From: Labilibaculum euxinicum
GTDB lineage: Bacteria > Bacteroidota > Bacteroidia > Bacteroidales > Marinifilaceae
Length of the DNA stretch: 64,000 nucleotides
Assembly: GCF_009795715.1 (NCBI RefSeq)
Contig: NZ_WTCR01000004.1
Span: 186,001 to 250,000, forward strand
Direction of reading: 5' to 3'
The translations under genes and the position numbers were made by a program. This document shows positions 1 through 64,000 of the stretch, in pieces. How positions within the stretch are numbered: position 1 is the first letter of the stretch; every line of letters begins with the position of its first letter. A model generated the notes under the pieces. The model was given only the letters and a program-made list of their open reading frames with translations, searched no databases and was not told where the DNA came from.

Positions 1-793
1 ACAATTTTCGAATCGATTCATCCAATTGTAATGTTCCAATACGCACTAATAAGTCAAAAGATGAATCGATGCCAAAACTTAAATAACCACTGCTGTCATC
101 ACCATAATTAACAGCCTTTACCATCTCCTCCATAATAGCTGTACATATAAAAAAAGTGCTTTTATAGTTGCCTCTATCAAATTGATTTTGTGCCGATTCG
201 AGAAGATTATTTACTTCATAATAAACATCTCGTGAAGATGAATGACTTACAAAACCATATCTATCCGAAGCTGAACTCACAATCGATTTCACTTGATTTA
301 CATAAAAACTTTTCGATTCTGAAGTATTGTATTGAGCAAAGTAAGCCAATAATTGATTTCGGAATCCTCTATCTTCCTCTGCCTTTATTCGGACAAATTG
401 TTTCAGATCATCATGAGATGCATTTTCAAGCATTGAAATTACTTTATCCGCCAATGTTTTGCGCTTTTTTTTCACAGCAGGTATTTCGGATGTCTTAGTA
501 AGTGGATTTCTTTTCAAATTCAATTGATCTTGTTGCAAATAAAAAATAACAGCAACAACATGCTTGCAGAAAGGTCCCCAATCATACGGACAATTACAAA
601 CATGCTCCAAAATCATATCTTTCCTAATTACCAATTTTACCGTGTAATCCTCAGTCCCTTCAACTGTAGCCTCATATTCCCCTATTCCTGTTTCTATTGG
701 CTGATTTACTTTGTTATTCTTAAAATACGACAACCCGCGCTTTAAAATTTTGTCATCTATGTATTGCTCAAATTCATTAAATGATATTTCCAT
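1..793 (-). CDS. SWIM zinc-finger protein, C-terminal part beyond window
   Basis: Reading the minus strand from the ATG at 793 gives an uninterrupted frame of 264 codons that runs off the left edge, so the protein is incomplete here. Residues 66-78 form a SWIM zinc finger: C66-x-C68, seven residues, then C76-x-H78 (CNCPYDWGPFCKH). The N-terminal stretch resembles other bacterial SWIM proteins, with a short helix and beta region before the finger. The part after residue 90 is helical and lysine-rich and has no motif I recognise. SWIM fingers bind DNA or proteins; in bacteria they often sit next to SNF2 helicases, but such a partner cannot be seen here. The start is the first ATG of the frame; no clear ribosome binding site precedes it. 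Confidence 0.8.
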   Translation of the reverse strand, partial: MEISFNEFEQYIDDKILKRGLSYFKNNKVNQPIETGIGEYEATVEGTEDYTVKLVIRKDMILEHVCNCPYDWGPFCKHVVAVIFYLQQDQLNLKRNPLTKTSEIPAVKKKRKTLADKVISMLENASHDDLKQFVRIKAEEDRGFRNQLLAYFAQYNTSESKSFYVNQVKSIVSSASDRYGFVSHSSSRDVYYEVNNLLESAQNQFDRGNYKSTFFICTAIMEEMVKAVNYGDDSSGYLSFGIDSSFDLLVRIGTLQLDESIRKL

Positions 794-882
794 TATCTCT
801 GTTTTATTTACACCCCTGCAATTTATATAAATTCAAGGAAATTGAATAGAACACTCTCACTTATGAAAGAGATTTAGAACGC

Positions 883-916
883 AAAAAAGGATGCCCATAA
901 ATGGGCATCCTTTTTA
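883..916 (-). terminator. Intrinsic terminator of the M16 peptidase gene
   Basis: AGGATGCCCA (888-897) pairs perfectly with TGGGCATCCT (902-911) across a four-base loop, with A-runs and T-runs on either side. It lies just past the M16 stop codon and works on paper in both directions. Confidence 0.85.
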
Positions 917-935
917 TTATACTAATGAATTGGAA

Positions 936-3767
936 TTAAATCTCTTTCTGTGTTGGAGACATTACTACTTCAATTTTTGCTGGTGTTGAAAAATACTTTT
1001 TAGCAAAATTCTCAACCTTCTCTTTTGAAATTGAGTTGATCATTCTTTCGAAATCTTCAGTACTCATCATGTCCTCATCGTACACATAGTAACGATTGAT
1101 CGCATTTAACCAATAACCATTTTTACGAAGATTCTCCTGACGAACCTTAATGAAATTTTCCTTCGCTTCGTGCAAGTCATCTTCTTTAACACCTTCGTTG
1201 AAAAGAGCCTGAATCTCATTATAAACAATTCCTTTTAATTTTTCAGCCTTGGCAGGATCTGTATCAAAACGAATCACTAATTTATACTCTTCCCGAGGAA
1301 ATTTATCAACCGAAGCACCAACTCCCACACCATAAGATCCTCCTTCTTTTTCACGAATCACCTCAAGATATCTTTTATCTAAAAGTTTGGCAACAACATC
1401 CATCAATACTGAATTTTCTTTTGAATATTCAATATCACCATGAAAATCAATTTCGATGGTTGTTTTAGGAGTTTCCATCTCTCTGTCAAAATGGGTATAA
1501 GTATCTTTTTCAGGATAATCCACACCATTGTCTTTCCAGTTATCCTCACGGTCTATATCCTTAATGCTTCCCAAGTATTCTTCTATCATTGGTTTTGCTT
1601 CCTCTGCATCTATATTGCCTACAAAAACAAATGTAAAGTCGCTGGCATCAACAAACCGCTCCTGATAAATGCGTTTCATTGTCTCAAAATCCAATTTGTC
1701 AATCATATCTGTATCAAACAGAATTGTTCTTGGATTGTGATTGGTAGAAGTCATTGATACGGAATCACTAAACGCTTTGTTTATATCAGCTCCCATATTG
1801 GCCACATAAGCCATATATCTTCCTTTCAATGCATTAAAAGCTTCCTGATCGAAACGTGGTTGCTCAAAATACATATGCACCAACTGCAATAAGGTCTCAA
1901 AATCCTTTATGGATGAATTCCCGTTAAGTCCTTCTGATAATTCACCTACATATGGTGCTACCTTAACCTCTTTACCCGTTAATAATTTTTGCAGGCTAAT
2001 CTTGTCAAATTTGCCCAATCCAAAATTAGGTACAAAACCACCAAGCAATTCTGCAGAAGGCAAATCTTTAACCTCATACAAAGAGTTTCCACCTTTACTG
2101 AAAGCTTGTAAACTAATTTCATTTTCTTTGAAATCTGTTTTTTTCACAACTACAGTTGCTCCATTAGCCAATGTCCACTCTGTAGCTTCAAAACCCTTCA
2201 AGTTTGATTCTTTTACAACTTTTCCGGCCGTAGGTTGTTCTGAAAGTAAAGGTTCAGTTATCACTTTATCTTCATAAGGCGCCAACTCCATTTGTTTCAC
2301 TTTTGCAACCACTGCAAGTAATTGTTCTTTAGTCGGCAATTGTAATCCTTCTTTTTCAGGAGCCGATAAGGTAATCACCTCATTCTCATCCGTAATCCAT
2401 CCTTTTGAAACCGCATTTACTTCCTCTGCACTAATACCAGGCAATAATTGTTTCATTGCTTCGAACTCAAACTCAATTCCAGGAACAGGCTCATTGGTTA
2501 AATAATTTTGCTGATAGCCACGAACCAAGCGATCATTGTTCTGCTTGTTCCTTTCCTTATAAGCTCTTTCCATTTTACTCAACATAGCCATTTTAGCACG
2601 TTCCAATTCTGAAGCCACTATACCATATCTTTTGGCTCTTTCTGTTTCTTTCAAAAGCACTTCAATTCCGCCCAAAATATTATCCTCTTTAAGGGTAACT
2701 CCATTTTGAAAAACATCCATTTTTCGGGCTTTATTATAATATGCGGCATAACCGGCTATAAATGGTGCATTCCCTTTTTGGAGCAGTTCGTTATAACGAT
2801 CTCCCAATACACTTGAATAAAGATCTTCGATTAAAAGCTTGCGATAATAGTTTAGATTTTTTTCGGAAAAAGGAGTCGCGTTGTGCTTGTAAACAATTTC
2901 AAAACTAATTCTGCTGGTTTCAGGATCTGTAATTACACCAACAATTGGTTCCTTATTTTCAGGAACATCGAAATACACTCTTTCCTCCGGATTTTCAACA
3001 GCAGGAATATGTGCAAACATGTCCTTTATTTTTTGTTCAAATTTCTCTGCATCAATATCTCCAACTACAATAATGGCCTGCAAATCGGTACGATACCAAT
3101 CGTGATAAAAATCCCTGATTACCTGATGGTCAAAATTATCAATGACATCAAGATCTCCAATAACATCACGTTTTTCATATTTAGAGCCTTGATAAACGAG
3201 TTTGTTTTTTTCTAAATAAACACGCATTCCTCCAGATCGCCGGGTTCTCCATTCTTCATGAATTACTCCACGTTCGCTGTCGATTTCCTCACCAGTAAGA
3301 CTTAAATAATTCGACCAATCGTGTAAAACCAAAAGAGTAGAATCCAGCAAATTCTCATTCGTAGTTGGAACATTACTTAGATTGTAAACCGTTTCATCTA
3401 CATTGGTATAAGCATTAATATTACGACCGAATGCTACGCCGTATTTCTCTAAATAATTAAGGACACCTTTTCCTGGAAAATGTTCCGTCCCATTAAAGGC
3501 CATATGCTCCAAAAAATGAGCCAATCCATTTTGATTATCATCTTCCAAAATTGCTCCTACATTCTGAACAATGTAGAAACTAGCCCGATCTTTAGGCTCT
3601 TCATTGTGACGAACATAGTAGGTTAATCCATTGTCTAATTTCCCGGTTCTCACATTCGGATCCATAGGAAGTTTAGCATCCATATTGTTTTGAGCGGACA
3701 GCATTCCAGTGCCGGTCAGTGCCAAAACAGTACAAAGACTCATTTTGCTAAATAAATTCTTAATCAT
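936..3767 (-). CDS. Secreted M16 family zinc metallopeptidase (insulinase/pitrilysin-like)
   Basis: A 943-residue protein with a signal peptide (cleavage probably after SAQ, residue 26). It is therefore periplasmic or outer-membrane associated. The inverted zinc motif HFLEH is at residues 84-88 (zinc ligands H84 and H88, catalytic E87), and the third ligand is probably E165 in the stretch EEIDSERG. The length matches the two-repeat M16B 'PqqL-like' form in which an active N-terminal half and an inactive C-terminal half form a clamshell; a second peptidase_M16_C-like region occupies roughly residues 600-900. These enzymes degrade peptides too small for proteasome-like proteases. The gene stands alone, with a strong terminator downstream. 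The substrate cannot be inferred. Confidence 0.9.
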   Translation of the reverse strand: MIKNLFSKMSLCTVLALTGTGMLSAQNNMDAKLPMDPNVRTGKLDNGLTYYVRHNEEPKDRASFYIVQNVGAILEDDNQNGLAHFLEHMAFNGTEHFPGKGVLNYLEKYGVAFGRNINAYTNVDETVYNLSNVPTTNENLLDSTLLVLHDWSNYLSLTGEEIDSERGVIHEEWRTRRSGGMRVYLEKNKLVYQGSKYEKRDVIGDLDVIDNFDHQVIRDFYHDWYRTDLQAIIVVGDIDAEKFEQKIKDMFAHIPAVENPEERVYFDVPENKEPIVGVITDPETSRISFEIVYKHNATPFSEKNLNYYRKLLIEDLYSSVLGDRYNELLQKGNAPFIAGYAAYYNKARKMDVFQNGVTLKEDNILGGIEVLLKETERAKRYGIVASELERAKMAMLSKMERAYKERNKQNNDRLVRGYQQNYLTNEPVPGIEFEFEAMKQLLPGISAEEVNAVSKGWITDENEVITLSAPEKEGLQLPTKEQLLAVVAKVKQMELAPYEDKVITEPLLSEQPTAGKVVKESNLKGFEATEWTLANGATVVVKKTDFKENEISLQAFSKGGNSLYEVKDLPSAELLGGFVPNFGLGKFDKISLQKLLTGKEVKVAPYVGELSEGLNGNSSIKDFETLLQLVHMYFEQPRFDQEAFNALKGRYMAYVANMGADINKAFSDSVSMTSTNHNPRTILFDTDMIDKLDFETMKRIYQERFVDASDFTFVFVGNIDAEEAKPMIEEYLGSIKDIDREDNWKDNGVDYPEKDTYTHFDREMETPKTTIEIDFHGDIEYSKENSVLMDVVAKLLDKRYLEVIREKEGGSYGVGVGASVDKFPREEYKLVIRFDTDPAKAEKLKGIVYNEIQALFNEGVKEDDLHEAKENFIKVRQENLRKNGYWLNAINRYYVYDEDMMSTEDFERMINSISKEKVENFAKKYFSTPAKIEVVMSPTQKEI

Positions 3768-4036
3768 TTGTGATTTGTTTTAGTGATTTGTAGTACAAAA
3801 TACACAACATAAGTGTAATTCTTATAAATTAAAGAAATAATTAGCTATTTAACAATTTACTTAATGATTTTTAACACAATATATTTACTATTCTTTCACC
3901 TTTAAAATGATATCATTTACCTATCTGTCAACATTTCCATGGTTAATCTAAAACTTGATCGGTTTAGAATCAATGAAAAAAAATATAGTATCCACATAGG
4001 GTCAAATCCTATGAATAAAAACAACGAAATAAGCAT
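3768..4036. other. Intergenic region upstream of the M16 gene
   Basis: AT-rich spacer that must hold the M16 promoter on the minus strand. I see no exact TAnnTTTG box; the closest is TATTTTG about 30 bases before the start. No open frame of note. Confidence 0.4.
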
Positions 4037-4067
4037 AAAAAAGGAGCACCAACCGGTACTCCTTTTC
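4037..4067 (-). terminator. Intrinsic terminator of the NfeD/flotillin operon
   Basis: Stem AAAAGGAGCACC / GGTACTCCTTTT with one mismatch and a short loop, ending in a T-run on the minus strand, about 20 bases past the flotillin stop. Its arm resembles the terminator at 6488-6515. Confidence 0.75.
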
Positions 4068-4088
4068 CAATATTAAAAAGAAATATGC

Positions 4089-5507
4089 TTATTTCTCTTC
4101 TTTTTCTTTGGTATCCGAAACATCGTCGAATTCAACGGTTTCACCTTCTTCTACTTTTTTACCCAAATAGTTTGGCAGTTCCATTCCAGCCATTTTGAAA
4201 AGTTCTTCCATCGGAGGAATAGATCCCATCATGCCCTGCATAAAGTTAGCGGTAGATGTTTTGCCATCTTTTCCGCTTCCATTCTCCCAAACAGTAACCT
4301 TATCAATCTTGATGTTCTTGATAGCATCAACCTGAGTTTTAACCAATTCCGGCAACTTATCAGCAATCATTAACATTACTGCATCTTTAGCATCACTTCC
4401 GGCAGCATGAACAAGTTTATCGAAACCTTGAGCCTGTTTGCTTAAAATTTCATAAATACCCTTACCTTCTGCTTCCATTTTCATGAAGATCGCATCAGCC
4501 TCCCCTTTCGCATGACGACGGGTTTGTTCTGCAATCGCCTCGGCGGCAATCTCAATTTTTTGCTTGTCAATCTCGGCAGGTACCACAACATTAGCAGTCT
4601 GTGTTGCTTTATCACGAGTTGCACGGGCATTTTCAGCCAATTGTTCAGCAGCATAAGCTTCCTCTAAAGCACGCGCCTGAGTTACTTTCTCTGCAGCCGA
4701 AGCCAAACGTTCTGCTTCTGCTTCTCTCTCTCTTCTGCGCGCATCCGAATTGGCAATTGTAATTTTTGCCGTATTCTCTCCTTCAACTGCCGATGCATCA
4801 GCAGCAGCAACCTGCACACGTTGTGCCTGATGGGCGTTTGCCTCACCAATAGAACCATCACGGTTTTTCTCAGCAACACTTTTCTTGGCATCATTTATTG
4901 CCTTAGCCGCAGCTTCCTTACCTAATGCTTCAATATATCCCGATTCATCGTTGATATCCGTAACATTCACATTGATCAGTTTCAAACCAATCTTTTTCAA
5001 TTCAGCCTCAACATTATTTGATACAGCTGCAAGGAATTTATCACGGTTGCTATTGATTTCCTCAATATCCATGGTAGCAACTACCAAACGTAACTGACCG
5101 AAAATAATATCCTTAGCCAAATTACTGATATCTGCCTGAGACAATCCTAATAGTCGCTCAGCAGCATTAGTCATTACTCCTCCTTCTGTAGAAACTCCTA
5201 CAGTAAAACGAGAAGGTACATCCACACGAATGTTTTGCTTACTCAAAGCACTTTTCAAATTGATTTCAATCGAAAGCGGTGTTAAATCCAGGAAAGCATA
5301 ATCCTGAATGATTGGCCAAATAAAGGCTGCACCACCATGAATACACTTGGCCGAACGCGATTCGGTATCTACTCCTTTACCAACTTTTCCATACACAACC
5401 AAAACGCGGTCGGACGGACACCTTTTGTATCTCTTAAAAAACGATACAATTAAAGAAAAAACGGCAATTACAATGACCGCAATTAATAGAACAACATATT
5501 CTCCCAT
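4089..5507 (-). CDS. Flotillin-like SPFH-domain membrane protein
   Basis: 472 residues. An N-terminal membrane anchor (residues 4-23, VVLLIAVIVIAVFSLIV) is followed by an SPFH/band-7 domain (about 30-215) and a long alanine/glutamate-rich coiled coil (about 215-350, with repeated EAERLA/AEQ patterns) typical of flotillins. The C-terminal tail is acidic (EEGETVEFDDVSDTKEKEEK). Flotillins assemble large rings in ordered membrane domains and affect fluidity and the sorting of membrane complexes. The gene starts 24 bases after the NfeD-like gene, the conserved flotillin/NfeD arrangement (compare yqiJ-yqiK in E. coli and yuaF-floT in Bacillus). The start codon immediately precedes the anchor. I am confident of the family; the cellular role is from the literature on homologues. 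Confidence 0.9.
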   Translation of the reverse strand: MGEYVVLLIAVIVIAVFSLIVSFFKRYKRCPSDRVLVVYGKVGKGVDTESRSAKCIHGGAAFIWPIIQDYAFLDLTPLSIEINLKSALSKQNIRVDVPSRFTVGVSTEGGVMTNAAERLLGLSQADISNLAKDIIFGQLRLVVATMDIEEINSNRDKFLAAVSNNVEAELKKIGLKLINVNVTDINDESGYIEALGKEAAAKAINDAKKSVAEKNRDGSIGEANAHQAQRVQVAAADASAVEGENTAKITIANSDARRREREAEAERLASAAEKVTQARALEEAYAAEQLAENARATRDKATQTANVVVPAEIDKQKIEIAAEAIAEQTRRHAKGEADAIFMKMEAEGKGIYEILSKQAQGFDKLVHAAGSDAKDAVMLMIADKLPELVKTQVDAIKNIKIDKVTVWENGSGKDGKTSTANFMQGMMGSIPPMEELFKMAGMELPNYLGKKVEEGETVEFDDVSDTKEKEEK

Positions 5508-5531
5508 GATAACTTATTATTAATAGTTTAT

Positions 5532-6119
5532 TTAATAAGGTTTTACAATTAAAATTTGATCATTTAAAACATCTACAACCTGAATTACTGCACCGGTAGG
5601 AATATCTGAATCACTATCGGTAACCGCATCCAAAATTTGAAGCCCCTGCACTTCAATTTGTACTTTTCCCATTCCTTTTCTATTGGCCGGTACAGACAAA
5701 TAAACATTGCCGATTTTCCCCTTGGCATTATTTATATTTAAGGTTCCTTCTTCTACCAGCTTTCCCATGAAATACAAAATAGAAGCCATAATTAACATCA
5801 TTGCTAAACCAGCAAGAGTAGCAATTAATGTCGAGACACCGGCTCCTAAGCCCATATCCAAACAAATTATACCTGTCCAACCAAATACAGCAAAAAAGGC
5901 AATCAGGTTTTTTAAGCTTATAAACTGAAAATCAATTCCAGTATCGCCTTCCACTGCAGTATCTGCATCTCCTTCAGCACTCAGATCATCAATATCACCA
6001 CCAACAAAAGTAAGTGCGATCTGAATTAGAAACAGAAGAGAAAATGGGACTGAAATGCTCCAGAAGATCTTTTCCACCATTTCCATTGAACTCCACCAAT
6101 CTGAAATTTGTAGTATCAT
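5532..6119 (-). CDS. NfeD-like/YqiJ-like membrane partner of flotillin
   Basis: 195 residues: hydrophobic segments near residues 20-38, 68-88 and 92-116, then a C-terminal beta-rich OB-fold region (about 130-195, ending DQILIVKPY) as in the NfeD family. Between the first and second membrane segments is an acidic loop (DIDDLSAEGDADTAVEGD). Proteins of this type are encoded with flotillins and are thought to interact with them in the membrane. It is the first gene of a two-gene minus-strand operon. Residue 12 (MEMVEK) is an alternative start, but the longer form is kept because nothing argues against it. Confidence 0.8.
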   Translation of the reverse strand: MILQISDWWSSMEMVEKIFWSISVPFSLLFLIQIALTFVGGDIDDLSAEGDADTAVEGDTGIDFQFISLKNLIAFFAVFGWTGIICLDMGLGAGVSTLIATLAGLAMMLIMASILYFMGKLVEEGTLNINNAKGKIGNVYLSVPANRKGMGKVQIEVQGLQILDAVTDSDSDIPTGAVIQVVDVLNDQILIVKPY

Positions 6120-6487
6120 AATTATTGTTTTTTATTTAGGATGAAAATAATAATAAATATCGACCTATTATCCATTATGCTTACCAGTTATTATCTTTTT
6201 TGCCGTATTCTTATTTTTACATGTTTTTAAGTGTTTTTTGGGGGGTGAAAAATCTTTTTCACTTCTCCTAAAGAAAAGGATTCTTTGTAAATACAAGCTC
6301 CCCTCTGTTCTTCGAACATTTTCCCATTAAAATGTGAGAATTCACCACTTTTAACTTTTGTATGTGTTTTTACATTGAATCTTCCCTAGAAAGGATACCG
6401 CAACGCAGTGAAGATCGTGAAAGCAATTTGAAATAATACGAAAGAGTGTTGATTCCTGAAATTATCTTACCAAATTTTATGTAGATA
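6120..6487. other. Intergenic region between flotillin operon promoter and tricorn gene
   Basis: About 370 bases without a credible frame. It should hold the promoter of the NfeD/flotillin operon on the minus strand, but I find no exact -7 box. It contains a run of G (6240-6245) leading into a small hairpin, GTGAAAA/TTTTCAC, at 6245-6262. Confidence 0.4.
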
Positions 6488-6515
6488 AAAAGGAGCACCA
6501 AATGATGCTCCTTTT
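6488..6515 (-). terminator. Intrinsic terminator of the tricorn-like protease gene
   Basis: Perfect 10-bp stem AAAAGGAGCA / TGCTCCTTTT with an 8-base loop, ending in T's on the minus strand, 25 bases past the stop. Confidence 0.85.
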
Positions 6516-6539
6516 ATAGTTTAAGACTTTGTTCATCTA

Positions 6540-9500
6540 TTATTTCACATCCACTTCAATCCAATTGGAACGGTTTGGATCCGCCGGAGCTACTACTTTT
6601 TCTTCCGATTGATTCTCCAATTCTTTTAGCAGTATTTCTATTGCTTTTTGCAGGGAAGGATCGATTCCTTTGGCAATCAAATGTGGTTCATCGTACACTT
6701 CTACATCAGGATACATGCCAACTCCTTCGATGATCCATTTCTGATTTTCATCGAAAATACCAAAGCGGGGAACAGCAATGTAGCCGCCATCGACTAATCC
6801 GGCATTACCCGACATACCCACTAATCCACCCCAGGTGCGGGTTCCTATCAATTTGCCAAGACCTTTTTTCTTGAAATAATATGGGAAAGCATCTCCCCCT
6901 GAAGATGAGTAAGAATTAATCAGCATTGCCTTTGGTCCATCGTGGGCAACTGCAGGTGTTTGATTCGCCTCAAGACCTCTGCGATGCCAGTAAGACAATA
7001 CATTACGGTCTAAAAGATCTACCATTTGATCAGGAATAAATCCGCCGCCATTGTAACGATCATCAATAATTAAGGCTTGTTTATCGTGATAGGCATACAT
7101 GCCTCGGTTCAATTCCCTGTTGCCTTCCACTGCTGTATTTGGAACGTGGATATATCCAATCTTTCCTCCGGATAATTTGTCTGTCATCTCGCGGCGCTCG
7201 TTCACCCAATTCAGATACATCAATTCCAATTCGCTTTCAATTGGTTTAATGGTATAGGTTTTTGCTCCCTCAAAACCGGGCAGACTGTTCACGGTGATCT
7301 CCACCATTTTATCCACCTGATCTTCCAAATAAAGATAAGGATTCACGTCTGTACTTAAAGCATGACCATTGATGCTTAACAGGTAATCACCTTCCTTTAC
7401 ATCAACACCTTGCTCGGTTAACGGTGATCGTCGGTTAGGAGTCCAGTTTTCGCCCTGATAAATTTTTGAGATGATGTATTTACCCGTTTTTGCATCAGCT
7501 TTTAATTTTGCTCCTAACAAACCTGTTTCCACAGCTTTCACCTTTTCGAAATCGCCATAGTTCACGTAGCAATGTCCGGTGTTGGTTTCCGCTATGATCT
7601 CACCCAGGATGTAATCCAAATCGGCACGATGACTTACATATGGCATCAACTGACTGTAGTTGGCTCTAATTTGCGCCCAATCTACACCATTCATGTTATC
7701 CACATAGTAGAAGTCCCGAAAAATACGCCACCCATCGTTGTAAATCTGATTCCATTCCTTTTTAGGATCAATCTTCATGTCCAAATCATCCAATTGGAGT
7801 TTGCCGGCATCGGCCGACTGACCAGCAGACAAATCGGTAATTCCATATGCAGCACCTGCCCAATACAATAATTTATCACCATTTCCGGCTAAAGAATAAC
7901 CGGAAACCTTATCTAAAATCACTTCATCCTTCTCTTTTTCTATGGTATAATGATGTAAGGCTCTATCGCTGGTGTACAAAATTCCTCCTTCAACAGCTTC
8001 CAGATTATCGTAATCTCCTGATGATAAAGGAAAAGCTGTAATGCGATTGGAGATGCCCTCAAAATCAATTTCAACTTTGACCTTCTCTTCAGGTTTAGCA
8101 TCATCCTTTTTCACTTTTTTCTTTTCGTCAACAACAGGTTTATCTTCTTTCACCTCTTCAACATCATTTTTTAAAGCAAACAATTTAGGTCCGTCTGCCT
8201 TTAACGACATGGCAAAAATCCGGGTTGCATTGTTGTACAAATAATCAAACTCGAAGCTTGAAAAATCAAGATTGAAATCACGGTTTGATAAAAAGAAGAT
8301 GAAGTTTCCATCCTTCGAAAATACCGGAGATGAATCACCAAAAGTATCATCCGTTAAATGATAATTCTTCCCTGTCGTGATATTGTAAACCCAAACTGCT
8401 CCCTGATCATTATTACTGTCTTTCACATAGGCAATCCATTTCGAATCAGGTGAAAATGAGAAATCAGTAATTTCATTTCGTCTGGCAACATCAACTATTT
8501 TAACTTCTCCACTTTCAACATTTAAACATTTCAGCTTTAAAGTACGATCGAAAAACAGCATGTATTTGCTGTCCGGCGACCACTTGGCATCATACATCCA
8601 GGCCGAAGAACCAAAAGTTACTTGTTTCGCTTTTGCTCCCTTTTTGTTCTCCAAAAGATAAATTTCGTATTCACCCGTAGCATCTGAATAGTAAGAAATG
8701 TATTTCCCGTTTGGTGACCAGCTTGGTGCAGTTTCCCGAACTCCCTGAGTTTGTGTTAAGTTGATACTTGGTCCGTTCTTGGCAGGAACCGAAAAAATAT
8801 CGCCGCGAGCATCAAAAAGAGCTCTTTTCCCTGAAGGAGAAACGGCAACACTTTGTATAAAATCTTTTACATTCTTATAATAAGGTAATGTATTCGGATT
8901 ATCGAAATTGATGTTCACAACAACGCGTTCCTCTTTCCCTGTTTCCAGATTTAGTTTGAACAATTGACCACCATTCTCATAAGCAATCTGTCCGTTTTCA
9001 CCCGATGGCCACATTACATCAAATGTTTTGTGATGAGTCATCTGAGTAATCTCTTTGCTGTCCACATCATATTTATAGATGTTCAACTTTAAATCTCGAT
9101 CTGATGCAAAATAAATGGCATTTTTATACCAGGAAGGAATTTGATCGGAACCTACAAATTTTGTAATTCTCTCCGATTGATCCTTTTCCAAATCATAAAT
9201 CCATAAATCGGCAGCTCTACCTCCTTTGTAACGCTTCCAGGTACGAAACTCACGACTGATTGGGGCATAGCATATTTTTTTTGCATCCGGTGAAAACACT
9301 CCAAATCCCCCTTCAGGAATTTGTAAGGCCTGTTCCAAGCCACCATCAATACTTACCTGATAATAGGTTCCGTTTCGCTCTCCAAAAGGAGTACGATTCA
9401 TACGCACCAAAATGGATTTGCTATCCGGATTCCAGTCTAGTATTGCATCATCAAATCCACCACGAGGGGGCATCATTCCAACCGAATTGTAATAAGTTAA

Positions 9501-9815
9501 CTGCTTAGGTGTTCCTCCTGTTGAAGGCATTACATAAACCTGACGGCTCCCCGAATACTCAGCCGAGAAAGCAATCCATTGCCCATCAGGAGAGATTTTA
9601 GGAAACAATTCCATTCCTTTGTGCGAAGTCAATCTTTTGGCATCACCTCCATCGGAATCTACTGTCCAGATATCGCCCGCATAAACAAAGGCAATTAAAT
9701 TTTTATTGATATCAGGATATCTCATTAAACGAACATCCTTTTCGGCCTGAGCACTTTTCATTGTCCCAAATAGAATAAGACAAAATGCCACAATTTTAAG
9801 ATTGAATTTTAACAT
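6540..9815 (-). CDS. Tricorn-type S41 protease, exported
   Basis: 1091 residues with a signal peptide (about 1-24, ending AQA). The order is that of tricorn proteases: WD40/PD40-like beta-propeller repeats (about 25-310 and 311-555, with recurrent SPDG/SPDSK turns), a C1 helical region, a PDZ domain (about 755-860) and an S41 core. The active-site histidine lies in TNTGH (H748), and the nucleophile is one of the serines of SSSGGD (about 970-972). A lysine/glutamate-rich linker (about 551-583) separates the second propeller from the catalytic part. Tricorn digests oligopeptides; the signal peptide here implies periplasmic peptide degradation, unlike the cytosolic archaeal enzyme. It stands alone with its own terminator. 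Confidence 0.9.
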   Translation of the reverse strand: MLKFNLKIVAFCLILFGTMKSAQAEKDVRLMRYPDINKNLIAFVYAGDIWTVDSDGGDAKRLTSHKGMELFPKISPDGQWIAFSAEYSGSRQVYVMPSTGGTPKQLTYYNSVGMMPPRGGFDDAILDWNPDSKSILVRMNRTPFGERNGTYYQVSIDGGLEQALQIPEGGFGVFSPDAKKICYAPISREFRTWKRYKGGRAADLWIYDLEKDQSERITKFVGSDQIPSWYKNAIYFASDRDLKLNIYKYDVDSKEITQMTHHKTFDVMWPSGENGQIAYENGGQLFKLNLETGKEERVVVNINFDNPNTLPYYKNVKDFIQSVAVSPSGKRALFDARGDIFSVPAKNGPSINLTQTQGVRETAPSWSPNGKYISYYSDATGEYEIYLLENKKGAKAKQVTFGSSAWMYDAKWSPDSKYMLFFDRTLKLKCLNVESGEVKIVDVARRNEITDFSFSPDSKWIAYVKDSNNDQGAVWVYNITTGKNYHLTDDTFGDSSPVFSKDGNFIFFLSNRDFNLDFSSFEFDYLYNNATRIFAMSLKADGPKLFALKNDVEEVKEDKPVVDEKKKVKKDDAKPEEKVKVEIDFEGISNRITAFPLSSGDYDNLEAVEGGILYTSDRALHHYTIEKEKDEVILDKVSGYSLAGNGDKLLYWAGAAYGITDLSAGQSADAGKLQLDDLDMKIDPKKEWNQIYNDGWRIFRDFYYVDNMNGVDWAQIRANYSQLMPYVSHRADLDYILGEIIAETNTGHCYVNYGDFEKVKAVETGLLGAKLKADAKTGKYIISKIYQGENWTPNRRSPLTEQGVDVKEGDYLLSINGHALSTDVNPYLYLEDQVDKMVEITVNSLPGFEGAKTYTIKPIESELELMYLNWVNERREMTDKLSGGKIGYIHVPNTAVEGNRELNRGMYAYHDKQALIIDDRYNGGGFIPDQMVDLLDRNVLSYWHRRGLEANQTPAVAHDGPKAMLINSYSSSGGDAFPYYFKKKGLGKLIGTRTWGGLVGMSGNAGLVDGGYIAVPRFGIFDENQKWIIEGVGMYPDVEVYDEPHLIAKGIDPSLQKAIEILLKELENQSEEKVVAPADPNRSNWIEVDVK

Positions 9816-9939
9816 TTCAATTTATAAGTTAGTGTGTGAATATTATTTGGTGTAAAACAAATCCTTCCTTAATTACAGAAAGTATTGGCTTTAAGTAGCA
9901 TATCAATTTATTTTCATAAAAAACTTTCCGTGAAGCTAC

Positions 9940-9977
9940 AAAAAAAGTGACATTACTAAAAAAAGGAATGCCACTTT
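9940..9977 (-). terminator. Probable terminator of the GH97 gene
   Basis: AAAGTGACATT (9944-9954) pairs with AATGCCACTTT (9967-9977) with one mismatch, followed on the minus strand by a run of seven T's. It lies 23 bases past the GH97 stop. Confidence 0.75.
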
Positions 9978-9999
9978 AACACAATAATAATTCTAAGTC

Positions 10000-12075
10000 T
10001 TATAATTCGATCAAACTAATGGCTGCTCCGCCACCTTCAGCCAAATGATATTCTATTTTCGACGTGTTATCTACCTCTTTATTTAGGATCTGAAACTCAG
10101 TTGGATTCTTATCCCAGTGAGCATTTTTACCATCCAAATAGAGTGTTGCTTTATATTTCTTTCCTGGAGTAAGAAAGTTCAAATCTATATTCATATCGCG
10201 GGCATTTTCATCCGTAATTGATCCGACAAACCAATTTTCAGAATTACGATCCTTACGGGCGATGGTCACAAAATCCCCTACTTCACCATTCAACACCTTG
10301 CTGGTTTCCCAGGTTACGGCTACATCCCGAATGAACTGAAATGCATCGTTTCCTTTGTAATTCTCAATTAAATCGGGAACCATTTGAATAGGGCTGTTAA
10401 TTACCACATACAATGCCAATTGCTGCGCCAAGGTTGTATTCACCTGATTGTTTGGTTTGTTTGGTGTTAACTTGATATTGAAAATACCCGGCGTGTAATC
10501 GATAGGCCCTGCCAACATTCGCGTAAATGCTACAATTGGAAGGTGTTCCGGAGGATTTCCTCCATCGCTTGCCCAGGCATTAAATTCCTGTCCGCGCAAT
10601 CCTTCACGGGCAATTACATTCGGATAAGTTCGACGCAAACCCGTTGCTTTTATTGGTTCATGAGCATTAACTGCCACTTTGTATTTCGCACCTGTTTCCA
10701 CAGCTCTTCTGTAGTTATTCACCATCCATTGTCCGTGATGATATTCTCCTTTCGGGATAATTTTGCCAACATAGCCTGTTTTCACCGAATGAATTCCCAG
10801 CGAATTCATCAATTGATAGGCTGTATCCATTTGCTGATTGTAAGTTCTCGGAGCCGCCGAAGTTTCATGATGCATAATCAACTCTACTCCTTTTTCTTTT
10901 CCGTACCGAACCACTTCCTTTAAATCGTAATCTTTATAAGGAGTAACAAAATCGAAAACACCTTCGCGATCCTCAAAACCAATCCAGTGTTCCCAACCGG
11001 TGTTCCACCCTTCAACCAAAATACCACCAATCTTATTTTCTGAAGCAAAGTCGATTAGCTCCTTAGCATATTTGGTTGTAGCACCGTGCTTGCCACTGGC
11101 CATATCCCATGATTTGGTTCCCAAATGCATATCCCACCAGATGCCTACATATTTCATCGGTTTAAAATAATCAACCGATCCAATTTTATTGGGCTCATTC
11201 AAGTTTACAATCAAATCGGATTCAATTAAACCGCCTGCATTTTCAGAAATCTGAATGGTTCTCCAAGGTGTGTTAAAAGGTACAGCTCTTTTTACTTTGT
11301 AACCCGTTCTGTCCGATCCAACCAATTCACTTTCCAGCATCAATTTCTCTTTGTTTACTTTCAAAGTCATTCCTGCATAATCCGTCAGGTTGGCTTCGTG
11401 AAAACTCAAGTAAACACCTTCAGCTGTTTTCATGGTAACCGGAGTGTTCACCGCATTTTCCGGTATATAAGTTTGAGCCAGATTGTCGTTGGAACGCAAT
11501 GCAATTGCATCGATACCGGTAAGTGAGGTAGTATGATATAAGTGTTCGTAAATGTCCCAATCGCCCGGAATCCACCATACCTTGTGATCGCCGGTGAGAT
11601 TAAACTGTGTATTTTCATCGGTAATCATCACCTCTTTCATAGCCTCCTGTTCCGGAAATTCATACCGAAATCCAAGACCATCATTATATACTTTAAACAC
11701 CAAATTCATTTTTCGGTTTGGAGCCTGTTCTTCTTCTAAATTCAATACTAATTGATTGAAATTATCCACAACCACTCTTTTCTCGCCCCACTGCATTTCC
11801 CAAGTTGAGTTACTTGATGAAAGTTGTGAGTTAACAATCTTCCATCCTTTTTCGATAGATGGCATATTCTGAAAATCGAAGCCTAAAGTTGACGGCTCAA
11901 TTACTTTTTTACCATTGAACAAAACCTCGTAAGTGGCCTGTCCTTCGACCATACTGAATTGAACGCCAATTTTTCCATCGGGCGATTCAACATTCCGGAC
12001 TAATTTGCCATTGGCACAGGATGCCAATATCATTGCAAGACCAGCAATAAAAAACAGTGTTGATTTAAAATTCAT
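10000..12075 (-). CDS. GH97 alpha-glucosidase lipoprotein (SusB-like)
   Basis: The start is placed at the ATG at 12075. From there the protein begins MNFKSTLFFIAGLAMILASC, a lipoprotein signal with lipobox LASC. An upstream in-frame ATG at 12174 would add 33 residues that spoil the signal. The protein has the GH97 N-terminal beta-sandwich, a central (beta/alpha)8 barrel with EGWNTGWE, MHHETSAA and NAHEPIKATG, and a C-terminal sheet. The glutamates in HHE, HEPI and RGQEFN fit the inverting subgroup typified by SusB. The site that holds the aspartate nucleophile in retaining members reads VKTGYVG here, which also fits inversion (recalled from the family, not aligned). Likely role: release of glucose from alpha-glucans at the cell envelope. 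No susC/susD pair is adjacent. Confidence 0.9.
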   Translation of the reverse strand: MNFKSTLFFIAGLAMILASCANGKLVRNVESPDGKIGVQFSMVEGQATYEVLFNGKKVIEPSTLGFDFQNMPSIEKGWKIVNSQLSSSNSTWEMQWGEKRVVVDNFNQLVLNLEEEQAPNRKMNLVFKVYNDGLGFRYEFPEQEAMKEVMITDENTQFNLTGDHKVWWIPGDWDIYEHLYHTTSLTGIDAIALRSNDNLAQTYIPENAVNTPVTMKTAEGVYLSFHEANLTDYAGMTLKVNKEKLMLESELVGSDRTGYKVKRAVPFNTPWRTIQISENAGGLIESDLIVNLNEPNKIGSVDYFKPMKYVGIWWDMHLGTKSWDMASGKHGATTKYAKELIDFASENKIGGILVEGWNTGWEHWIGFEDREGVFDFVTPYKDYDLKEVVRYGKEKGVELIMHHETSAAPRTYNQQMDTAYQLMNSLGIHSVKTGYVGKIIPKGEYHHGQWMVNNYRRAVETGAKYKVAVNAHEPIKATGLRRTYPNVIAREGLRGQEFNAWASDGGNPPEHLPIVAFTRMLAGPIDYTPGIFNIKLTPNKPNNQVNTTLAQQLALYVVINSPIQMVPDLIENYKGNDAFQFIRDVAVTWETSKVLNGEVGDFVTIARKDRNSENWFVGSITDENARDMNIDLNFLTPGKKYKATLYLDGKNAHWDKNPTEFQILNKEVDNTSKIEYHLAEGGGAAISLIEL

Positions 12076-12467
12076 AGTTTTTTGAATCAAAAGATTAGTA
12101 TTAATTAAGTTCAAACTATAGTTAATTCCTATAAGTTCTGAATAATTATCAAAGTAACCAGAGAATAAGCTCAATAACTAAATACTAATTGAAAATATAG
12201 ATTAAAACATCACCCAAAAACACCTAAAAACCTAACAGTCTTTGCATTAATAAAATACGAAACTCTTGAAAATATAGATAAAATACAATATCCTTTATAA
12301 GCTACACATACAATAATTTGAGAACTTGAATCTTCAGCAAAGTGAATAATTGAACTTTGACAATTTATTTTCCTGAATAAAAAAAACATATTAATATATA
12401 TTGGCATAAATATTGTTAATTAACAACAATTATAAATAATTAATAATATTTACTAAAATTATAGAAC
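12076..12467. other. Divergent intergenic region, GH97 / outer-membrane protein
   Basis: About 390 very AT-rich bases between two divergent genes, so it should carry both promoters. A near-match to the -7 box (TATATTGG, around 12395-12402) precedes the plus-strand gene. The 65-codon minus frame at 12210-12407 has biased, low-complexity content and no start signal, and I do not call it a gene. Confidence 0.4.
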
Positions 12468-13070
12468 ATGAAAAAAACGGTGATCTTATTAATCGCCCTT
12501 ACACTATCAACTTTTGTAATGGCTCAAGAAAAAACTAAAATAAAAGAGGTTGGTCTCACTTTTAGAAATTTGGATGAATTTGGCTTCGGCTATAAAATTG
12601 GTACAGAACAGTCATTATGGAGATTCAATACCATTTTTTTATCAGGGATGAATGAAGATAGAAATTCAGACAAAGCATTTAATGATAGTGATTCTCAACA
12701 ATTCGGATTAAGTTTTAGTGCTGGAAAAGAATACAGAAAACTTATTACAGAAAATCTTGAATACAGATATGGCCTCGATTTATCATTTGGATATAATCAC
12801 TCAAAAGAAAACAATGGATCTACCACTGATCCAAGTAAAAGAAAAAGTAATTTATTTACACCTGGACTTAATCTTGTGTTTGGTTTAAATTATATAATTA
12901 GTGATCAATTAATATTAGGTGCAGAAGTTCTGCCTTACCTTAAATATACATTTGGACAAACATCGGAAGAAAGAAGGATTCCAGAGTATAGTAACAAAGT
13001 AGACCATTCCGATATTAGATATGGTTTTGATAGTTCTTCTGTCTTATTATCCTTAGCTTATCGCTTTTAA
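12468..13070 (+). CDS. Small outer-membrane beta-barrel protein, function unknown
   Basis: 200 residues. A clear signal peptide (MKKTVILLIALTLSTFVMAQ) is followed by alternating amphipathic strands and a C-terminal aromatic (LSLAYRF), the usual BAM recognition signature. The size suggests an 8-stranded OmpW/OmpX-like porin-family barrel. It has its own terminator and is transcribed away from the GH97 gene, so a functional link is not shown. The substrate or role cannot be read from the sequence. Confidence 0.75.
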   Translation: MKKTVILLIALTLSTFVMAQEKTKIKEVGLTFRNLDEFGFGYKIGTEQSLWRFNTIFLSGMNEDRNSDKAFNDSDSQQFGLSFSAGKEYRKLITENLEYRYGLDLSFGYNHSKENNGSTTDPSKRKSNLFTPGLNLVFGLNYIISDQLILGAEVLPYLKYTFGQTSEERRIPEYSNKVDHSDIRYGFDSSSVLLSLAYRF

Positions 13071-13104
13071 TTCTCTGATTCAACTTTGATTTTTTAAGAG
13101 AAAT

Positions 13105-13142
13105 AACTCCCAAACTGCTTATGGCAAGTTGGGAGTTTTTCG
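13105..13142 (+). terminator. Terminator after the outer-membrane protein gene
   Basis: AACTCCCAA (13105-13113) pairs with TTGGGAGTT (13129-13137), with extra pairing inside, and is followed by TTTTT on the plus strand. Confidence 0.8.
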
Positions 13143-13190
13143 TATAAGAAAATTTGTAGTGCTTTGTTATAAAATAGGCATTAATTACAG

Positions 13191-14798
13191 TTAAACCGAC
13201 TTTATCGCCATCACTTTTAAATCAAATTCTTCATTGGGATAAATGGAACGATTCCTAATTTTAGTTTTATAAGTGTAGATGGTATTCACCGAAAAATTAA
13301 GAATACCGGCTATTTTCTCATTGTCGTTTATGCCTAATCGGATCAATGCAAAAATCCGTAAATCGGTATTTAAACATGGAGAATCTTTTAAACTGATTCG
13401 ATCTTTTTCTTCGAACAATTGATTGAATCGATTCACAAAATCAGGAAACAATTTCAGGAAAATCCGATCGAAGTCTTGAAACAAATTCTCGCGTTCTTTC
13501 TTCGAATTGTATTTTTTTAATTCCGATTCGATGGCATCATATTGCTTCGTGATTAGCTGGCGCGAAACGGCTTTTTTCATCGCTTCCAGTTTCTCGATAA
13601 ACTGCGAGCTGAAATTGAAATAGTAACCAACATACTCTTCCTTAATTTTACTTACCTCACGAAGCTGTTCATTCAATTGCCGAAGATTACTATTGCTCTC
13701 CAAAATCTCTTTACGGGCTTTTTTCAATTCCTTTACCTGCCGGTAGATAATGATGGAAAAAGAAATTAACAGCAAGGCCAGAAGAGACACGATCAGAGAA
13801 ATATTGGATATGATCTTTTTTTCCTTTTCTACTTTATTCAAAACAGCAGCTTCAATATCGGGCCGAATAAATGATATCTCCAATTGCCGCGCATTGCTGC
13901 CGTAAAATACCGCATCCCTCTGAGCTTCGGAGATAAACCGGTTTGCTTTCTCTAAATCTCCGTCGTGAAAAAGTAGTTCTGCCAATACTTTCGCCGCCAA
14001 AGTTTCTTTTGTGGTAGACTGAATATCACCTACAACAGCTTTACAAAGATGATATTTTGCTTTTTCTTTTTCCTGCAGTTTTAAATACGAAATGCCCAAA
14101 ATACAATTGGTTATCGCAGCCTGATGCGGGGTTAAATCCTTTTTATTTAATAAGGATGTGCAATACTTTTTAACATCGTAACTGGCGTTATTATTCTGAC
14201 TTTTTAATGCCAAAGCCAGAATATATTCGAAAGAATCTGGATCACCCTCTGCTGCAATTTTCTTCGCATATAAATTCCCGCTTTCGCGGTATTTGGGCGC
14301 ATAATATCCCCAACGGGAATTGGATAAATCGTAATAGGCACGATAAGCTACAGAATAAAAGTCAATGCGCTTTTTTTGATCCAAAGCCATCGGATCGATG
14401 GTCTGAATGCTGTCGATGGTTTCCTTGTATAATCCCCGAAGCAGAAGAATCAGGGAAATATTTGATTTGGCTTCAGCAATTTTTGATGCATCCTTTAACC
14501 GATAAGCCGTTTTCAATGCCAAATTCCCATAATAAAAAGCCGAATCGTAAACAAAATACTCGTATTCTTTGGTCAATCTCACCAATAAATTGTACTCCTC
14601 GTTTCTTCGGTCCTCAAAATTTGAATGATGCAGGGAATCTGTCAGCAAGGCGATTTTGTTCTTTTTTACCTGAACAATGCTGTCTTTCGCTTCAATATAT
14701 TTATTCGCCTCGGCAAACTGAAATGCAAGAGAATCATTTTGTCCGAAAGAATTCAGACTTAGTAAAACAAAAAATGTTAGAATGACACTTCTGTACAT
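13191..14798 (-). CDS. Membrane-spanning TPR sensor with C-terminal HTH (DUF6377/SusR-like)
   Basis: 535 residues. It has a signal peptide (about 1-19), a helical TPR-like periplasmic region (about 60-325), one transmembrane segment (about 330-352), a coiled coil (355-385) and a cytoplasmic part ending in a LuxR-like helix-turn-helix (about 487-520, INDNEKIAGILNFSVNTIYTYK). The layout puts the sensor outside and the DNA-binding domain inside on one chain. The Bacteroides starch regulator SusR has, as I recall, the same plan. With a GH97 enzyme 1.1 kb away, control of glucan use is a reasonable guess but is not proven. A terminator at 14860-14888 isolates it from the TldE gene upstream. Confidence 0.8.
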   Translation of the reverse strand: MYRSVILTFFVLLSLNSFGQNDSLAFQFAEANKYIEAKDSIVQVKKNKIALLTDSLHHSNFEDRRNEEYNLLVRLTKEYEYFVYDSAFYYGNLALKTAYRLKDASKIAEAKSNISLILLLRGLYKETIDSIQTIDPMALDQKKRIDFYSVAYRAYYDLSNSRWGYYAPKYRESGNLYAKKIAAEGDPDSFEYILALALKSQNNNASYDVKKYCTSLLNKKDLTPHQAAITNCILGISYLKLQEKEKAKYHLCKAVVGDIQSTTKETLAAKVLAELLFHDGDLEKANRFISEAQRDAVFYGSNARQLEISFIRPDIEAAVLNKVEKEKKIISNISLIVSLLALLLISFSIIIYRQVKELKKARKEILESNSNLRQLNEQLREVSKIKEEYVGYYFNFSSQFIEKLEAMKKAVSRQLITKQYDAIESELKKYNSKKERENLFQDFDRIFLKLFPDFVNRFNQLFEEKDRISLKDSPCLNTDLRIFALIRLGINDNEKIAGILNFSVNTIYTYKTKIRNRSIYPNEEFDLKVMAIKSV

Positions 14799-14859
14799 GC
14801 TTATTGAATATGGGTTTGCTGAACAAGGGGTAAAAGTAAGATTAATATTTTCTGCAGCA

Positions 14860-14888
14860 AAAAAGCCCTATCAAATTGACAGGGCTGA
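14860..14888 (-). terminator. Terminator of the TldD/TldE operon
   Basis: AGCCCT (14864-14869) pairs with AGGGCT (14881-14886), and inner bases extend the stem. A T-run follows on the minus strand. It lies 22 bases past the TldE stop. Confidence 0.8.
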
Positions 14889-14909
14889 GTTAAACTTATT
14901 TTCGCAATA

Positions 14910-16226
14910 TTATAATCCACTAAAATCGACACCTTCAAACAGCATACTTGGTGTTTGCCACGAACGATCAGTTAATGGATCGTTACCAATCGCAATTAAA
15001 TTGTTCCAAATCTCTTTATGATTTCCGGTAATGTTCATTCCTGATACAGGATGAAGTATTTCTCCTTTTTTAACATAGAAGCCCTCTACTCCAACCGAAA
15101 AATCACCCGTTGCAGAATTGGAATTACCTCCATTAAAACCAGTTACCAAAATACCTTCATTCATATCTTTGGTCAAAGCTGATAAGTCTTTATCTCCCAG
15201 TTCAAAAATCAAATTAGATGACGAGCCTGTAGTTGGTTCCATATCTAACTTTTTACCGTAATAATCATCAATATAGTAGGTCTGAAGTATACCATTCTCT
15301 ATTACCGTCATTTTACGGGAAGCCAAACCATCACCATCATACAATCGTGAATTACGTCCCGATTCAATAAATGGATTGTCGGTAATACTCAATAAATCAG
15401 AAGCAATTTTTTTGCCAATTTTTCCTTCTAAAAAGGATCTTTTTTGCTGAAGGTTATAACCAAACATGGGTTGAAGCAGAGAATTAAATACACGGCCTAC
15501 TGATCTGTTTTCAATCAGCATTTCCATTTTTCCCGATTGAATAGTCTTGGCTCCAATTTTCCTTAAAGCTCTTTCAACAGCATATTTCCCAACACCTTCT
15601 CCAGATAACTGATCCCAAAATCTTGTGGCATTATAATAATAATCACTTGGGCGACTATCACCTCCATTAATTGACGCACTTGCATCAATAGAATAAGACG
15701 TTGATTCTTTAAACCCCTCAACGCCATTACTCAACACTAAATAACTACGGTACGATCCATCACTATAAGATCCGGTAACGCTGATAATTCTTTCGTCCAT
15801 ACCTGTCGTTTCAGCCTCAACCTGCATGGCCAAATCGATTTTCTGACGAGGATCTATCGAGTCGTAATTTGAATCAAATAATTTCAAATCCTTTTCGGTT
15901 CCATCATAACAAAGATGACGATCTGGTAAAGAACGATATTGATCTTTGGCTAAATAATTCGTACCCAGAATAGCCTCCTTGATAAATTTTTCAAGATCGT
16001 TCCTGTCCAATCGATTTGTAGAATGTGTTGAGTATTTACCGTTCACATAAAGCTTAAGGCTTAATCCACTTTGAATCGATTCCTGTATTTTTTCAATTTT
16101 CTGCTTTCTCACTTCAACCTCTGATTCTTTAGAATCATAAACTGAAACTGAAACTTCTTTTGCGCCATTTTCTGTGGCATATTTGGAAGCCCATTGGGCC
16201 AATTCCACTTTTTTATTGTCTTTCAT
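14910..16226 (-). CDS. TldE/PmbA-family partner of TldD
   Basis: 438 residues with the typical PmbA ending (PSMLFEGVDFSGL) and family blocks such as YSIDASASINGG and TGFNGGNSNSATGDFSVGVEGF. TldE lacks the HExxxH metal site of TldD and acts as the non-catalytic half of a heterodimer that degrades or trims peptides (in E. coli, maturation of microcin B17 and removal of CcdA). The gene begins 44 bases after tldD and shares its operon and terminator. No signal peptide is visible: the N-terminus is MKDNKKVELAQWASKY. This contrasts with the twin-arginine N-terminus of the adjacent TldD. Confidence 0.85.
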   Translation of the reverse strand: MKDNKKVELAQWASKYATENGAKEVSVSVYDSKESEVEVRKQKIEKIQESIQSGLSLKLYVNGKYSTHSTNRLDRNDLEKFIKEAILGTNYLAKDQYRSLPDRHLCYDGTEKDLKLFDSNYDSIDPRQKIDLAMQVEAETTGMDERIISVTGSYSDGSYRSYLVLSNGVEGFKESTSYSIDASASINGGDSRPSDYYYNATRFWDQLSGEGVGKYAVERALRKIGAKTIQSGKMEMLIENRSVGRVFNSLLQPMFGYNLQQKRSFLEGKIGKKIASDLLSITDNPFIESGRNSRLYDGDGLASRKMTVIENGILQTYYIDDYYGKKLDMEPTTGSSSNLIFELGDKDLSALTKDMNEGILVTGFNGGNSNSATGDFSVGVEGFYVKKGEILHPVSGMNITGNHKEIWNNLIAIGNDPLTDRSWQTPSMLFEGVDFSGL

Positions 16227-16270
16227 CGAAACTTCTTTTTAATTGATTACAAGTAAACTCTAATGCATGA

Positions 16271-17806
16271 TTAAGCATTAACCCCACCAACAGTCAGTTG
16301 TGCTACTTTAACCGTCGGCAATCCCATAGATACAGGAACTCCTTGTCCGCCTTTACCACAAGTTCCAGTTCCACAATCAATTTTAAGGTCCTTACCTACC
16401 ATTGAGATTTGACGAAGAGCTTCCGGCCCATTACCAATCAGATTTACATCTTTTATTGGTTGGGTCAGTTTACCATTTTCAATTAAATAACCCGATTTCA
16501 CATAGAAAGTAAAATCCCCTGCTCCAATTTGCACTTCTCCATTTGTAAATGTATCCACATAAATTCCATCCTTAACACTGGCAATAATATCTTCTTTGCT
16601 ATGAGGTCCGGCTTCCATATATGTATTTCTCATTCGAGGAATTGGGGCATAGCGGAAAGATTCCCGGCGGCCATTTCCTGTTGGTGCCACATTGTAATAT
16701 TTTGCACTAATTCTGTCGTGCAGATAACTGGTTAATACGCCATTTTCAACCATTTTTGTTTTCTGGGTAAGGATTCCCTCATCATCAATATTCAGAGTCC
16801 CCCTATAATTTGGGTTGGTTCCATCATCAATAATAGTCACAAAATCTTCTCCTACCTTTTGCCCCATTTTATCACTAAAGATTGAGGTTTCCTTCCTATT
16901 AAAATCTGCTTCGAATGCGTGTCCCATTGCCTCATGCAATAGAATACCAGCTCCGCCGGCAGCCAAAACCACCTCCATTTGTCCTGCTTTCGGTTTCACA
17001 GCTTCAAATTGTTTATTGGCGCCTACAACAACTTCATTTGCGATTTCATCCATTAACTCTTCATTCAAATATTCATATCCTATTCTCATGGAACGGGATG
17101 CAAAGAAATCTTCTCTCCGATCTCCTTTCTCCATAACACAAACAGCAATAAAACTCACCATAGGGCGATAATCAAAACTTACCACGCCTTCGGAATTCGC
17201 AAAAAGAATATAAGAAGAACTGTCGTCCAAATACACCTGAACCTTAGCCACTTTACCATCCAAATCGAAAATCTTATCATTCAATTTTTGGAGATATGGT
17301 ATTTTTTGCTTGATAGATACATCCTCCCAGGAAGTTTTAATTTTACAGAATTCAGGATGTACTCTTTCCTGCAAATTAATAGGTGGATAGTCTTTGCTTT
17401 CACTTGCAATACTTGCTGCAGTTTTGGCTACTTTTTTCATAGCATCCAAAGAAATCTCTTCCGAAAAAGCATAACCGGTCTGATCGCCTTTTAAAACGCG
17501 TACACCTACTCCATAGTCAATGTTAGATCCGGCTCGATTTACTTGCTTGTCTTGAAGTCCAACATAGTTTGAAAGAGAATGTTCGAAATACAGATCACAA
17601 TAATCTCCTCCTCTTAATAATGCTTCAGCCATCACTTTTTGCAGCATTTCTCTATCAACATTAAAATGAGCGTAATACTCCTCTAAGCCCGATTGTTCAG
17701 TAATCCGATTGCATCCCATGCTTAAGAATGAGGGCAAAATTGCCATTCCCGCTAAAGAGAAAGATCCTGTTCGGATAAACTCTCTTCTTGAAAATTCATT
17801 GTTCAT
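16271..17806 (-). CDS. tldD: TldD-family zinc metallopeptidase with twin-arginine signal
   Basis: 511 residues. The active-site motif HEAMGH (HExxxH) is near residue 262, and the C-terminal block with GTGTCGKGGQGVPVS is characteristic of TldD. The N-terminus SRREFIRTGSFSLAGMAILPS has the pattern of a Tat signal (RR followed by a hydrophobic segment) and continues to a possible but imperfect lipobox (SMGC). Classical TldD is cytosolic, so export before or after pairing with TldE is an open question. First gene of a tldD-tldE operon. The start is fixed by the Tat motif immediately downstream of the ATG. Confidence 0.85.
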   Translation of the reverse strand: MNNEFSRREFIRTGSFSLAGMAILPSFLSMGCNRITEQSGLEEYYAHFNVDREMLQKVMAEALLRGGDYCDLYFEHSLSNYVGLQDKQVNRAGSNIDYGVGVRVLKGDQTGYAFSEEISLDAMKKVAKTAASIASESKDYPPINLQERVHPEFCKIKTSWEDVSIKQKIPYLQKLNDKIFDLDGKVAKVQVYLDDSSSYILFANSEGVVSFDYRPMVSFIAVCVMEKGDRREDFFASRSMRIGYEYLNEELMDEIANEVVVGANKQFEAVKPKAGQMEVVLAAGGAGILLHEAMGHAFEADFNRKETSIFSDKMGQKVGEDFVTIIDDGTNPNYRGTLNIDDEGILTQKTKMVENGVLTSYLHDRISAKYYNVAPTGNGRRESFRYAPIPRMRNTYMEAGPHSKEDIIASVKDGIYVDTFTNGEVQIGAGDFTFYVKSGYLIENGKLTQPIKDVNLIGNGPEALRQISMVGKDLKIDCGTGTCGKGGQGVPVSMGLPTVKVAQLTVGGVNA

Positions 17807-17946
17807 ATAAAAGTTTTTTTAGGGTTTGGGTTTTCTTTGAATTCTTTGGTGTCCAAAAAGTTAAGACTTTTCATTATCATAACAAAGTTTAATCTAATAT
17901 TTTTTGAATTCTGCCCCTTTCAATTATAGATATCCATAGTTTTTAT

Positions 17947-17954
17947 TATTTTTG
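17947..17954 (+). promoter_or_regulatory. Candidate -7 box for the prolyl oligopeptidase gene
   Basis: TATTTTTG matches the Bacteroidota -7 consensus TAnnTTTG, placed 39 bases before the start codon. I see no correctly spaced -33 TTTG, so this is tentative. Confidence 0.35.
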
Positions 17955-17992
17955 ATAAATTTTCAAAATTTAAAACATAAAATCAATCATTA

Positions 17993-20065
17993 ATGAAACA
18001 TTTTCTGTTAGTAATTATTTGCTTATTAAGCATTCAAACATTACAATCACAACAGCTTGAATATCCTACATGTCCAAAACAAACTGTTGTAGATACCTTT
18101 TTTAATCAATACCCCGTTTCAGAAAATTATAGATGGATGGAAGATATTCGAAGTCCTGAAGTTGAACAATGGATAAAAGATGAAAATAAAATATCTCAAA
18201 AGTTTCTTCGAAAAGCATCAATTAAATACAATTCAAAAGCATCAATTAAAAAGTATGGTTTTGTTGATGGATTTTATGCTACAAAAAAAGGAAAATACTA
18301 TTTTGATTCTGGTCGAAGAAATAAACTAGCATCTTCAGGCTTGTACATAGGTGATAGTTACGACAACATTAATCAACTCTTAATAGATCCCAACTTTAAA
18401 AATGGAGGAGACAAAGTTAACATTACCGGTTTTGATGTTTCTCGTGACTCTGAAAAATTAGTGTACATGATCAACCGAAATGGAACGGATTGGCGAGAAA
18501 TTAAAGTTGTTGGCTTACCATCTGGAAAAGAACATAAGGATCATTTAAAAGGAATAAAATATTCTTCTGTTGCATGGAAAGGTGATGGCTTCTTCTATTC
18601 ACAATATCCATATCTTGGAGAATTCTATGCCGCAGTTGGAGAAGAAGTTTACTTCCATAAACTAGGAGATACTCAAGAACAGGACAAACTTATCTTTAAA
18701 AGAAAAAATCCTACTACCAAATTTTCATATGTAACCACCTCTAATGAGCGCTATTTTATTTTAGAAGAAGAAACTACAAATTACTTCAACTACTTTTTTA
18801 TTGATTATCAATCAGAAAAACCATATTTACGTCCATTATTGATGAAGCAAAAAGCAAGTATATCAGTAATTGATAGCCAAGATGGAGAATTGATTGCTAC
18901 AACAGGAAAAACCAATGGTGGTTCCGTCGTTGCAATTGATCCGTATAATCCTTTTGAATGGCGACAAATTGTTCCCGAATTAAATAATGGAGTTTTATTA
19001 AGTTGTATTACTAAAACGGATCGAATTATCGTAACCTATCAAAGCAATCAACATCCTATTTTAAAAGTGTTTGATTATTCCGGAAAACAATTATTCAATA
19101 TGAATTTTCTTAGTGGTAGTTCAATTAGTGGATTTAATGGCGAAAAAGAAGATGAAAACCTGATCTTCTATAGGGAACAATACACAATGCCATCCATTTC
19201 TTATCATTTTAATGTCAAAACATTTGATGTAAAATATGGGGAAGCTGTAAATGTTGTATTCAATTTTAAAAATTACGAAACAAAATCTATTAAGTATCCT
19301 GTTAATGATAGCATAAGTATACCTATGAATTTGGTGTACAAGAAAGGATTAAAGCTCGATGGGAATAATCCATGTCTGCTAAAAGCATATGGTGGTTTTG
19401 GTTCAATTTCAACGCCACACTTCAATCCTGGAATAATTCATTTCATTGAAAAGGGTGGTGTTTATGCCTATGCCAACATACGTGGAGGCGGTGATTTAGG
19501 TATGTCGTGGGCAAGAGCTGGAAAAAGATTAAACAAACAAAACACAATTGATGATTTTAATGCTGCTACAGAATATTTAATAAAAGAAGGATATTCTTCT
19601 GCTAATAAAATGGCCTGTACAGGAGGTTCACATGGAGGTTTGGTTGTAGCTGCTGCTGCAATTCAAAGACCAGATTTATATGCTGCAGTTGTTCCCGTTG
19701 TTGCTGTAACTGATATGTTACGATTTGAACAGTTTACTGTTGGTGTGCTGCACAAAGATGAATTTGGAACTGTAGCAGACTCAACAGATTTTCTTAATCT
19801 TCGCAGTTATTCGCCTTTACACAACATTAAAGAAGATGTAAATTATCCCGCCATGTTAGTTATGACATCTGAAAATGACGATCGAGTTCCACCACTACAT
19901 TCTTACAAATTTGTAGCTCAACTTCAAAATAGAAAGGCACAAACGAACCCAATTTTATTGAGGGTTGAAAAAGATGCAGGCCATTATGGTGGAATGAATT
20001 ACTATTCTCGTATTAATTCCCAATCCAACTTATATGATTTTATTTTTAAAATTCTTCTGAACTAA
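17993..20065 (+). CDS. Secreted prolyl oligopeptidase (S9A)
   Basis: 690 residues. A signal peptide (about 1-19, ending LQS) precedes an N-terminal segment with the family start (YPVSENYRWMED), a seven-bladed propeller (about 80-400) and an alpha/beta hydrolase domain. The catalytic set is complete: S546 in GGSHGG, the aspartate in SENDDRVP (629 or 630) and H664 in AGHYGG. It cleaves after proline in short peptides. With the DPP IV homologue at 46-48 kb, the tricorn-like protease and the M16 enzyme, it gives a secreted peptide-degrading set. Standard length for the family. Confidence 0.92.
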   Translation: MKHFLLVIICLLSIQTLQSQQLEYPTCPKQTVVDTFFNQYPVSENYRWMEDIRSPEVEQWIKDENKISQKFLRKASIKYNSKASIKKYGFVDGFYATKKGKYYFDSGRRNKLASSGLYIGDSYDNINQLLIDPNFKNGGDKVNITGFDVSRDSEKLVYMINRNGTDWREIKVVGLPSGKEHKDHLKGIKYSSVAWKGDGFFYSQYPYLGEFYAAVGEEVYFHKLGDTQEQDKLIFKRKNPTTKFSYVTTSNERYFILEEETTNYFNYFFIDYQSEKPYLRPLLMKQKASISVIDSQDGELIATTGKTNGGSVVAIDPYNPFEWRQIVPELNNGVLLSCITKTDRIIVTYQSNQHPILKVFDYSGKQLFNMNFLSGSSISGFNGEKEDENLIFYREQYTMPSISYHFNVKTFDVKYGEAVNVVFNFKNYETKSIKYPVNDSISIPMNLVYKKGLKLDGNNPCLLKAYGGFGSISTPHFNPGIIHFIEKGGVYAYANIRGGGDLGMSWARAGKRLNKQNTIDDFNAATEYLIKEGYSSANKMACTGGSHGGLVVAAAAIQRPDLYAAVVPVVAVTDMLRFEQFTVGVLHKDEFGTVADSTDFLNLRSYSPLHNIKEDVNYPAMLVMTSENDDRVPPLHSYKFVAQLQNRKAQTNPILLRVEKDAGHYGGMNYYSRINSQSNLYDFIFKILLN

Positions 20066-20081
20066 AAATAAATTCAACAGG

Positions 20082-20122
20082 CAAAAAAAAAGCAATAAGC
20101 AATTACTGGCTATCGCTTTTTT
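20082..20122 (+). terminator. Terminator of the prolyl oligopeptidase gene
   Basis: An imperfect inverted repeat, AAAAAGCAATAAGC / GGCTATCGCTTTTTT, ends in a T-run 20-55 bases past the stop codon. Confidence 0.65.
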
Positions 20123-20146
20123 ACAGTCGTGCTGATCCGACAACTG

Positions 20147-20192
20147 CTAGTCCGGGTGTCGGACCACTACTAGTCCATGTGTCGGAATAATA
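20147..20192. repeat. Two tandem copies of a 23-bp repeat
   Basis: CTAGTCCgggTGTCGGA (from 20147) recurs as CTAGTCCatgTGTCGGA (from 20170), each followed by a short A/C/T spacer. A third partial copy (GTAGTC) follows. Not coding. Confidence 0.6.
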
Positions 20193-20379
20193 GTAGTCTT
20201 ATACCATTTCATAGGTATGTTCCTTTTTTTGATCAATACCCAAATAGATAAAGCAAAAAATGACATTTCGAAAAAACTAAATGGGTAAAGCAGAGAACTA
20301 AATTTTAAATAAAAACACTCAGAATATTTTAATTTCAGTTGGCTAAAGCCAAACTGCAATAGATAAAAACACAAGATAA

Positions 20380-20411
20380 CCGTAAGGACATTGCATGCAA
20401 TATCCCTACCG
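20380..20411. repeat. REP-like palindrome, copy 1
   Basis: An imperfect palindrome centred on TTGCATGCAA (20391-20400) with arms GTAAGGACA / TATCCCTAC. It belongs to the same family as the three palindromes inside the transposase gene at 21120-21776. Confidence 0.8.
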
Positions 20412-20637
20412 TTCTCCTTTGGGTTTCCGCCCAGACAAAAAACCTTTTTTTAGGCAATTACCCGCAGAACTGCAAGTTGGCAGGTTTGACAGCTTGAATC
20501 TTTGTTTCGATTTAGTACTTTAGTACACATATTATTACCCTATATGGCTAGGGAAATACACTTTTACTAAAAATATAAACTAAATAAAGCCTATGGCTTG
20601 ATTTAAAAATTGTAAAGAATTTTAAAAGAACAGTAAT

Positions 20638-21015
20638 ATGGAAAATCTAAAAAATGAACGAATCAGAATTTCATTGATATTTTTAGTAATGCTAATAGGT
20701 TTTATAATTTATGTGATTAGACTGTTTGTTGTTCCTGTTGAAATGACAATTGGAGTATTTAATACAGTTACAGTTTGGATTGCAATATCATTAATACCTG
20801 TTTTCATTCCGCTACTGTCGGAAAATAAAACTATGAAAATATTGACTTTTATTTTTGGCGGACTGATAATGCTTGTTGATCTTGCATTACCTATGACGAT
20901 AATTATTGGAAATGAAATGAATGAGCCAATAGCATGGGGAATTCTAATGGCTACAATATGCGGTGTTTCTGGTTTGACAGGTATGCTACAGGCATTGAAA
21001 TGGATTAAAATTTAA
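20638..21015 (+). CDS. Small four-helix membrane protein, function unknown
   Basis: 125 residues with four predicted transmembrane segments (about 11-31, 41-61, 69-90 and 97-118) and a lysine-rich N-terminus (MENLKNERIRISL). I do not recognise the family. It is isolated on the plus strand between repeats. A 52-base element 38 bases after its stop is shared with the sequence just downstream of another small membrane-protein gene (40712-40957), which suggests an accessory or mobile-cassette origin for both. No clear ribosome binding site precedes the ATG. Confidence 0.65.
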   Translation: MENLKNERIRISLIFLVMLIGFIIYVIRLFVVPVEMTIGVFNTVTVWIAISLIPVFIPLLSENKTMKILTFIFGGLIMLVDLALPMTIIIGNEMNEPIAWGILMATICGVSGLTGMLQALKWIKI

Positions 21016-21053
21016 TTAAGATTTAGAGCTGAAATAGTGTATAAAAACGCTTT

Positions 21054-21105
21054 ACAACAAAAGTAGCCATTGCACAACCGATTACTATTTCTAAAAAAAT
21101 AAGAT
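21054..21105 (+). repeat. Shared downstream element, copy A
   Basis: Begins ACAACAAAAGTAGCCATTGC and continues with ACAACCG and TATTTCTAAAAAA. About 50 bases match the complement of 40627-40677 with some seven substitutions and one indel. Both copies lie 34-38 bases past the stop of a small membrane-protein gene, in the same relative orientation. Confidence 0.75.
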
Positions 21106-21119
21106 GGAAGCTTTTAAGG

Positions 21120-21776
21120 ATGCTGTTTTTTTTTATGAAGGATAGCCGTAAGGACATTGCATGCAATGTCCCTACCATACATCAAAAAAAAAGAAGAAAA
21201 CCTAAACAAAAATCGATGCATCCCAATCGTAAAATTATCCGAAAAAGAAACTACGATTACACCAATACAGGCTGGTATTTTGTAACAATCTGCACAAAAA
21301 ACAGGGAGTATTTCTTCGGTGAAATCAGGAATGAAGAAATGCAATTGTCTGTAATCGGAAAACAGGCACAGATCTTTTGGTTGGAGATCCCTGAACATTT
21401 TCCGAATGTTGAATTGGGAGAATTCGTAATTATGCCAGATCATATCCACGGAATAATTGGAATTGTAAACCCTAGGGATCTTGCATGCAAGATCCCTACG
21501 AGCAATGTCCCTACGGATACATCAAATAAAAACGAATACATGGCATCCATCTCTCCAAAATCCGGGAGTTTATCCGCAATAATCAGATCCTACAAATCTG
21601 TGCTAACACGATGGTGCGGATTAAATGATTCCCATTCATTTAGCTGGCTAGCCCGTTTCCATGAAAGAATCATTCGAAATCAGGAAGAATATAGCAGAAT
21701 TGAGGAATACATTCATTCCAATCCTAAAAGATGGCAAGACGTTGCATGCAACGTCTCTACATTGAAAAAATGTTAA
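21120..21776 (+). CDS. REP-associated tyrosine transposase (RAYT, Y1/HUH)
   Basis: 218 residues from the first ATG. The family core probably starts near M33 (ATG at 21216, MHPNRKIIRKRNYDY), so the first 32 residues may be untranslated. Visible motifs are WYFVTICTKNREYFF, the HUH pair in MPDHIHGI (H108, H110), a candidate catalytic tyrosine Y158 in IIRSYKSVLTRW, and the C-terminal IEEYIHSNPKRW. These enzymes nick single-stranded DNA at REP hairpins. Unusually, three REP-type palindromes lie inside the frame and are read as DIACNVPT (12-19), DLACKIPT (120-127) and DVACNVST (207-214). The middle one sits between the HUH motif and the tyrosine helix without breaking the frame. Whether the enzyme is active is unknown. 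Confidence 0.85.
   Translation: MLFFFMKDSRKDIACNVPTIHQKKRRKPKQKSMHPNRKIIRKRNYDYTNTGWYFVTICTKNREYFFGEIRNEEMQLSVIGKQAQIFWLEIPEHFPNVELGEFVIMPDHIHGIIGIVNPRDLACKIPTSNVPTDTSNKNEYMASISPKSGSLSAIIRSYKSVLTRWCGLNDSHSFSWLARFHERIIRNQEEYSRIEEYIHSNPKRWQDVACNVSTLKKC
21146..21176. repeat. REP-like palindrome, copy 2
   Basis: Perfect 20-base core GGACATTGCATGCAATGTCC (21152-21171), with flanks CGTAA / CTACC. It lies in the first 20 codons of the transposase frame, or just upstream of the gene if the start at 21216 is used. Confidence 0.9.
21473..21498. repeat. REP-like palindrome, copy 3, inside the transposase gene
   Basis: A perfect 26-base palindrome with core GGATCTTGCATGCAAGATCC. A further half-copy (GCAATGTCCCTACGG, 21502-21516) follows directly. 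The arm bases differ from copy 2 but pairing is kept on both sides. Confidence 0.92.
21737..21756. repeat. REP-like palindrome, copy 4, at the transposase 3' end
   Basis: AGACGTTGCATGCAACGTCT, a perfect 20-base palindrome followed by CTAC, 18 bases before the stop codon. Again the arms covary relative to copies 2 and 3. Confidence 0.9.
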
Positions 21777-21793
21777 TCACCCTAAGAAAATTA

Positions 21794-23053
21794 TCAAACG
21801 ATGAACTGAAACAAATCCGTTTTATCGTTCAGGTATTTAAAAATAAAATTGCGCTCGGTCATTCGTTGCTGCAGGCGCTGTAAATCGGAAGGATTTTGTA
21901 CTTCGATTCCGATAACTGCCGGGCCTTTTTCCCTGCTGCTCTTTTTGTAATATTCAAAATGCGTGATGTCGTCACCCGCATCCAACACATCGTTTACAAA
22001 TTCTTTTAAAGCTCCCGAACGCTGCGGAAAACGCACCATGAAATAATGCTTTAAGCCTTCGTATAACAGACTTCTCTCCTTGATTTCTTCCATTCGGGTA
22101 ATGTCGTTGTTGCTTCCGCTTAGTACGCAAACCACATTCTTACCTTTTATTTCTTCTTTCATTAATTGCAAAGCGGCAATGGATAAGGCTCCTGCAGGCT
22201 CAGCCACAATTGCATCCTCGTTGTACATCTGCAAAATGGTTGAGCAGATGAGTCCCTCCGGAACAACCACAATTCCATCCAAAACCTTTTCGCATATTTT
22301 CCAGGTAAGATCTCCCACTTTTCTTACTGCAGCACCATCTACAAAGCGGTCAATTGTCTCCAAAGCCACATTGTCCTTTTTTTCGAATGCCATTTTCATG
22401 GAAGCAGCCCCTTCGGGCTCAACACCTATAATTTTTGTATTCGGACTAAATTCCTTGATCCATGCTCCTACTCCGGAAGCCAAACCGCCTCCGCCAATCG
22501 GCAGAAACAGATAATCAATGCACTCTTTAAGCTGCCGCAGTATTTCCAAACCAATGGTTCCCTGTCCTTCAATAATCTTTGGATCATCAAACGGGTGAAT
22601 AATGGTTTGTCCCAGCTCCAGAGCATCCGCATTTGCTTTGGCCGAGGCATCATCAAAAGTATCACCGGTAAGAATGATTTCCACCTGATCGCCGCCAAAC
22701 ATTTTCACCTGCTTAATCTTCTGACGAGGGGTTGTTTCGGGCATGTAGATTTTTCCGAAACATTTCAGTTTATTGCAGGAATAGGCAACTCCCTGAGCGT
22801 GATTGCCCGCGCTTGCACACACAATTCCTTTTGCCAGCACCTCTTTCGACAAACTGGATATCTTATTATATGCACCTCTGATTTTATAGGAACGAACCTG
22901 TTGCAGATCTTCCCTTTTCAAATAAATATTTGCTTCGTTTTTTGATGATAGATTTAAGTTTTTGAGTAAAGGAGTTTCCAACACCACCTCCTGAACCCGC
23001 CTGTTTGCCTTAACAATATCCGCCATTAGCGGATAATAAATTTCTTCTGACAT
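21794..23053 (-). CDS. ilvA: Threonine ammonia-lyase (threonine dehydratase), biosynthetic
   Basis: 419 residues from the ATG at 23053, which has a GGGGG ribosome binding site eight bases upstream. A longer frame back to 23101 needs a TTG start inside the preceding hairpin and is rejected. The PLP lysine is K57 in SYKIRGAYNK, followed by the glycine-rich phosphate loop (IGGGGLASG). A C-terminal ACT-like regulatory domain (about 335-419, HYFMVRFPQRSGALKEF) indicates the isoleucine-sensitive biosynthetic enzyme. It makes 2-oxobutanoate from threonine, the entry to isoleucine synthesis. Last gene of the cluster, separated from leuB by a 12-bp hairpin. Confidence 0.93.
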   Translation of the reverse strand: MSEEIYYPLMADIVKANRRVQEVVLETPLLKNLNLSSKNEANIYLKREDLQQVRSYKIRGAYNKISSLSKEVLAKGIVCASAGNHAQGVAYSCNKLKCFGKIYMPETTPRQKIKQVKMFGGDQVEIILTGDTFDDASAKANADALELGQTIIHPFDDPKIIEGQGTIGLEILRQLKECIDYLFLPIGGGGLASGVGAWIKEFSPNTKIIGVEPEGAASMKMAFEKKDNVALETIDRFVDGAAVRKVGDLTWKICEKVLDGIVVVPEGLICSTILQMYNEDAIVAEPAGALSIAALQLMKEEIKGKNVVCVLSGSNNDITRMEEIKERSLLYEGLKHYFMVRFPQRSGALKEFVNDVLDAGDDITHFEYYKKSSREKGPAVIGIEVQNPSDLQRLQQRMTERNFIFKYLNDKTDLFQFIV

Positions 23054-23080
23054 TTCGTCCCCCTTTTTTTTGTTAAAATA

Positions 23081-23117
23081 AATAAGCCTGAAAGTAACCA
23101 ATTCCTTCAGGCTTATT
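23081..23117 (-). terminator. Hairpin between leuB and ilvA
   Basis: Perfect 12-bp inverted repeat AATAAGCCTGAA (23081-23092) / TTCAGGCTTATT (23106-23117), followed on the minus strand by TATTTTAAC rather than a clean T-run. It may terminate part of the leu transcript or stabilise its 3' end, reducing ilvA expression. Confidence 0.65.
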
Positions 23118-23138
23118 CTTACATATGATGTGTATTAA

Positions 23139-24209
23139 TTATGCATTTTGAATGTAATTTGCCAACCAATCACCAACTTCACTCGTTGAGTAAGCCTTTT
23201 TGCCATCAGCAATATCTTCAGTAACAATACCTGCTTCCAATGCTTTGTCAACTGCTTCGCGAATTAAAGCTCCTTCTTTCATCAAGCCAAATGCGTATTC
23301 GAACATCATGGCTGCAGAAAGAACCGTAGCACAAGGATTGGCAATATTTTTACCTGCAGCTTGTGGATAAGAACCATGAATTGGCTCAAATACCGAAGTG
23401 TGAACACCTATTGATGCTGAAGGCAGCATTCCCATTGAACCTGAAATTACACTCGCCTCATCGGTAAGGATATCTCCAAACATATTTTCGGTAACCATTA
23501 CATCGAAACGTTTTGGCCAGGTAATTAACTGCATAGCTGCATTGTCAACAAACATATATTCTACTTCAATTTCAGGAAATTCAGGCTCAATTCTTTGAGA
23601 AACTTCTCTCCACAATCTTGATGTAGCCAATACATTTGCTTTATCAACAATGGTTAGTTTTTTGCGGCGTTTTCCTGCATATTCAAATCCCAAACGAACA
23701 ATTCGTTCAATTTCATCGGCGGAGTACACACATGTATCGTAAGCAGTTTGTCCATCTTCGGTACGTCCCTGCGGACGGCCAAAATAGATTCCTCCGGTTA
23801 GTTCACGAATACACATAAAATCGGCACCGTCAACCAATTCGGTTTTTAAAGGAGATTTATGAATCAGCGACTTAAACGTATTTACCGGACGAAGATTAGC
23901 ATACAAGCCCAATTTCTTACGCATGGCCAGCAAACCTTGCTCAGGACGAACTTTTGCACTTGGATCGTTATCGAACCGGGGATGACCAATGGCGCCAAAT
24001 AAAACGGCATCCGAATTCATACACAATTCGTGTGTTTCGTCAGGATAAGGGTTACCAACTTCATCAATGGCTACAGCTCCTACCAAAGCTTCTGTATATT
24101 CAAATTCGTGTCCAAATTTTTGAACAACTGCATCGGTAACTTTTCTTGCCTGTGCTACTATTTCAGGTCCGATTCCGTCTCCGGCCAATACTGCTATTTT
24201 GTACTTCAT
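23139..24209 (-). CDS. leuB: 3-isopropylmalate dehydrogenase
   Basis: 356 residues of the isocitrate/isopropylmalate dehydrogenase fold, with [13 protein letters not shown] at the N-terminus, the substrate-binding block [10 protein letters not shown] and the NAD-binding block [18 protein letters not shown]. It oxidises and decarboxylates 3-isopropylmalate to 4-methyl-2-oxopentanoate; homologues also handle methylmalate in the citramalate route to isoleucine. It lies 75 bases downstream of the cimA-type gene. Length and motifs are normal. Confidence 0.95.
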
Positions 24210-24284
24210 TTTGTTGTAAGATCTTTAGATATCAGATTTGAGAAGATTTAACTTTATCAAAATCCAATTACACATTTTATGTTT

Positions 24285-25850
24285 TTATTTATTGTTATCT
24301 GATAATTGCCCTGCGAGTACATTGTCATGTTGCTCAATTAAATTCAGCATTCGAAGAGTAGCCTTTATTGCTGCTTCTATCTGATCAGGATCCAATCCCC
24401 GGGTTTTAAATTCCTTCCCCTTATAATTCCATGCAATAAAAGCTTCCACCAAAGCATCTGATTTTCCTCCCGGAGGAATTCGAACCAGATAATCGGTCAA
24501 TATTGGCCGTTCTCTGCCCAATTCGTCATAAATGCTCCAAATGGCATTCATAAAAGCATCGAATTGACCATCACCAGACGATGTTCCTTCGTACATTTTC
24601 CCGTTTACTTCCAGATTAATAGAAACAAACGGACGCATTCCTTTGGATAAAGACAAAGAATAATGTTTGATCTGAATTGGCATCTCATCCATTGTCTGAT
24701 TCAAAACATCAGAAACAATGTAAGGCAAATCATCTATGGTAACTACTTCTTTTTTATCTCCCAGTTCGATGACCCGCTTTGTAACCAGTTTCATGGTTTC
24801 TTCTTCCAAAGTAATCCCCAGCTCTTCCAGATTTTTTTTAATGTTCGCCTTACCCGATGTCTTGCCAAGGGCATATTTGCGTTCACGTCCAAATCTTTCG
24901 GGCATTAAACGGTTAAAATACAAATCATCCTTTGAATCGCCGTCGGCATGAACGCCGCAGGTTTGTGTGAAAACATTCTCTCCTACCAAAGGCTTATTTC
25001 TGGGTATCCGAATTCCTGAGAAAGTCTCTACAATTCGACTAACAATATTGATTTTGTTCTCATCAACATTTATTTTACGAGCCAAATGATCGTTTATTAC
25101 TCCTATTACGGAAGCCAAAGGAGCATTTCCCGCTCGTTCGCCTAAACCATTCACTGTTGTATGAATGCCATTAATACCAGCTAAAATTGAAGAATAAACA
25201 TTAGCTACTGCCAAATCGTAATCATTATGAGCATGAAAATCGAAATGCAGTTTTGGATATCTTTCGCGGCAAGCATAACAAAAATCGAAAGCCTGCACCT
25301 GATTTAATACACCTAAAGTATCGGGCAACATGAAACGCTGAATGTTTTCATGTTGAAGCTCATCCATCAGATACCAAACGTAATCTCTTGAAGAAATCAT
25401 CCCATTCGACCAATCCTCAAGATATAGGTTTACCTTGATTCCCAGATTTGATGCATAGGCCACGGCGTCTTTAATATCCTGAACATGCTGTCCCGGTGAT
25501 TTTTTCAACTGTCCCTGTAAATGCTTTAATGAACCTTTCGACAGCAAATTCACTACTCTTGCACCACTTGCATGAATCCAATCAAGAGAGGCAGTTCCGT
25601 CAATAAAACCCAGAACTTCAATTTTGTCCAGACAATCGTTCTCTTCTGCCCATTTGGTAATTCGCTTTACTGCTTGAAATTCTCCTTCAGATACTCTGGC
25701 TGAGGCTACCTCTATCCGATCTACTTTTAAGGATTGCAGTAATAATTTTGCAACGCCTAACTTTTCCTCGGAATTAAAGCTTACCCCAGAAGTCTGCTCA
25801 CCATCCCGCAGAGTGGTGTCCATTATTTCTAAGCTACGCAGTTCGTTCAT
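24285..25850 (-). CDS. LeuA-family acyltransferase, probable (R)-citramalate synthase
   Basis: 521 residues with the DRE-TIM fold: [13 protein letters not shown] near the N-terminus, the metal-binding FHAHNDYDLAV, NGLGERAGNAPLASV, and a C-terminal LeuA dimer/regulatory domain (about 400-515). It is the second leuA-type gene in the cluster and differs clearly from leuA at 28117-29610. Its placement between leuD and leuB fits a citramalate synthase, which condenses pyruvate and acetyl-CoA so that LeuCD and LeuB can make 2-oxobutanoate without threonine. Because ilvA is also present, the organism may have both routes to isoleucine. A second isopropylmalate synthase, or homocitrate-type activity, cannot be excluded by eye. 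Confidence 0.75.
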   Translation of the reverse strand: MNELRSLEIMDTTLRDGEQTSGVSFNSEEKLGVAKLLLQSLKVDRIEVASARVSEGEFQAVKRITKWAEENDCLDKIEVLGFIDGTASLDWIHASGARVVNLLSKGSLKHLQGQLKKSPGQHVQDIKDAVAYASNLGIKVNLYLEDWSNGMISSRDYVWYLMDELQHENIQRFMLPDTLGVLNQVQAFDFCYACRERYPKLHFDFHAHNDYDLAVANVYSSILAGINGIHTTVNGLGERAGNAPLASVIGVINDHLARKINVDENKINIVSRIVETFSGIRIPRNKPLVGENVFTQTCGVHADGDSKDDLYFNRLMPERFGRERKYALGKTSGKANIKKNLEELGITLEEETMKLVTKRVIELGDKKEVVTIDDLPYIVSDVLNQTMDEMPIQIKHYSLSLSKGMRPFVSINLEVNGKMYEGTSSGDGQFDAFMNAIWSIYDELGRERPILTDYLVRIPPGGKSDALVEAFIAWNYKGKEFKTRGLDPDQIEAAIKATLRMLNLIEQHDNVLAGQLSDNNK

Positions 25851-25864
25851 CTTTGCATGTTCTA

Positions 25865-26449
25865 TTAGTTATTGGCTTCAAAAGCCTCTATCTTTTCTTT
25901 TCTTGCGAGAAGGAAATCGATATCGTCGAATCCGTTCAGTAAACAATTTTTCTTGTAAGGATTAATTGCAAAACTTTCGCTTTCTCCATTCAGACTAATG
26001 CTTTGCTTCTCCAAATCAACTACGATTTTTTGTTCCTTATTTTTCTCTACGGCATCGAATATTTTCGCTAAAAATTCAGGCGAAACCATAACAGGAAGTA
26101 CTCCGTTATTCAATGCATTATTTTGGAAAATATCAGCAAAGAAACTACTCACAACAACTTTAAAACCATAATCGTGAATTGCCCATGCTGCGTGTTCCCT
26201 TGATGAACCACTTCCGAAATTTTTTCCTCCCACTAAAATTTCGCCTGAATATTCAGATTTATTCAAAACAAAATCAGGGTTTTCTTTTCCGTCAGAAGTA
26301 TATCTCCAATCGCGGAAAAGATTTTCACCAAATCCTTCACGGCTTGTCGCCTTTAGGAAACGTGCAGGAATAATTTGATCTGTATCCACATTTTCAACGG
26401 GAAGCGGTACATATGTCGATTCCAATGTGGTAAATTTATCTATTGGCAT
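25865..26449 (-). CDS. leuD: 3-isopropylmalate dehydratase, small subunit
   Basis: 194 residues with the aconitase swivel-domain signature: [13 protein letters not shown], then [15 protein letters not shown]. Together with LeuC it isomerises 2- to 3-isopropylmalate. Only 14 bases separate it from the next gene, and leuC is 88 bases upstream. Normal length for bacterial LeuD. Confidence 0.95.
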
Positions 26450-26468
26450 AATTATTTAACTTTTAGCA

Positions 26469-26496
26469 GTTAGCCGATAGCTATCGTTACGCTAAC
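26469..26496. repeat. Nested inverted repeat between leuC and leuD
   Basis: GTTAGC (26469) and GCTAAC (26491) enclose CGATAGCTATCG (26475-26486), itself a perfect palindrome, with TTAC between. The RNA would form a stable hairpin in the 88-base gap; no T-run follows. Confidence 0.6.
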
Positions 26497-26537
26497 CAAA
26501 TACTGTTTAATTACTATTTACTGATAACTGAATTTGA

Positions 26538-27938
26538 TTAAAACAATTCTCTAGGATCGGAAACAACTCCGGTGATTGCAGCCGCTGCAGCCGTAAGCGG
26601 ACTGGCCAACATTGTTCTTGCGCCAGGTCCCTGTCTTCCTTCAAAATTTCTATTTGATGTAGAAACGCTGTATTTTCCTGCCGGAATTTTATCGTCGTTC
26701 ATGGCTAAACATGCAGAACAGCCAGGCTGACGCATTTTAAATCCTGCTTCTTCCAAAATTTCAACCAAGCCTTCTTCTATAGCCTGTTTTTCAACTTGTT
26801 TTGATCCGGGAACAATCCATGCAGTAACTGAATCTGCCTTTTTCTTTCCTTTAACCGCAGCAGCCAAAATTCGAAGATCTTCAATACGACCATTGGTACA
26901 ACTACCCACAAAAACGTAATCAACTTTCTTACCCAATAGTTTGTCTCCTAAACCAAATCCCATATAATCCAATGACTTTTTGAAAGTTGGCAATTCGGTT
27001 GGATCCACATCTTTTGCCGTTGGGATACTTCCGGAAACACCAATTCCCATTCCTGGATTGGTTCCATAAGTCAGCATTGGTTCAATGTCCGAAGCTTTGT
27101 ATGTATATTCTTTATCGAACTTAGCTCCTTCATCAGTTTTTAACTCTTTCCATTTGGCCAAAGCTTTTGTCCAGTCCTCACCTTTTGGTGCGAATTCACG
27201 ACCTTCCACATAATCAAAAGTAGTTTGATCGGGAGCAATCATTCCTCCGCGGGCTCCCATTTCGATACTCATGTTACAAACAGTCATTCGACCTTCCATA
27301 CTCAAAGCACGAACTGCCGATCCTGTATATTCAACAAAATATCCGGTTGCACCGCCGGTTCCCAGCTGTGCTATCACATAAAGTGTAAGATCTTTTGCGG
27401 TAACGCCTTTTTGCAGTTGGCCATCAATAGTAATCCGCATTTTTTTAGGCTTCGGCTGCAAAATACACTGAGTTGCCAAAACCATTTCTACCTCCGAAGT
27501 ACCAATACCAAAAGCTACAGCTCCAAAAGCACCGTGTGTTGAAGTATGACTGTCACCACAAACCAGAGTCATTCCCGGTTGGGTATGTCCAAGCTCCGGA
27601 CCAACAACATGAACAATCCCATTATATGGATGATTTAAACCATAAAGTGTAATGTTATTTTTCTCGCAGTTAGCCGTTAAAGTTTCAACTTGCTTTCTCG
27701 ACAATTCATCCTTAATGGTTAAGTGTTGATTTTCTGTCGGAATGTTATGATCTGGAGTTGCAATGGTATTTTCAGGACGAAAAACTTTCATTCCTCTTGC
27801 CTCTAATCCGGAGAATGCCTGCGGACTGGTTACCTCGTGAATCAAATGCTTGTCAATATAAAATACACTGGGGCCTCCTTCAATTTTCTCAACCACGTGA
27901 GCATCCCATACTTTATCAAATAGTGTTTTTGGTTCCAT
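26538..27938 (-). CDS. leuC: 3-isopropylmalate dehydratase, large subunit
   Basis: 466 residues of the aconitase family. The [4Fe-4S] cysteines are visible in [12 protein letters not shown] and in [10 protein letters not shown], and the N-terminus [16 protein letters not shown] is typical. It forms the heterodimer with LeuD. It begins 178 bases after leuA; that gap shows no terminator, so both are probably on one transcript. Confidence 0.95.
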
Positions 27939-28116
27939 ATTACTCTTTTAATACGATTATGTATTTGAGAAACTGTTTTAATTTATCCTTCAGTTTTTTT
28001 ATATGAATAAATAAAGCCTAACTGCCTTAATTTGCCTTGTTACGCTTCATCTTTCACCGAAAAAAATTCTAAAAACAAATTCAAATAGTTTCTGAATATT
28101 TTTATCTAAATCTGTC

Positions 28117-29610
28117 TTATACTATTTTGGAAAGCGCATCAACCAATGCTTCAACAGAAGCTGTAATGATATCAACATTCGCTGCAAATCCATAGACTGT
28201 ACGACCTTTGTGTTCAACCTGAACATGAACTTTTCCCAAATCATTGCTTCCGCGGGTAAGCGCCTGAACAAGGAATTCACCCAAAGTGAATTTTTGTTCT
28301 ATCAGTTTTTTAACCGCATTGAAACAAGCATCTATCGGCCCGTTTCCTTCAGCGGTTGCCGCACAGCTGACTCCTTTTATTTTCAGATGTACCGTAGCCA
28401 TCGGAATGGTTGATTTACCGGAAACAACCTGCAGTAATTCCAATTCCACTGATTTCTGCAAATCATTGGCATCACCCATTAATTCCGAAAGATCTTTCTC
28501 TGTCAAATTCTTTTTCTGATCAGCCATCACCAAGAATCGATTATAGGCATCATCCAGCTGATCTTTGGTTAATGTATAGCCCATTTGACTTAGGTGATGA
28601 TTTAATGCTGCACGACCACTTCTGGCTGTTAAAACAATTGCTGATTCCTTAATCCCAACATCAACAGGATCGATAATTTCGTAATTCTCTCTGTTTTTCA
28701 AGAATCCATCCTGATGGATTCCTGATGAATGAGCAAATGCATTTCTTCCAACAATGGCTTTATTTGCCTGAACAGGCATGTTCATTAAAGACGAAACCAA
28801 ACGACTGGCAGCATAAATTTCCTTGTTCTTGATATCGGTATAGAAAGGCAAGGCATGATGCGTTTTAATGGCCATCACCACCTCTTCCAATGAAGTATTT
28901 CCTGCCCGTTCTCCAATTCCGTTTATGGTAACCTCTACCTGACGGGCTCCATTAATTACGCCGCTTAAAGAGTTCGCAGTAGCCATACCCAAATCATTAT
29001 GGCAATGGGTTGATAAAATTGCTTTGTGAACATTGGAGACATTTTCCATCAGGTACTTAATTTTCGCACCATATTCTCCGGGAAGGCAATATCCTGTTGT
29101 ATCAGGAATATTAATAACTGTAGCTCCGGCTTTAATAACCGCTTCAACTACGCGGGCCAAATATTCATTATCTGAACGCCCGGCATCCTCAGCATAAAAC
29201 TCAACATCCTCGACATAACGCTTGGCATACTTTACTGCGCGAACAGCACGATCGAGTATTTCCTCGGGGGTTGAATTTAATTTTGATTTTATGTGATAAG
29301 GAGAAGTACCAATTCCGGTATGAATCCTCCCTCTTTTTGCAAATTTAAGAGCCTCGGCAGCTACATCGATATCCTTTTCAACAGCGCGGGTAAGTGCGCA
29401 GATAATGGGATTACTAACCGCTTTGGCTATTTCGACGACTGAATTGAAATCTCCCGGACTTGAAACAGGAAAACCTGCTTCTATAACATCCACTCCAAGA
29501 GCCTCTAAAGTTCTGGCAACTTCAATTTTCTCAATTGTATTCAATTGACATCCCGGAACTTGTTCACCATCTCTAAGTGTGGTGTCGAAAATAAATATTT
29601 TATCACTCAT
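28117..29610 (-). CDS. leuA: 2-isopropylmalate synthase
   Basis: 497 residues. [16 protein letters not shown] at the N-terminus, [12 protein letters not shown] (metal ligands), [16 protein letters not shown], and a C-terminal LeuA dimerisation/leucine-binding domain (about 365-497). It condenses 2-oxoisovalerate with acetyl-CoA, the committed step to leucine. It is the first structural gene of the second transcription unit. A leader peptide and attenuator (29653-29795) lie immediately upstream, so expression is probably controlled by charged leucine tRNA as well as by feedback at the protein. Confidence 0.94.
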
Positions 29611-29652
29611 TGTATTTGTGTTTTTACGTATGCTACTACTCGTTTTTGCTGC

Positions 29653-29682
29653 AAAAAAAAATTCTCCCTGTCTTTGGAAGAA
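29653..29682 (-). terminator. Attenuator terminator in the leuA leader
   Basis: On the minus strand TTCTTCC (29682-29676) pairs with GGGAGAA, with one G-T pair, followed by eight T's. Its 5' arm TCTTCC can instead pair with GGAAGA (29728-29723) inside the end of the leader frame, giving an alternative antiterminator. Confidence 0.75.
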
Positions 29683-29714
29683 CCTTGCATGATAACCTTA
29701 CATTAGTTAGAATA

Positions 29715-29795
29715 TTATACAGTCTTCCTTGTTGATTCTCCAATAATGAGATCAATAATCAGGTTAAAACCAATAAGGATACTATCATAAATCAT
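29715..29795 (-). CDS. leuA leader peptide (26 residues, Leu/Ile-rich)
   Basis: ATG at 29795, stop at 29715. The core reads SILIGFNLIIDLII: 11 of 26 residues are Ile, Leu or Val, with three leucines, just before the attenuator terminator. This is the expected build of a ribosome-stalling leader: when charged Leu/Ile tRNA is short the ribosome stalls, freeing the GGAAGA segment to pair with the terminator's first arm. It is too short for ordinary gene calling. No strong Shine-Dalgarno, as is usual in this phylum. Confidence 0.7.
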   Translation of the reverse strand: MIYDSILIGFNLIIDLIIGESTRKTV

Positions 29796-29850
29796 CTTAC
29801 TAAAGTTTTGGACTATTTTAGAATAATGGGAGAAATCTCCCAATCCCTGA

Positions 29851-29858
29851 CAAACCTA
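29851..29858 (-). promoter_or_regulatory. Candidate -7 box for the leuA transcript
   Basis: TAGGTTTG on the minus strand matches TAnnTTTG exactly and would start RNA about 50 bases before the leader ATG. The upstream -33 element is weak (ATTG at a 24-base spacing). Confidence 0.45.
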
Positions 29859-30021
29859 AAAACTTATGGCCTTTGGGAAAAACAATTATTCAATTGCAAC
29901 TACGATCTTCAAACTAATTCAAATACATTTCCCGAAACACAAACTAAAACACAAAACCCTATTAACCTGCAAACTAAGCCAATCTTTGTTTTCTAATTAA
30001 TGGGATATCCAAGCTTGAAAT

Positions 30022-30054
30022 AAACCTGACAGGTTTTAAAAATCTGTCAGGTTT
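30022..30054 (-). terminator. Terminator of the ilvDBNC unit
   Basis: Perfect 11-bp stem AAACCTGACAG / CTGTCAGGTTT with an 11-base A/T-rich loop, 12 bases after the ilvC stop. It separates the ilv unit from the leu unit. Confidence 0.85.
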
Positions 30055-30065
30055 TGAATGTATTT

Positions 30066-31112
30066 CTAGTTATTTTCAGGTCTTAATTTACGAACAGCAG
30101 TACCCGCCTGCCACATTTCACTTTCGCGAAGTTCTTTTAATTCAGCGTCTAATTTCACACGATAATCGCTTTGACTGTTGGAATCAATAGAACGTTGTGC
30201 TTCGTTACCTGCAGCAACCTCTTTATACAATTTTTCGAAAACCGGTTTGGTAGCATCACGGAAAGGTTTCCACCAATCTAATGCTCCACGTTGTGCTGTT
30301 GTTGAAGTATTTGCATACATCCAATCCATTCCATTTTCAGCAACCAATGGCATTAAACTTTGAGTTAACTCTTCAACAGTTTCGTTAAACGCTTCAGAAG
30401 GAGAATGTCCGTTAGAACGAAGAACTTCATACTGTGCAGCAAAAATTCCTTGAATACATCCCATCAATGTTCCACGCTCACCAGTTAAATCCGAGTAAAC
30501 TTCTCTTTTAAAAGTAGTCTCGAACAGGTAACCTGAACCAACACCAATTCCCAATGCCACAACACGGTCGAAAGCTCTTCCAGTTGCATCCTGAAAAATC
30601 GCATACGAAGAATTCAAACCACGTCCTTCCAAAAACATTCTTCTCAAACTGGTTCCTGATCCTTTTGGAGCCACCAAAATTACATCAACATCCTTCGGAG
30701 GAATAATATTCGTACGCTCTTTGTAAGTGATACCAAAACCATGAGAAAAGTAAAGTGCTTTACCTGGCTTCAAATATTTCTGTACTGTAGGCCAAACAGC
30801 AATCTGTCCGGCATCTGATAACAAATATTGAATAACGGTAGCTTTGTCAAGAGCTTCCTCAATTTCGAATAAAGTTTCTCCTGGAACCCAACCGTCAGCG
30901 ACAGCTTTATCCCAGGTTTTAGAATCTTTACGCTGACCAACGATTACGTTAAAACCATTATCTTTTAAATTTAATGATTGACCTGGTCCCTGAACACCAT
31001 ATCCGATAACCGCAATGGTTTCATCTTTCATTACCTCACGTGCTTTTTCCAACGAAAATTCTTCACGTGTAACTACTTTTTCTTCAACGCCACCAAAGTT
31101 TATTGTTGCCAT
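30066..31112 (-). CDS. ilvC: Ketol-acid reductoisomerase
   Basis: 348 residues. The Rossmann motif reads GYGVQGPGQSLNL with an unusual proline where most enzymes have GxGxxGxA. The NADPH specificity loop (GQRKDSKTW) and the C-terminal knotted domain with TGERGTLMGCIQG are present. It isomerises and reduces acetolactate or acetohydroxybutyrate. The length fits the class I form. It is the last gene before the terminator at 30022-30054, 104 bases after ilvN. Confidence 0.94.
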   Translation of the reverse strand: MATINFGGVEEKVVTREEFSLEKAREVMKDETIAVIGYGVQGPGQSLNLKDNGFNVIVGQRKDSKTWDKAVADGWVPGETLFEIEEALDKATVIQYLLSDAGQIAVWPTVQKYLKPGKALYFSHGFGITYKERTNIIPPKDVDVILVAPKGSGTSLRRMFLEGRGLNSSYAIFQDATGRAFDRVVALGIGVGSGYLFETTFKREVYSDLTGERGTLMGCIQGIFAAQYEVLRSNGHSPSEAFNETVEELTQSLMPLVAENGMDWMYANTSTTAQRGALDWWKPFRDATKPVFEKLYKEVAAGNEAQRSIDSNSQSDYRVKLDAELKELRESEMWQAGTAVRKLRPENN

Positions 31113-31216
31113 TTTTTCTATTTTTTAGATATTAGATTTTAGATATTAGATTTTGAGAGTGAAATGTGAACGATTCTATTTTTTCACATCTCATTTCTAT
31201 CATCTTACATCTATTT

Positions 31217-31732
31217 TTAATTTGATAATTCTTTTAAATAACTTGTAAATTCTTTCTGTTGACAGGATACTGCAACCCGACCCGAACGGGCAAACTGCAA
31301 TACACCAAACTGTTCCAGTTCATTAAACAATTCCTGGTTATCAGCCTTATACCCAACTTTTTCAATCACCAGAAAATCCGGATGAACAGTAAGAATTTTT
31401 GCATTCTGACTTCTCATTAATGCTTCCAGATTTCCATTTAAATCGGGAGAATTTGCAATTTTAAACAATGCCACTTCCTGATGAACAATCTCATCAGCCT
31501 CAAAAAAGAAGGCCTTGAATACCCCAATGATCTTTTCGATTTGACGAACCACATTCTCAACTTTCATTTCATCCATAAAAGCAACAATGGTATATCGTGA
31601 AACCCCTTTTACTTCCGATTCGGAAACAGTTAAGCTTTCTATGTTAATTTTTCTTCTCGAGAAAACGATGGTTACCTCATTCAACAAACCGATGTCGTTT
31701 TCAGAAAAAACTGTTATTGTATATTCTTTCAT
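31217..31732 (-). CDS. ilvN: Acetolactate synthase small (regulatory) subunit
   Basis: 171 residues with an N-terminal ACT domain (KEYTITVFSENDIGLLNEVTIVFSRRKINIESLTVS), which binds valine and tunes the large subunit, followed by the C-terminal activating domain. It lies 97 bases downstream of ilvB. The gap contains the short AGATATTAGAT/GAGAAATGAGA-type repeats seen elsewhere in the window. Confidence 0.92.
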   Translation of the reverse strand: MKEYTITVFSENDIGLLNEVTIVFSRRKINIESLTVSESEVKGVSRYTIVAFMDEMKVENVVRQIEKIIGVFKAFFFEADEIVHQEVALFKIANSPDLNGNLEALMRSQNAKILTVHPDFLVIEKVGYKADNQELFNELEQFGVLQFARSGRVAVSCQQKEFTSYLKELSN

Positions 31733-31829
31733 TTTATTTAGATATTAGATGTGAGAAATGAGATACGAGATAAAACTCAATAAAATGGTTTATTCTCTTC
31801 ACTTTAAACCTTCTCCTTTTACTTTAAAC

Positions 31830-33587
31830 TTATTCCAACCGCATATCTGATACTGCAGCTCCCGGTGCAATCATTGGCAAAACATTACACTCCGTTTCAA
31901 CAATCACTTCTAAAAAGAAAGCTCCCGGTGTTTCCAGCATTTCTTTTATTGCAGCATCCAAATCTTCTCTCTTCGATACTCTTTTTCCTTTGATTCCGTA
32001 TCCATCAACAATCTTTACAAAATCAGGATTCTCCAGCTGGGTATTTGAAAATCGTTGTTCGAAAAACAAATCCTGCCACTGACGTACCATTCCTAAAAAC
32101 GAGTTGTTTAATACAATTGTTTTAACCGGCAGGTTATACTGTTTGATTACCGCAAGCTCCTGTAAAGTCATTTGGAATCCACCATCTCCGGAAACAGATA
32201 CAACCGTTGCATCCATATCAGCTATTTGAGCTCCAATGGCTGCAGGCAAACCAAATCCCATGGTTCCTAGTCCTCCTGATGTAATCTGAGTATTTGGGTT
32301 TTTAAACTCATAATACCTGGCACTTGTCATTTGGTGCTGTCCAACATCGGTACACAAAATAGCTTCGCCATTAGTCTGCTCCGACAGCAATCGAATTACC
32401 TCGGCCATGTTAATGTTTTCCTTATTGGCATAAGCCTGCTTACTAATTACTTTATCAAATTCAAGCTGATAGTAATCTTTGAAAGTCTTCATCCATGCTG
32501 CTTTTTCTCCACCACTAACCAACTTATTCAGTTCGGCTAAAGCTTGCTTGGCATCCGCAAATACAGGTACATCAACTATAATATTCTTGTTGTGTTCTGA
32601 TCTGTCTATATCAATATGAATGATTTTTGCCTGTTTGGCATATTTTGCTGTATCCCCGGTTACTCTGTCGTCGAAACGCATACCAACTGCAATCAAAACA
32701 TCACATTCGTTGGTGTTCATATTCGGTCCGTAATTTCCATGCATTCCCAACATTCCAACATACAACGGATGATCAGTAGGGAATGATGACAATCCTAACA
32801 AAGTACAAGCAACAGGAACCTGAGTTTTCTCAACAAATTCCATCAATTCTTTTTCAGCTCCCGAAAGAGAAATTCCTTGCCCGGCCAAAAGCAATGGTTT
32901 TTTTGCACCATTGATTAATGCGGCGGCGGCTTCAATCTCCGACTGATTTATTTTTGGAACCGGCTGATAAGAACGTACCCTTTCGCATTTTTTATATTCG
33001 TAATCTGCTGTGGCAATCTGAGCATCCTTAGTGATATCAATTAAAACCGGACCCGGACGACCTGAACGGGCAATATAGAATGCTTTAGCAATTACCTTGG
33101 CAATTTCATCAGCACTTGTAATTTGATAATTCCATTTTGTTACAGGCATTGACAGACCAACCATATTGGTTTCCTGAAAAGCATCTGTTCCCAATAAACC
33201 ACTGGCTACTTGTCCGGTAATTACAACCATAGGAGTCGAATCCAGATATGCATCCGCCAATCCGGTAATTACATTTGTTGCGCCAGGACCCGAAGTCGTA
33301 AAACACACACCTGGTTTTTTACTGATTCGTGCATAAGCCTGAGCAGAATGCATTGCTCCTTGTTCATGCCTCGACATGTACTGTTTCATTTCATCCTGAT
33401 AATCGTACAAAGCATCGTAAACAGGCATGATTGCACCACCAATGTATCCAAACATGGTATCTACATCTTCCTGAATAAGCGTTCGAACCAAAATCTCGGC
33501 TCCCGATATTCTTTCAATGGTTTTAATCATTCCATTTGTATTTTTTGTTTTTGCTGCTACTTCCATTGTGTTTGTTGTTTTAGCCAA
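31830..33587 (-). CDS. ilvB: Acetolactate synthase large subunit
   Basis: 585 residues of the ThDP-dependent enzyme family. It has the N-terminal pyrimidine-binding domain ([15 protein letters not shown], with the catalytic glutamate in RHEQGA), a central FAD-binding domain, and the ThDP-Mg motif [13 protein letters not shown]...LNN near residues 455-485. It condenses pyruvate with pyruvate or 2-oxobutanoate. About 20 N-terminal residues precede the conserved ISGAEILV block; an internal ATG at residue 20 could also serve as start. It lies 71 bases after ilvD. Confidence 0.94.
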
Positions 33588-33658
33588 AAGTCGAAAGCAG
33601 TGAATTCCTTAAAATTTTTTGACTCCTTTGACTCTATTATTAATTCTTAATTAATAAT

Positions 33659-35494
33659 TTATAATTGTCTAATTGCTCCTTTATCTGCCGAAGACACAAG
33701 TCTTGAATAGGCTTGCAGAGCTTTTGAAACCTGACGGTTACGTCCTCGCGGCACAAATGCTTCCTGACCAAATGCTTCTTCGTCTTTTCTTCTTTGTGCT
33801 AACTCTTCATCAGAAATACAGACATTGATGCTTCTTTTAGGGATACTGATTTCAATTTTATCACCATTCTGAATTAAAGCAATTGCTCCTCCGGCTCCTG
33901 CCTCAGGAGACACATGACCGATTGATAATCCGGAAGTTCCACCAGAAAAACGTCCATCGGTAATCAAAGCACATTTTGCTCCCAATCCCATTGATTTCAG
34001 GTAAGAGGTTGGATACAGCATTTCCTGCATTCCGGGTCCGCCAGCTGGTCCTTCGTAACGAATCACAACCACATCGCCAGCATTAATCTGTTTTGTAAGA
34101 ATGGCTTCGCAAGCATCTTTCTGTGAATAATATACTTTTGCCGTACCAGTAAAATTGAAAACTGACGAATCTACTCCTGCCGTTTTTACAATGCTCCCGT
34201 TTGGAGCAATGTTTCCAAACAAAACGGCCAATCCACCATCTTGAGTGTAAGCATTTTCCATGCTTCGGATACAACCGGCTTCTCTGTCTTTATCCAGCTC
34301 CTTAAAAGCAGTATTTTGAGAAGCAAACGTTAAGTTCCTACCCGATTGACCTGGTGCAGCATGATATATTTCCAGTGCTTTAGCAGTCAACTTTTCAGAA
34401 AAAAGATCATTCAATTCCAAAGCTTCTTTTAGGTTGGCAGAGTCAACACGATACACATCAGTATTTAAAAGATTTCCACGATCCAATTCTGCAAGTATAC
34501 TCATGATTCCTCCCGCCCTGTTCACATCTTCGATGTAATATTTAGGCGAATTTGGAGCTACTTTACACAAATTTGGTGTTTTACGAGACAGTTCATCCAT
34601 ATCTTTCATGGTGAAATCAACTTCGGCTTCATGGGCAATTGCCAACAAATGAAGCACAGTGTTTGTTGATCCTCCCATTGCAATATCCAATGTCATTGCA
34701 TTTCTAAAAGCATCCACTGTGGCAATTGATCTAGGTAAAACCCGATCGTCACCCTCTTTGTAGTATTTATTCGTAATATCTACAATGCATTGCGCCGCAT
34801 CAGTAAACAAATCTTTACGAAGTTTATGAGTAGCCAGTAAAGTTCCATTTCCTGCCAAAGCCAAACCTAATGCTTCATTCAAACAGTTCATAGAATTGGC
34901 GGTGAACATTCCCGAACAGCTGCCACAAGTAGGACAAGCTGATTCTTCAATTTCCTGCATGCGCTCATCGCTGACACTATCGTCACCGGCTTTTACCATG
35001 GCATCCACCAAATCAAGCTTCTCGCCTTTCGACTCACCGGCTTCCATTGGTCCACCCGAAACAAAAACAGTAGGGATATTTAATCGCATGGCAGCCATCA
35101 TCATTCCAGGAGTAATTTTATCACAGTTGGAAATACAGATCATGGCATCAACCTTGTGAGCATTGCAAACATATTCAACACTATCGGCAATTACGTCGCG
35201 TGAAGGCAGAGAGTAGAGCATTCCGTCGTGACCCATTGCTATTCCATCGTCAATAGCTATCGTATTAAATTCAGCAGCAAAATAGCCGGCCTTTTCAATT
35301 TCCGTCTTCACCATTTGCCCTACATTTTGCAAGTGCACATGTCCCGGTACAAATTGGCTGAAAGAGTTCACCACCGCAATAACCGGCTTTCCGAACATCT
35401 CTTCTTTCATTCCGTTTGCCCGCCACAAGCTTCTCGCTCCGGCCATTCTTCGGCCTTGTGTGGTCTGATCACTGCGTAATTTATTTTTATACAT
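33659..35494 (-). CDS. ilvD: Dihydroxy-acid dehydratase
   Basis: 611 residues of the IlvD/Edd family. The iron-sulfur cysteines lie in [11 protein letters not shown] and [19 protein letters not shown], and the substrate region has SGGPMEAGE and [10 protein letters not shown]. It converts dihydroxy acids to the 2-oxo acid precursors of Val, Ile and Leu. It is the first structural gene of the ilvDBNC unit and is preceded by two tandem leader-peptide/terminator modules (35543-35842), so the whole unit is likely controlled by charged Ile/Val tRNA. Confidence 0.95.
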
Positions 35495-35542
35495 TTTGGT
35501 TAATTCGTTAATAGTTTATTCTTGTTTGTTTCAGTTTGCGTC

Positions 35543-35572
35543 AAAAAAAACGCCCTTTCGTTGGAAAGAGCG
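35543..35572 (-). terminator. Attenuator terminator 2 of the ilvD leader
   Basis: CGCTCTTTC pairs with GAAAGGGCG (nine pairs, one G-T) across CAAC, followed by eight T's. The arm CTTTCC (35568-35563) is also complementary to GGAAAG (35618-35613) in the second leader frame. Confidence 0.85.
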
Positions 35573-35596
35573 CTAATAATTTCGTTTTATAGAAAG

Positions 35597-35686
35597 TTAT
35601 TGTCTGTGCACGCTTTCCTTCCTTGTCATTCTAATAATGACAATTGAAATAATAATGACGATAATGACTACCTTAAATGATAACAT
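35597..35686 (-). CDS. ilv leader peptide 2 (29 residues, Ile/Val-rich)
   Basis: ATG at 35686, stop at 35597. The core VVIIVIIISIVII is almost pure Ile/Val; 14 of 29 residues are branched-chain. It ends in a basic tail (RMTRKES) whose codons contain the GGAAAG segment that can pair with the following terminator. It shares the pattern IIIS-(I)VIIR with leader 1, pointing to duplication of the whole module. It lies downstream of terminator 1, so it is transcribed only when the first gate is passed. Confidence 0.78.
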   Translation of the reverse strand: MLSFKVVIIVIIISIVIIRMTRKESVHRQ

Positions 35687-35700
35687 ACAATAATCGGATC

Positions 35701-35730
35701 AAAAAAAAAGCCCCTTCGTTTTGAAGAGGC
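35701..35730 (-). terminator. Attenuator terminator 1 of the ilvD leader
   Basis: GCCTCTTC pairs with GAAGGGGC across AAAAC, followed by nine T's. Its first arm GCCTC (35730-35726) can pair with GAGGC (35781-35777) at the end of the first leader frame. A second small hairpin, AAATTAAA CGAA TTTAATTT, lies between leader and terminator. Confidence 0.85.
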
Positions 35731-35773
35731 CTTAGATATTTTGTAAAATTAAATTCGTTTAATTTAAATATGC

Positions 35774-35842
35774 TCAGCCTCGAATCGTGTCCAGAAGGAC
35801 GCGAATAATGACGCTAATAATAATTACTGAATTAAATTGCAT
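35774..35842 (-). CDS. ilv leader peptide 1 (22 residues, Ile/Val/Leu-rich)
   Basis: ATG at 35842, stop at 35774. The core reads VIIISVIIRVLL, and 11 of 22 residues are branched-chain. The frame contains a small hairpin (GTCC TTCT GGAC, 35800-35789) that could act as the pause structure, and GAGGC near its stop that can pair with the terminator arm. It starts about 100 bases after the predicted transcription start. Confidence 0.78.
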   Translation of the reverse strand: MQFNSVIIISVIIRVLLDTIRG

Positions 35843-35951
35843 ATTCTTTTTGTTGATTCGAACCTCTAAAGATTCATAATTTGTTTTTAATTTTGTCAAC
35901 GAACATCTACAATCTCTCTTTCGATCTGATTACGTTGACAAATCTATGCGA

Positions 35952-35984
35952 CAAATATAAGAGGAAAAATCCCTTATTTGCAAA
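35952..35984 (-). promoter_or_regulatory. Bacteroidota-type promoter of the ilv unit
   Basis: On the minus strand TTTG (35984-35981) is followed after 21 bases by TATATTTG (35959-35952), an exact -33/-7 pair at the expected spacing. RNA would start near 35945, leaving about 100 bases before leader 1. A second -7-like box, TAGATTTG (35946-35939), overlaps the start region. Confidence 0.7.
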
Positions 35985-36351
35985 TCTTACGATTCCCAAT
36001 TGCTTTTTTTAATCTGATAATAATCTAAATAACTACCATTAAGCACTGATTATCAATACTTATAATTTTTACAGCGATTGCGATTAAATGTAACTTTCAA
36101 TTGTCAAAAAACAGATAAAATAAACCGAAAATAATTTTATGCAAAGCTTTGCACCCTTTGCTTTTAGCCTAATTCGAGACAAAATATCCGATCCCTCTTT
36201 CTTAGTTTCCATCTACTATTCTGCAAAAAAAAAGAGACTATTGATATTTAATTTCTCAACAGCCTCCAATTTTAATCACTTTTTACTCCGAATTTTTCTG
36301 CGTTTTTTTAGTAATACTCCTTTCTTTCCAGAGTATTCCCTCTATGGAAAT
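35985..36351. other. Intergenic region with no supported gene
   Basis: AT-rich sequence between the ilv promoter and the 67-residue gene. A 133-codon plus-strand frame (36139-36540) runs through here, but it is Phe/Ser-rich, antisense to the small gene, and lacks a plausible start signal. No clear terminator is visible for the small-gene operon. Confidence 0.4.
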
Positions 36352-36555
36352 TTAAGGATTGGTTTTTTTCCTGATGAATCGTCCAATCGTTCTTCCAAAC
36401 CAATTTCCAACACTGTTCTCCAAAAAATTTTCAGCACTAAAATTTTTTCTGGTATTTCGAAAAAAATATTCCAGCTTGTAACCAGCCAATTCCTTTTCCA
36501 GATAAAGGCGGTATCTTTCTTTTTCAATATCCTTAAGTGACCGAAAGCGCTTCAT
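36352..36555 (-). CDS. Small basic protein, YqjK-like position
   Basis: 67 residues, rich in Lys, Arg and aromatic residues, with an N-terminal helix (MKRFRSLKDIEKERYRLYLEKEL) and no membrane segment. I do not recognise a domain. It follows the YtxH and holin-like genes on the minus strand. The order YtxH-like, holin-like, small basic protein mirrors E. coli yqjD-yqjE-yqjK, so a related envelope or stress role is a guess from context. An alternative frame (36342-36527) starts inside it and is less likely because it runs antiparallel to the basic-helix pattern. Confidence 0.6.
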   Translation of the reverse strand: MKRFRSLKDIEKERYRLYLEKELAGYKLEYFFRNTRKNFSAENFLENSVGNWFGRTIGRFIRKKTNP

Positions 36556-36646
36556 TTAGTATCTATTTTATTTTTACAGTGTTACCGTAATTTGTGAAAA
36601 ATCTGGAATAATAAACCCATAGCTTTGGCGTTAGAATCGATAGAAT

Positions 36647-37015
36647 TCAGCTTGGTTCATTATTTTTATTTTCCTTTTTGAAAAGGAATCGATGAAAGAA
36701 TTTGATCAATGGGCGCTCAATCAGGGGTTTTTTAAGAAGATAAACCAATAACAACAAAAAGAGATAAAAGAAACCTATGCCCAGGTAACCTGCAGCTTCA
36801 TTTCCCAGCAAATCGCCCAGCCATATGGCAGCACTAAATCCAAAAAGAAACAATGCAAGCATAAGCAATATGAAAAACACAGCAGCAAACGTCATGGCAA
36901 CAACGAAGCGCATTAATTTTTCGAAACCAGCAAACTTATAGTATTCAACATTAGAATCGAAATACTCAATAAGCAGCTCCTTTAATTGTGTGAACTGTTC
37001 GGCGATTTTTCCCAA
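36647..37015 (-). CDS. Holin-like membrane protein (DUF1469/YqjE-type)
   Basis: 122 residues: an N-terminal amphipathic helix (about 1-35), two transmembrane segments (about 41-66 and 73-94) and a basic C-terminal tail with FHRFLFKKENKNN. This is the plan of the phage holin superfamily III/YqjE proteins found in many bacteria without any phage nearby. It lies 69 bases after the YtxH gene. Function unknown; in this family a membrane or stress-response role is usual. Confidence 0.75.
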   Translation of the reverse strand: MGKIAEQFTQLKELLIEYFDSNVEYYKFAGFEKLMRFVVAMTFAAVFFILLMLALFLFGFSAAIWLGDLLGNEAAGYLGIGFFYLFLLLLVYLLKKPLIERPLIKFFHRFLFKKENKNNEPS

Positions 37016-37084
37016 TATCTTTTTGTTTTAGCAAACTGAAACTTCAATAATTTGATTTCAATAACAAACAGACGTCAGAAAGAA

Positions 37085-37351
37085 TTATGCTAATTCTTCT
37101 TCTTCCTTTTCTTTTCTTCTGAAGTCTTCTAATTTCTTCTCTAACGCCACAATTAGTTCGTCCATTTTAACACGCATGTTTTCTACACTTTTATCGAAAA
37201 CAGCATCTAATTCTTCAACCTTTTCTTTTGCCTTCGCTTTCACTTTTTTACGGGTTACCTCCCCTTTATCGGGAGCATATAAAACACCTAAACCAACACC
37301 AATTGCACAGCCAACTAGCAAGCCCGCAACAATTCCTCCTGTACTTGACAT
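37085..37351 (-). CDS. YtxH-domain protein
   Basis: 88 residues. The glycine-rich N-terminal membrane segment GGIVAGLLVGCAIGVGLGVLYAP followed by DKGEVTRKKV is the YtxH signature; the rest is a charged coiled coil ending KEKEEEELA. Homologues are general-stress membrane proteins. It leads the three-gene minus-strand set with the holin-like and small basic genes. Confidence 0.82.
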   Translation of the reverse strand: MSSTGGIVAGLLVGCAIGVGLGVLYAPDKGEVTRKKVKAKAKEKVEELDAVFDKSVENMRVKMDELIVALEKKLEDFRRKEKEEEELA

Positions 37352-37671
37352 ATCATAAAATTTTAAAATGAAACAATAAATATATTATAAAGATTTGATG
37401 TATAACACCTTATATCAAGTTAAGGATTTTTACTGCAGTAGTCAATTTTTTCATTCTGCATCAGGCATTTTTTTTATAAGTATATTTTGTCCGATCATAC
37501 TATTAAAAACTATCTACACATTGAATTTTACATATAAAATATGCCAATATCGTGATGATATTGGCATTACTATGTTCTTAAAAACAAATGTATTGCTGAA
37601 GATGCAATCTTTTTATTTAAATTTCATTTTAAATCATTTGTAATTTATACAAAGCAACCGGATTGCAGGGC
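37352..37671. other. Intergenic region, upstream of the YtxH operon
   Basis: 320 AT-rich bases. An 82-codon plus frame (37395-37643) is Phe/Ile-rich with no coding signs and is not called. It probably holds the YtxH promoter; I see no exact -7 box. Confidence 0.35.
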
Positions 37672-39633
37672 TTATTTTCGTCTGAAATCTATTCGCTGCA
37701 CATTTTTAGCGATCTCTATTCGCTGATATATCGAATCGATAATTGTGTCGTACAATTGATCCTTTAACACAAAATCCTCAATGCCATCATCGATATTTGG
37801 ATTGTCATTTACCTCAACAACATAAACTTTACCATCTATCATTTTTAAATCTACGCCATACAAACCATCTCCTATTAAAGCTGATGCTTTTAAGGCTGTC
37901 TGCACCACAATTTCAGGAACCGATTCGATGCTGACAGTTTCGGAATTACCCGTTTTATCTTCCTCTTCGCCTTTCCAATTGTATATTTGCCAATGATCTT
38001 TACACATGTAATATTTGCAGGCAAACAGCGGCGTATTATCAATAATTCCAATTCGCCAATCGAAGTCGGAGTAAAGAAATTCCTGACAAACAACCATATC
38101 CGAAATTTTAAAAAGCTTATTTATTTCGGCACGGGCTTCAACTTTATCTTCAACCTTTATCACCCCTAATGAAAAAGCACTGTCGGGTTGTTTTAACACC
38201 AAAGGATAATTCATTTGATTCAAAACTTTAGGGTCAAATAAATTCTTGGTGAATACCTCTGTTTCAGGCGTTAATAATTTATGCTTCTTAAATATTTCAT
38301 TCTGATAAATCTTATTGGAACACCTTAAAATAGACCAGGGATCATCAATAACAACCAAACCTTCGGCATAAGCTGTACGCGAAAATTCATAAGTATGATC
38401 ATTTACACTTGTTGTTTCCCGAATGAACAAAGCATCGAATTCATTTATTTTATCAATATCCTGCTTTGTTATAAACTCCAAATATAATCCTCGGCGATTG
38501 GCCGCACTTTTAAATTTCTGCAATGCTTTAGGGCAAGAAGGTGAATTCTCTTCCTTAGGATTTACAAGTACAGCTATATCATACTTGTAATTAACCAGTT
38601 TAGTGCTGTGAAATCTTTTTTTATTGAAATACTTTTTGGCAAATTCATACACCGAATTTAAATCCTGCTCTGCCACCTTATTCAGGGTTAAAACCTGTAC
38701 TTTTTTAATAATCCATTTTTCATCATGCTTAATAAAATCCACTTTGAACAAAGGTGCTTCGAACAATTGATGAAGCTTAGCCGCCAGCGCATTATAACCT
38801 TTGGTATTTGTTTGTCCAAAATAAACATGTAAGGAAAAAGTATTTCCCTTCTCCTTATGCAGTGATTTATTGGTGTATTCCTCAATATCATAAGCAATGG
38901 AATGAATCACGTTCACGATACGAAAATCACGAATCGTAATTGTACTTGGTATAATCCGCTGCCCACGGGCCGAAGCAAGTAAAGAAATATAATAACCATA
39001 ACTTTGATACTTATAACTGCTGCACAAGTTAAAGATTCTGAAATCTGTATTTGTCTGATATACTGGATTATTTATATATTCTTTAACGGTAATAATCTTC
39101 GCATTTATATCTGGGAATGTCCATTTATAAGGTTGGTTAATTACAATAATATTGGTTGTTTTATGAGAACATGAAGCAATATTGGTTTTAAATTCCATTT
39201 TCACAGCATCCTCTCCTTCGCCGTAATAGTCAGCTATTCTTTCAAAAGAATTAAATCCCCTTTGCTTATACCAGTCTATTAGTTTTGTGTCTCTGGTACT
39301 TACTTCAATCAATATTTTTTCATAATTCTGACGATTGGCAAATTCAAATACATGTTTAAGTAAATAATCACCATATCCCAGATTTTGGTATTCGGGCAAT
39401 ATAGCAATAGAATATATGCGTAATGATTTACTGTATTTAAACAAAACCAAAGCTCCAATCGGCGCTCTGTTCTTATCCTTTGTTTCAACGATTAATATCT
39501 CCTGAAAATCACTTTGAATACCATGCTTGATACTCTGCTTTGTACTTTGTTGAAAAGCAGGAAAAGACTCCTCTTCTAATTTTACTAAAAAATTAAAATC
39601 ATTGATGTCGGACTTTCTTATCTTAACATTCAT
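37672..39633 (-). CDS. GNAT acetyltransferase / RLAN / RimK-type ATP-grasp fusion
   Basis: 653 residues in three parts. Residues 1-150 are a GNAT domain (AILPEYQNLGYGDYLLKHV is the acetyl-CoA loop). About 155-345 is the RimK-like ATP-grasp N-terminal (RLAN) domain. About 360-653 is an ATP-grasp ligase with PLVLKQPDSAFSLGV (nucleotide-binding lysine) and VVEVNDNPNIDDG (metal-binding Glu/Asn). RimK-type ligases join amino acids through amide bonds. Fusion to an acetyltransferase suggests that one enzyme both ligates and acetylates a small peptide or a protein tail; the substrate is unknown. It is flanked by no glutamate-cysteine ligase gene. Confidence 0.85.
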   Translation of the reverse strand: MNVKIRKSDINDFNFLVKLEEESFPAFQQSTKQSIKHGIQSDFQEILIVETKDKNRAPIGALVLFKYSKSLRIYSIAILPEYQNLGYGDYLLKHVFEFANRQNYEKILIEVSTRDTKLIDWYKQRGFNSFERIADYYGEGEDAVKMEFKTNIASCSHKTTNIIVINQPYKWTFPDINAKIITVKEYINNPVYQTNTDFRIFNLCSSYKYQSYGYYISLLASARGQRIIPSTITIRDFRIVNVIHSIAYDIEEYTNKSLHKEKGNTFSLHVYFGQTNTKGYNALAAKLHQLFEAPLFKVDFIKHDEKWIIKKVQVLTLNKVAEQDLNSVYEFAKKYFNKKRFHSTKLVNYKYDIAVLVNPKEENSPSCPKALQKFKSAANRRGLYLEFITKQDIDKINEFDALFIRETTSVNDHTYEFSRTAYAEGLVVIDDPWSILRCSNKIYQNEIFKKHKLLTPETEVFTKNLFDPKVLNQMNYPLVLKQPDSAFSLGVIKVEDKVEARAEINKLFKISDMVVCQEFLYSDFDWRIGIIDNTPLFACKYYMCKDHWQIYNWKGEEEDKTGNSETVSIESVPEIVVQTALKASALIGDGLYGVDLKMIDGKVYVVEVNDNPNIDDGIEDFVLKDQLYDTIIDSIYQRIEIAKNVQRIDFRRK

Positions 39634-39995
39634 AACACTTCTTACAGTCGTTTATAACACTGATTAATAATGGACTAATCTTACTTCTTAATTTAAATAC
39701 AAATCACATTTACTACTACAAATTAAATAATAAAAGTGATTGAAGATTTGCAATTTTGCAAATATTTTCACTTGTATAATCTGTTAAAAAGACATTGTAT
39801 AAACGGCACTTGTTCCATCACAAAAAAGAGGTTTACAGCACTGACTATAAACCTCTTTAGTTATAAAAAACAGTTGCATTGACCGCTATTTAAATACAGC
39901 TACTTTATCCTTAAACTGATTTTTGAGTATGTTGCCGGCCAAACTGCAAAATATGTTCTTTCTACTCCTGTAATTTTCTTCTTAAACAAAGAATT
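39634..39995. other. Intergenic region between NifX-like and ATP-grasp genes
   Basis: About 360 bases holding the terminator at 39820-39862 and, beyond it, the promoter region of the ATP-grasp fusion. A near -7 box (CAAATTAA on the plus strand, 39719-39726) is one base off. No gene seen. Confidence 0.45.
39820..39862 (-). terminator. Terminator of the NifX-like gene
   Basis: Perfect 11-bp stem AAAGAGGTTTA (39825-39835) / TAAACCTCTTT (39848-39858) with T's on the minus strand. Confidence 0.8.
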
Positions 39996-40373
39996 TTAGT
40001 GACTGCATTGATGATCTTCTCCTTCGCCATGAGTATGCTGACAACTCGAGCCACTATCACTTACCAGGCCTGCAACATACAGCTTAACCACTTCCTCGGC
40101 ATTACCCGAACAGCCTCGAACTACTTCAATTCCTGAATTGTTAAGTACATTAATTGCTCCGTTGCCAATTCCTCCGGCAAGCATTACTGTTACGCCTGCT
40201 TCAGCCAAAACCGATGCAATGTTCGATTTGCAGCCACAACCCTGTGGTGATTCCATCTTTTGTACATCAACAATTTCCTTGTTTTCTGAAATTGCAAACA
40301 CATTGTAAAATTCACAATGACCAAAATGACCATCGATTTGTCTGCTGCTTGTTACTGGAACTGCTATTTTCAT
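39996..40373 (-). CDS. NifX/NifB-C-like dinitrogenase cofactor-binding domain protein
   Basis: 125 residues: a single RNase H-like NifX/NafY-type domain beginning MKIAVPVTSSRQIDGHFGHCEFYNVF, with GCGCKSN and a glycine-rich AGGIGNGAINVL. The C-terminal tail is rich in Cys and His (CQHTHGEGEDHQCSH), a likely metal-binding addition. Stand-alone members occur widely outside nitrogen fixation as metal-cluster carriers. No nif genes are present in the window, so a nitrogenase role is not supported. It has its own promoter candidate and terminator. Confidence 0.82.
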   Translation of the reverse strand: MKIAVPVTSSRQIDGHFGHCEFYNVFAISENKEIVDVQKMESPQGCGCKSNIASVLAEAGVTVMLAGGIGNGAINVLNNSGIEVVRGCSGNAEEVVKLYVAGLVSDSGSSCQHTHGEGEDHQCSH

Positions 40374-40401
40374 TTTTTTATTTTTATTGATTGATTTTAC
40401 A

Positions 40402-40409
40402 CAAAGGTA
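40402..40409 (-). promoter_or_regulatory. Candidate -7 box for the NifX-like gene
   Basis: TACCTTTG on the minus strand matches TAnnTTTG and lies 29 bases before the start codon. No TTTG at the right spacing upstream. Confidence 0.45.
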
Positions 40410-40626
40410 TTTTATCCTTTTGTTTTATAAAATTAGCAAAACATTATTTAGAACATTGGGCTTTGATTCTCAGATTAGTTCCAAATAAGGAATAAAACCT
40501 TCCTGTTTGTATCTGATTGAGTATAGAAACCGAATTGGAAAGTTGTGAGAGATCCCAATTTTTAAATTCCCCAGCCTATGCAGACCACAGGAGATTCAAA
40601 ATAAATGCCTCATTTATCAGGGATGA
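40410..40626. other. Intergenic region, part of a larger gap
   Basis: Non-coding sequence between the NifX promoter and the repeat at 40627. I see no frame, hairpin or motif of note. Confidence 0.4.
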
Positions 40627-40677
40627 ATCTTGTTTTTTAGAAATATTAACCAGTTGTGCAACGGTTACTTTTGTTAT
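40627..40677 (-). repeat. Shared downstream element, copy B
   Basis: Reads ATAACAAAAGTAACCGTTGC on the minus strand and continues with ACAACTGG and ATATTTCTAAAAAA. Same element as 21054-21105, again about 35 bases past the stop of a small membrane-protein gene and in the same relative orientation. Confidence 0.75.
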
Positions 40678-40711
40678 GGATTTTTAAGCGGGATAATTAA
40701 TCATTTTATAG

Positions 40712-40957
40712 TTACGATCTCTTTTTTGTCCACTTTCTACCATACTTCCAAAGAATAATTATTAGGGTAATATGAATTACCCAATACATAAATGCCCCTA
40801 TAATATTACCAAATTTTTCACTGTCTATATTTTTGTTAAAAATATTAGATAAGTTAGTTATCGATGAAACAAAACTTGGTAATTGACCAATTATAGCAAT
40901 TGAAAGGATAATTGAAATTACTATAAAAATGTATCCAAATATTTTTTTAGTATTCAT
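40712..40957 (-). CDS. Small two-helix membrane protein, function unknown
   Basis: 81 residues with two hydrophobic segments (about 8-30 and 53-71) and a basic end (KYGRKWTKKRS). I recognise no family. It sits between the shared downstream element (40627-40677) and the long cassette-like hairpin (40984-41114), so it may be a cassette gene. It is a different protein from the one at 20638-21015, although both carry the same 3' element. Confidence 0.55.
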   Translation of the reverse strand: MNTKKIFGYIFIVISIILSIAIIGQLPSFVSSITNLSNIFNKNIDSEKFGNIIGAFMYWVIHITLIIILWKYGRKWTKKRS

Positions 40958-40983
40958 AGTGTTAAATGTTTATTATTGTATTT

Positions 40984-41114
40984 CCTACAACGTTGAGTAT
41001 ATGGCAAGTAGGCGATTGCGTGCTTCAAACCTATCAAACCGAGATGAAGTTGGAGCGGGCTAAAACCGTTGAATTTATTACTATCACGCCTATTTGCTAT
41101 ATACATTGTTGGGC
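40984..41114. repeat. Long attC-like inverted repeat after the TonB-domain gene
   Basis: GTATATGGCAAGTAGGCG (40997-41014) pairs with CGCCTATTTGCTATATAC (41087-41104) with two mismatches around a 72-base loop. The outer edge carries GTTGGGC (41108-41114), matching the integron core GTTRRRY; the other edge reads CCTACAACG, which is not a full match. It starts nine bases past the TonB-gene stop on the minus strand. Confidence 0.6.
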
Positions 41115-41122
41115 AATCGTTT

Positions 41123-41926
41123 TTATTTAGGAAAATCAAATTTAATCGGTATCACGTTTCTAACAATTACTGATTCACCTTTAAAAGTTCCAGGTTTGAA
41201 GTCAGGGAGAAGACTCACAATTCTTAGAGCTTCATTTACAAAATTTCTGCTTATGTTTTTCTCCGTATGTTCTTTCTTCTCATCAGAAACTTGGACGTTT
41301 GTCACTTTACCTGATTCTGAAATATCAAATTGAACATAAACTGTAGCATAGGTTCCAGCATATTTTTTGTACGCATCTATTTCGGAATCAGGATATACTA
41401 AGTTAGATTTTAGGAATTTAAGCATTTTCTTTTCTCCTCCCTCGAATTCCGGCATATTTGGTACAAGTCCATACCACTTGTAATTATTCTGAATTCTATA
41501 TCTAGCAATCTGGTTGTCATTTTTGTCAAAGACGAAACCCTCTGTCAAATCGTAATATTTTTCCTTATTTACTATTTCTACAAATGAAGATACATTCTCA
41601 ACAATTTCGTACGTATCTGAATAGTTTATTGTATCAATATTAAGGCAATATTGTATATGTAATTTCTCTGCTTCAATATCGTTATAAGAAGCAGCCTTTT
41701 TTATATCTATGCAGAATCCAGCCATATTATCCATTTTCAATCTTGCAATTGCTCGATTATAGTATGCATCTCCAAACGGTATTGCTTCTATTGCAAGTGT
41801 CAACATAGAATCAGCTTTTATATAATCTCCAGTTTGAAGATATTGAGTTCCTTGGTCATAATAAGTCTGTGAAAAACCTATCAAAGTGATAGATAAATAA
41901 ACTAATAAAAGTGTCGTTTTTATCAT
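41123..41926 (-). CDS. TPR / TonB C-terminal domain protein
   Basis: 267 residues. A signal peptide (MIKTTLLLVYLSITLIGFSQ), two TPR-like helices (about 22-75), a linker, then a TonB C-terminal domain (about 165-267, with FLKSNLVYP, VYVQFDISESGKVTNVQV and LPDFKPGTFKG). It lacks an N-terminal membrane helix for contact with ExbB/ExbD, so it is not a classical energy transducer; such TonB-like proteins are common in Bacteroidota and of unclear role. It is enclosed by hairpins bearing GTTGGGC and GCCCAAC, the layout of an integron cassette. Confidence 0.75.
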   Translation of the reverse strand: MIKTTLLLVYLSITLIGFSQTYYDQGTQYLQTGDYIKADSMLTLAIEAIPFGDAYYNRAIARLKMDNMAGFCIDIKKAASYNDIEAEKLHIQYCLNIDTINYSDTYEIVENVSSFVEIVNKEKYYDLTEGFVFDKNDNQIARYRIQNNYKWYGLVPNMPEFEGGEKKMLKFLKSNLVYPDSEIDAYKKYAGTYATVYVQFDISESGKVTNVQVSDEKKEHTEKNISRNFVNEALRIVSLLPDFKPGTFKGESVIVRNVIPIKFDFPK

Positions 41927-41949
41927 GTTACTGTGTTGTTTAAAATGTT

Positions 41950-42000
41950 GCCCAACAAGTGGCTAAGACGCTATGCGTCTTACATCACTTATCTGTTGTC
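41950..42000. repeat. Short attC-like hairpin upstream of the TonB-domain gene
   Basis: CAACAAGTGGCTAAGACGC (41953-41971) pairs with GCGTCTTACATCACTT...GTTG (41975-41998), imperfectly. It begins with GCCCAAC (41950-41956), the exact complement of the GTTGGGC at 41108-41114. Confidence 0.55.
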
Positions 42001-42058
42001 TTGTGTAAGTTGTTGTTATTGTGTCTTCTATCCCTCAAAATCAGATATTATAGACTTT

Positions 42059-42121
42059 TTATTTTTGCAAGAGATCTTTCGCTTCTTCAATCGTAAATCC
42101 CAATTGTTTTACTTGAATCAT
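42059..42121 (-). pseudogene. Possible MerR-family regulator remnant
   Basis: A 20-codon piece, MIQVKQLGFTIEEAKDLLQK, resembles the helix of MerR-type regulators (IKQAKALGFTLEEIKDLL). A stop lies 12 codons upstream in frame and no other MerR motif is present, so this is at most a scrap. Chance similarity is possible. Confidence 0.3.
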
Positions 42122-42660
42122 GCAAAACGATTCCCTTGTTCCAAATAATTAAGTATTAAAGATAAACTTAATAATAGTACTATGACCCTATTTCTTTTTA
42201 AAATTAAGAGGGAAAAATTAAGCACTTTTCAGATGCTAAGACATTATTTACTTTCTGGAAAAACACACCAAACTTTCGCTTCTTTGTCTGTTCATTTACA
42301 CAGGCTTGCTTTTTCGTATGCTCCAACACCCCTTCCGTGACAGCTATTGGGCGCACAAATGAGCCTGTTTTGCAAACAGAAAGATCTGACCGGGAAAAGG
42401 AAGAAATCCCGCCAGCCAAACAGATCTTTTATAAGAAGAGATAATTTGAACACCAAAAACAGCTTTGGCAATTAACGAGAGCTTACCTGCTGTAAAAACC
42501 AACAATAAAAAAAGAGCCCTCAAGCAAGTGCACTCCAACAACATATTCCTTGATTGGATACTAGTTTACCTTTATTGATCGATTAATCATTACTAAAATA
42601 CGATATTAATAACATTAAGCTTGACTATACAAACCTTATGGATTGGATAAATTAACAGGC
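42122..42660. other. Intergenic region with no supported gene
   Basis: About 540 bases. Two overlapping minus frames (71 and 66 codons, 42204-42419 and 42344-42544) lack starts, domains and coding bias. Nothing else is recognisable; it may be decayed accessory DNA. Confidence 0.45.
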
Positions 42661-42662
42661 TA

Positions 42663-42836
42663 CAGTTTGCCGCGTGGTTTTAGCCAAATTTAATCGTCGG
42701 GAGCAGTTTGCCACGTGGATTTACCCAAATCTGATCGTCGGGAGCAGTTTGCCGCGTGGTTTTAGCCAAGTTTGATCGTCGGGAGCAGTTTGCCGCGTGG
42801 TTTTAGCCAAATTTAATCGTCGGGAGCAGTTTGTCA
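42663..42836. repeat. 41-bp tandem repeat, four full copies and a partial fifth
   Basis: Copies begin with CAGTTTG at 42663, 42704, 42745, 42786 and 42827, exactly 41 bases apart. The unit contains GCCGCGTGGTTTTAGCCAA and ATCGTCGGGAG, with a few substitutions between copies. The unit length is not a multiple of three and each copy has a stop, so it is non-coding. Confidence 0.93.
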
Positions 42837-42983
42837 ACTTCCTTTGCGACGGATGTTCATGATTCATTAGACCTAGGGTTTTACCTCAGTCTATTGATGT
42901 TTGAGCCCTTCATATTCTGTATTCTTTGTGCTCCTTAGCGTTGACTCCTTTTCTATATTAGATTCCCTTACAAAATCAGGCAT

Positions 42984-45758
42984 TTAACTGGATCCAAAAA
43001 GCAAGGAATAGATGATTAAAGCAATCAAAAGAAATCCTACGAAAAGGAAAAAGAAACCAAATACTTTCACGATCCGCCTTTTCTCTTCAGGAATCTCCAT
43101 TTCGACGATTAATTCGTTCAACTTGCCCGATTTTTCCAATTCTTCATAATCTCTTGGCCTGTCGGCCTTGTATTCCTCCAACAGCACATGACCGGTAAAA
43201 ATTACGGTATCCATGGGAAAGGATTCCGGGCGAAAGTGCGTGTTGAAAAAATGAATGGTGAAGATAAAACCTACTGCCAGCAAGGCTTCATCGCTATGAA
43301 TGATTTGAGCCACATTAATCAGCCAGCCAGGCATAAACTTGGTAAACAGCTCGGGAAACCATAAGACCAATCCGGTAAAACCGATAATGGCCACACCCCA
43401 AAATACGGCTAAATAATCGAATTTCTCCCAATAAGTCCATCGCCCGTAATTTGGTCGTTCTCCCCTTCCTACAAACCACTTCATGCTTGCCCAAAAATCT
43501 TTAGCATCCTGACGGTTGAACAGCAGAGAATGCCTGCCAAATATAAATTGCGACCATCCAAAACCCATTTTTTTCTTGTTTTTAATGAGTGAAAAAAGAT
43601 GAAAAACAAAATATCCGAAAGTAACTACGGCCCCCAAACGGTGCAATGTACCTGCCATTTCAACACCACCCAACAAATCAACCAAATGTCTGGCCCATTG
43701 CATATTTGCAAACTTAAGCATCATACCGGTTAGGGCCAATATCACAAAACTTAAAATAACAAACACATGGGTAATCCGCTGGCTTTCGGTAAATCGCCGG
43801 ATATAAACAGCCTTGCCAAAATGAGGCATCAGTTTCTTCCGCCTTCGTTCGCGCAAGGATCGGGGCAACCATAAAAGGGTATGCAAACCAAAAAAGCCGA
43901 ACACAGCAATCAGTAAGGAGGACATTCCCCAAAAGGTGAAATACAGAGCCGGATATTTATCGCGGTTGTGATGTGTTGCGTGAGTTAAAAATCCGGTAAA
44001 CCGCATGTTTGCATCTTCGTGGCATTTCTGGCAGGTTGCCACAATATTGTCGTAGCCAACGGCTGAATTTGGATCCTTCACATTCATATTGGAATGAGCG
44101 CCGTGACAATCGGAACATCGGGCTGCTTTTAAATAACCCAGCTGATAGGCCTTCCCATGATAGGTATCCATGTAGCTTTCAGACAAATGTTTGTGACAAA
44201 GGCCACATTGATGAGTAATTTCATGCATAAATTCATCTTTGTCGATCTCGGAAATAAGGTGAGCCGAATGACAAACCGTACAGGTCGGGAATTTTTGTTC
44301 TTCATTGTTTTTTGAAATTGCATGATCGCTCCGTATGTATTCATTGTAAATTCCCTTGTGACAATTGCCACAAGTAGCGGGGATATTTTTCGGATAAACC
44401 GAGGATCTCACGTCACTGTCTTTCAGCATAAAATGGGTGGTGTGGCAATCGGTACACACAGCGCTCGAAAGCAATCCTTTTTGGATCATGCTTCGACCAT
44501 GAACACTCATGGAGTAGTCGTGGTATGCATCTACTTCTTTGAGCTCTGTTTGCTGAATTGCCCGGCCATTTTCCCGGTGACATCCTCCACAAAGTATTGG
44601 AATAGAGAGCCGGTAAACAGGCGAAGTCTCATCCTTTTTAGGTTTGACAATATGAGTACCGTGACAATCGGTGCAATAGGGCGCCGATTCTTTTCCCTCC
44701 AAATAGGCTGCACCATGCCCGCTTGCCATATATATTTCGTCAACTTCAGCATGACAACCGGAACAATCTACTTTTCCCGCCGTTTCGCAGGGGCGATATT
44801 TTTTTGCGGATACATCAGAGTGACATTTTACACAGGTAATGTTGTTATGAGCCCAATTTGTAAGATCATTCACATCAACCTGAAGTGAGATGGTATCCCC
44901 TTTAACAATTTTATGAATATCTCTTTTTTCGTGACACAGCAGACAAGAACGATCAGAAATACTCTCGACAATATTCTGGATGCTTACAATATGAGGCGGA
45001 TGGCAATCGGTGCAGGCAGGAATAGCTCCCGGCTTTTTTTCCCACAACTGCTCATTGATCACCTTCGTATGAACCTGCTCTATTCGGGCATGGCATTTCA
45101 TGCAGGTAGCTGCGATATTTTTAAGGGAAATGCTCGAAAGCCGGTTGGCATGGGGTAATATCAAATGGTTTCCATGACAATCGTTACAGGTTGCTGTAAC
45201 AATCAAACCGCTTTTATACAATCCTTTGCCGTGGATACTCTGACTATAGTTTTCTAAAATATTGTGTTCTGTAATCTGATAGGTTCGTGCAACAGGTGCT
45301 CCTTCGCGATGACATCTTCCACACAACACGGGAATATTCATTTTATAGGTTCGCGAACTAATATTGTTGTGAGAAAGAATATCGTGCTTTCCATGACACT
45401 CCTTACAATCGGGCGCATACCTGGCTTGTTTTTGATATGCTTTGCCATGAACACCCATATTATACTTTTCTGCTGCCTGTTCGTGACAATTCCCACAATT
45501 TACAGGCAACATTGTTTCAGGATGTGGCCAGTCCTCTACTGCAGCTTCAGGATGACATTCGATACAGCTTATTTTCCCGTGAATAGAATTCGTTATTACA
45601 GGTAAATCGACCCATACAGATTGTGTTTTACCATTCACTTCCTTTATAAGATAAGGATCGTCGTGGCACATCATACAAACATCGTCTTCCTGAGCAATAA
45701 GACTGTTGCTGCTGAGAAAGCCCAACAATAAAAGAAGCACTCCAAAAAACCGTTTCAT
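42984..45758 (-). CDS. 19-haem cytochrome c fused to cytochrome b membrane domain
   Basis: 924 residues from the ATG at 45758, which gives a clean signal peptide (MKRFFGVLLLLLGFLSSNSLIAQ); a longer start adds eight residues before it. I count 19 CxxCH haem sites from about residue 25 to 575. Blocks such as CHGKHDILSH...CGRCHREG and CHGTHIVKP...CGGCHRENG recur, showing an internal duplication. The C-terminal third is a multi-helix cytochrome b561/FdnI-like domain (about 605-924) with paired histidines (TLHRLG, IHSDEAL). Likely role: electron transfer between the quinone pool and periplasmic haems. It stands alone; the partner is not identified. Confidence 0.88.
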   Translation of the reverse strand: MKRFFGVLLLLLGFLSSNSLIAQEDDVCMMCHDDPYLIKEVNGKTQSVWVDLPVITNSIHGKISCIECHPEAAVEDWPHPETMLPVNCGNCHEQAAEKYNMGVHGKAYQKQARYAPDCKECHGKHDILSHNNISSRTYKMNIPVLCGRCHREGAPVARTYQITEHNILENYSQSIHGKGLYKSGLIVTATCNDCHGNHLILPHANRLSSISLKNIAATCMKCHARIEQVHTKVINEQLWEKKPGAIPACTDCHPPHIVSIQNIVESISDRSCLLCHEKRDIHKIVKGDTISLQVDVNDLTNWAHNNITCVKCHSDVSAKKYRPCETAGKVDCSGCHAEVDEIYMASGHGAAYLEGKESAPYCTDCHGTHIVKPKKDETSPVYRLSIPILCGGCHRENGRAIQQTELKEVDAYHDYSMSVHGRSMIQKGLLSSAVCTDCHTTHFMLKDSDVRSSVYPKNIPATCGNCHKGIYNEYIRSDHAISKNNEEQKFPTCTVCHSAHLISEIDKDEFMHEITHQCGLCHKHLSESYMDTYHGKAYQLGYLKAARCSDCHGAHSNMNVKDPNSAVGYDNIVATCQKCHEDANMRFTGFLTHATHHNRDKYPALYFTFWGMSSLLIAVFGFFGLHTLLWLPRSLRERRRKKLMPHFGKAVYIRRFTESQRITHVFVILSFVILALTGMMLKFANMQWARHLVDLLGGVEMAGTLHRLGAVVTFGYFVFHLFSLIKNKKKMGFGWSQFIFGRHSLLFNRQDAKDFWASMKWFVGRGERPNYGRWTYWEKFDYLAVFWGVAIIGFTGLVLWFPELFTKFMPGWLINVAQIIHSDEALLAVGFIFTIHFFNTHFRPESFPMDTVIFTGHVLLEEYKADRPRDYEELEKSGKLNELIVEMEIPEEKRRIVKVFGFFFLFVGFLLIALIIYSLLFGSS

Positions 45759-46126
45759 TTTGGGGAGGTAGAAATCATCCATATCGAACTGATTAGTAAC
45801 TAGCTCACTTACACAATATGTAAGTTACTTACTATTCAAACGAAATAAAAAAAAACTTAGTTGCTGGTCGCTTTTATACCTTTACGCCACCGATTCTTTT
45901 CCTTTTCTCCTTTTGGTTCCCGTGCCGGGTTGCGGTGCAATTCCGTCGCAGGAATCTTAAACTCATTAATCAACACAATTTCATGCGACAGATTTATATG
46001 ATGCAATTAACCCGTGGCGATGCCACGGGCTATAAATATTTAAGCCATTCAGGCTCACTTTCTTTGTGCTGCACTTCGTTTTCCTTTGTGGTAAGAAACA
46101 CGATTGCATATGACACTTTCTCGTTC
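45759..46126. other. Intergenic region with REP-like palindrome
   Basis: About 370 bases with no credible gene. It contains the palindrome CCCGTGGC GAT GCCACGGG (46011-46029) and, near the cytochrome start, the inverted pair ACTTAC / GTAAGT (45808-45826), a possible operator or promoter element. The first palindrome is unrelated to the TTGCATGCAA family. Confidence 0.5.
46011..46029. repeat. Perfect palindrome CCCGTGGC-GAT-GCCACGGG
   Basis: Eight-bp arms around a three-base loop, flanked by AT-rich sequence, downstream of DPP IV on the minus strand. It resembles a REP unit of another family; it could also aid termination of the DPP IV transcript. Confidence 0.65.
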
Positions 46127-48307
46127 TTACTTAAGATTCTCCTTTAAAAAATCGGTCATCATACCAAACAAGTGAAAACGGGTATTCCCGCCATAAATGC
46201 CATGATTTCGGTTGGTGTACAAATGCATCTGAAATTTTTTGTTGTGTTGAACCAGCTCTTCGGCCAGCTCCAGAGTATTCTGCATGTGCACATTGTCATC
46301 GGAAGTGCCGTGAACCAACAAGAATTTTCCTTTTAACTGATCCGCAAAATGTATGGGCGCATACTCATCGTATCCTTTCGGATTTTCCTGCGGTGTGCGC
46401 AAGTATCTTTCCGAATAAACACTATCGTAATAACGATAAGTAGTTACCGGCGCAACAGCAATTCCTGCAGCAAACACATCTGCTCCGCGAAACATGCACA
46501 AAGAGGACATTTGTCCGCCAAAACTCCAGCCATACACGCCAATTTTATCGGCAGCAATAAAAGGCTGTTTTGCCATGTACTTTCCTGTTTCAATCAGGTC
46601 GATGGCTTCCAGATTCTGAATTTGCATATAGGTGCACTTCTTGAATTTTTCTCCTCTGCCACCTGTTCCCCGATTATCAACACAAACCACTACAAATCCT
46701 TCTTGTGCCAAATAATCCGACCAATCGAAACTATAGCGATCCAATACTTCCTGAGAGCCCGGACCGCCATAAAAGGTTAACAATGCAGGATATTCCTTGT
46801 TGCTATCGAAACCAACCGGCTTCATCATCCAGGCGTTCAACTCAACACCTTCGGAGGTTGTAAAGCTGAAAAACTCACGTTTTGGCAACTGATACTCCTG
46901 CATTCTTTTTTTAAGATCCTGGTTCTCTTCCAACGTGCGGATCAATTTTCCTTTTGCATTGTGCAAAGTCACCAAAGTAGGTTGCTCATTACCCGAAAAG
47001 TAGTTGATGTAATATTTGAATCCCTTGCTAAAATTTGCAGTATTACTTCCTTTGTCCGCGCTAAGCAAAGTGGTTTTCTTTCCTTTGATATCTGCAGCAT
47101 AAATTTCGCGTTGCAAAGGAGATACTGCTGCCGCCTGATAATAAAATAGTTTGCTTGACTCATCGTAACCTAAAAACCGGGTGACCTCCCAATCGCCACT
47201 GGTTATTTGTCTAACCGGATTTCCTTGCAAATCGTACAAGTAAATGTGATTAAATCCTGACTTTTCGCTGGTGAAAATAAAATGCTTTCCATCCTTCAAA
47301 AAGCTCAAATCATCGTTAATATCAATCCAGGCTTTGTTCTTCTCTTCGTACAATAATTTGGATTTTCCGCTTTCTGCATCAGCCAACAAAAGCTCATAAT
47401 GATTCTGATGGCGGTTCATTCTGACAATGCTCAACACTTTTGGATCTTGTGTCCATTGCATTCTTGGAATGTATTGGTCGGTTTCTTCTCCAATATCCAT
47501 TGTTTTAGTTACTGCTGATTGCAAATCGTAAACATGAACACTCACAATAGAATTGTCTTCTCCTGCTTTTGGGTATTTAAACGTATAATTTTCGGGATAC
47601 AAGGCATTCTCTGTTTTCTCAGGATTGGTTCCTTTAAAAACAGTCATGTTGAACTGTTTCACCTTGCTCTCATCAAAACGCATAAAGGCAATTCGCTTGC
47701 CGTCGGGCGACCATTGGTATGCCTGACTGAAGGAAAACTCTTCCTCATAAACCCAATCGGGTGCTCCGTTAATAATGTGATTGTATTTTCCATCGAAGGT
47801 AATCTGAACCTCTTTCTTCTTCTGAAGATCTTTTATAAAGAGATTGTTGTCTCTAAAAAAACAAATCTGATCGCCGGAAGGTGAAAAATCAGCCAATTGC
47901 TGTCTGCCTGCCGACAAAGCTTCCAAAGTCTTTTTATCGCGGTCGTACACATAAAATTCTGCTGAATAAGAATGTCGGTAAATATTCTGACGATTACTTG
48001 CAATCAAAATCTTACGCTCATCGGAAGAGAACTGGTAAGAATCTATTCTTTTAATTTTATCAGTACCAACTTCTGCTAAATCGAAAATTATTTCTTCAGA
48101 TTCGCCTGTAGCGTAAGAAAACTTCTCAATTCGAATTCCCTGTTTTAAAACGGTATAAGATTCTCCGCTGTTCATAGACCGTAATCCGTAAACCGAACGG
48201 GCGTGGAAGGTTCCATTATTGGTGATATCTTCAAGTGTGAAACTCTTTTGTGCCTGCACCAGAGTCAGGCTTAACAGAGCAAATAAAATAAGTATCAGTT
48301 TTTTCAT
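46127..48307 (-). CDS. Dipeptidyl peptidase IV (S9B), exported
   Basis: 726 residues. A signal peptide (about 1-19) is followed by an eight-bladed propeller carrying the double glutamate in DWVYEEEF (E188-E190), which grips the free N-terminus of substrates. The hydrolase domain has S595 in GWSFGG, D670 in GTSDDNVH and H702 in RNHGIYGG. It removes X-Pro or X-Ala dipeptides from peptides, complementing the prolyl oligopeptidase at 18-20 kb. Length is standard; the gene is single, with no close partner on its strand. Confidence 0.93.
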   Translation of the reverse strand: MKKLILILFALLSLTLVQAQKSFTLEDITNNGTFHARSVYGLRSMNSGESYTVLKQGIRIEKFSYATGESEEIIFDLAEVGTDKIKRIDSYQFSSDERKILIASNRQNIYRHSYSAEFYVYDRDKKTLEALSAGRQQLADFSPSGDQICFFRDNNLFIKDLQKKKEVQITFDGKYNHIINGAPDWVYEEEFSFSQAYQWSPDGKRIAFMRFDESKVKQFNMTVFKGTNPEKTENALYPENYTFKYPKAGEDNSIVSVHVYDLQSAVTKTMDIGEETDQYIPRMQWTQDPKVLSIVRMNRHQNHYELLLADAESGKSKLLYEEKNKAWIDINDDLSFLKDGKHFIFTSEKSGFNHIYLYDLQGNPVRQITSGDWEVTRFLGYDESSKLFYYQAAAVSPLQREIYAADIKGKKTTLLSADKGSNTANFSKGFKYYINYFSGNEQPTLVTLHNAKGKLIRTLEENQDLKKRMQEYQLPKREFFSFTTSEGVELNAWMMKPVGFDSNKEYPALLTFYGGPGSQEVLDRYSFDWSDYLAQEGFVVVCVDNRGTGGRGEKFKKCTYMQIQNLEAIDLIETGKYMAKQPFIAADKIGVYGWSFGGQMSSLCMFRGADVFAAGIAVAPVTTYRYYDSVYSERYLRTPQENPKGYDEYAPIHFADQLKGKFLLVHGTSDDNVHMQNTLELAEELVQHNKKFQMHLYTNRNHGIYGGNTRFHLFGMMTDFLKENLK

Positions 48308-48673
48308 ATTTTTTTTTAGTGTTTGTTGAGTTTTGAGTCAAATACCGCAATCTACTGATGTGGCATTAAAATAGTAAATGTCTCATCAATTGATACCGTG
48401 CAGAATATCATCAAACAAGTATGAATTTTAGGTAGTTAGACTAAACAAGAAAACTTCGGATTGAATAAAAATGGAAAAGGCTGGATCAACAAATCCAGCA
48501 TTCGTAGAGGCCTTTGTAGGAATGTTTGTGTAGTATGGGAATAATTCTATTCATAAGTTTTTCTCGACGTGGTAAATCTATAATTTTTTTCGGACCTGTA
48601 ATTGGAGATGACAGCTTATACAACTGATTTAAAAAGGTTCTAATTAAATTTCACTACAATTCCGATTGCAATT
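48308..48673. other. Intergenic region between DPP IV and GNAT genes
   Basis: About 365 bases. It holds a small hairpin GCTGGAT / ATCCAGC (48480-48499), followed by CCTTTTCC on the minus strand, a weak terminator for the GNAT operon. The DPP IV promoter should lie near 48308-48400. No gene seen. Confidence 0.4.
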
Positions 48674-49159
48674 TCACGTATCCTTCCTCCGATAAATAAC
48701 TGAAACTTTCCCGAATCCCATCTTTTCGAAAAACTGATGAGCCTCATGATTATTAATTCCAGATTCTAAATAGTAATCGGTAACACCTTTAGATTGATAA
48801 GTGCTTATTAATGACTCCAACAACAAGACTCCAACGCCCATATTCCGGCATGATTGATCAACCACAATATCACAAATTACACCAAAACATTCATTTCGAT
48901 CCTTCGCAATTTCTCCAATAATAAACCCATTTACAGTCCCGTTTTCTTCCGAAACTAAAACCGTATCCTTAAACTCATTCATTTGGGCATCTAAATATTC
49001 TTTCCATAGCAAAGAATAATTTTCAGCCAATATTCCTGTATCCAAAGCAATTCCCATTTGTATTTCACCATGAGAGATATAAGATTTTTGCTTTTTTATG
49101 TTTTCACAAAACAGATTAACAATCTGTTCCTTATCGTGCTCTGTTGCTTTACGTATCAT
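48674..49159 (-). CDS. GNAT family N-acetyltransferase
   Basis: 161 residues of the GNAT fold; the acetyl-CoA loop is DQSCRNMGVGVLLLESL, followed by the usual YLESGINNHEAHQFFEKMGF. Substrate unknown. Its ATG shares the last base of the stop codon of the upstream gene (TAATG), so the two are translationally coupled and probably act together. Confidence 0.85.
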   Translation of the reverse strand: MIRKATEHDKEQIVNLFCENIKKQKSYISHGEIQMGIALDTGILAENYSLLWKEYLDAQMNEFKDTVLVSEENGTVNGFIIGEIAKDRNECFGVICDIVVDQSCRNMGVGVLLLESLISTYQSKGVTDYYLESGINNHEAHQFFEKMGFGKVSVIYRRKDT

Positions 49160-50688
49160 TATTTTCTATAAAAAATAGTTCTAATCAGTCTGAATGCACC
49201 AAACACGACACTTAAAAATATTAATAAAAATGTAAGGATGATAATTGTTACACCTCCATTGAATGCGAGCCTTTCATCGGCAGCAATTGCCTTAAAAAAC
49301 GGCAATTCTGCCGGAGTCAGTAAAATACTAAAAAGCGAGGCTACCGAAATAATTCCTAAAATGAGATTTAATAAATTAGCTTGCTTTATCTCCCTGCTGT
49401 TTGTCACATTATTTAAAGATTGGTCAATTTGACTAATTGCATTCTGTAACTGATTGTAATCTCTCTCCAAACCAAGTCTTTTCTCCGTACGCTCATACAT
49501 AATTTTATGAGAAACAAATCGGGAAAATCTTACTGCATCAAGCTTTAATAAGGTATTTGATATTTCAAGTGTAAGCAAGGCATTTTCTTCGATCAATTTG
49601 CGTGTGTTTTTTTGTCGGGACACCTTAATTGTGTTATTGATAAAATGAGAAAGAGCATTATTTATTGCTTGTTTCTTAGCGATTATCATTTCAACAATCA
49701 ACAAATATTCAGGCCAAGACACATGATATTTTGCTCTTTCGGCCAAATGCTCTTTCCAATCGGTTGGCGAATCCTTCCCTCTTAAACCATAAGTTCCAAA
49801 TACAATACAAATATTTTGATTTGCTAAAACAAGATCATCTGTGTCAATAGCAATATTCTTTCCACATATCTCTTCAAAATCTGAACTCAACCGATAGGGC
49901 CATTCATACGGATAAAGAGTAAGCAAGCCTATCATTTCAGATTGATGATGATTTTCGATGTGTTCGATAATTTCATCTTCAGCCATTTTTGCAAAGCTTA
50001 TTCCCTGCTGATGACCAACATTCTCCCAAACATCAATAAAAACATATATTGGATCAACTATCGAACTTTCGGAATTGCTCTTAGTAAACAAAAATTTGTA
50101 TCGCTCAAGAACTTTTAAAAATACCTCTTTCTTACCCGTTTTTTCAACAGGAATATCTAACCAGTTGGTCGATTCATCAAGATACAATTCTGAGATACTG
50201 ATGCTTTCAACATCGTTATCTATATCAGAACAATCCAAATCTCCATTTTGCGACCAATGCTCAGTAGCCAATGGGATTCCTGCAAGCGCAATTAGCTCAT
50301 CCGTATTTAATGAAGTACTTGATTCACAAAAACCTTCATGATCCCAGTCTAAATCTTTGGTTGAATCAATCACCAACCGATAGGAAATACATACTGTATT
50401 ATTAAAAAATAAAGATGCTTCAACATGCACATATCCATTGATCTCAGGGCCATTATCTTCAAGTTTTATAATGGTTCTGAAACCTTTCAATTTATACCTG
50501 CAAATTAACTTCTCATCACCAAGTCCCTGCAAATTAAAAATCTGATGGTCAATAGAATTAGTAAGGGTTTCAACAAATACATGTTGATCATCAAATTTTA
50601 CTTTATTTCCTATCGAAAAGGAATGTAAATAGACAATGGATAAACCATTATAAATTAATCCTGAAGGACATTGATTAATATTTTTCAT
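49159..50688 (-). CDS. Unknown protein with C-terminal two-TM module
   Basis: 509 residues; I do not recognise the family. The N-terminal two thirds appear soluble and mixed (about 1-330). They are followed by a helical, coiled-coil-like stretch (about 345-435) and two transmembrane segments (about 446-463 and 480-500) ending in a short basic tail. Topology (long soluble N-terminus, helical stalk, two helices near the C-terminus) recalls CorA-type transporters, but the GMN signature is absent. It is the first gene of a coupled pair with the GNAT gene. Confidence 0.6.
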   Translation of the reverse strand: MKNINQCPSGLIYNGLSIVYLHSFSIGNKVKFDDQHVFVETLTNSIDHQIFNLQGLGDEKLICRYKLKGFRTIIKLEDNGPEINGYVHVEASLFFNNTVCISYRLVIDSTKDLDWDHEGFCESSTSLNTDELIALAGIPLATEHWSQNGDLDCSDIDNDVESISISELYLDESTNWLDIPVEKTGKKEVFLKVLERYKFLFTKSNSESSIVDPIYVFIDVWENVGHQQGISFAKMAEDEIIEHIENHHQSEMIGLLTLYPYEWPYRLSSDFEEICGKNIAIDTDDLVLANQNICIVFGTYGLRGKDSPTDWKEHLAERAKYHVSWPEYLLIVEMIIAKKQAINNALSHFINNTIKVSRQKNTRKLIEENALLTLEISNTLLKLDAVRFSRFVSHKIMYERTEKRLGLERDYNQLQNAISQIDQSLNNVTNSREIKQANLLNLILGIISVASLFSILLTPAELPFFKAIAADERLAFNGGVTIIILTFLLIFLSVVFGAFRLIRTIFYRK

Positions 50689-50791
50689 TGGGACAATGCT
50701 TGAAATTAAAGTTAGACGCTTTTAAAAATAGAAAAACATAATAATATCACAAAAAAATAATTTGAAAAAATTATTCCGTGATTCTATCCAC

Positions 50792-50818
50792 AAAAAAAGC
50801 TTCCCCTTTCGGAGAAGC
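50792..50818 (-). terminator. Terminator of the flavodoxin gene
   Basis: GCTTCTCC GAAA GGGGAAGC on the minus strand (one G-T pair), followed by seven T's, 30 bases past the stop. Confidence 0.85.
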
Positions 50819-50848
50819 CTGTCAACTATTTAATTACAATAAAGGAAT

Positions 50849-51358
50849 CTATTTAAACTCTTTTTTTAATTGCTCTACCCAAGCTTCAATTCTTTCGTTT
50901 GACAAACCTGCCTGATTCTCGATATCGAGAGCCAAACCTAAGAATTTGCTATCGCGTAAAGCAACAGACTTTTCAAATTTATAGCCTTCCGGAGAAGTCA
51001 ATCCAATTACTTTTGCTCCTCGTTCTTCCAGTGCAATTGCCAAAAGACCAATTGCATCTACAAAATTTTCAGGATATCCAACCTGATCGCCTAAACCAAA
51101 CAAAGCAACTGTTTTGCCTTTTAGCTTTAGATCCTCAATAGCAGGCATAAACTCGTCCCAGTAGTTTGGTAATTCACCATCGAACCATGTTGGAACACCT
51201 AATATTAAATTATCGTAAGCAAGAAACATTTCTTCGTCAACGTCCTCAACATTTACACTTTCCACTTCTGCTGAAGATCCAAAAGCTTTTTTTATTTTTT
51301 CAGCATTTTTAGCTGTTTTGTTCGTATTGAAACTATAGAATAAACCTATTTTTTTCAT
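50849..51358 (-). CDS. fldA: Flavodoxin, long-chain type
   Basis: 169 residues with the flavodoxin fold: GLFYSFNTNKTAKNAEKI (phosphate-binding loop), LILGVPTWFDGELPNYWDEF (first FMN loop, with the stacking tryptophan) and FGLGDQVGYPENFVDA (second FMN loop). The insertion in the last strand marks the long-chain class. It carries single electrons in the cytoplasm, replacing ferredoxin when iron is low. Its own terminator follows. Confidence 0.93.
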   Translation of the reverse strand: MKKIGLFYSFNTNKTAKNAEKIKKAFGSSAEVESVNVEDVDEEMFLAYDNLILGVPTWFDGELPNYWDEFMPAIEDLKLKGKTVALFGLGDQVGYPENFVDAIGLLAIALEERGAKVIGLTSPEGYKFEKSVALRDSKFLGLALDIENQAGLSNERIEAWVEQLKKEFK

Positions 51359-51458
51359 TTTATCTTTGGGGTTTAGATGTGAGAACTGAGAAATGAGGAA
51401 AAAATTGAGCGCTTTAAAAATGTCCTAAATCTCATAGCTTATATCTCCTAATCTGATA

Positions 51459-53555
51459 TTAATACTCTATCAGCTCTTTTGCTGCTGCATAAATTTTATC
51501 ATTATTTGGAAGAACTGCTTTTTCCAATATACGATTAAAACCAACCGGTGTAAATTCAGATCCTACACGCTTTACCGGAGCATCCAATTTATCAAAAGCT
51601 TTTTCGGTAATTGTTGCCGAAATTTCAGCTCCAAATCCTGAAAATACTTTGTCTTCATGAACAACCATTACTTTATTGGTCTTCGCTACCGATTTTAGTA
51701 TTGTTTCTATATCCATCGGAACCAATGAACGAAGATCAATAACTTCAACCTGTTTGCCTGTATCTTCGGCTAACTTATCAGCAACCTCAACACACATATG
51801 AGTTGTATTTCCATAAGTCACAATCGTTAAATCAGCACCTTCTCTTCTAACCCGAGCTTTTCCAAACGGAACTTCAAAGTCTTCTGGTACTGCCGCCGAT
51901 GCTTTCGGATCGTTATACAAAGCTTTCGGCTCCATAAATACCGTCATTCCCTTCGAACGGATGCTGGTACGCAACAAACCTGCAGCATCATCAGCATACG
52001 ATGGGTAAACAATTCTAACACCTGGGAAAGTTGCCAAAGCTCCTTCAATATTCTGCGAGTGATACAATCCTCCGCCAATATATCCACCAGATGCTAAACG
52101 AACGGTAATATTCGGTGAATACTGTCCTTTTGTTCTCCAATATTCGTGAGTTGTTTCTACAAACTGCTCCATTGCAGGCCAAAAATAATCAGCAAATTCA
52201 GCTCCTTCAACAACAATTCTGATTTTATCGTTGAAACGGCTCATTCCATTTGCTGTTCCCATAATATAGTCTTCGGCAATAGGAGCATTAAATACCCTGT
52301 CTTTACCAAATTCCTGCTGCATCCCTTTGGAAACATTAAAAATCCCGCCTTTATCTTTATTGGCAATATCCTGTCCCCAAATAAAAGTATCTGGATTAAG
52401 ACGGAATTCTGCCTTTAGTGTCTCATTCAATCCTTCAATCAACTTTTTGTTGTTGCCGGTGAAATTGTGCAGTCCTTCTGGATATTTCTCGGAAACATAA
52501 GGTTCCGGGATCACAAAATCGTGAATGGATGCCGGATCAGGATCCGGTGCACTCAAACCAGCTTTATGCGCTTTTTTAACTTCCAGTTTCACTTCTGCTT
52601 CAATAGCCAACAGTTCCTCTTCCGTAAAACGCTTGTAACGAACCAACAATCTCCGGTACTTAGCCAATGGATCGTATTCGGTAACATAGTTTAATTCGGC
52701 GTTATCGCGGTACAACTCGTGCTTATCGGAATTGGAATGCGAGCCCATACGAACACAGTTGGCCTGAACAATTACCGGAGTTGAAGTCTCCAATGCAATT
52801 TGTTTTGCTTCAGTCATTGCATTCATCGAATCGAAAACATCTTTTCCGTTACAATGGATAATTTTCAGGTACTTCATTCCACGGAAGTTATCAGCAACTT
52901 TTCTGTTCGCTGTCTGATCTTTCTTAGGAACCGAAATTCCATATCCGTTATCCTGAAATACAAATACTACAGGAAGCTGCTCATTGGTTGCTCCGTTAAT
53001 GGCCTCGTAAACATATCCTTCCGATACCGACGATTCTCCCTGAGAACTAATTACAACTCCTTTGTGCTTGTATTTTTTTACTGCGCGGCCTAAACCTACT
53101 GCATGCAAAGTATGATTTCCTGTACAGGAAGATACATTGTGAACATTCCATTCCGGCTTTGCAAAGTGATTCGACATGTGACGACCGCCACCTGCTACAT
53201 CTGTATCTTTTGATATCCCGTTAAAAATGATCTCTTCAGCAGTTAAACCCGCCGAAATAGAGGTCAGCATGTCTCTGTAATAAGGGAATAGGTGATCTGT
53301 TTTACGATCGAATACCTGCCCAATAGCCAATTGAATTCCATCATGACCGGCATAAGGAGCATGGTAAGACCAGCCAATTGCCTGCTTTAGGTAATTGGGT
53401 GCTTTCTCATCCAATGCTCTACCCAAAGTCATCAAATGAAACCAACGACCAAGCAATTCCTTCGAGGTTTTTTTAATGCTAAACTTTTTACTTTCAGTCA
53501 TCTTATTAGTTTTGTCCGTAGTACTTTCTACGGATGTTATTTCCAGTGTTTCCAT
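51459..53555 (-). CDS. Branched-chain 2-oxoacid dehydrogenase E1, alpha-beta fusion
   Basis: 698 residues: an E1-alpha-like half (about 30-345) with HMSNHFA and the ThDP motif SSQGESSVSEGYVYEAINGATNEQLPVVFVFQDNG (broken here by position, not by gap), and an E1-beta-like half (about 365-698) with GTANGMSRFNDKIRIVVEGAEF and VVHEDKVFSGFGAEI. It begins three bases after the E2 stop. It decarboxylates the 2-oxo acids of Val, Leu and Ile, giving isobutyryl-, isovaleryl- and 2-methylbutyryl-CoA, the primers for the iso- and anteiso-fatty acids common in this phylum. Pyruvate as substrate cannot be fully excluded. Confidence 0.85.
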   Translation of the reverse strand: METLEITSVESTTDKTNKMTESKKFSIKKTSKELLGRWFHLMTLGRALDEKAPNYLKQAIGWSYHAPYAGHDGIQLAIGQVFDRKTDHLFPYYRDMLTSISAGLTAEEIIFNGISKDTDVAGGGRHMSNHFAKPEWNVHNVSSCTGNHTLHAVGLGRAVKKYKHKGVVISSQGESSVSEGYVYEAINGATNEQLPVVFVFQDNGYGISVPKKDQTANRKVADNFRGMKYLKIIHCNGKDVFDSMNAMTEAKQIALETSTPVIVQANCVRMGSHSNSDKHELYRDNAELNYVTEYDPLAKYRRLLVRYKRFTEEELLAIEAEVKLEVKKAHKAGLSAPDPDPASIHDFVIPEPYVSEKYPEGLHNFTGNNKKLIEGLNETLKAEFRLNPDTFIWGQDIANKDKGGIFNVSKGMQQEFGKDRVFNAPIAEDYIMGTANGMSRFNDKIRIVVEGAEFADYFWPAMEQFVETTHEYWRTKGQYSPNITVRLASGGYIGGGLYHSQNIEGALATFPGVRIVYPSYADDAAGLLRTSIRSKGMTVFMEPKALYNDPKASAAVPEDFEVPFGKARVRREGADLTIVTYGNTTHMCVEVADKLAEDTGKQVEVIDLRSLVPMDIETILKSVAKTNKVMVVHEDKVFSGFGAEISATITEKAFDKLDAPVKRVGSEFTPVGFNRILEKAVLPNNDKIYAAAKELIEY

Positions 53556-53558
53556 GAT

Positions 53559-54857
53559 TTAAAATGCTCTGTTACTATCAATTTCTTCCAAATAGTCTGC
53601 AATTTTTCGTAAGAAAGCTCCCCCCAAAGCTCCATCAACAACCCGGTGGTCGTAGGAAAGAGACAGGAACATTTTCTGACGAACAACAATTGCATCTCCG
53701 GCCGGAGTTTCGATTACTGCAGGTTTCTTTTCAATGGTTCCAACAGCTAAAATTGCAACCTGTGGCTGATTGATAATTGGTGTACCCATTACATTTTTGA
53801 AGGACCCAAAATTTGATATTGTAAATGTCCCGCCCTGAATATCATCTGGACTTAATTTATTATTTCGTGCATCGGTTGCCAAACGATTCATATCATTTGC
53901 CAAACCAATTAGGTTTTTCTGATCTGAATTTTTAATAACGGGAACAATTAAGTTTCCACTAGGAAGAGCTACTGCAACACCAACATTAATATTCTTTCTC
54001 AGAATAACATTGTATCCGTCAACAGAAGCATTCACACCTGGAAAATCACGTAAAGCTTTAGAAACGGCTTCAATAATAATTGGCATGTAAGTAATCTTAG
54101 TCCCTTCTTTTTTAAAGAACTCATCTTTTACTTTATTTCTCCAATTAACCATATCGGTAACATCAGCTTCTACCATTGCGGTGACGTGCGGAGATGTTTG
54201 CTTCGACATCACCATATGATCGGCAATGATTCTTCTCATACGGTCCATTTCCACAATCTGATCCTGTGCTCCAATCGACATGGATACTTTTGGTTTTTCA
54301 GTTGCCTGGGCCAGACTAGGAGCAGAAACAGTTTTAACTTCAGGAGCAGAAACAGTTGTTCCATTGCGACTGGACAAGTAATCCAAAACATCTTGTTTTT
54401 GAACTCTTCCCTCGGTACCATGTCCAGTAATTGTTTCCAGCTCTTGAACAGTAATATTTTCACTTTTCGCAATGCTTTTCACAAGCGGAGAATAAAATCG
54501 ACCTGAAGCAGATTGAATATCAGAGGTACTTACACTTCCTGCAGCTTCCTGAGGAATTGTTTCGGATACAGAAGTGCTAACGCTTGCTTTAACCGGCTCT
54601 TCCACATCATCTGCATCACCCAAGGCAATGATCGCAACAACCTCGCCAACAGGAACAACATCATTTTCTTTAAATCGGATTTCAATTACTTTTCCGTCTA
54701 CCGGACAAGGTATTTCAGAATCTACTTTATCTGTTGCAATTTCAAAAAGCATATCATCTTCTTCCACCTGATCATTCAACTTCACGAACATTTTCGTGAT
54801 AGTAGCTTCTTGTACGCTCTCGCCCAACTTAGGCATTATGATTTCAAAGCTAGACAT
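53559..54857 (-). CDS. Dihydrolipoyl acyltransferase (E2) of a 2-oxoacid dehydrogenase
   Basis: 432 residues: one lipoyl domain (about 1-76, lipoylated K44 in ATDKVDSEI), a peripheral-subunit-binding domain (about 123-158, SPLVKSIAKSENITVQELE...GRVQKQDVLDYL) and a catalytic domain (about 200-432) with SYDHRVVDG. It passes the acyl group from E1 to CoA. Encoded directly upstream of E1; the E3 lipoamide dehydrogenase is not in the window. A single lipoyl domain is consistent with a branched-chain type complex. Confidence 0.9.
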   Translation of the reverse strand: MSSFEIIMPKLGESVQEATITKMFVKLNDQVEEDDMLFEIATDKVDSEIPCPVDGKVIEIRFKENDVVPVGEVVAIIALGDADDVEEPVKASVSTSVSETIPQEAAGSVSTSDIQSASGRFYSPLVKSIAKSENITVQELETITGHGTEGRVQKQDVLDYLSSRNGTTVSAPEVKTVSAPSLAQATEKPKVSMSIGAQDQIVEMDRMRRIIADHMVMSKQTSPHVTAMVEADVTDMVNWRNKVKDEFFKKEGTKITYMPIIIEAVSKALRDFPGVNASVDGYNVILRKNINVGVAVALPSGNLIVPVIKNSDQKNLIGLANDMNRLATDARNNKLSPDDIQGGTFTISNFGSFKNVMGTPIINQPQVAILAVGTIEKKPAVIETPAGDAIVVRQKMFLSLSYDHRVVDGALGGAFLRKIADYLEEIDSNRAF

Positions 54858-54903
54858 ATAACTTATAGTTTAATATTTATAATCATATTTAAATGTTTCG
54901 ATA

Positions 54904-54911
54904 CAAATATA
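54904..54911 (-). promoter_or_regulatory. Candidate -7 box of the E2-E1 operon
   Basis: TATATTTG on the minus strand, an exact TAnnTTTG, 47 bases before the E2 start. No -33 match at correct spacing. Confidence 0.45.
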
Positions 54912-55048
54912 AAAATTTATTCTTATTTAGATTTATTAAAGCTATTAATAATTGCAATCTCCACATTACAATTTTTTATTATCGTATAGATTTCCTTGAT
55001 ATGGATAAAATTATTTTATAAAAGGTACTACATTCTTATTATTCAGAT

Positions 55049-55056
55049 TAATTTTG
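55049..55056 (+). promoter_or_regulatory. Candidate -7 box of the AHSA1-like gene
   Basis: TAATTTTG on the plus strand, exact consensus, 21 bases before the start codon, which would give a very short leader. Confidence 0.45.
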
Positions 55057-55076
55057 AGACTGAAAAATAACATGAA

Positions 55077-55460
55077 ATGAAAGAATTCACATTTAGCCTA
55101 GAAATCACTTCCTCGCAGGAAGAAGTATATAACGCCCTAACCAATTCTTTTCAAATTGAACTTTGGACTGGTTATCCTGCAGTAATGGATGAAAACCCCG
55201 GCACTGTTTTCTCTCTTTGGGAAGGAGATATTACGGGTGTTAATCTGGAAATTGTTAAAGATTATAAGATTGTTCAGGAGTGGTTCTTTGGAGAAACCGA
55301 AAGTCCGTCTATCGTGACCTTGCTGATTAAAAAAGCCGGTTCAAGATCTCGAATTGAACTGACTCACACCAACATACCTGATGAAGCTTACGATGAGATT
55401 GTTGAAGGTTGGAAAGATTACTATTTAGGGTCGGTTAAAAACTTTTTAGAGTTTTATTAA
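55077..55460 (+). CDS. AHSA1/START-like (SRPBCC) domain protein
   Basis: 127 residues of a single SRPBCC domain. It has the N-terminal strand and helix (FTFSLEITSSQEEVYNALTNSFQIELWTG by position), the central WEGDITGVNLEIVKDYKIVQEWFFGE pattern, and the closing long helix (EIVEGWKDYYLGSVKNFLEF). Such domains bind hydrophobic ligands or, in eukaryotic Aha1, HSP90; bacterial single-domain members have no agreed role. Single gene on the plus strand sharing a two-way terminator with the S4 gene. Confidence 0.85.
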   Translation: MKEFTFSLEITSSQEEVYNALTNSFQIELWTGYPAVMDENPGTVFSLWEGDITGVNLEIVKDYKIVQEWFFGETESPSIVTLLIKKAGSRSRIELTHTNIPDEAYDEIVEGWKDYYLGSVKNFLEFY

Positions 55461-55491
55461 TAGATTTTAGCCATTAGCTTATATCCAAAAG

Positions 55492-55524
55492 AAAGCGCAG
55501 ACATTTTAAAAGTGCCTGCGCTTT
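55492..55524. terminator. Bidirectional terminator
   Basis: AAAGCGCAG (55492-55500) and CTGCGCTTT (55516-55524) pair perfectly, with an inner CATTTT/AAAAGTG extension. It serves the plus-strand AHSA1-like gene and the minus-strand S4 gene. Confidence 0.85.
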
Positions 55525-55543
55525 TTCTGTTTTTTCAGAAGAA

Positions 55544-55750
55544 TTATTCTACGATAATCACTTCATCGAAAATTTCAATTTTATCACCGGGACGAATTTT
55601 TGCTCTTTTACGAGTTTCCACTTCTCCATTTCGAAATACAATTCCATCTTCAACAAAAATCTTAGCCTGAGCGCCACTTTCACTAATACGAGTTACTTTA
55701 ATCAACTTAATCAACTCAATATATTCAGTTTCAATCTTAAATTTTATCAT
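55544..55750 (-). CDS. Small S4-domain RNA-binding protein
   Basis: 68 residues forming one S4 domain (EYIELIKLIKVTRISESGAQAKIFVEDG...NGEVETRKRAKIRPGDKIEI by position), the YbcJ/RlbA type. It probably binds structured RNA such as rRNA. It follows the SpmAB gene by 44 bases on the same strand, with the TPR gene upstream, so the three may be one operon. Confidence 0.85.
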   Translation of the reverse strand: MIKFKIETEYIELIKLIKVTRISESGAQAKIFVEDGIVFRNGEVETRKRAKIRPGDKIEIFDEVIIVE

Positions 55751-55794
55751 AGCTATCTAGTAATTTGAGTCGCAAAAGTAATCTTTTTCGCCTC

Positions 55795-57027
55795 TTAATG
55801 AAAGAACAAATAAGCAATTGCTATGGCGGCAACAATACCGGCAAAATCAGCAATTAATCCACAAGTAACAGCATATCGGGTATTCTTAATTCCCACAGCT
55901 CCAAAATACACGGCAATAATATAAAAAGTTGTATCTGTGGCACCTTGCAGCGTTGATGCCAATTTGCCAACAAAGCTATCTGCCCCGTGCGTTTGCATCG
56001 CATCCACCATCATTCCTCTGGCACCACTACCACTCAATGGTTTCATTAATGCGGTAGGCAAGGCTTCTACAAAATCGGAATTTACACCAACAAAAAGACA
56101 AAACCGCCGCGCTCCTTCAATCACTAAATCCATTGTTCCGGAAGCTCTGAATACACCAATTGCAACCAAAATAGCAATCAAATAAGGAATAATTTTAATG
56201 GCAATTGAAAATCCTTCTTTTGCTCCATCTATAAAACTCTCATAAACATTCACCTTTTTTCGTGCTGCCAAAAGTATAAATGCAATAATGATAGAAAATA
56301 AGAATACATTACTAACTACAGTAGAAATTTGAGTTATCTGATCCTTTTCCAAGCTTGAAAAATAAGTAATCAACCCAATAATAAAGACAGTTAATCCTCC
56401 CAGATAAGCCAAAATAACTTTATCCCAAAGTTTTATTTTCTGTACAATTGCAACACTAATCAAACCAGCCAGTGTAGAAAAATAAGTTGCCAGTAATATG
56501 GGGATAAAAATATCAGAAGGATTCACAGCTCCTAATTGTGCCCTGTAAACCATAATAGATATTGGAATAATCGTTAATCCGGAAGTATTCAGCACCAAAA
56601 ACATAATTTGTGCATTGGATGCGGTGTCCTCCGATGGATTAACAGACTGCATTTCCTTCATCGCCTTTAATCCTAATGGCGTAGCTGCATTATCCAAACC
56701 GAGCATATTTGCAGCTAAATTCATCATTATCGAACCGTGTGCAACATGTCCTTTGGGTATTTCAGGAAACAACTTGTTGAAAAACGGACCAATCAAACGG
56801 GAAAAAACTTTTACAATTCCTCCATTTTCTCCGATTTTCATTATTCCTAACCACAAGGTTAAAACACCTGTTAAGCCAAGAGAAATATCAAAACCTGTTT
56901 TTGCCATATCGAATGTGGAGTTTACCATATTAGGGAATACCTCCATATCACCAAAAATGATCAACTTGATCAATCCAACAACAAAAGCAACAACAAAAAA
57001 GAAAATCCAAAGGTAATTTAAGGCCAT
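55795..57027 (-). CDS. SpmA-SpmB fusion (nucleoside-recognition/Gate domains)
   Basis: 410 residues with about ten membrane segments. The N-terminal half resembles SpmA (MIKIGENGGIVKVFSRLIGPFFNKLFPEIP) and the C-terminal half SpmB (ASTLQGATDTTFYIIAVYFGAVGIKNTRYA); the two are separate genes in Bacillus. In sporeformers they affect spore-core dehydration; in non-sporing Bacteroidota the fused form is widespread and its transported substrate is unknown. Start 36 bases after the TPR gene. Confidence 0.88.
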   Translation of the reverse strand: MALNYLWIFFFVVAFVVGLIKLIIFGDMEVFPNMVNSTFDMAKTGFDISLGLTGVLTLWLGIMKIGENGGIVKVFSRLIGPFFNKLFPEIPKGHVAHGSIMMNLAANMLGLDNAATPLGLKAMKEMQSVNPSEDTASNAQIMFLVLNTSGLTIIPISIMVYRAQLGAVNPSDIFIPILLATYFSTLAGLISVAIVQKIKLWDKVILAYLGGLTVFIIGLITYFSSLEKDQITQISTVVSNVFLFSIIIAFILLAARKKVNVYESFIDGAKEGFSIAIKIIPYLIAILVAIGVFRASGTMDLVIEGARRFCLFVGVNSDFVEALPTALMKPLSGSGARGMMVDAMQTHGADSFVGKLASTLQGATDTTFYIIAVYFGAVGIKNTRYAVTCGLIADFAGIVAAIAIAYLFFH

Positions 57028-57063
57028 AAACTTATTTTTAATATATTAAAATGTGGTTAAATA

Positions 57064-60000
57064 CTACTTGCTTCTCTGGTTTTCCTGTATCAATTTCAAT
57101 CTTTCTTTTGGATAAGACTCATTCGATTTTAGATTCTTAGCCTTTCTGTAATAGAAACGGGCAACAGAATAATTTCCCTTATCGTATGCTTCATCTGCCT
57201 GGGTAACAACTTTTTTATACTCAGCCTCAAGCTTCTGATTTTTCTTCGAATTGATAAACTCCTCAATTTTATCCAATTGCTTATTGGCATACTTTTCAGA
57301 AGTATCTAAGCCCTTGGCTTTCTGATAATAGAATTTTGCTACGGAATAGTTCTTTTTAGTCAACTCTTCATCACCTCGGGCAATTAATTTACGATATTCC
57401 TCTGTTAGTTCAGAATTCTTACCTTCTCTTATCAATTTATCAATTTCCTTTAATTTCTTTTTAGGATAATCTCTATCGAATAATTCAAGAGCTCTTTCGT
57501 ACATCACCTTCGCTACCGTAAAATGCGATGCGTTAAATGAATCATCAGCCTTTGCAATTTTTGATGCATATTCCCGTTCCTTTGCAATAGATAGTTTTTT
57601 CTCAAAATTAGTTGGGTTGTTTGAAACAACCTCCTTGTCAGCCAGCTTTAAAGCTTCCACTAATTTCTCAATCTCTTCCAATTTCTGCTTAGGATACTCC
57701 TCTTCAGGCTTCATACTAAGTGCTGAATTGAAATGATGACGTGCAACACTAAATTGCTCTTCTTTCAGAAATTTATCTCCTAATTTTATTTCCTCGCCAT
57801 ATAAACGATTCAACTCTTTCAATTTTTCAGCTTCTCTTGCTTGCTGCTCCAGTAATACTTCAATTCTCTTTAGCTGATTTTTAGGATAAGATTCGGCTGG
57901 TTTTAAATCCAATGCTCCCTGATATTTTCCAATTGCTGATGTGTACTCTTCCCGACCAAAAAACTGATCTGCTTCCTCAAGCAAAGCTTTGTACTGATAC
58001 TGTAATGTTGATTTTTCCTCTTCCAACTTCTCCAGCTCTTTCAATATCAATTTAATTTCTTCTATTTGATTAGGAGGATAAACATCCTTAGGTTTCAGCT
58101 TTTGAGCCTTTTCATACTCCCCAATTGCAGATTGCCATCTTTTTCCTTCATAATATTTATCAGCAAGAGCGATGCAATTACTATACTCTCTTTCAGTGGC
58201 TCGCAAAGCCTCAGCAATTCTGGCTTCTTCTTCAGCCTTGGCTTTCAGCTGTTTCACTATTTCATCAATCTTCTGAATCTGAGTTTTTGGATAACTTTCA
58301 TTACTCCTGATTTCTAAAGCCAAAGTATAGTTTTTTCTCGCTGATTCATAAGTTTCTGAAGAAAATTGAGAATCGGCTAAAGAAATAAATGAATTGTATT
58401 TTTCATCCAGTCCCTTTTTCTCTATAGCCAATCTAGCTTCTTCCTCGGCCAAACGTTTCTGTTCAGACAAAATATCATCAATTTTTTGGATTTGTGCCTT
58501 TGGGTAAGATTCCTTCCCCTTCAATTCTAAAGCATCTTTATAGCTTGTTCGAGACGATTGGTAATCACTGCTGGAAAACTGAGAGTCTGCCAATGCAATA
58601 ATTGATGCATATTTATCATCTAAAGCTTTCTTTTGAGATGCCAATCGAGCTGCTTCATTAGCCTCTGCCTGTTGATTCGCCAATAACACATCAATTTTTT
58701 GAATTTGAGTTTTGGGATACGCTTCGCCAGCTTTTAAACGCAAAGCTTCCGTATAATTGGTTTTGGCTGATTGATATTCTTCTGATGAAAATTGGGTATC
58801 AGCCAATTTGATGACAGATGCATATTTTTCATCCAGGGCTTTTTTCTCAGCTAACAAGCGCTTTGCATTTTCCGCTTCGGCTTGCTGATTTGCCAATATG
58901 TTATCAATCTTTTGAATTTGAGATTTAGGATAAACTTCGTCAACCTTCAAACTTAAAGCATCGGTATAACTTGTTTTAGAAGCCTGATAATCACCAGATG
59001 ACAATTGAGAATCGGCTAATTTGATTATAGATGCATATTTTTCGTCCAAGGCTTTCTTTTCAGCAAGTAAACGAGTAGCCTTATCAGCTTCAGCTTGCTG
59101 AGCATCCAATATCTCATTGATCTTTTGAATTTGAGTTTTTGGATAAGCCTCTGCCAACTTTAAATTTAAAGCATCCTTGTATGTGTTTTTAGCAGAATCA
59201 TAATCTCCGGCTGAAAACTGTGAATCGGCCAACGCAACAACAGATTCATATTTCTCATCCAAGGCTTTCTTTTGAGATGCCAATCTTGCAGCTTCATCAG
59301 CTTCGGCTAATTGCTGTGCCAATATTCCATCGATCTTCTGAATTTGAAATTTTGGATATGTTTCGTTTGCTTTCAAACTCAATGCATCTGAATAAGTAGA
59401 CTTTGAAGTCTGATAGTCACCGGATGAAAATTGAGAATCAGCCAAATTAATGATCGATGCATATTTTTCATCCAAAGCTTTCTTTTCGGCAAGCAAGCGA
59501 GCGGCCTCATCAGCCTCAGCCAGTTGCCTTACTAATATCCCATCAATTTTTTGAATTTGAGATTTTGGATACTCCTCCTCAGATTTCAAACTCAATGCAT
59601 TTGAATAACTGTTTTTCGAGGACTGATAGTCACCAGAAGAAAACTGAGAATCAGCCAAATTAATGATCGATGCATATTTTTCATCCAAAGCTTTCTTTTC
59701 AGCAACCAAACGAGCAGCCTCATCAGCTTCAGCTTGCTGGTCTGCTAAGATCCCATCAATCTTCAGTATTTGAGATTTTGGATACTCCTCCTCAGATTTC
59801 AAACTCAATGCATCTGAATAACTGTTTTTCGAGGACTGATAGTCACCAGAAAAAAATTGAGAATCAGCCAAATTAATGATCGATGCATATTTTTCATCCA
59901 AAGCTTTCTTTTCGGCAAGCAAGCGAGCAGCCTCATCAGCTTCAGCTTGCTGGTCTGCCAAGATCTCATCAATCTTTTGAATTTGCAATCTGGGATACTC

Positions 60001-61068
60001 CTCCTCAGATTTCAAACTTAAAGCATCTGAATAACTGTTTTTCGAGGACTGATAATCGCCCGATGAAAACTGAGAATCTGCAATTGCAATTATTGATGCA
60101 TACTTCTCTTCCATAGCCCTTTTATCGGCCTCTAACTGTGCTTGTTGCACCAACAAATCACTAATTTTTTGAATCTGATTTTTAGGATATGCTTCGCTTG
60201 GCTTCACGTCTAAAGCACTTGTATAGTTCGCTTTAGAAAGTTTGTAATCCTTAGCCTCGAATTGGTTATCAGCTTGAGTGATTAATGCTAAATACCTTTC
60301 TTCCAAGGCTTTTCGCTCTGCTTCGAGACGGGCTTTTTCCTCCGCATTGGCCAGCTCCTGCCCTATCAATTCATCAATTTTTTGCAATTGTGCTTTTGGA
60401 TAACCCTCATCAGGCATAATCGCCAAAGCCTCGTTATAACCTGCTTTCGACAGATCATATTTTTTTGCATTAAAATTAACATCACCTCTTTGAATCGCAG
60501 CCTTATAAGCTCTTTCTTTCGCCAATCTTTGCGCCTCTAACTCTGCCGCTCTTTTTTTGGCTTCTTCCTCAGCTTTTTTAATTGCATCTCTAATTTGCGC
60601 ATCGTAATCCCGATCATAATCGAAATCATCTAATTCCTTATCGTACATGATCATTCCCATGGGTTGATCAAAAACAGAAAGGTCAAGCCCCTCATAAGCT
60701 GGAAATAAGGAAACCATAAATTTAAAGGGTGGAAATTGATTGTCCCTACTAAGAATATCTAATGGCACAAAAGTGGAAATACTTACTTTCTTGGTAACAA
60801 ATCCCTCTTTCGAAAACTCGAAAATATATTCATTTCCAAAATCCAATTCGTATTCAAACTTACCACTATTATCAACAATTCCCGACTCCATCTTTTCTGC
60901 ATTTTTTAAAATGGTAATTCGAGTATTCTCAATACTTCCGTTTTCAATCTTTACTTTTCCGAAAATTGAATATTTATCCTGAGCAACCGCGAAATCAGGA
61001 AAACAACACAGAAAGAATAAAAAAATAGAAAAAACTGTTAATATGTGAAATTTTGAAGAATTATTCAT
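57064..61068 (-). CDS. Giant 17-repeat secreted protein with CNA-B-like N-terminal domain
   Basis: 1334 residues. A signal peptide (about 1-29) is followed by a carboxypeptidase-regulatory-like/CNA-B beta domain (about 31-105) and then 17 helical repeats of about 71 residues. Each repeat has a coiled-coil segment (LAEKKALDEKYASII), a TPR-like pair (LADSQFSSGDYQSSKNSYSDAL) and the landmark YPKxQIQKIDxIL. The last six copies are more diverged. No OmpA or anchoring domain follows; the chain ends in a basic tail. Periplasmic or surface scaffold is likely, function unknown. It precedes the SpmAB gene by 36 bases. Confidence 0.85.
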   Translation of the reverse strand: MNNSSKFHILTVFSIFLFFLCCFPDFAVAQDKYSIFGKVKIENGSIENTRITILKNAEKMESGIVDNSGKFEYELDFGNEYIFEFSKEGFVTKKVSISTFVPLDILSRDNQFPPFKFMVSLFPAYEGLDLSVFDQPMGMIMYDKELDDFDYDRDYDAQIRDAIKKAEEEAKKRAAELEAQRLAKERAYKAAIQRGDVNFNAKKYDLSKAGYNEALAIMPDEGYPKAQLQKIDELIGQELANAEEKARLEAERKALEERYLALITQADNQFEAKDYKLSKANYTSALDVKPSEAYPKNQIQKISDLLVQQAQLEADKRAMEEKYASIIAIADSQFSSGDYQSSKNSYSDALSLKSEEEYPRLQIQKIDEILADQQAEADEAARLLAEKKALDEKYASIINLADSQFFSGDYQSSKNSYSDALSLKSEEEYPKSQILKIDGILADQQAEADEAARLVAEKKALDEKYASIINLADSQFSSGDYQSSKNSYSNALSLKSEEEYPKSQIQKIDGILVRQLAEADEAARLLAEKKALDEKYASIINLADSQFSSGDYQTSKSTYSDALSLKANETYPKFQIQKIDGILAQQLAEADEAARLASQKKALDEKYESVVALADSQFSAGDYDSAKNTYKDALNLKLAEAYPKTQIQKINEILDAQQAEADKATRLLAEKKALDEKYASIIKLADSQLSSGDYQASKTSYTDALSLKVDEVYPKSQIQKIDNILANQQAEAENAKRLLAEKKALDEKYASVIKLADTQFSSEEYQSAKTNYTEALRLKAGEAYPKTQIQKIDVLLANQQAEANEAARLASQKKALDDKYASIIALADSQFSSSDYQSSRTSYKDALELKGKESYPKAQIQKIDDILSEQKRLAEEEARLAIEKKGLDEKYNSFISLADSQFSSETYESARKNYTLALEIRSNESYPKTQIQKIDEIVKQLKAKAEEEARIAEALRATEREYSNCIALADKYYEGKRWQSAIGEYEKAQKLKPKDVYPPNQIEEIKLILKELEKLEEEKSTLQYQYKALLEEADQFFGREEYTSAIGKYQGALDLKPAESYPKNQLKRIEVLLEQQAREAEKLKELNRLYGEEIKLGDKFLKEEQFSVARHHFNSALSMKPEEEYPKQKLEEIEKLVEALKLADKEVVSNNPTNFEKKLSIAKEREYASKIAKADDSFNASHFTVAKVMYERALELFDRDYPKKKLKEIDKLIREGKNSELTEEYRKLIARGDEELTKKNYSVAKFYYQKAKGLDTSEKYANKQLDKIEEFINSKKNQKLEAEYKKVVTQADEAYDKGNYSVARFYYRKAKNLKSNESYPKERLKLIQENQRSK
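59430..60100 (-). repeat. Near-identical 213-bp direct repeats inside the 17-repeat gene
   Basis: Three successive units have the same opening at 59457, 59670 and 59883, exactly 213 bases (71 codons) apart, and are much closer in DNA than the outer copies. This points to recent unequal crossing-over. Confidence 0.85.
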
Positions 61069-61202
61069 ATCAAAAAAAACGCTTTTACTTTATCATAAAA
61101 AAAAATAGACTTATCAGCCACTTCTTCTTGCAAACTAATAAAATCTAATGCAATAATGGTAAAGTTAAAATTTTGAAATGAAAACAGAAGATTATAAACT
61201 AA

Positions 61203-61234
61203 ATAAAGCTATTTGCACTTGCAAATAGCTTTAT
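61203..61234 (-). terminator. Probable terminator of the NACHT-like gene
   Basis: Perfect 14-bp stem ATAAAGCTATTTGC / GCAAATAGCTTTAT around ACTT, 20 bases past the stop. The following T's are short (TTTAGTTT). Confidence 0.7.
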
Positions 61235-61253
61235 CAAATATTTCTCTAAACTT

Positions 61254-63803
61254 CTAAACAAAAAGAGTTTCCATATCAAATATTGAGCTAACATCTCTTA
61301 AAATATCCCTTTCTTCCGATAAACAAATGCTTTCTTTTGTTTTCTCACCCCATTCATTATAATATATTACCATTTTTTTTAGGATTCCTAAAGAACACAA
61401 TCTGTAATTAGCTTCATCACAAATTTCCATAGCTGAATTAAAATGTCTTTCCACCTGAACGCGATTCCCTTCTGAAAACTGAACAGAACTAAGAAACGAA
61501 TGATAATATATTTGCAAAAAATAATTTTTTGAAGCTAATATTTCACTTTCGCATGATTTTAAAAACTCAATTTGAGTTTTAGTCATTTCCATACCTAAAC
61601 TATGCTGCGCAGATAATTTATAGCATTGCAGAATTCTGTAATTTAGATTTGATTTTTTCGACTCTGTTCTTTTATACAAATGTTCAACATCATCAATTAA
61701 TTGAAGAACCTTATGAAAGGATTTCATATAAATCAATACCATACAAATAACAAGCTCAAATTCACCATTAAGTGAATAATTATCATCCAGATGATTATAA
61801 GCCATTTCCCTGTGATAAAACATCATTAAAATCTCAATTTCATTAGATTCCTTACTGATGAAATGATTGTAAATCAAAATACTGGTAAGCCTCATTGAGA
61901 TATCAATTCCTGTGCATGACAAATCAATCTCTTCTGCATTTAATTCCTGATAATAAAGCTCTATGTTCTCTATATCCATGGTAAATACAGAATTCAACAA
62001 CAACAGTGAATGTGACTTTATTCGTACACTTTTAGATTGTCCTTTTTTTGCAAATATTTCTAATATAGCCTTATCTCCCTTACTAATATTATAGATATCT
62101 GGAAAATCCTTAAACAGATACTTTTCAGCTCGTTTCTGTGTTGCAAAATGCTCCATTAACTCTATTTTCCGATCATCTGAATAAATCGCTGAATTAAGAA
62201 CGGTATCAATCACCTCACGATCCGAAAGTGTCTCGTCACTTAATTCAAAAAAGTTTTTTAATTCCAGATGTTTCCCATTATAGAAAGCATTCGTGTATAA
62301 AAAGCAAATTAGTCTATTTTTAATATCAAAACCAGAATACCCATCTTCAACAGCTTTAATCAGCTGAAAATCAACCCCTCCGTTTTGCTGAATAAGATTA
62401 AAACCAATCAAAGTCTCACATAAGGACTCACTGGTAATTTTCACATACTTACAATAACTATTGTGTTCATTTATGGTGATAAATTCGGTTAATAATCCAT
62501 ATGAAATTAATTCCTCATAGGCATAAAAATAATTCCCAGCAGTTTTCAGATGGATTGGAAAAGCATCCCGCAATTCCATTTTTTTTGCAGCAACTCCATT
62601 CTTCCCATGTTCAATCAATTTCAAAATACCATATAAAATATCCATCTTCTCTTCCGAAAATCTGGAATAAAACACTTTGTTTCTTAAAAATTCATTTAAC
62701 AACTCTTGCCCCTGATTATTGCCATAATGCTTATTCGGATTGTATAATTTCACGAATAATTCCAGATAAAAAGGATTAGAAATCATTTTCTTTTGTTGGA
62801 AGGACAATTCCTTAACTGAAAATTTAGTCGAAAAACTATTATTGATTGTTCGATCAATAACATATTCAATTTCATCATTTGTTAAAGGATATAGATTCTG
62901 ATAATCCTGAGAATCTAATTTCAAACCTAGTTCGTACCAACTATTTTGAATAGCATTTCCTTTTATTACAAATGGTAAGGCAAATTTCTCCCAAGTTGAG
63001 CAACGTGAAGTTATTATTAGTTTTATCTTATCAGAATCCTTATAATTTGATATAAACTGTTTTATCTGAAGAAACAGCCTTTCCAGTTTAATATTATCAT
63101 ATGTGATTTCATCAAGCGCATCGATGGCAAATATTATTCGAGCGTCACAATCTTTAGGATTTTCAAGAAAATATTTCAAAGTATCCTTCTCTGTAAAATC
63201 TAATTGATCCTGAATCCAACGATCCAAGCTGAAATCCTTATTTAAAAAACTAAGCATGAATGATGCATTCAGATATAAAATGACATCATCACTTTGTTTT
63301 CTAATCCAATTTTTCTCGAACCACTTGGCTAACATACTTGATTTACCAAAACCTCCAGGAGCAATAAAACCAGTTGCCATTTTCGATGAATTCAAAAAAC
63401 ATCTAATTCTTTCTTCGGCATGAAACCGACTAACAACTGAATGAAATGGAATACCTGATTGTCCGGCAACTAATTTATACGTTTCCTTACTGAGTTCGAG
63501 TGATTTTTGATATAAATCATTCCAATTTCTTTTCTTCTTATAAGTAGATTTTATAGTACCACCCTGTGAAGCACAAAATTGCTCCCAAGTTGCATAACCA
63601 ACATAAATGGAAAGCGTACTCAATGTAAATTTTGCTGGGGTAGTCCTTGTTTTTAAGAATCCATAAATTCGTCGAATAGTGGTAGTACTAATCCGGTATC
63701 CGGTTTCCTCGCAAATTTCATCAGCCAAAATACGACACGCTTTAGTATACAATAGCTCTGAACCAAACTTCTTTAAAACTTCCGATTTCAGTCGTTCAAT
63801 CAT
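61254..63803 (-). CDS. STAND/NACHT-type ATPase with N-terminal DNA-binding-like domain
   Basis: 849 residues. Residues 1-80 match a module common in Bacteroidota signalling proteins (ISTTTIRRIYGFL...FTLSTLSIYVGYATWEQF by position), probably a winged-helix DNA-binding domain. The ATPase has Walker A APGGFGKSS (148-156) and Walker B IIFAIDALDE (223-232), followed by a sensor-like ITSRCSTWEKF, as in NACHT/STAND proteins. The rest is helical and TPR-like (about 480-849). STAND ATPases oligomerise on sensing a ligand; in bacteria many are anti-phage or transcriptional switches. No effector domain is visible, so a regulator is more likely than a defence effector, but neither is proven. Confidence 0.78.
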   Translation of the reverse strand: MIERLKSEVLKKFGSELLYTKACRILADEICEETGYRISTTTIRRIYGFLKTRTTPAKFTLSTLSIYVGYATWEQFCASQGGTIKSTYKKKRNWNDLYQKSLELSKETYKLVAGQSGIPFHSVVSRFHAEERIRCFLNSSKMATGFIAPGGFGKSSMLAKWFEKNWIRKQSDDVILYLNASFMLSFLNKDFSLDRWIQDQLDFTEKDTLKYFLENPKDCDARIIFAIDALDEITYDNIKLERLFLQIKQFISNYKDSDKIKLIITSRCSTWEKFALPFVIKGNAIQNSWYELGLKLDSQDYQNLYPLTNDEIEYVIDRTINNSFSTKFSVKELSFQQKKMISNPFYLELFVKLYNPNKHYGNNQGQELLNEFLRNKVFYSRFSEEKMDILYGILKLIEHGKNGVAAKKMELRDAFPIHLKTAGNYFYAYEELISYGLLTEFITINEHNSYCKYVKITSESLCETLIGFNLIQQNGGVDFQLIKAVEDGYSGFDIKNRLICFLYTNAFYNGKHLELKNFFELSDETLSDREVIDTVLNSAIYSDDRKIELMEHFATQKRAEKYLFKDFPDIYNISKGDKAILEIFAKKGQSKSVRIKSHSLLLLNSVFTMDIENIELYYQELNAEEIDLSCTGIDISMRLTSILIYNHFISKESNEIEILMMFYHREMAYNHLDDNYSLNGEFELVICMVLIYMKSFHKVLQLIDDVEHLYKRTESKKSNLNYRILQCYKLSAQHSLGMEMTKTQIEFLKSCESEILASKNYFLQIYYHSFLSSVQFSEGNRVQVERHFNSAMEICDEANYRLCSLGILKKMVIYYNEWGEKTKESICLSEERDILRDVSSIFDMETLFV

Positions 63804-64000
63804 TGTCGTAATAGTATATTGTAGTGATCTTAATCAAATTTCGGGTGAAAGTAAGTAAGAAATCTCATCGAGACAATCCACAATTTATCTTCAGGGACAA
63901 TAAATTTATATCTGCGTTGTTTCAGCTTATAATGGTGTTTATGAAAAATGCAAATTCGATATAAAAACATGTGAATTGAAATATGTGCTAATTATTTTCC
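63804..64000. other. Upstream region of the NACHT-like gene, to window edge
   Basis: 197 bases with no frame or clear -7 box. It should carry the promoter of the NACHT-like gene. Confidence 0.35.

Follow-up and report, generated by a model that had tools for sequence, protein, structure and literature searches.

Enterobacterial ilv and leu operons with classical attenuators (ilvGMEDA, ilvBN and leuABCD) carry one leader peptide and one terminator each. The window analyzed here, a 64,000-nucleotide stretch of the Labilibaculum euxinicum genome, raises the question of whether an ilvD gene can stand behind two such units, and if so, whether both of them work and where the second one came from.

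On the minus strand, the elements are arranged in the order promoter, leader 1, terminator 1, leader 2, terminator 2 and ilvD (Table 1), with the promoter, leaders and terminators lying exactly where the initial annotation had placed them. The encoded IlvD is 98% identical to that of Labilibaculum sp. K2S. Beyond ilvC, the gene cluster continues with a further leader and terminator, followed by leuA-leuC-leuD, a CimA-like enzyme that scores below the cut-off of that family, leuB and ilvA. The start of leader 1 is an ATG inside a longer frame of the open reading frame list that begins with TTG. To our knowledge, initiation of such leaders cannot be judged by the Shine-Dalgarno sequence in Bacteroidota. 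The promoter is of the Bacteroidota primary-sigma type rather than the sigma-70 type, the consensus of the former being given in the available part of its description as TTTG near -33 and TAnnTTTG at -7 (PMC7366714). A second TAnnTTTG (TAGATTTG) is found at 35946-35939, just past that of the promoter, and a scan for this motif yielded no further copy from 35939 to 35480, so there is none between the modules. Terminators 1 and 2 are the sole terminator-like sites in 1,101 bases on both strands (0.4 ± 0.8 in shuffled sequences). The complementarity of GAGGC to GCCTC and of GGAAAG to CTTTCC, on which the initial proposal of an antitermination switch had been built, is present. The inverted repeat downstream of the promoter, the hairpin inside leader 1 and the attenuator before leuA are additions to the original set of features.

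Table 1. Features of the ilvD leader region and its surroundings, in window coordinates.
Feature	Position	Strand	Details
Upstream block TTGGGAATCGTA	35999-35988	-	adjoins the -33 box on its upstream side; hardly varies among the 22 Marinifilaceae sequences
Promoter, Bacteroidota primary-sigma type	35952-35984	-	TTTG 35984-35981, 21-nt spacer, TATATTTG 35959-35952
10-bp inverted repeat TTTGTCAACG ... CGTTGACAAA	35892-35942	-	inner AATC/GATT; between promoter and leader 1
Leader peptide 1, MQFNSVIIISVIIRVLLDTIRG	35774-35842	-	control codons VIIISVIIRVLL at 35827-35792
Short hairpin inside leader 1	35786-35803	-	CGcGTCC-TTCT-GGACaCG; 22-sequence alignment
Antiterminator strand 1 (segment 2, module 1)	35776-35781	-	GAGGCT; duplex energies and helices
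Intrinsic terminator 1 (segments 3:4)	35701-35733	-	11-bp stem 35733-35707, T tract 35709-35701 (9 T)
Leader peptide 2, MLSFKVVIIVIIISIVIIRMTRKESVHRQ	35597-35686	-	control codons VVIIVIIISIVII at 35671-35633
Antiterminator strand 2 (segment 2, module 2)	35608-35618	-	GGAAAGCGTGC; duplex energies and helices
Intrinsic terminator 2 (segments 3:4)	35543-35574	-	11-bp stem 35574-35549, T tract 35550-35543 (8 T)
ilvD	33659-35494	-	first gene of cluster ilvD-ilvB-ilvN-ilvC
Attenuator before leuA	29658-29795	-	leader MIYDSILIGFNLIIDLIIGESTRKTV 29795-29715, terminator 29686-29658

In order to see how much of this architecture is kept, we collected 29 Marinifilaceae copies (the window, L001-L013 and fifteen further matches), which reduced to 22 distinct sequences, and aligned them. 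The leader starts, the Ile/Val cores and the terminators of both modules are retained in all 22, and both leader frames are rich in codons for the end products of the operon in every one of them. Conservation of the Ile/Val codons and of the stems in relatives had been chosen beforehand as a check on the idea of two attenuators, and the idea withstood it. The terminator stems are nearly perfectly preserved: 99.6% of the alignment cells are paired in terminator 1, where no pair has changed on both sides, and 99.2% in terminator 2, where two pairs have done so, in 8 and 2 sequences. For all named helices together, the number of cells changed on both sides (11 versus 3.7 in shuffled alignments) and the covariation score (0.078 versus 0.066) exceed those of all 500 shuffles. 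The number of pairs changed on both sides is 3 versus 1.7, with 61 of the 500 shuffles as high, and the 16 further pair types are fewer than the 18.3 of the shuffles. Covariation across the two modules is thin.

When counted in fixed columns, the antiterminators of the 22 sequences gave no covariation measure above the shuffles. In antiterminator 2, the pairing register moves by one base from one genus to another, so that such a count finds no covariation there (84.2% of the cells are paired versus 84.5% in shuffles). For the same reason, the antiterminators were judged by duplex energies and longest helices. Antiterminator 2 and terminator 2 change together, as the combinations GGAAAG/CTTTCC, GGGAAG/CTTCCC and GAGAAG/CTTCTC all pair; two module-2 copies are down to 5 bp of antiterminator. 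Antiterminator 1 is short (5-9 bp). Its z-score relative to shuffles is modest in Labilibaculum, Ancylomarina and their close relatives, lying between -1.0 and -2.6, and amounts to -2.8 to -3.4 in Marinifilum. That of antiterminator 2 extends from -0.1 (L192) and -0.8 (L001, for which a short arm was found) down to -5.7. A one-nucleotide indel between genera shifts the frame of leader 1 just past its core, resulting in peptides that end in DTIRG or in GHES/GHRT, and spares both the control codons and the GAGG/GGGG segment. Such a pattern fits selection on the codons and the RNA pairing, and not on the end of the peptide.

The short hairpin inside leader 1 retains its GUC/GAC pairs in 22 of 22 sequences, whereas its outer pairs vary (82.5% of the cells are paired overall), and it is possibly an RNA polymerase pause site and a candidate for the 1:2 hairpin of its module. 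A strong CCTCCTC/GAGGAG hairpin located at Leu-Leu-Val-Glu-Glu codons within the leader frame, in leader 1 of L078 and in leader 2 of L203, recalls the short hairpin of leader 1 in the window.

The anatomy, the conservation and the pairing potential described so far, as well as the switch position and the codon bias described below, are read directly from the sequence. They suggest that transcription from a single promoter meets two ribosome-mediated attenuators, each complete in itself, one after the other before it reaches ilvD. A ribosome finishing the short frame would cover segment 2, so that segments 3 and 4 form the terminator. A ribosome stalled on the Ile/Val codons (and on Leu codons too in most copies of leader 1) would leave segment 2 available for pairing with segment 3, in which case RNA polymerase would read on. 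As the polymerase would have to pass both gates, read-through would be the product of two probabilities, which would result in a lower leak and a steeper response to a shortage of charged tRNA-Ile or tRNA-Val. It is from the features of the leader that we infer translation of the two frames, stalling, termination in cells and the multiplicative response.

The switch was then analyzed as a function of the ribosome position. The RNA downstream of the ribosome was folded codon by codon, before the last terminator arm exists, on the assumption that the 3' edge of the ribosome is 12 nt beyond the position at which the A-site codon begins. While the ribosome occupies the last core codon, the mean 2:3 pairing is 0.59 in module 1, 0.87 in module 2 and 0.72 in 122 modules from elsewhere; once it has reached the stop codon, the corresponding values are 0.07, 0.06 and 0.19. 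Under the assumed footprint edge, a stall frees segment 2 in silico and a ribosome at the stop codon masks it. The antiterminator is lost just past the last Ile/Leu/Val codon: relative to the core end, the drop in pairing is located between codons -1 and +3 in 17 of 21 copies of module 1 (one of the 22 leaders was left out for its length), in 22 of 22 copies of module 2 and in 115 of the 121 usable modules elsewhere, while a random codon would place it there in 17-23% of cases. When 120 modules from other loci exchange their stop-codon distances at random, the fraction of drops near the core end goes down from 95% to a mean of 62% (with a maximum of 74% in 2000 permutations).

An antiterminator that is mutually exclusive with the terminator arm is present in both modules and is weaker in module 1, whose 2:3 pairing in the window peaks at about 0.55-0.6 even before arm 4 exists. 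At equilibrium, the probability of the complete terminator never falls below 0.89 at any ribosome position in 11 of the 16 modules listed, both window modules being among them. Since the complete terminator wins at equilibrium, the 2:3 helix must form first and persist. That it forms first is the usual assumption for classical attenuators.

Insulation of the two switches from each other was evaluated in 29 tandem loci (22 Marinifilaceae and 7 others). Segment 2 prefers its own segment 3 over cross pairing in 23 of the 29 loci for module 1 and in 28 of the 29 for module 2. In the remaining 6 loci, the better partner for segment 2 of module 1 is segment 3 of the second module. Four of these loci come from Ancylomarina and its relatives (L005, L007, L008 and L096); the others are L090 and L192/G169, the last of which is also the sole exception for module 2. 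Taken together, conservation, pairing and ribosome-position folding back the initial claim of two serial attenuators, each with its own leader peptide, and we consider it very probable that the two modules function as ribosome-mediated attenuators that act one after the other.

The choice of synonymous codons in the leaders is unusual. GTC, which constitutes 3% of the 360 Val codons in eleven window genes, accounts for 90% of 58 Val codons in the 12-codon cores of Marinifilaceae leader 1 and for 77% of 81 in those of leader 2, where the counts come from 22 related sequences and are not independent events. In other words, the rarest Val codon of the window genes is the commonest in the leader cores. 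The window itself has GTC in two of the three Val codons of leader 1 and in three of the four of leader 2, and the leaders of L014-L080 lean the same way (45% GTC versus 16% in ilvD genes). The Leu codons of the leader-1 cores are all CTN, whereas TTA and TTG together make up 64% of Leu codons in the window genes. The genome (39 contigs) contains 70 tRNA matches, of which 69 are in stretches that were read for their anticodons (one partial match being without a call), and one 85-nt match is outside of this reading. All three tRNA-Val genes found (stretches L271 and L272) have a UAC anticodon, with no GAC among the tRNA-Val genes read in this assembly. Hence, GTC seems to have no exactly matching tRNA, and it may be a sensitive stall codon.

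Several other explanations of this leader have to be weighed. One of the modules alone could regulate, with the other being a constitutive or relic terminator that is accompanied by an incidental peptide. The weaker pairing of antiterminator 1 would fit this, as would the fact that most relatives with a detected module have only one. However, a relic should decay first in its codons and in segment 2, whereas the starts, Ile/Val cores and terminators are kept in both modules without exception and the switch is near the core end in both, which makes this explanation improbable. We give still less weight to parallel transcripts, in which a second promoter inside module 1 would feed module 2 alone: a conserved promoter-like block precedes module 1, and the region between the modules is free of TAnnTTTG, although the promoter scan covered this and sigma-70-like types only and alternative sigma factors exist in Bacteroidota, as stated in the available part of PMC7366714. 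The conserved inverted repeat before leader 1 might, in turn, be taken as a sign that the terminators are controlled by a riboswitch, a T-box or a protein and that the peptides are incidental. An Rfam search of 12 kb with E up to 1 returned no T-box or riboswitch and three sub-threshold matches. The only match within the ilvD leader was Phe_leader, at 27.9 bits against a cut-off of 55, and at the gathering level nine related loci gave nothing but a tRNA. As the codon bias and the switch position point to translation, control of this kind is slightly less probable again than a second promoter. Least probable of all is that the short frames encode functional small (membrane) peptides. Their hydrophobic cores and conserved start codons are what one would expect of such peptides, but the peptide ends vary freely among relatives, and the C-termini are frame-shifted between genera while the RNA pairing stays.

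A further possibility is a refinement of serial attenuation and is compatible with it. The cores of leader 1 mostly end in V-L-L or V-L-I, whereas those of leader 2 are almost free of Leu (6 Leu codons among the 22 sequences), so leader 1 might sense Ile, Val and Leu and leader 2 only Ile and Val. A shortage of Leu would then open the first gate only, giving the operon a separate Leu input. The core of leader 1 in L006 has no Leu codon, which means that a Leu channel is not strictly conserved, and we find it rather unlikely that the two gates answer to different signals in this way.

With two serial attenuators as the preferred reading, the next question is how widespread they are. We surveyed ilvD loci from named records, taking the best 80 of 569, together with 105 upstream regions from 247 genomes that had been drawn evenly from the order and of which 110 gave a match. 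Of these 185 regions, 184 had at least 150 nt of upstream sequence and 181 were distinct. A module was defined as a terminator that is preceded by an Ile/Leu/Val-rich short frame, the threshold for a leader being 7 Ile/Leu/Val of 12, and in the survey it had to be located within 480 nt of the gene. For terminators preceded by such a frame, the background amounts to 14 matches in 1.55 Mb (both strands of the 80 loci, with the ilvD leaders left out). Ten of them are copies of the leuA leader and four are chance-like, and no two are less than 400 nt apart.

The 181 ilvD upstream regions comprise 113 with a single module, 20 with a tandem and 48 without a detected module, figures that describe the sample and are not independent species counts since the two survey sources overlap in part. 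Among the 48 are seven records whose labels name other phyla, as well as some leader frames without a recognized terminator. Thirteen of the 20 tandems belong to Marinifilaceae and seven are found elsewhere: L030, L031 (Sunxiuqinia dokdonensis), L078, L153/G226, L187/G241, L192/G169 and L203/G056. This tally includes one removal and two additions made by hand, L078 and L187/G241, in which leader 1 has 6 Ile/Leu/Val of 12 and is below the threshold. Leader 1 of L203/G056 has no ATG and was counted with a TTG start. Two candidates were dropped from the tandem list, L107/G186 because its first "module" is more than 480 nt from the gene and L130/G277 because its first "leader" is a 44-residue hydrophobic frame.

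In the family as defined by the genome collection, 22 of the 34 relatives searched have this IlvD. All 15 relatives with an IlvD of at least 83% identity have the tandem leader, whereas of the seven with 62-69% identity (L256-L261 and L177), five have one module near the gene and two have none. The tandem state therefore seems to be confined to one branch of the family. Extra DNA matches in the relatives L098, L099 (two) and L097 (one) are not accompanied by such a leader. A sample of 20 ilvD upstream regions from outside the order contained two single Ile/Val modules (L228 and L233, both at divergent ilvD genes) and no tandem. Judging from these sequences, double switches appear to recur in several other Bacteroidales lineages, while most relatives with a module have one. 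In a quickly built IlvD tree with 96 rows, 21 of them tandem, the label has to change 7 times, compared to a mean of 19.2 when shuffled, and the supported branches force at least 4 of these changes; the placement of G169 is unsure. It may be that serial gates for the same signal are a recurrent ilv design of Bacteroidales that has more than one origin (at least 4 and up to 7 label changes, gains or losses), in which the gates multiply to give a low leak and a steep response with no regulatory protein, and in which the GTC skew would sharpen the stall. We put this at slightly below an even chance.

The pattern shared by the two leader cores had initially been taken as a sign that one module is a duplicate of the other. 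A comparison with at most 17 single modules, in which the best single module beat the locus's own module 2 in 11 of 11 loci and the median one did so in 4 of 11 (0 of 5 in Marinifilaceae), was too small and was redone with 104. Among the 104 single modules, which come from other loci, 43 are more similar to module 1 of the window than its module 2 is. Hence, a local duplication is not supported there. The same count is 34, 10, 37 and 44 for L004, L005, L009 and L091, and 23, 72, 90, 66, 32 and 27 for L030, L031, L078, L153, L187 and L192, respectively. In L203/G056, only 2 of the 104 single modules are closer to module 1 than its own module 2 is, and it is in this lineage alone that duplication is plausible. 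The similarity in L005 gives a hint of one, and an old duplication event in the tandem loci is conceivable.

Other conserved elements accompany the two modules. The inverted repeat between the promoter and leader 1 is paired in 99.5% of the cells of the 22 sequences. Substitutions in it affect one side of a pair at a time, never both, and leave a G-U pair in place, save for one broken cell. It folds better than shuffled sequences (z of -3.5 in the window, -1.8 in L006 and -2.4 in L091). The covariance model of this repeat (R1) has 12 strong matches (E <1e-18) in 12 of 40 genomes, including that of the window, all of them at the ilvD leader, and 8 weak ones (E 0.16-1) away from it. The idea of a reusable RNA element was dropped as strong matches are confined to the ilvD leader. 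The repeat might act in the leader RNA, as a 5' stem-loop, or in the DNA, as an operator. The block upstream of the -33 box is a possible regulator site. Together with the ATTTG that follows, it has one exact match in the genome, at ilvD, and three at 2 mismatches versus one in a reversed control; two of the 2-mismatch sites were inspected and had no similar leader. Further downstream, the core of the leader before leuA contains Ile and Leu codons and no Val codon, and similar leaders occupy the corresponding position in 10 of 13 Marinifilaceae loci.

The ilvD leader resembles the enterobacterial ilv and leu leaders in having a leader peptide rich in end-product residues, a segment 2 at the end of the frame, a 2:3 versus 3:4 switch and unusual synonymous codons among the control codons. 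It differs from them in having two complete modules, a Bacteroidota-type promoter and no match to an Rfam leader family above the cut-offs. Single modules of this group might already be on record in a survey of attenuation in bacteria (Lopatovskaya et al. 2010, cited in PMC4833913). Tandem T-boxes, which are known to exist, and tandem riboswitches also place two sensors that terminate transcription one behind the other ahead of a single gene. The latter are exemplified by metE of B. clausii, which responds to SAM plus B12 (cited in the accessible part of PMC3641672). Unlike the leader described here, such systems sense the metabolite or the tRNA by RNA directly, without a translating ribosome.

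The initial annotation knew of no earlier description of this arrangement. This needs to be qualified, since tandem leader attenuators as such are in print. As far as the accessible text goes, the mgtCBR leader of Salmonella contains tandem attenuators that act independently of each other, respond to ATP and proline in an additive manner, have structures unlike intrinsic terminators and belong to a virulence/Mg2+ operon, and its authors note that there is "normally, a single attenuator" for nutrient-biosynthesis genes (Lee and Groisman 2012, PMC3641672). Judging by the same text, the ilvD leader shares with it two short frames in one leader, each with its own switch, which is deduced here from sequence. 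It departs from it in that both leaders are rich in Ile/Val, the same amino-acid family, with only Leu being different, and in that two intrinsic terminators stand in series before a biosynthetic operon. The nearest precedent for serial gates on one signal, going by the available part of its description, is streptococcal mefA/msrD, where two ribosome-mediated attenuators on one transcript both answer macrolides as a "double-lock" (PMC10314930). The second one uses an intrinsic terminator, is located downstream of mefA and regulates msrD alone, and the stall is caused by a drug in the ribosome tunnel and depends on peptide residues, not on rare codons. Both systems would have one transcript meeting two ribosome-mediated attenuators for one signal. 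In the window, however, both modules precede ilvD with no gene in between, and the signal would be tRNA charging. From what that text describes, the leader before leuA is closer to the mefA/msrD layout than the ilvD pair is.

Within the phylum, the literature searched offers, in the portions available, general remarks only: leader-peptide attenuation is suggested for amino-acid operons of Flavobacterium psychrophilum (PMC9723704), and short open reading frames of B. thetaiotaomicron are described as "reminiscent of leader peptides" (PMC7366714). The same general mechanism is proposed there, whereas those portions mention neither a tandem nor an ilvD case. The ilvD motif of Veillonella, which belongs to another phylum, is likewise a structured leader before ilvD and is followed by a terminator in some cases, but it is a weak riboswitch candidate for which the accessible part of the report describes no leader peptide (PMC8632094). 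No tandem leader-peptide attenuator of an amino-acid operon was found among the literature listed, a set to which subscription journals are mostly external. Ribosome-mediated attenuation itself is known. What would be new, and what stands of the initial claim so far as the available texts of the mgtCBR and mefA/msrD papers go, is the placement of two putative complete leader-peptide modules in series before an amino-acid biosynthetic operon, as neither of those systems is such a leader.

If the gates act serially on one signal, the ilvD leader would represent a natural multiplication of two RNA switches that produces a steep or very tight response from a graded input. The single-module relatives are ready natural controls, and the leader offers a comparative system for ribosome-mediated attenuation in Bacteroidota, in which the GTC bias provides a testable link between the tRNA repertoire and attenuator design.
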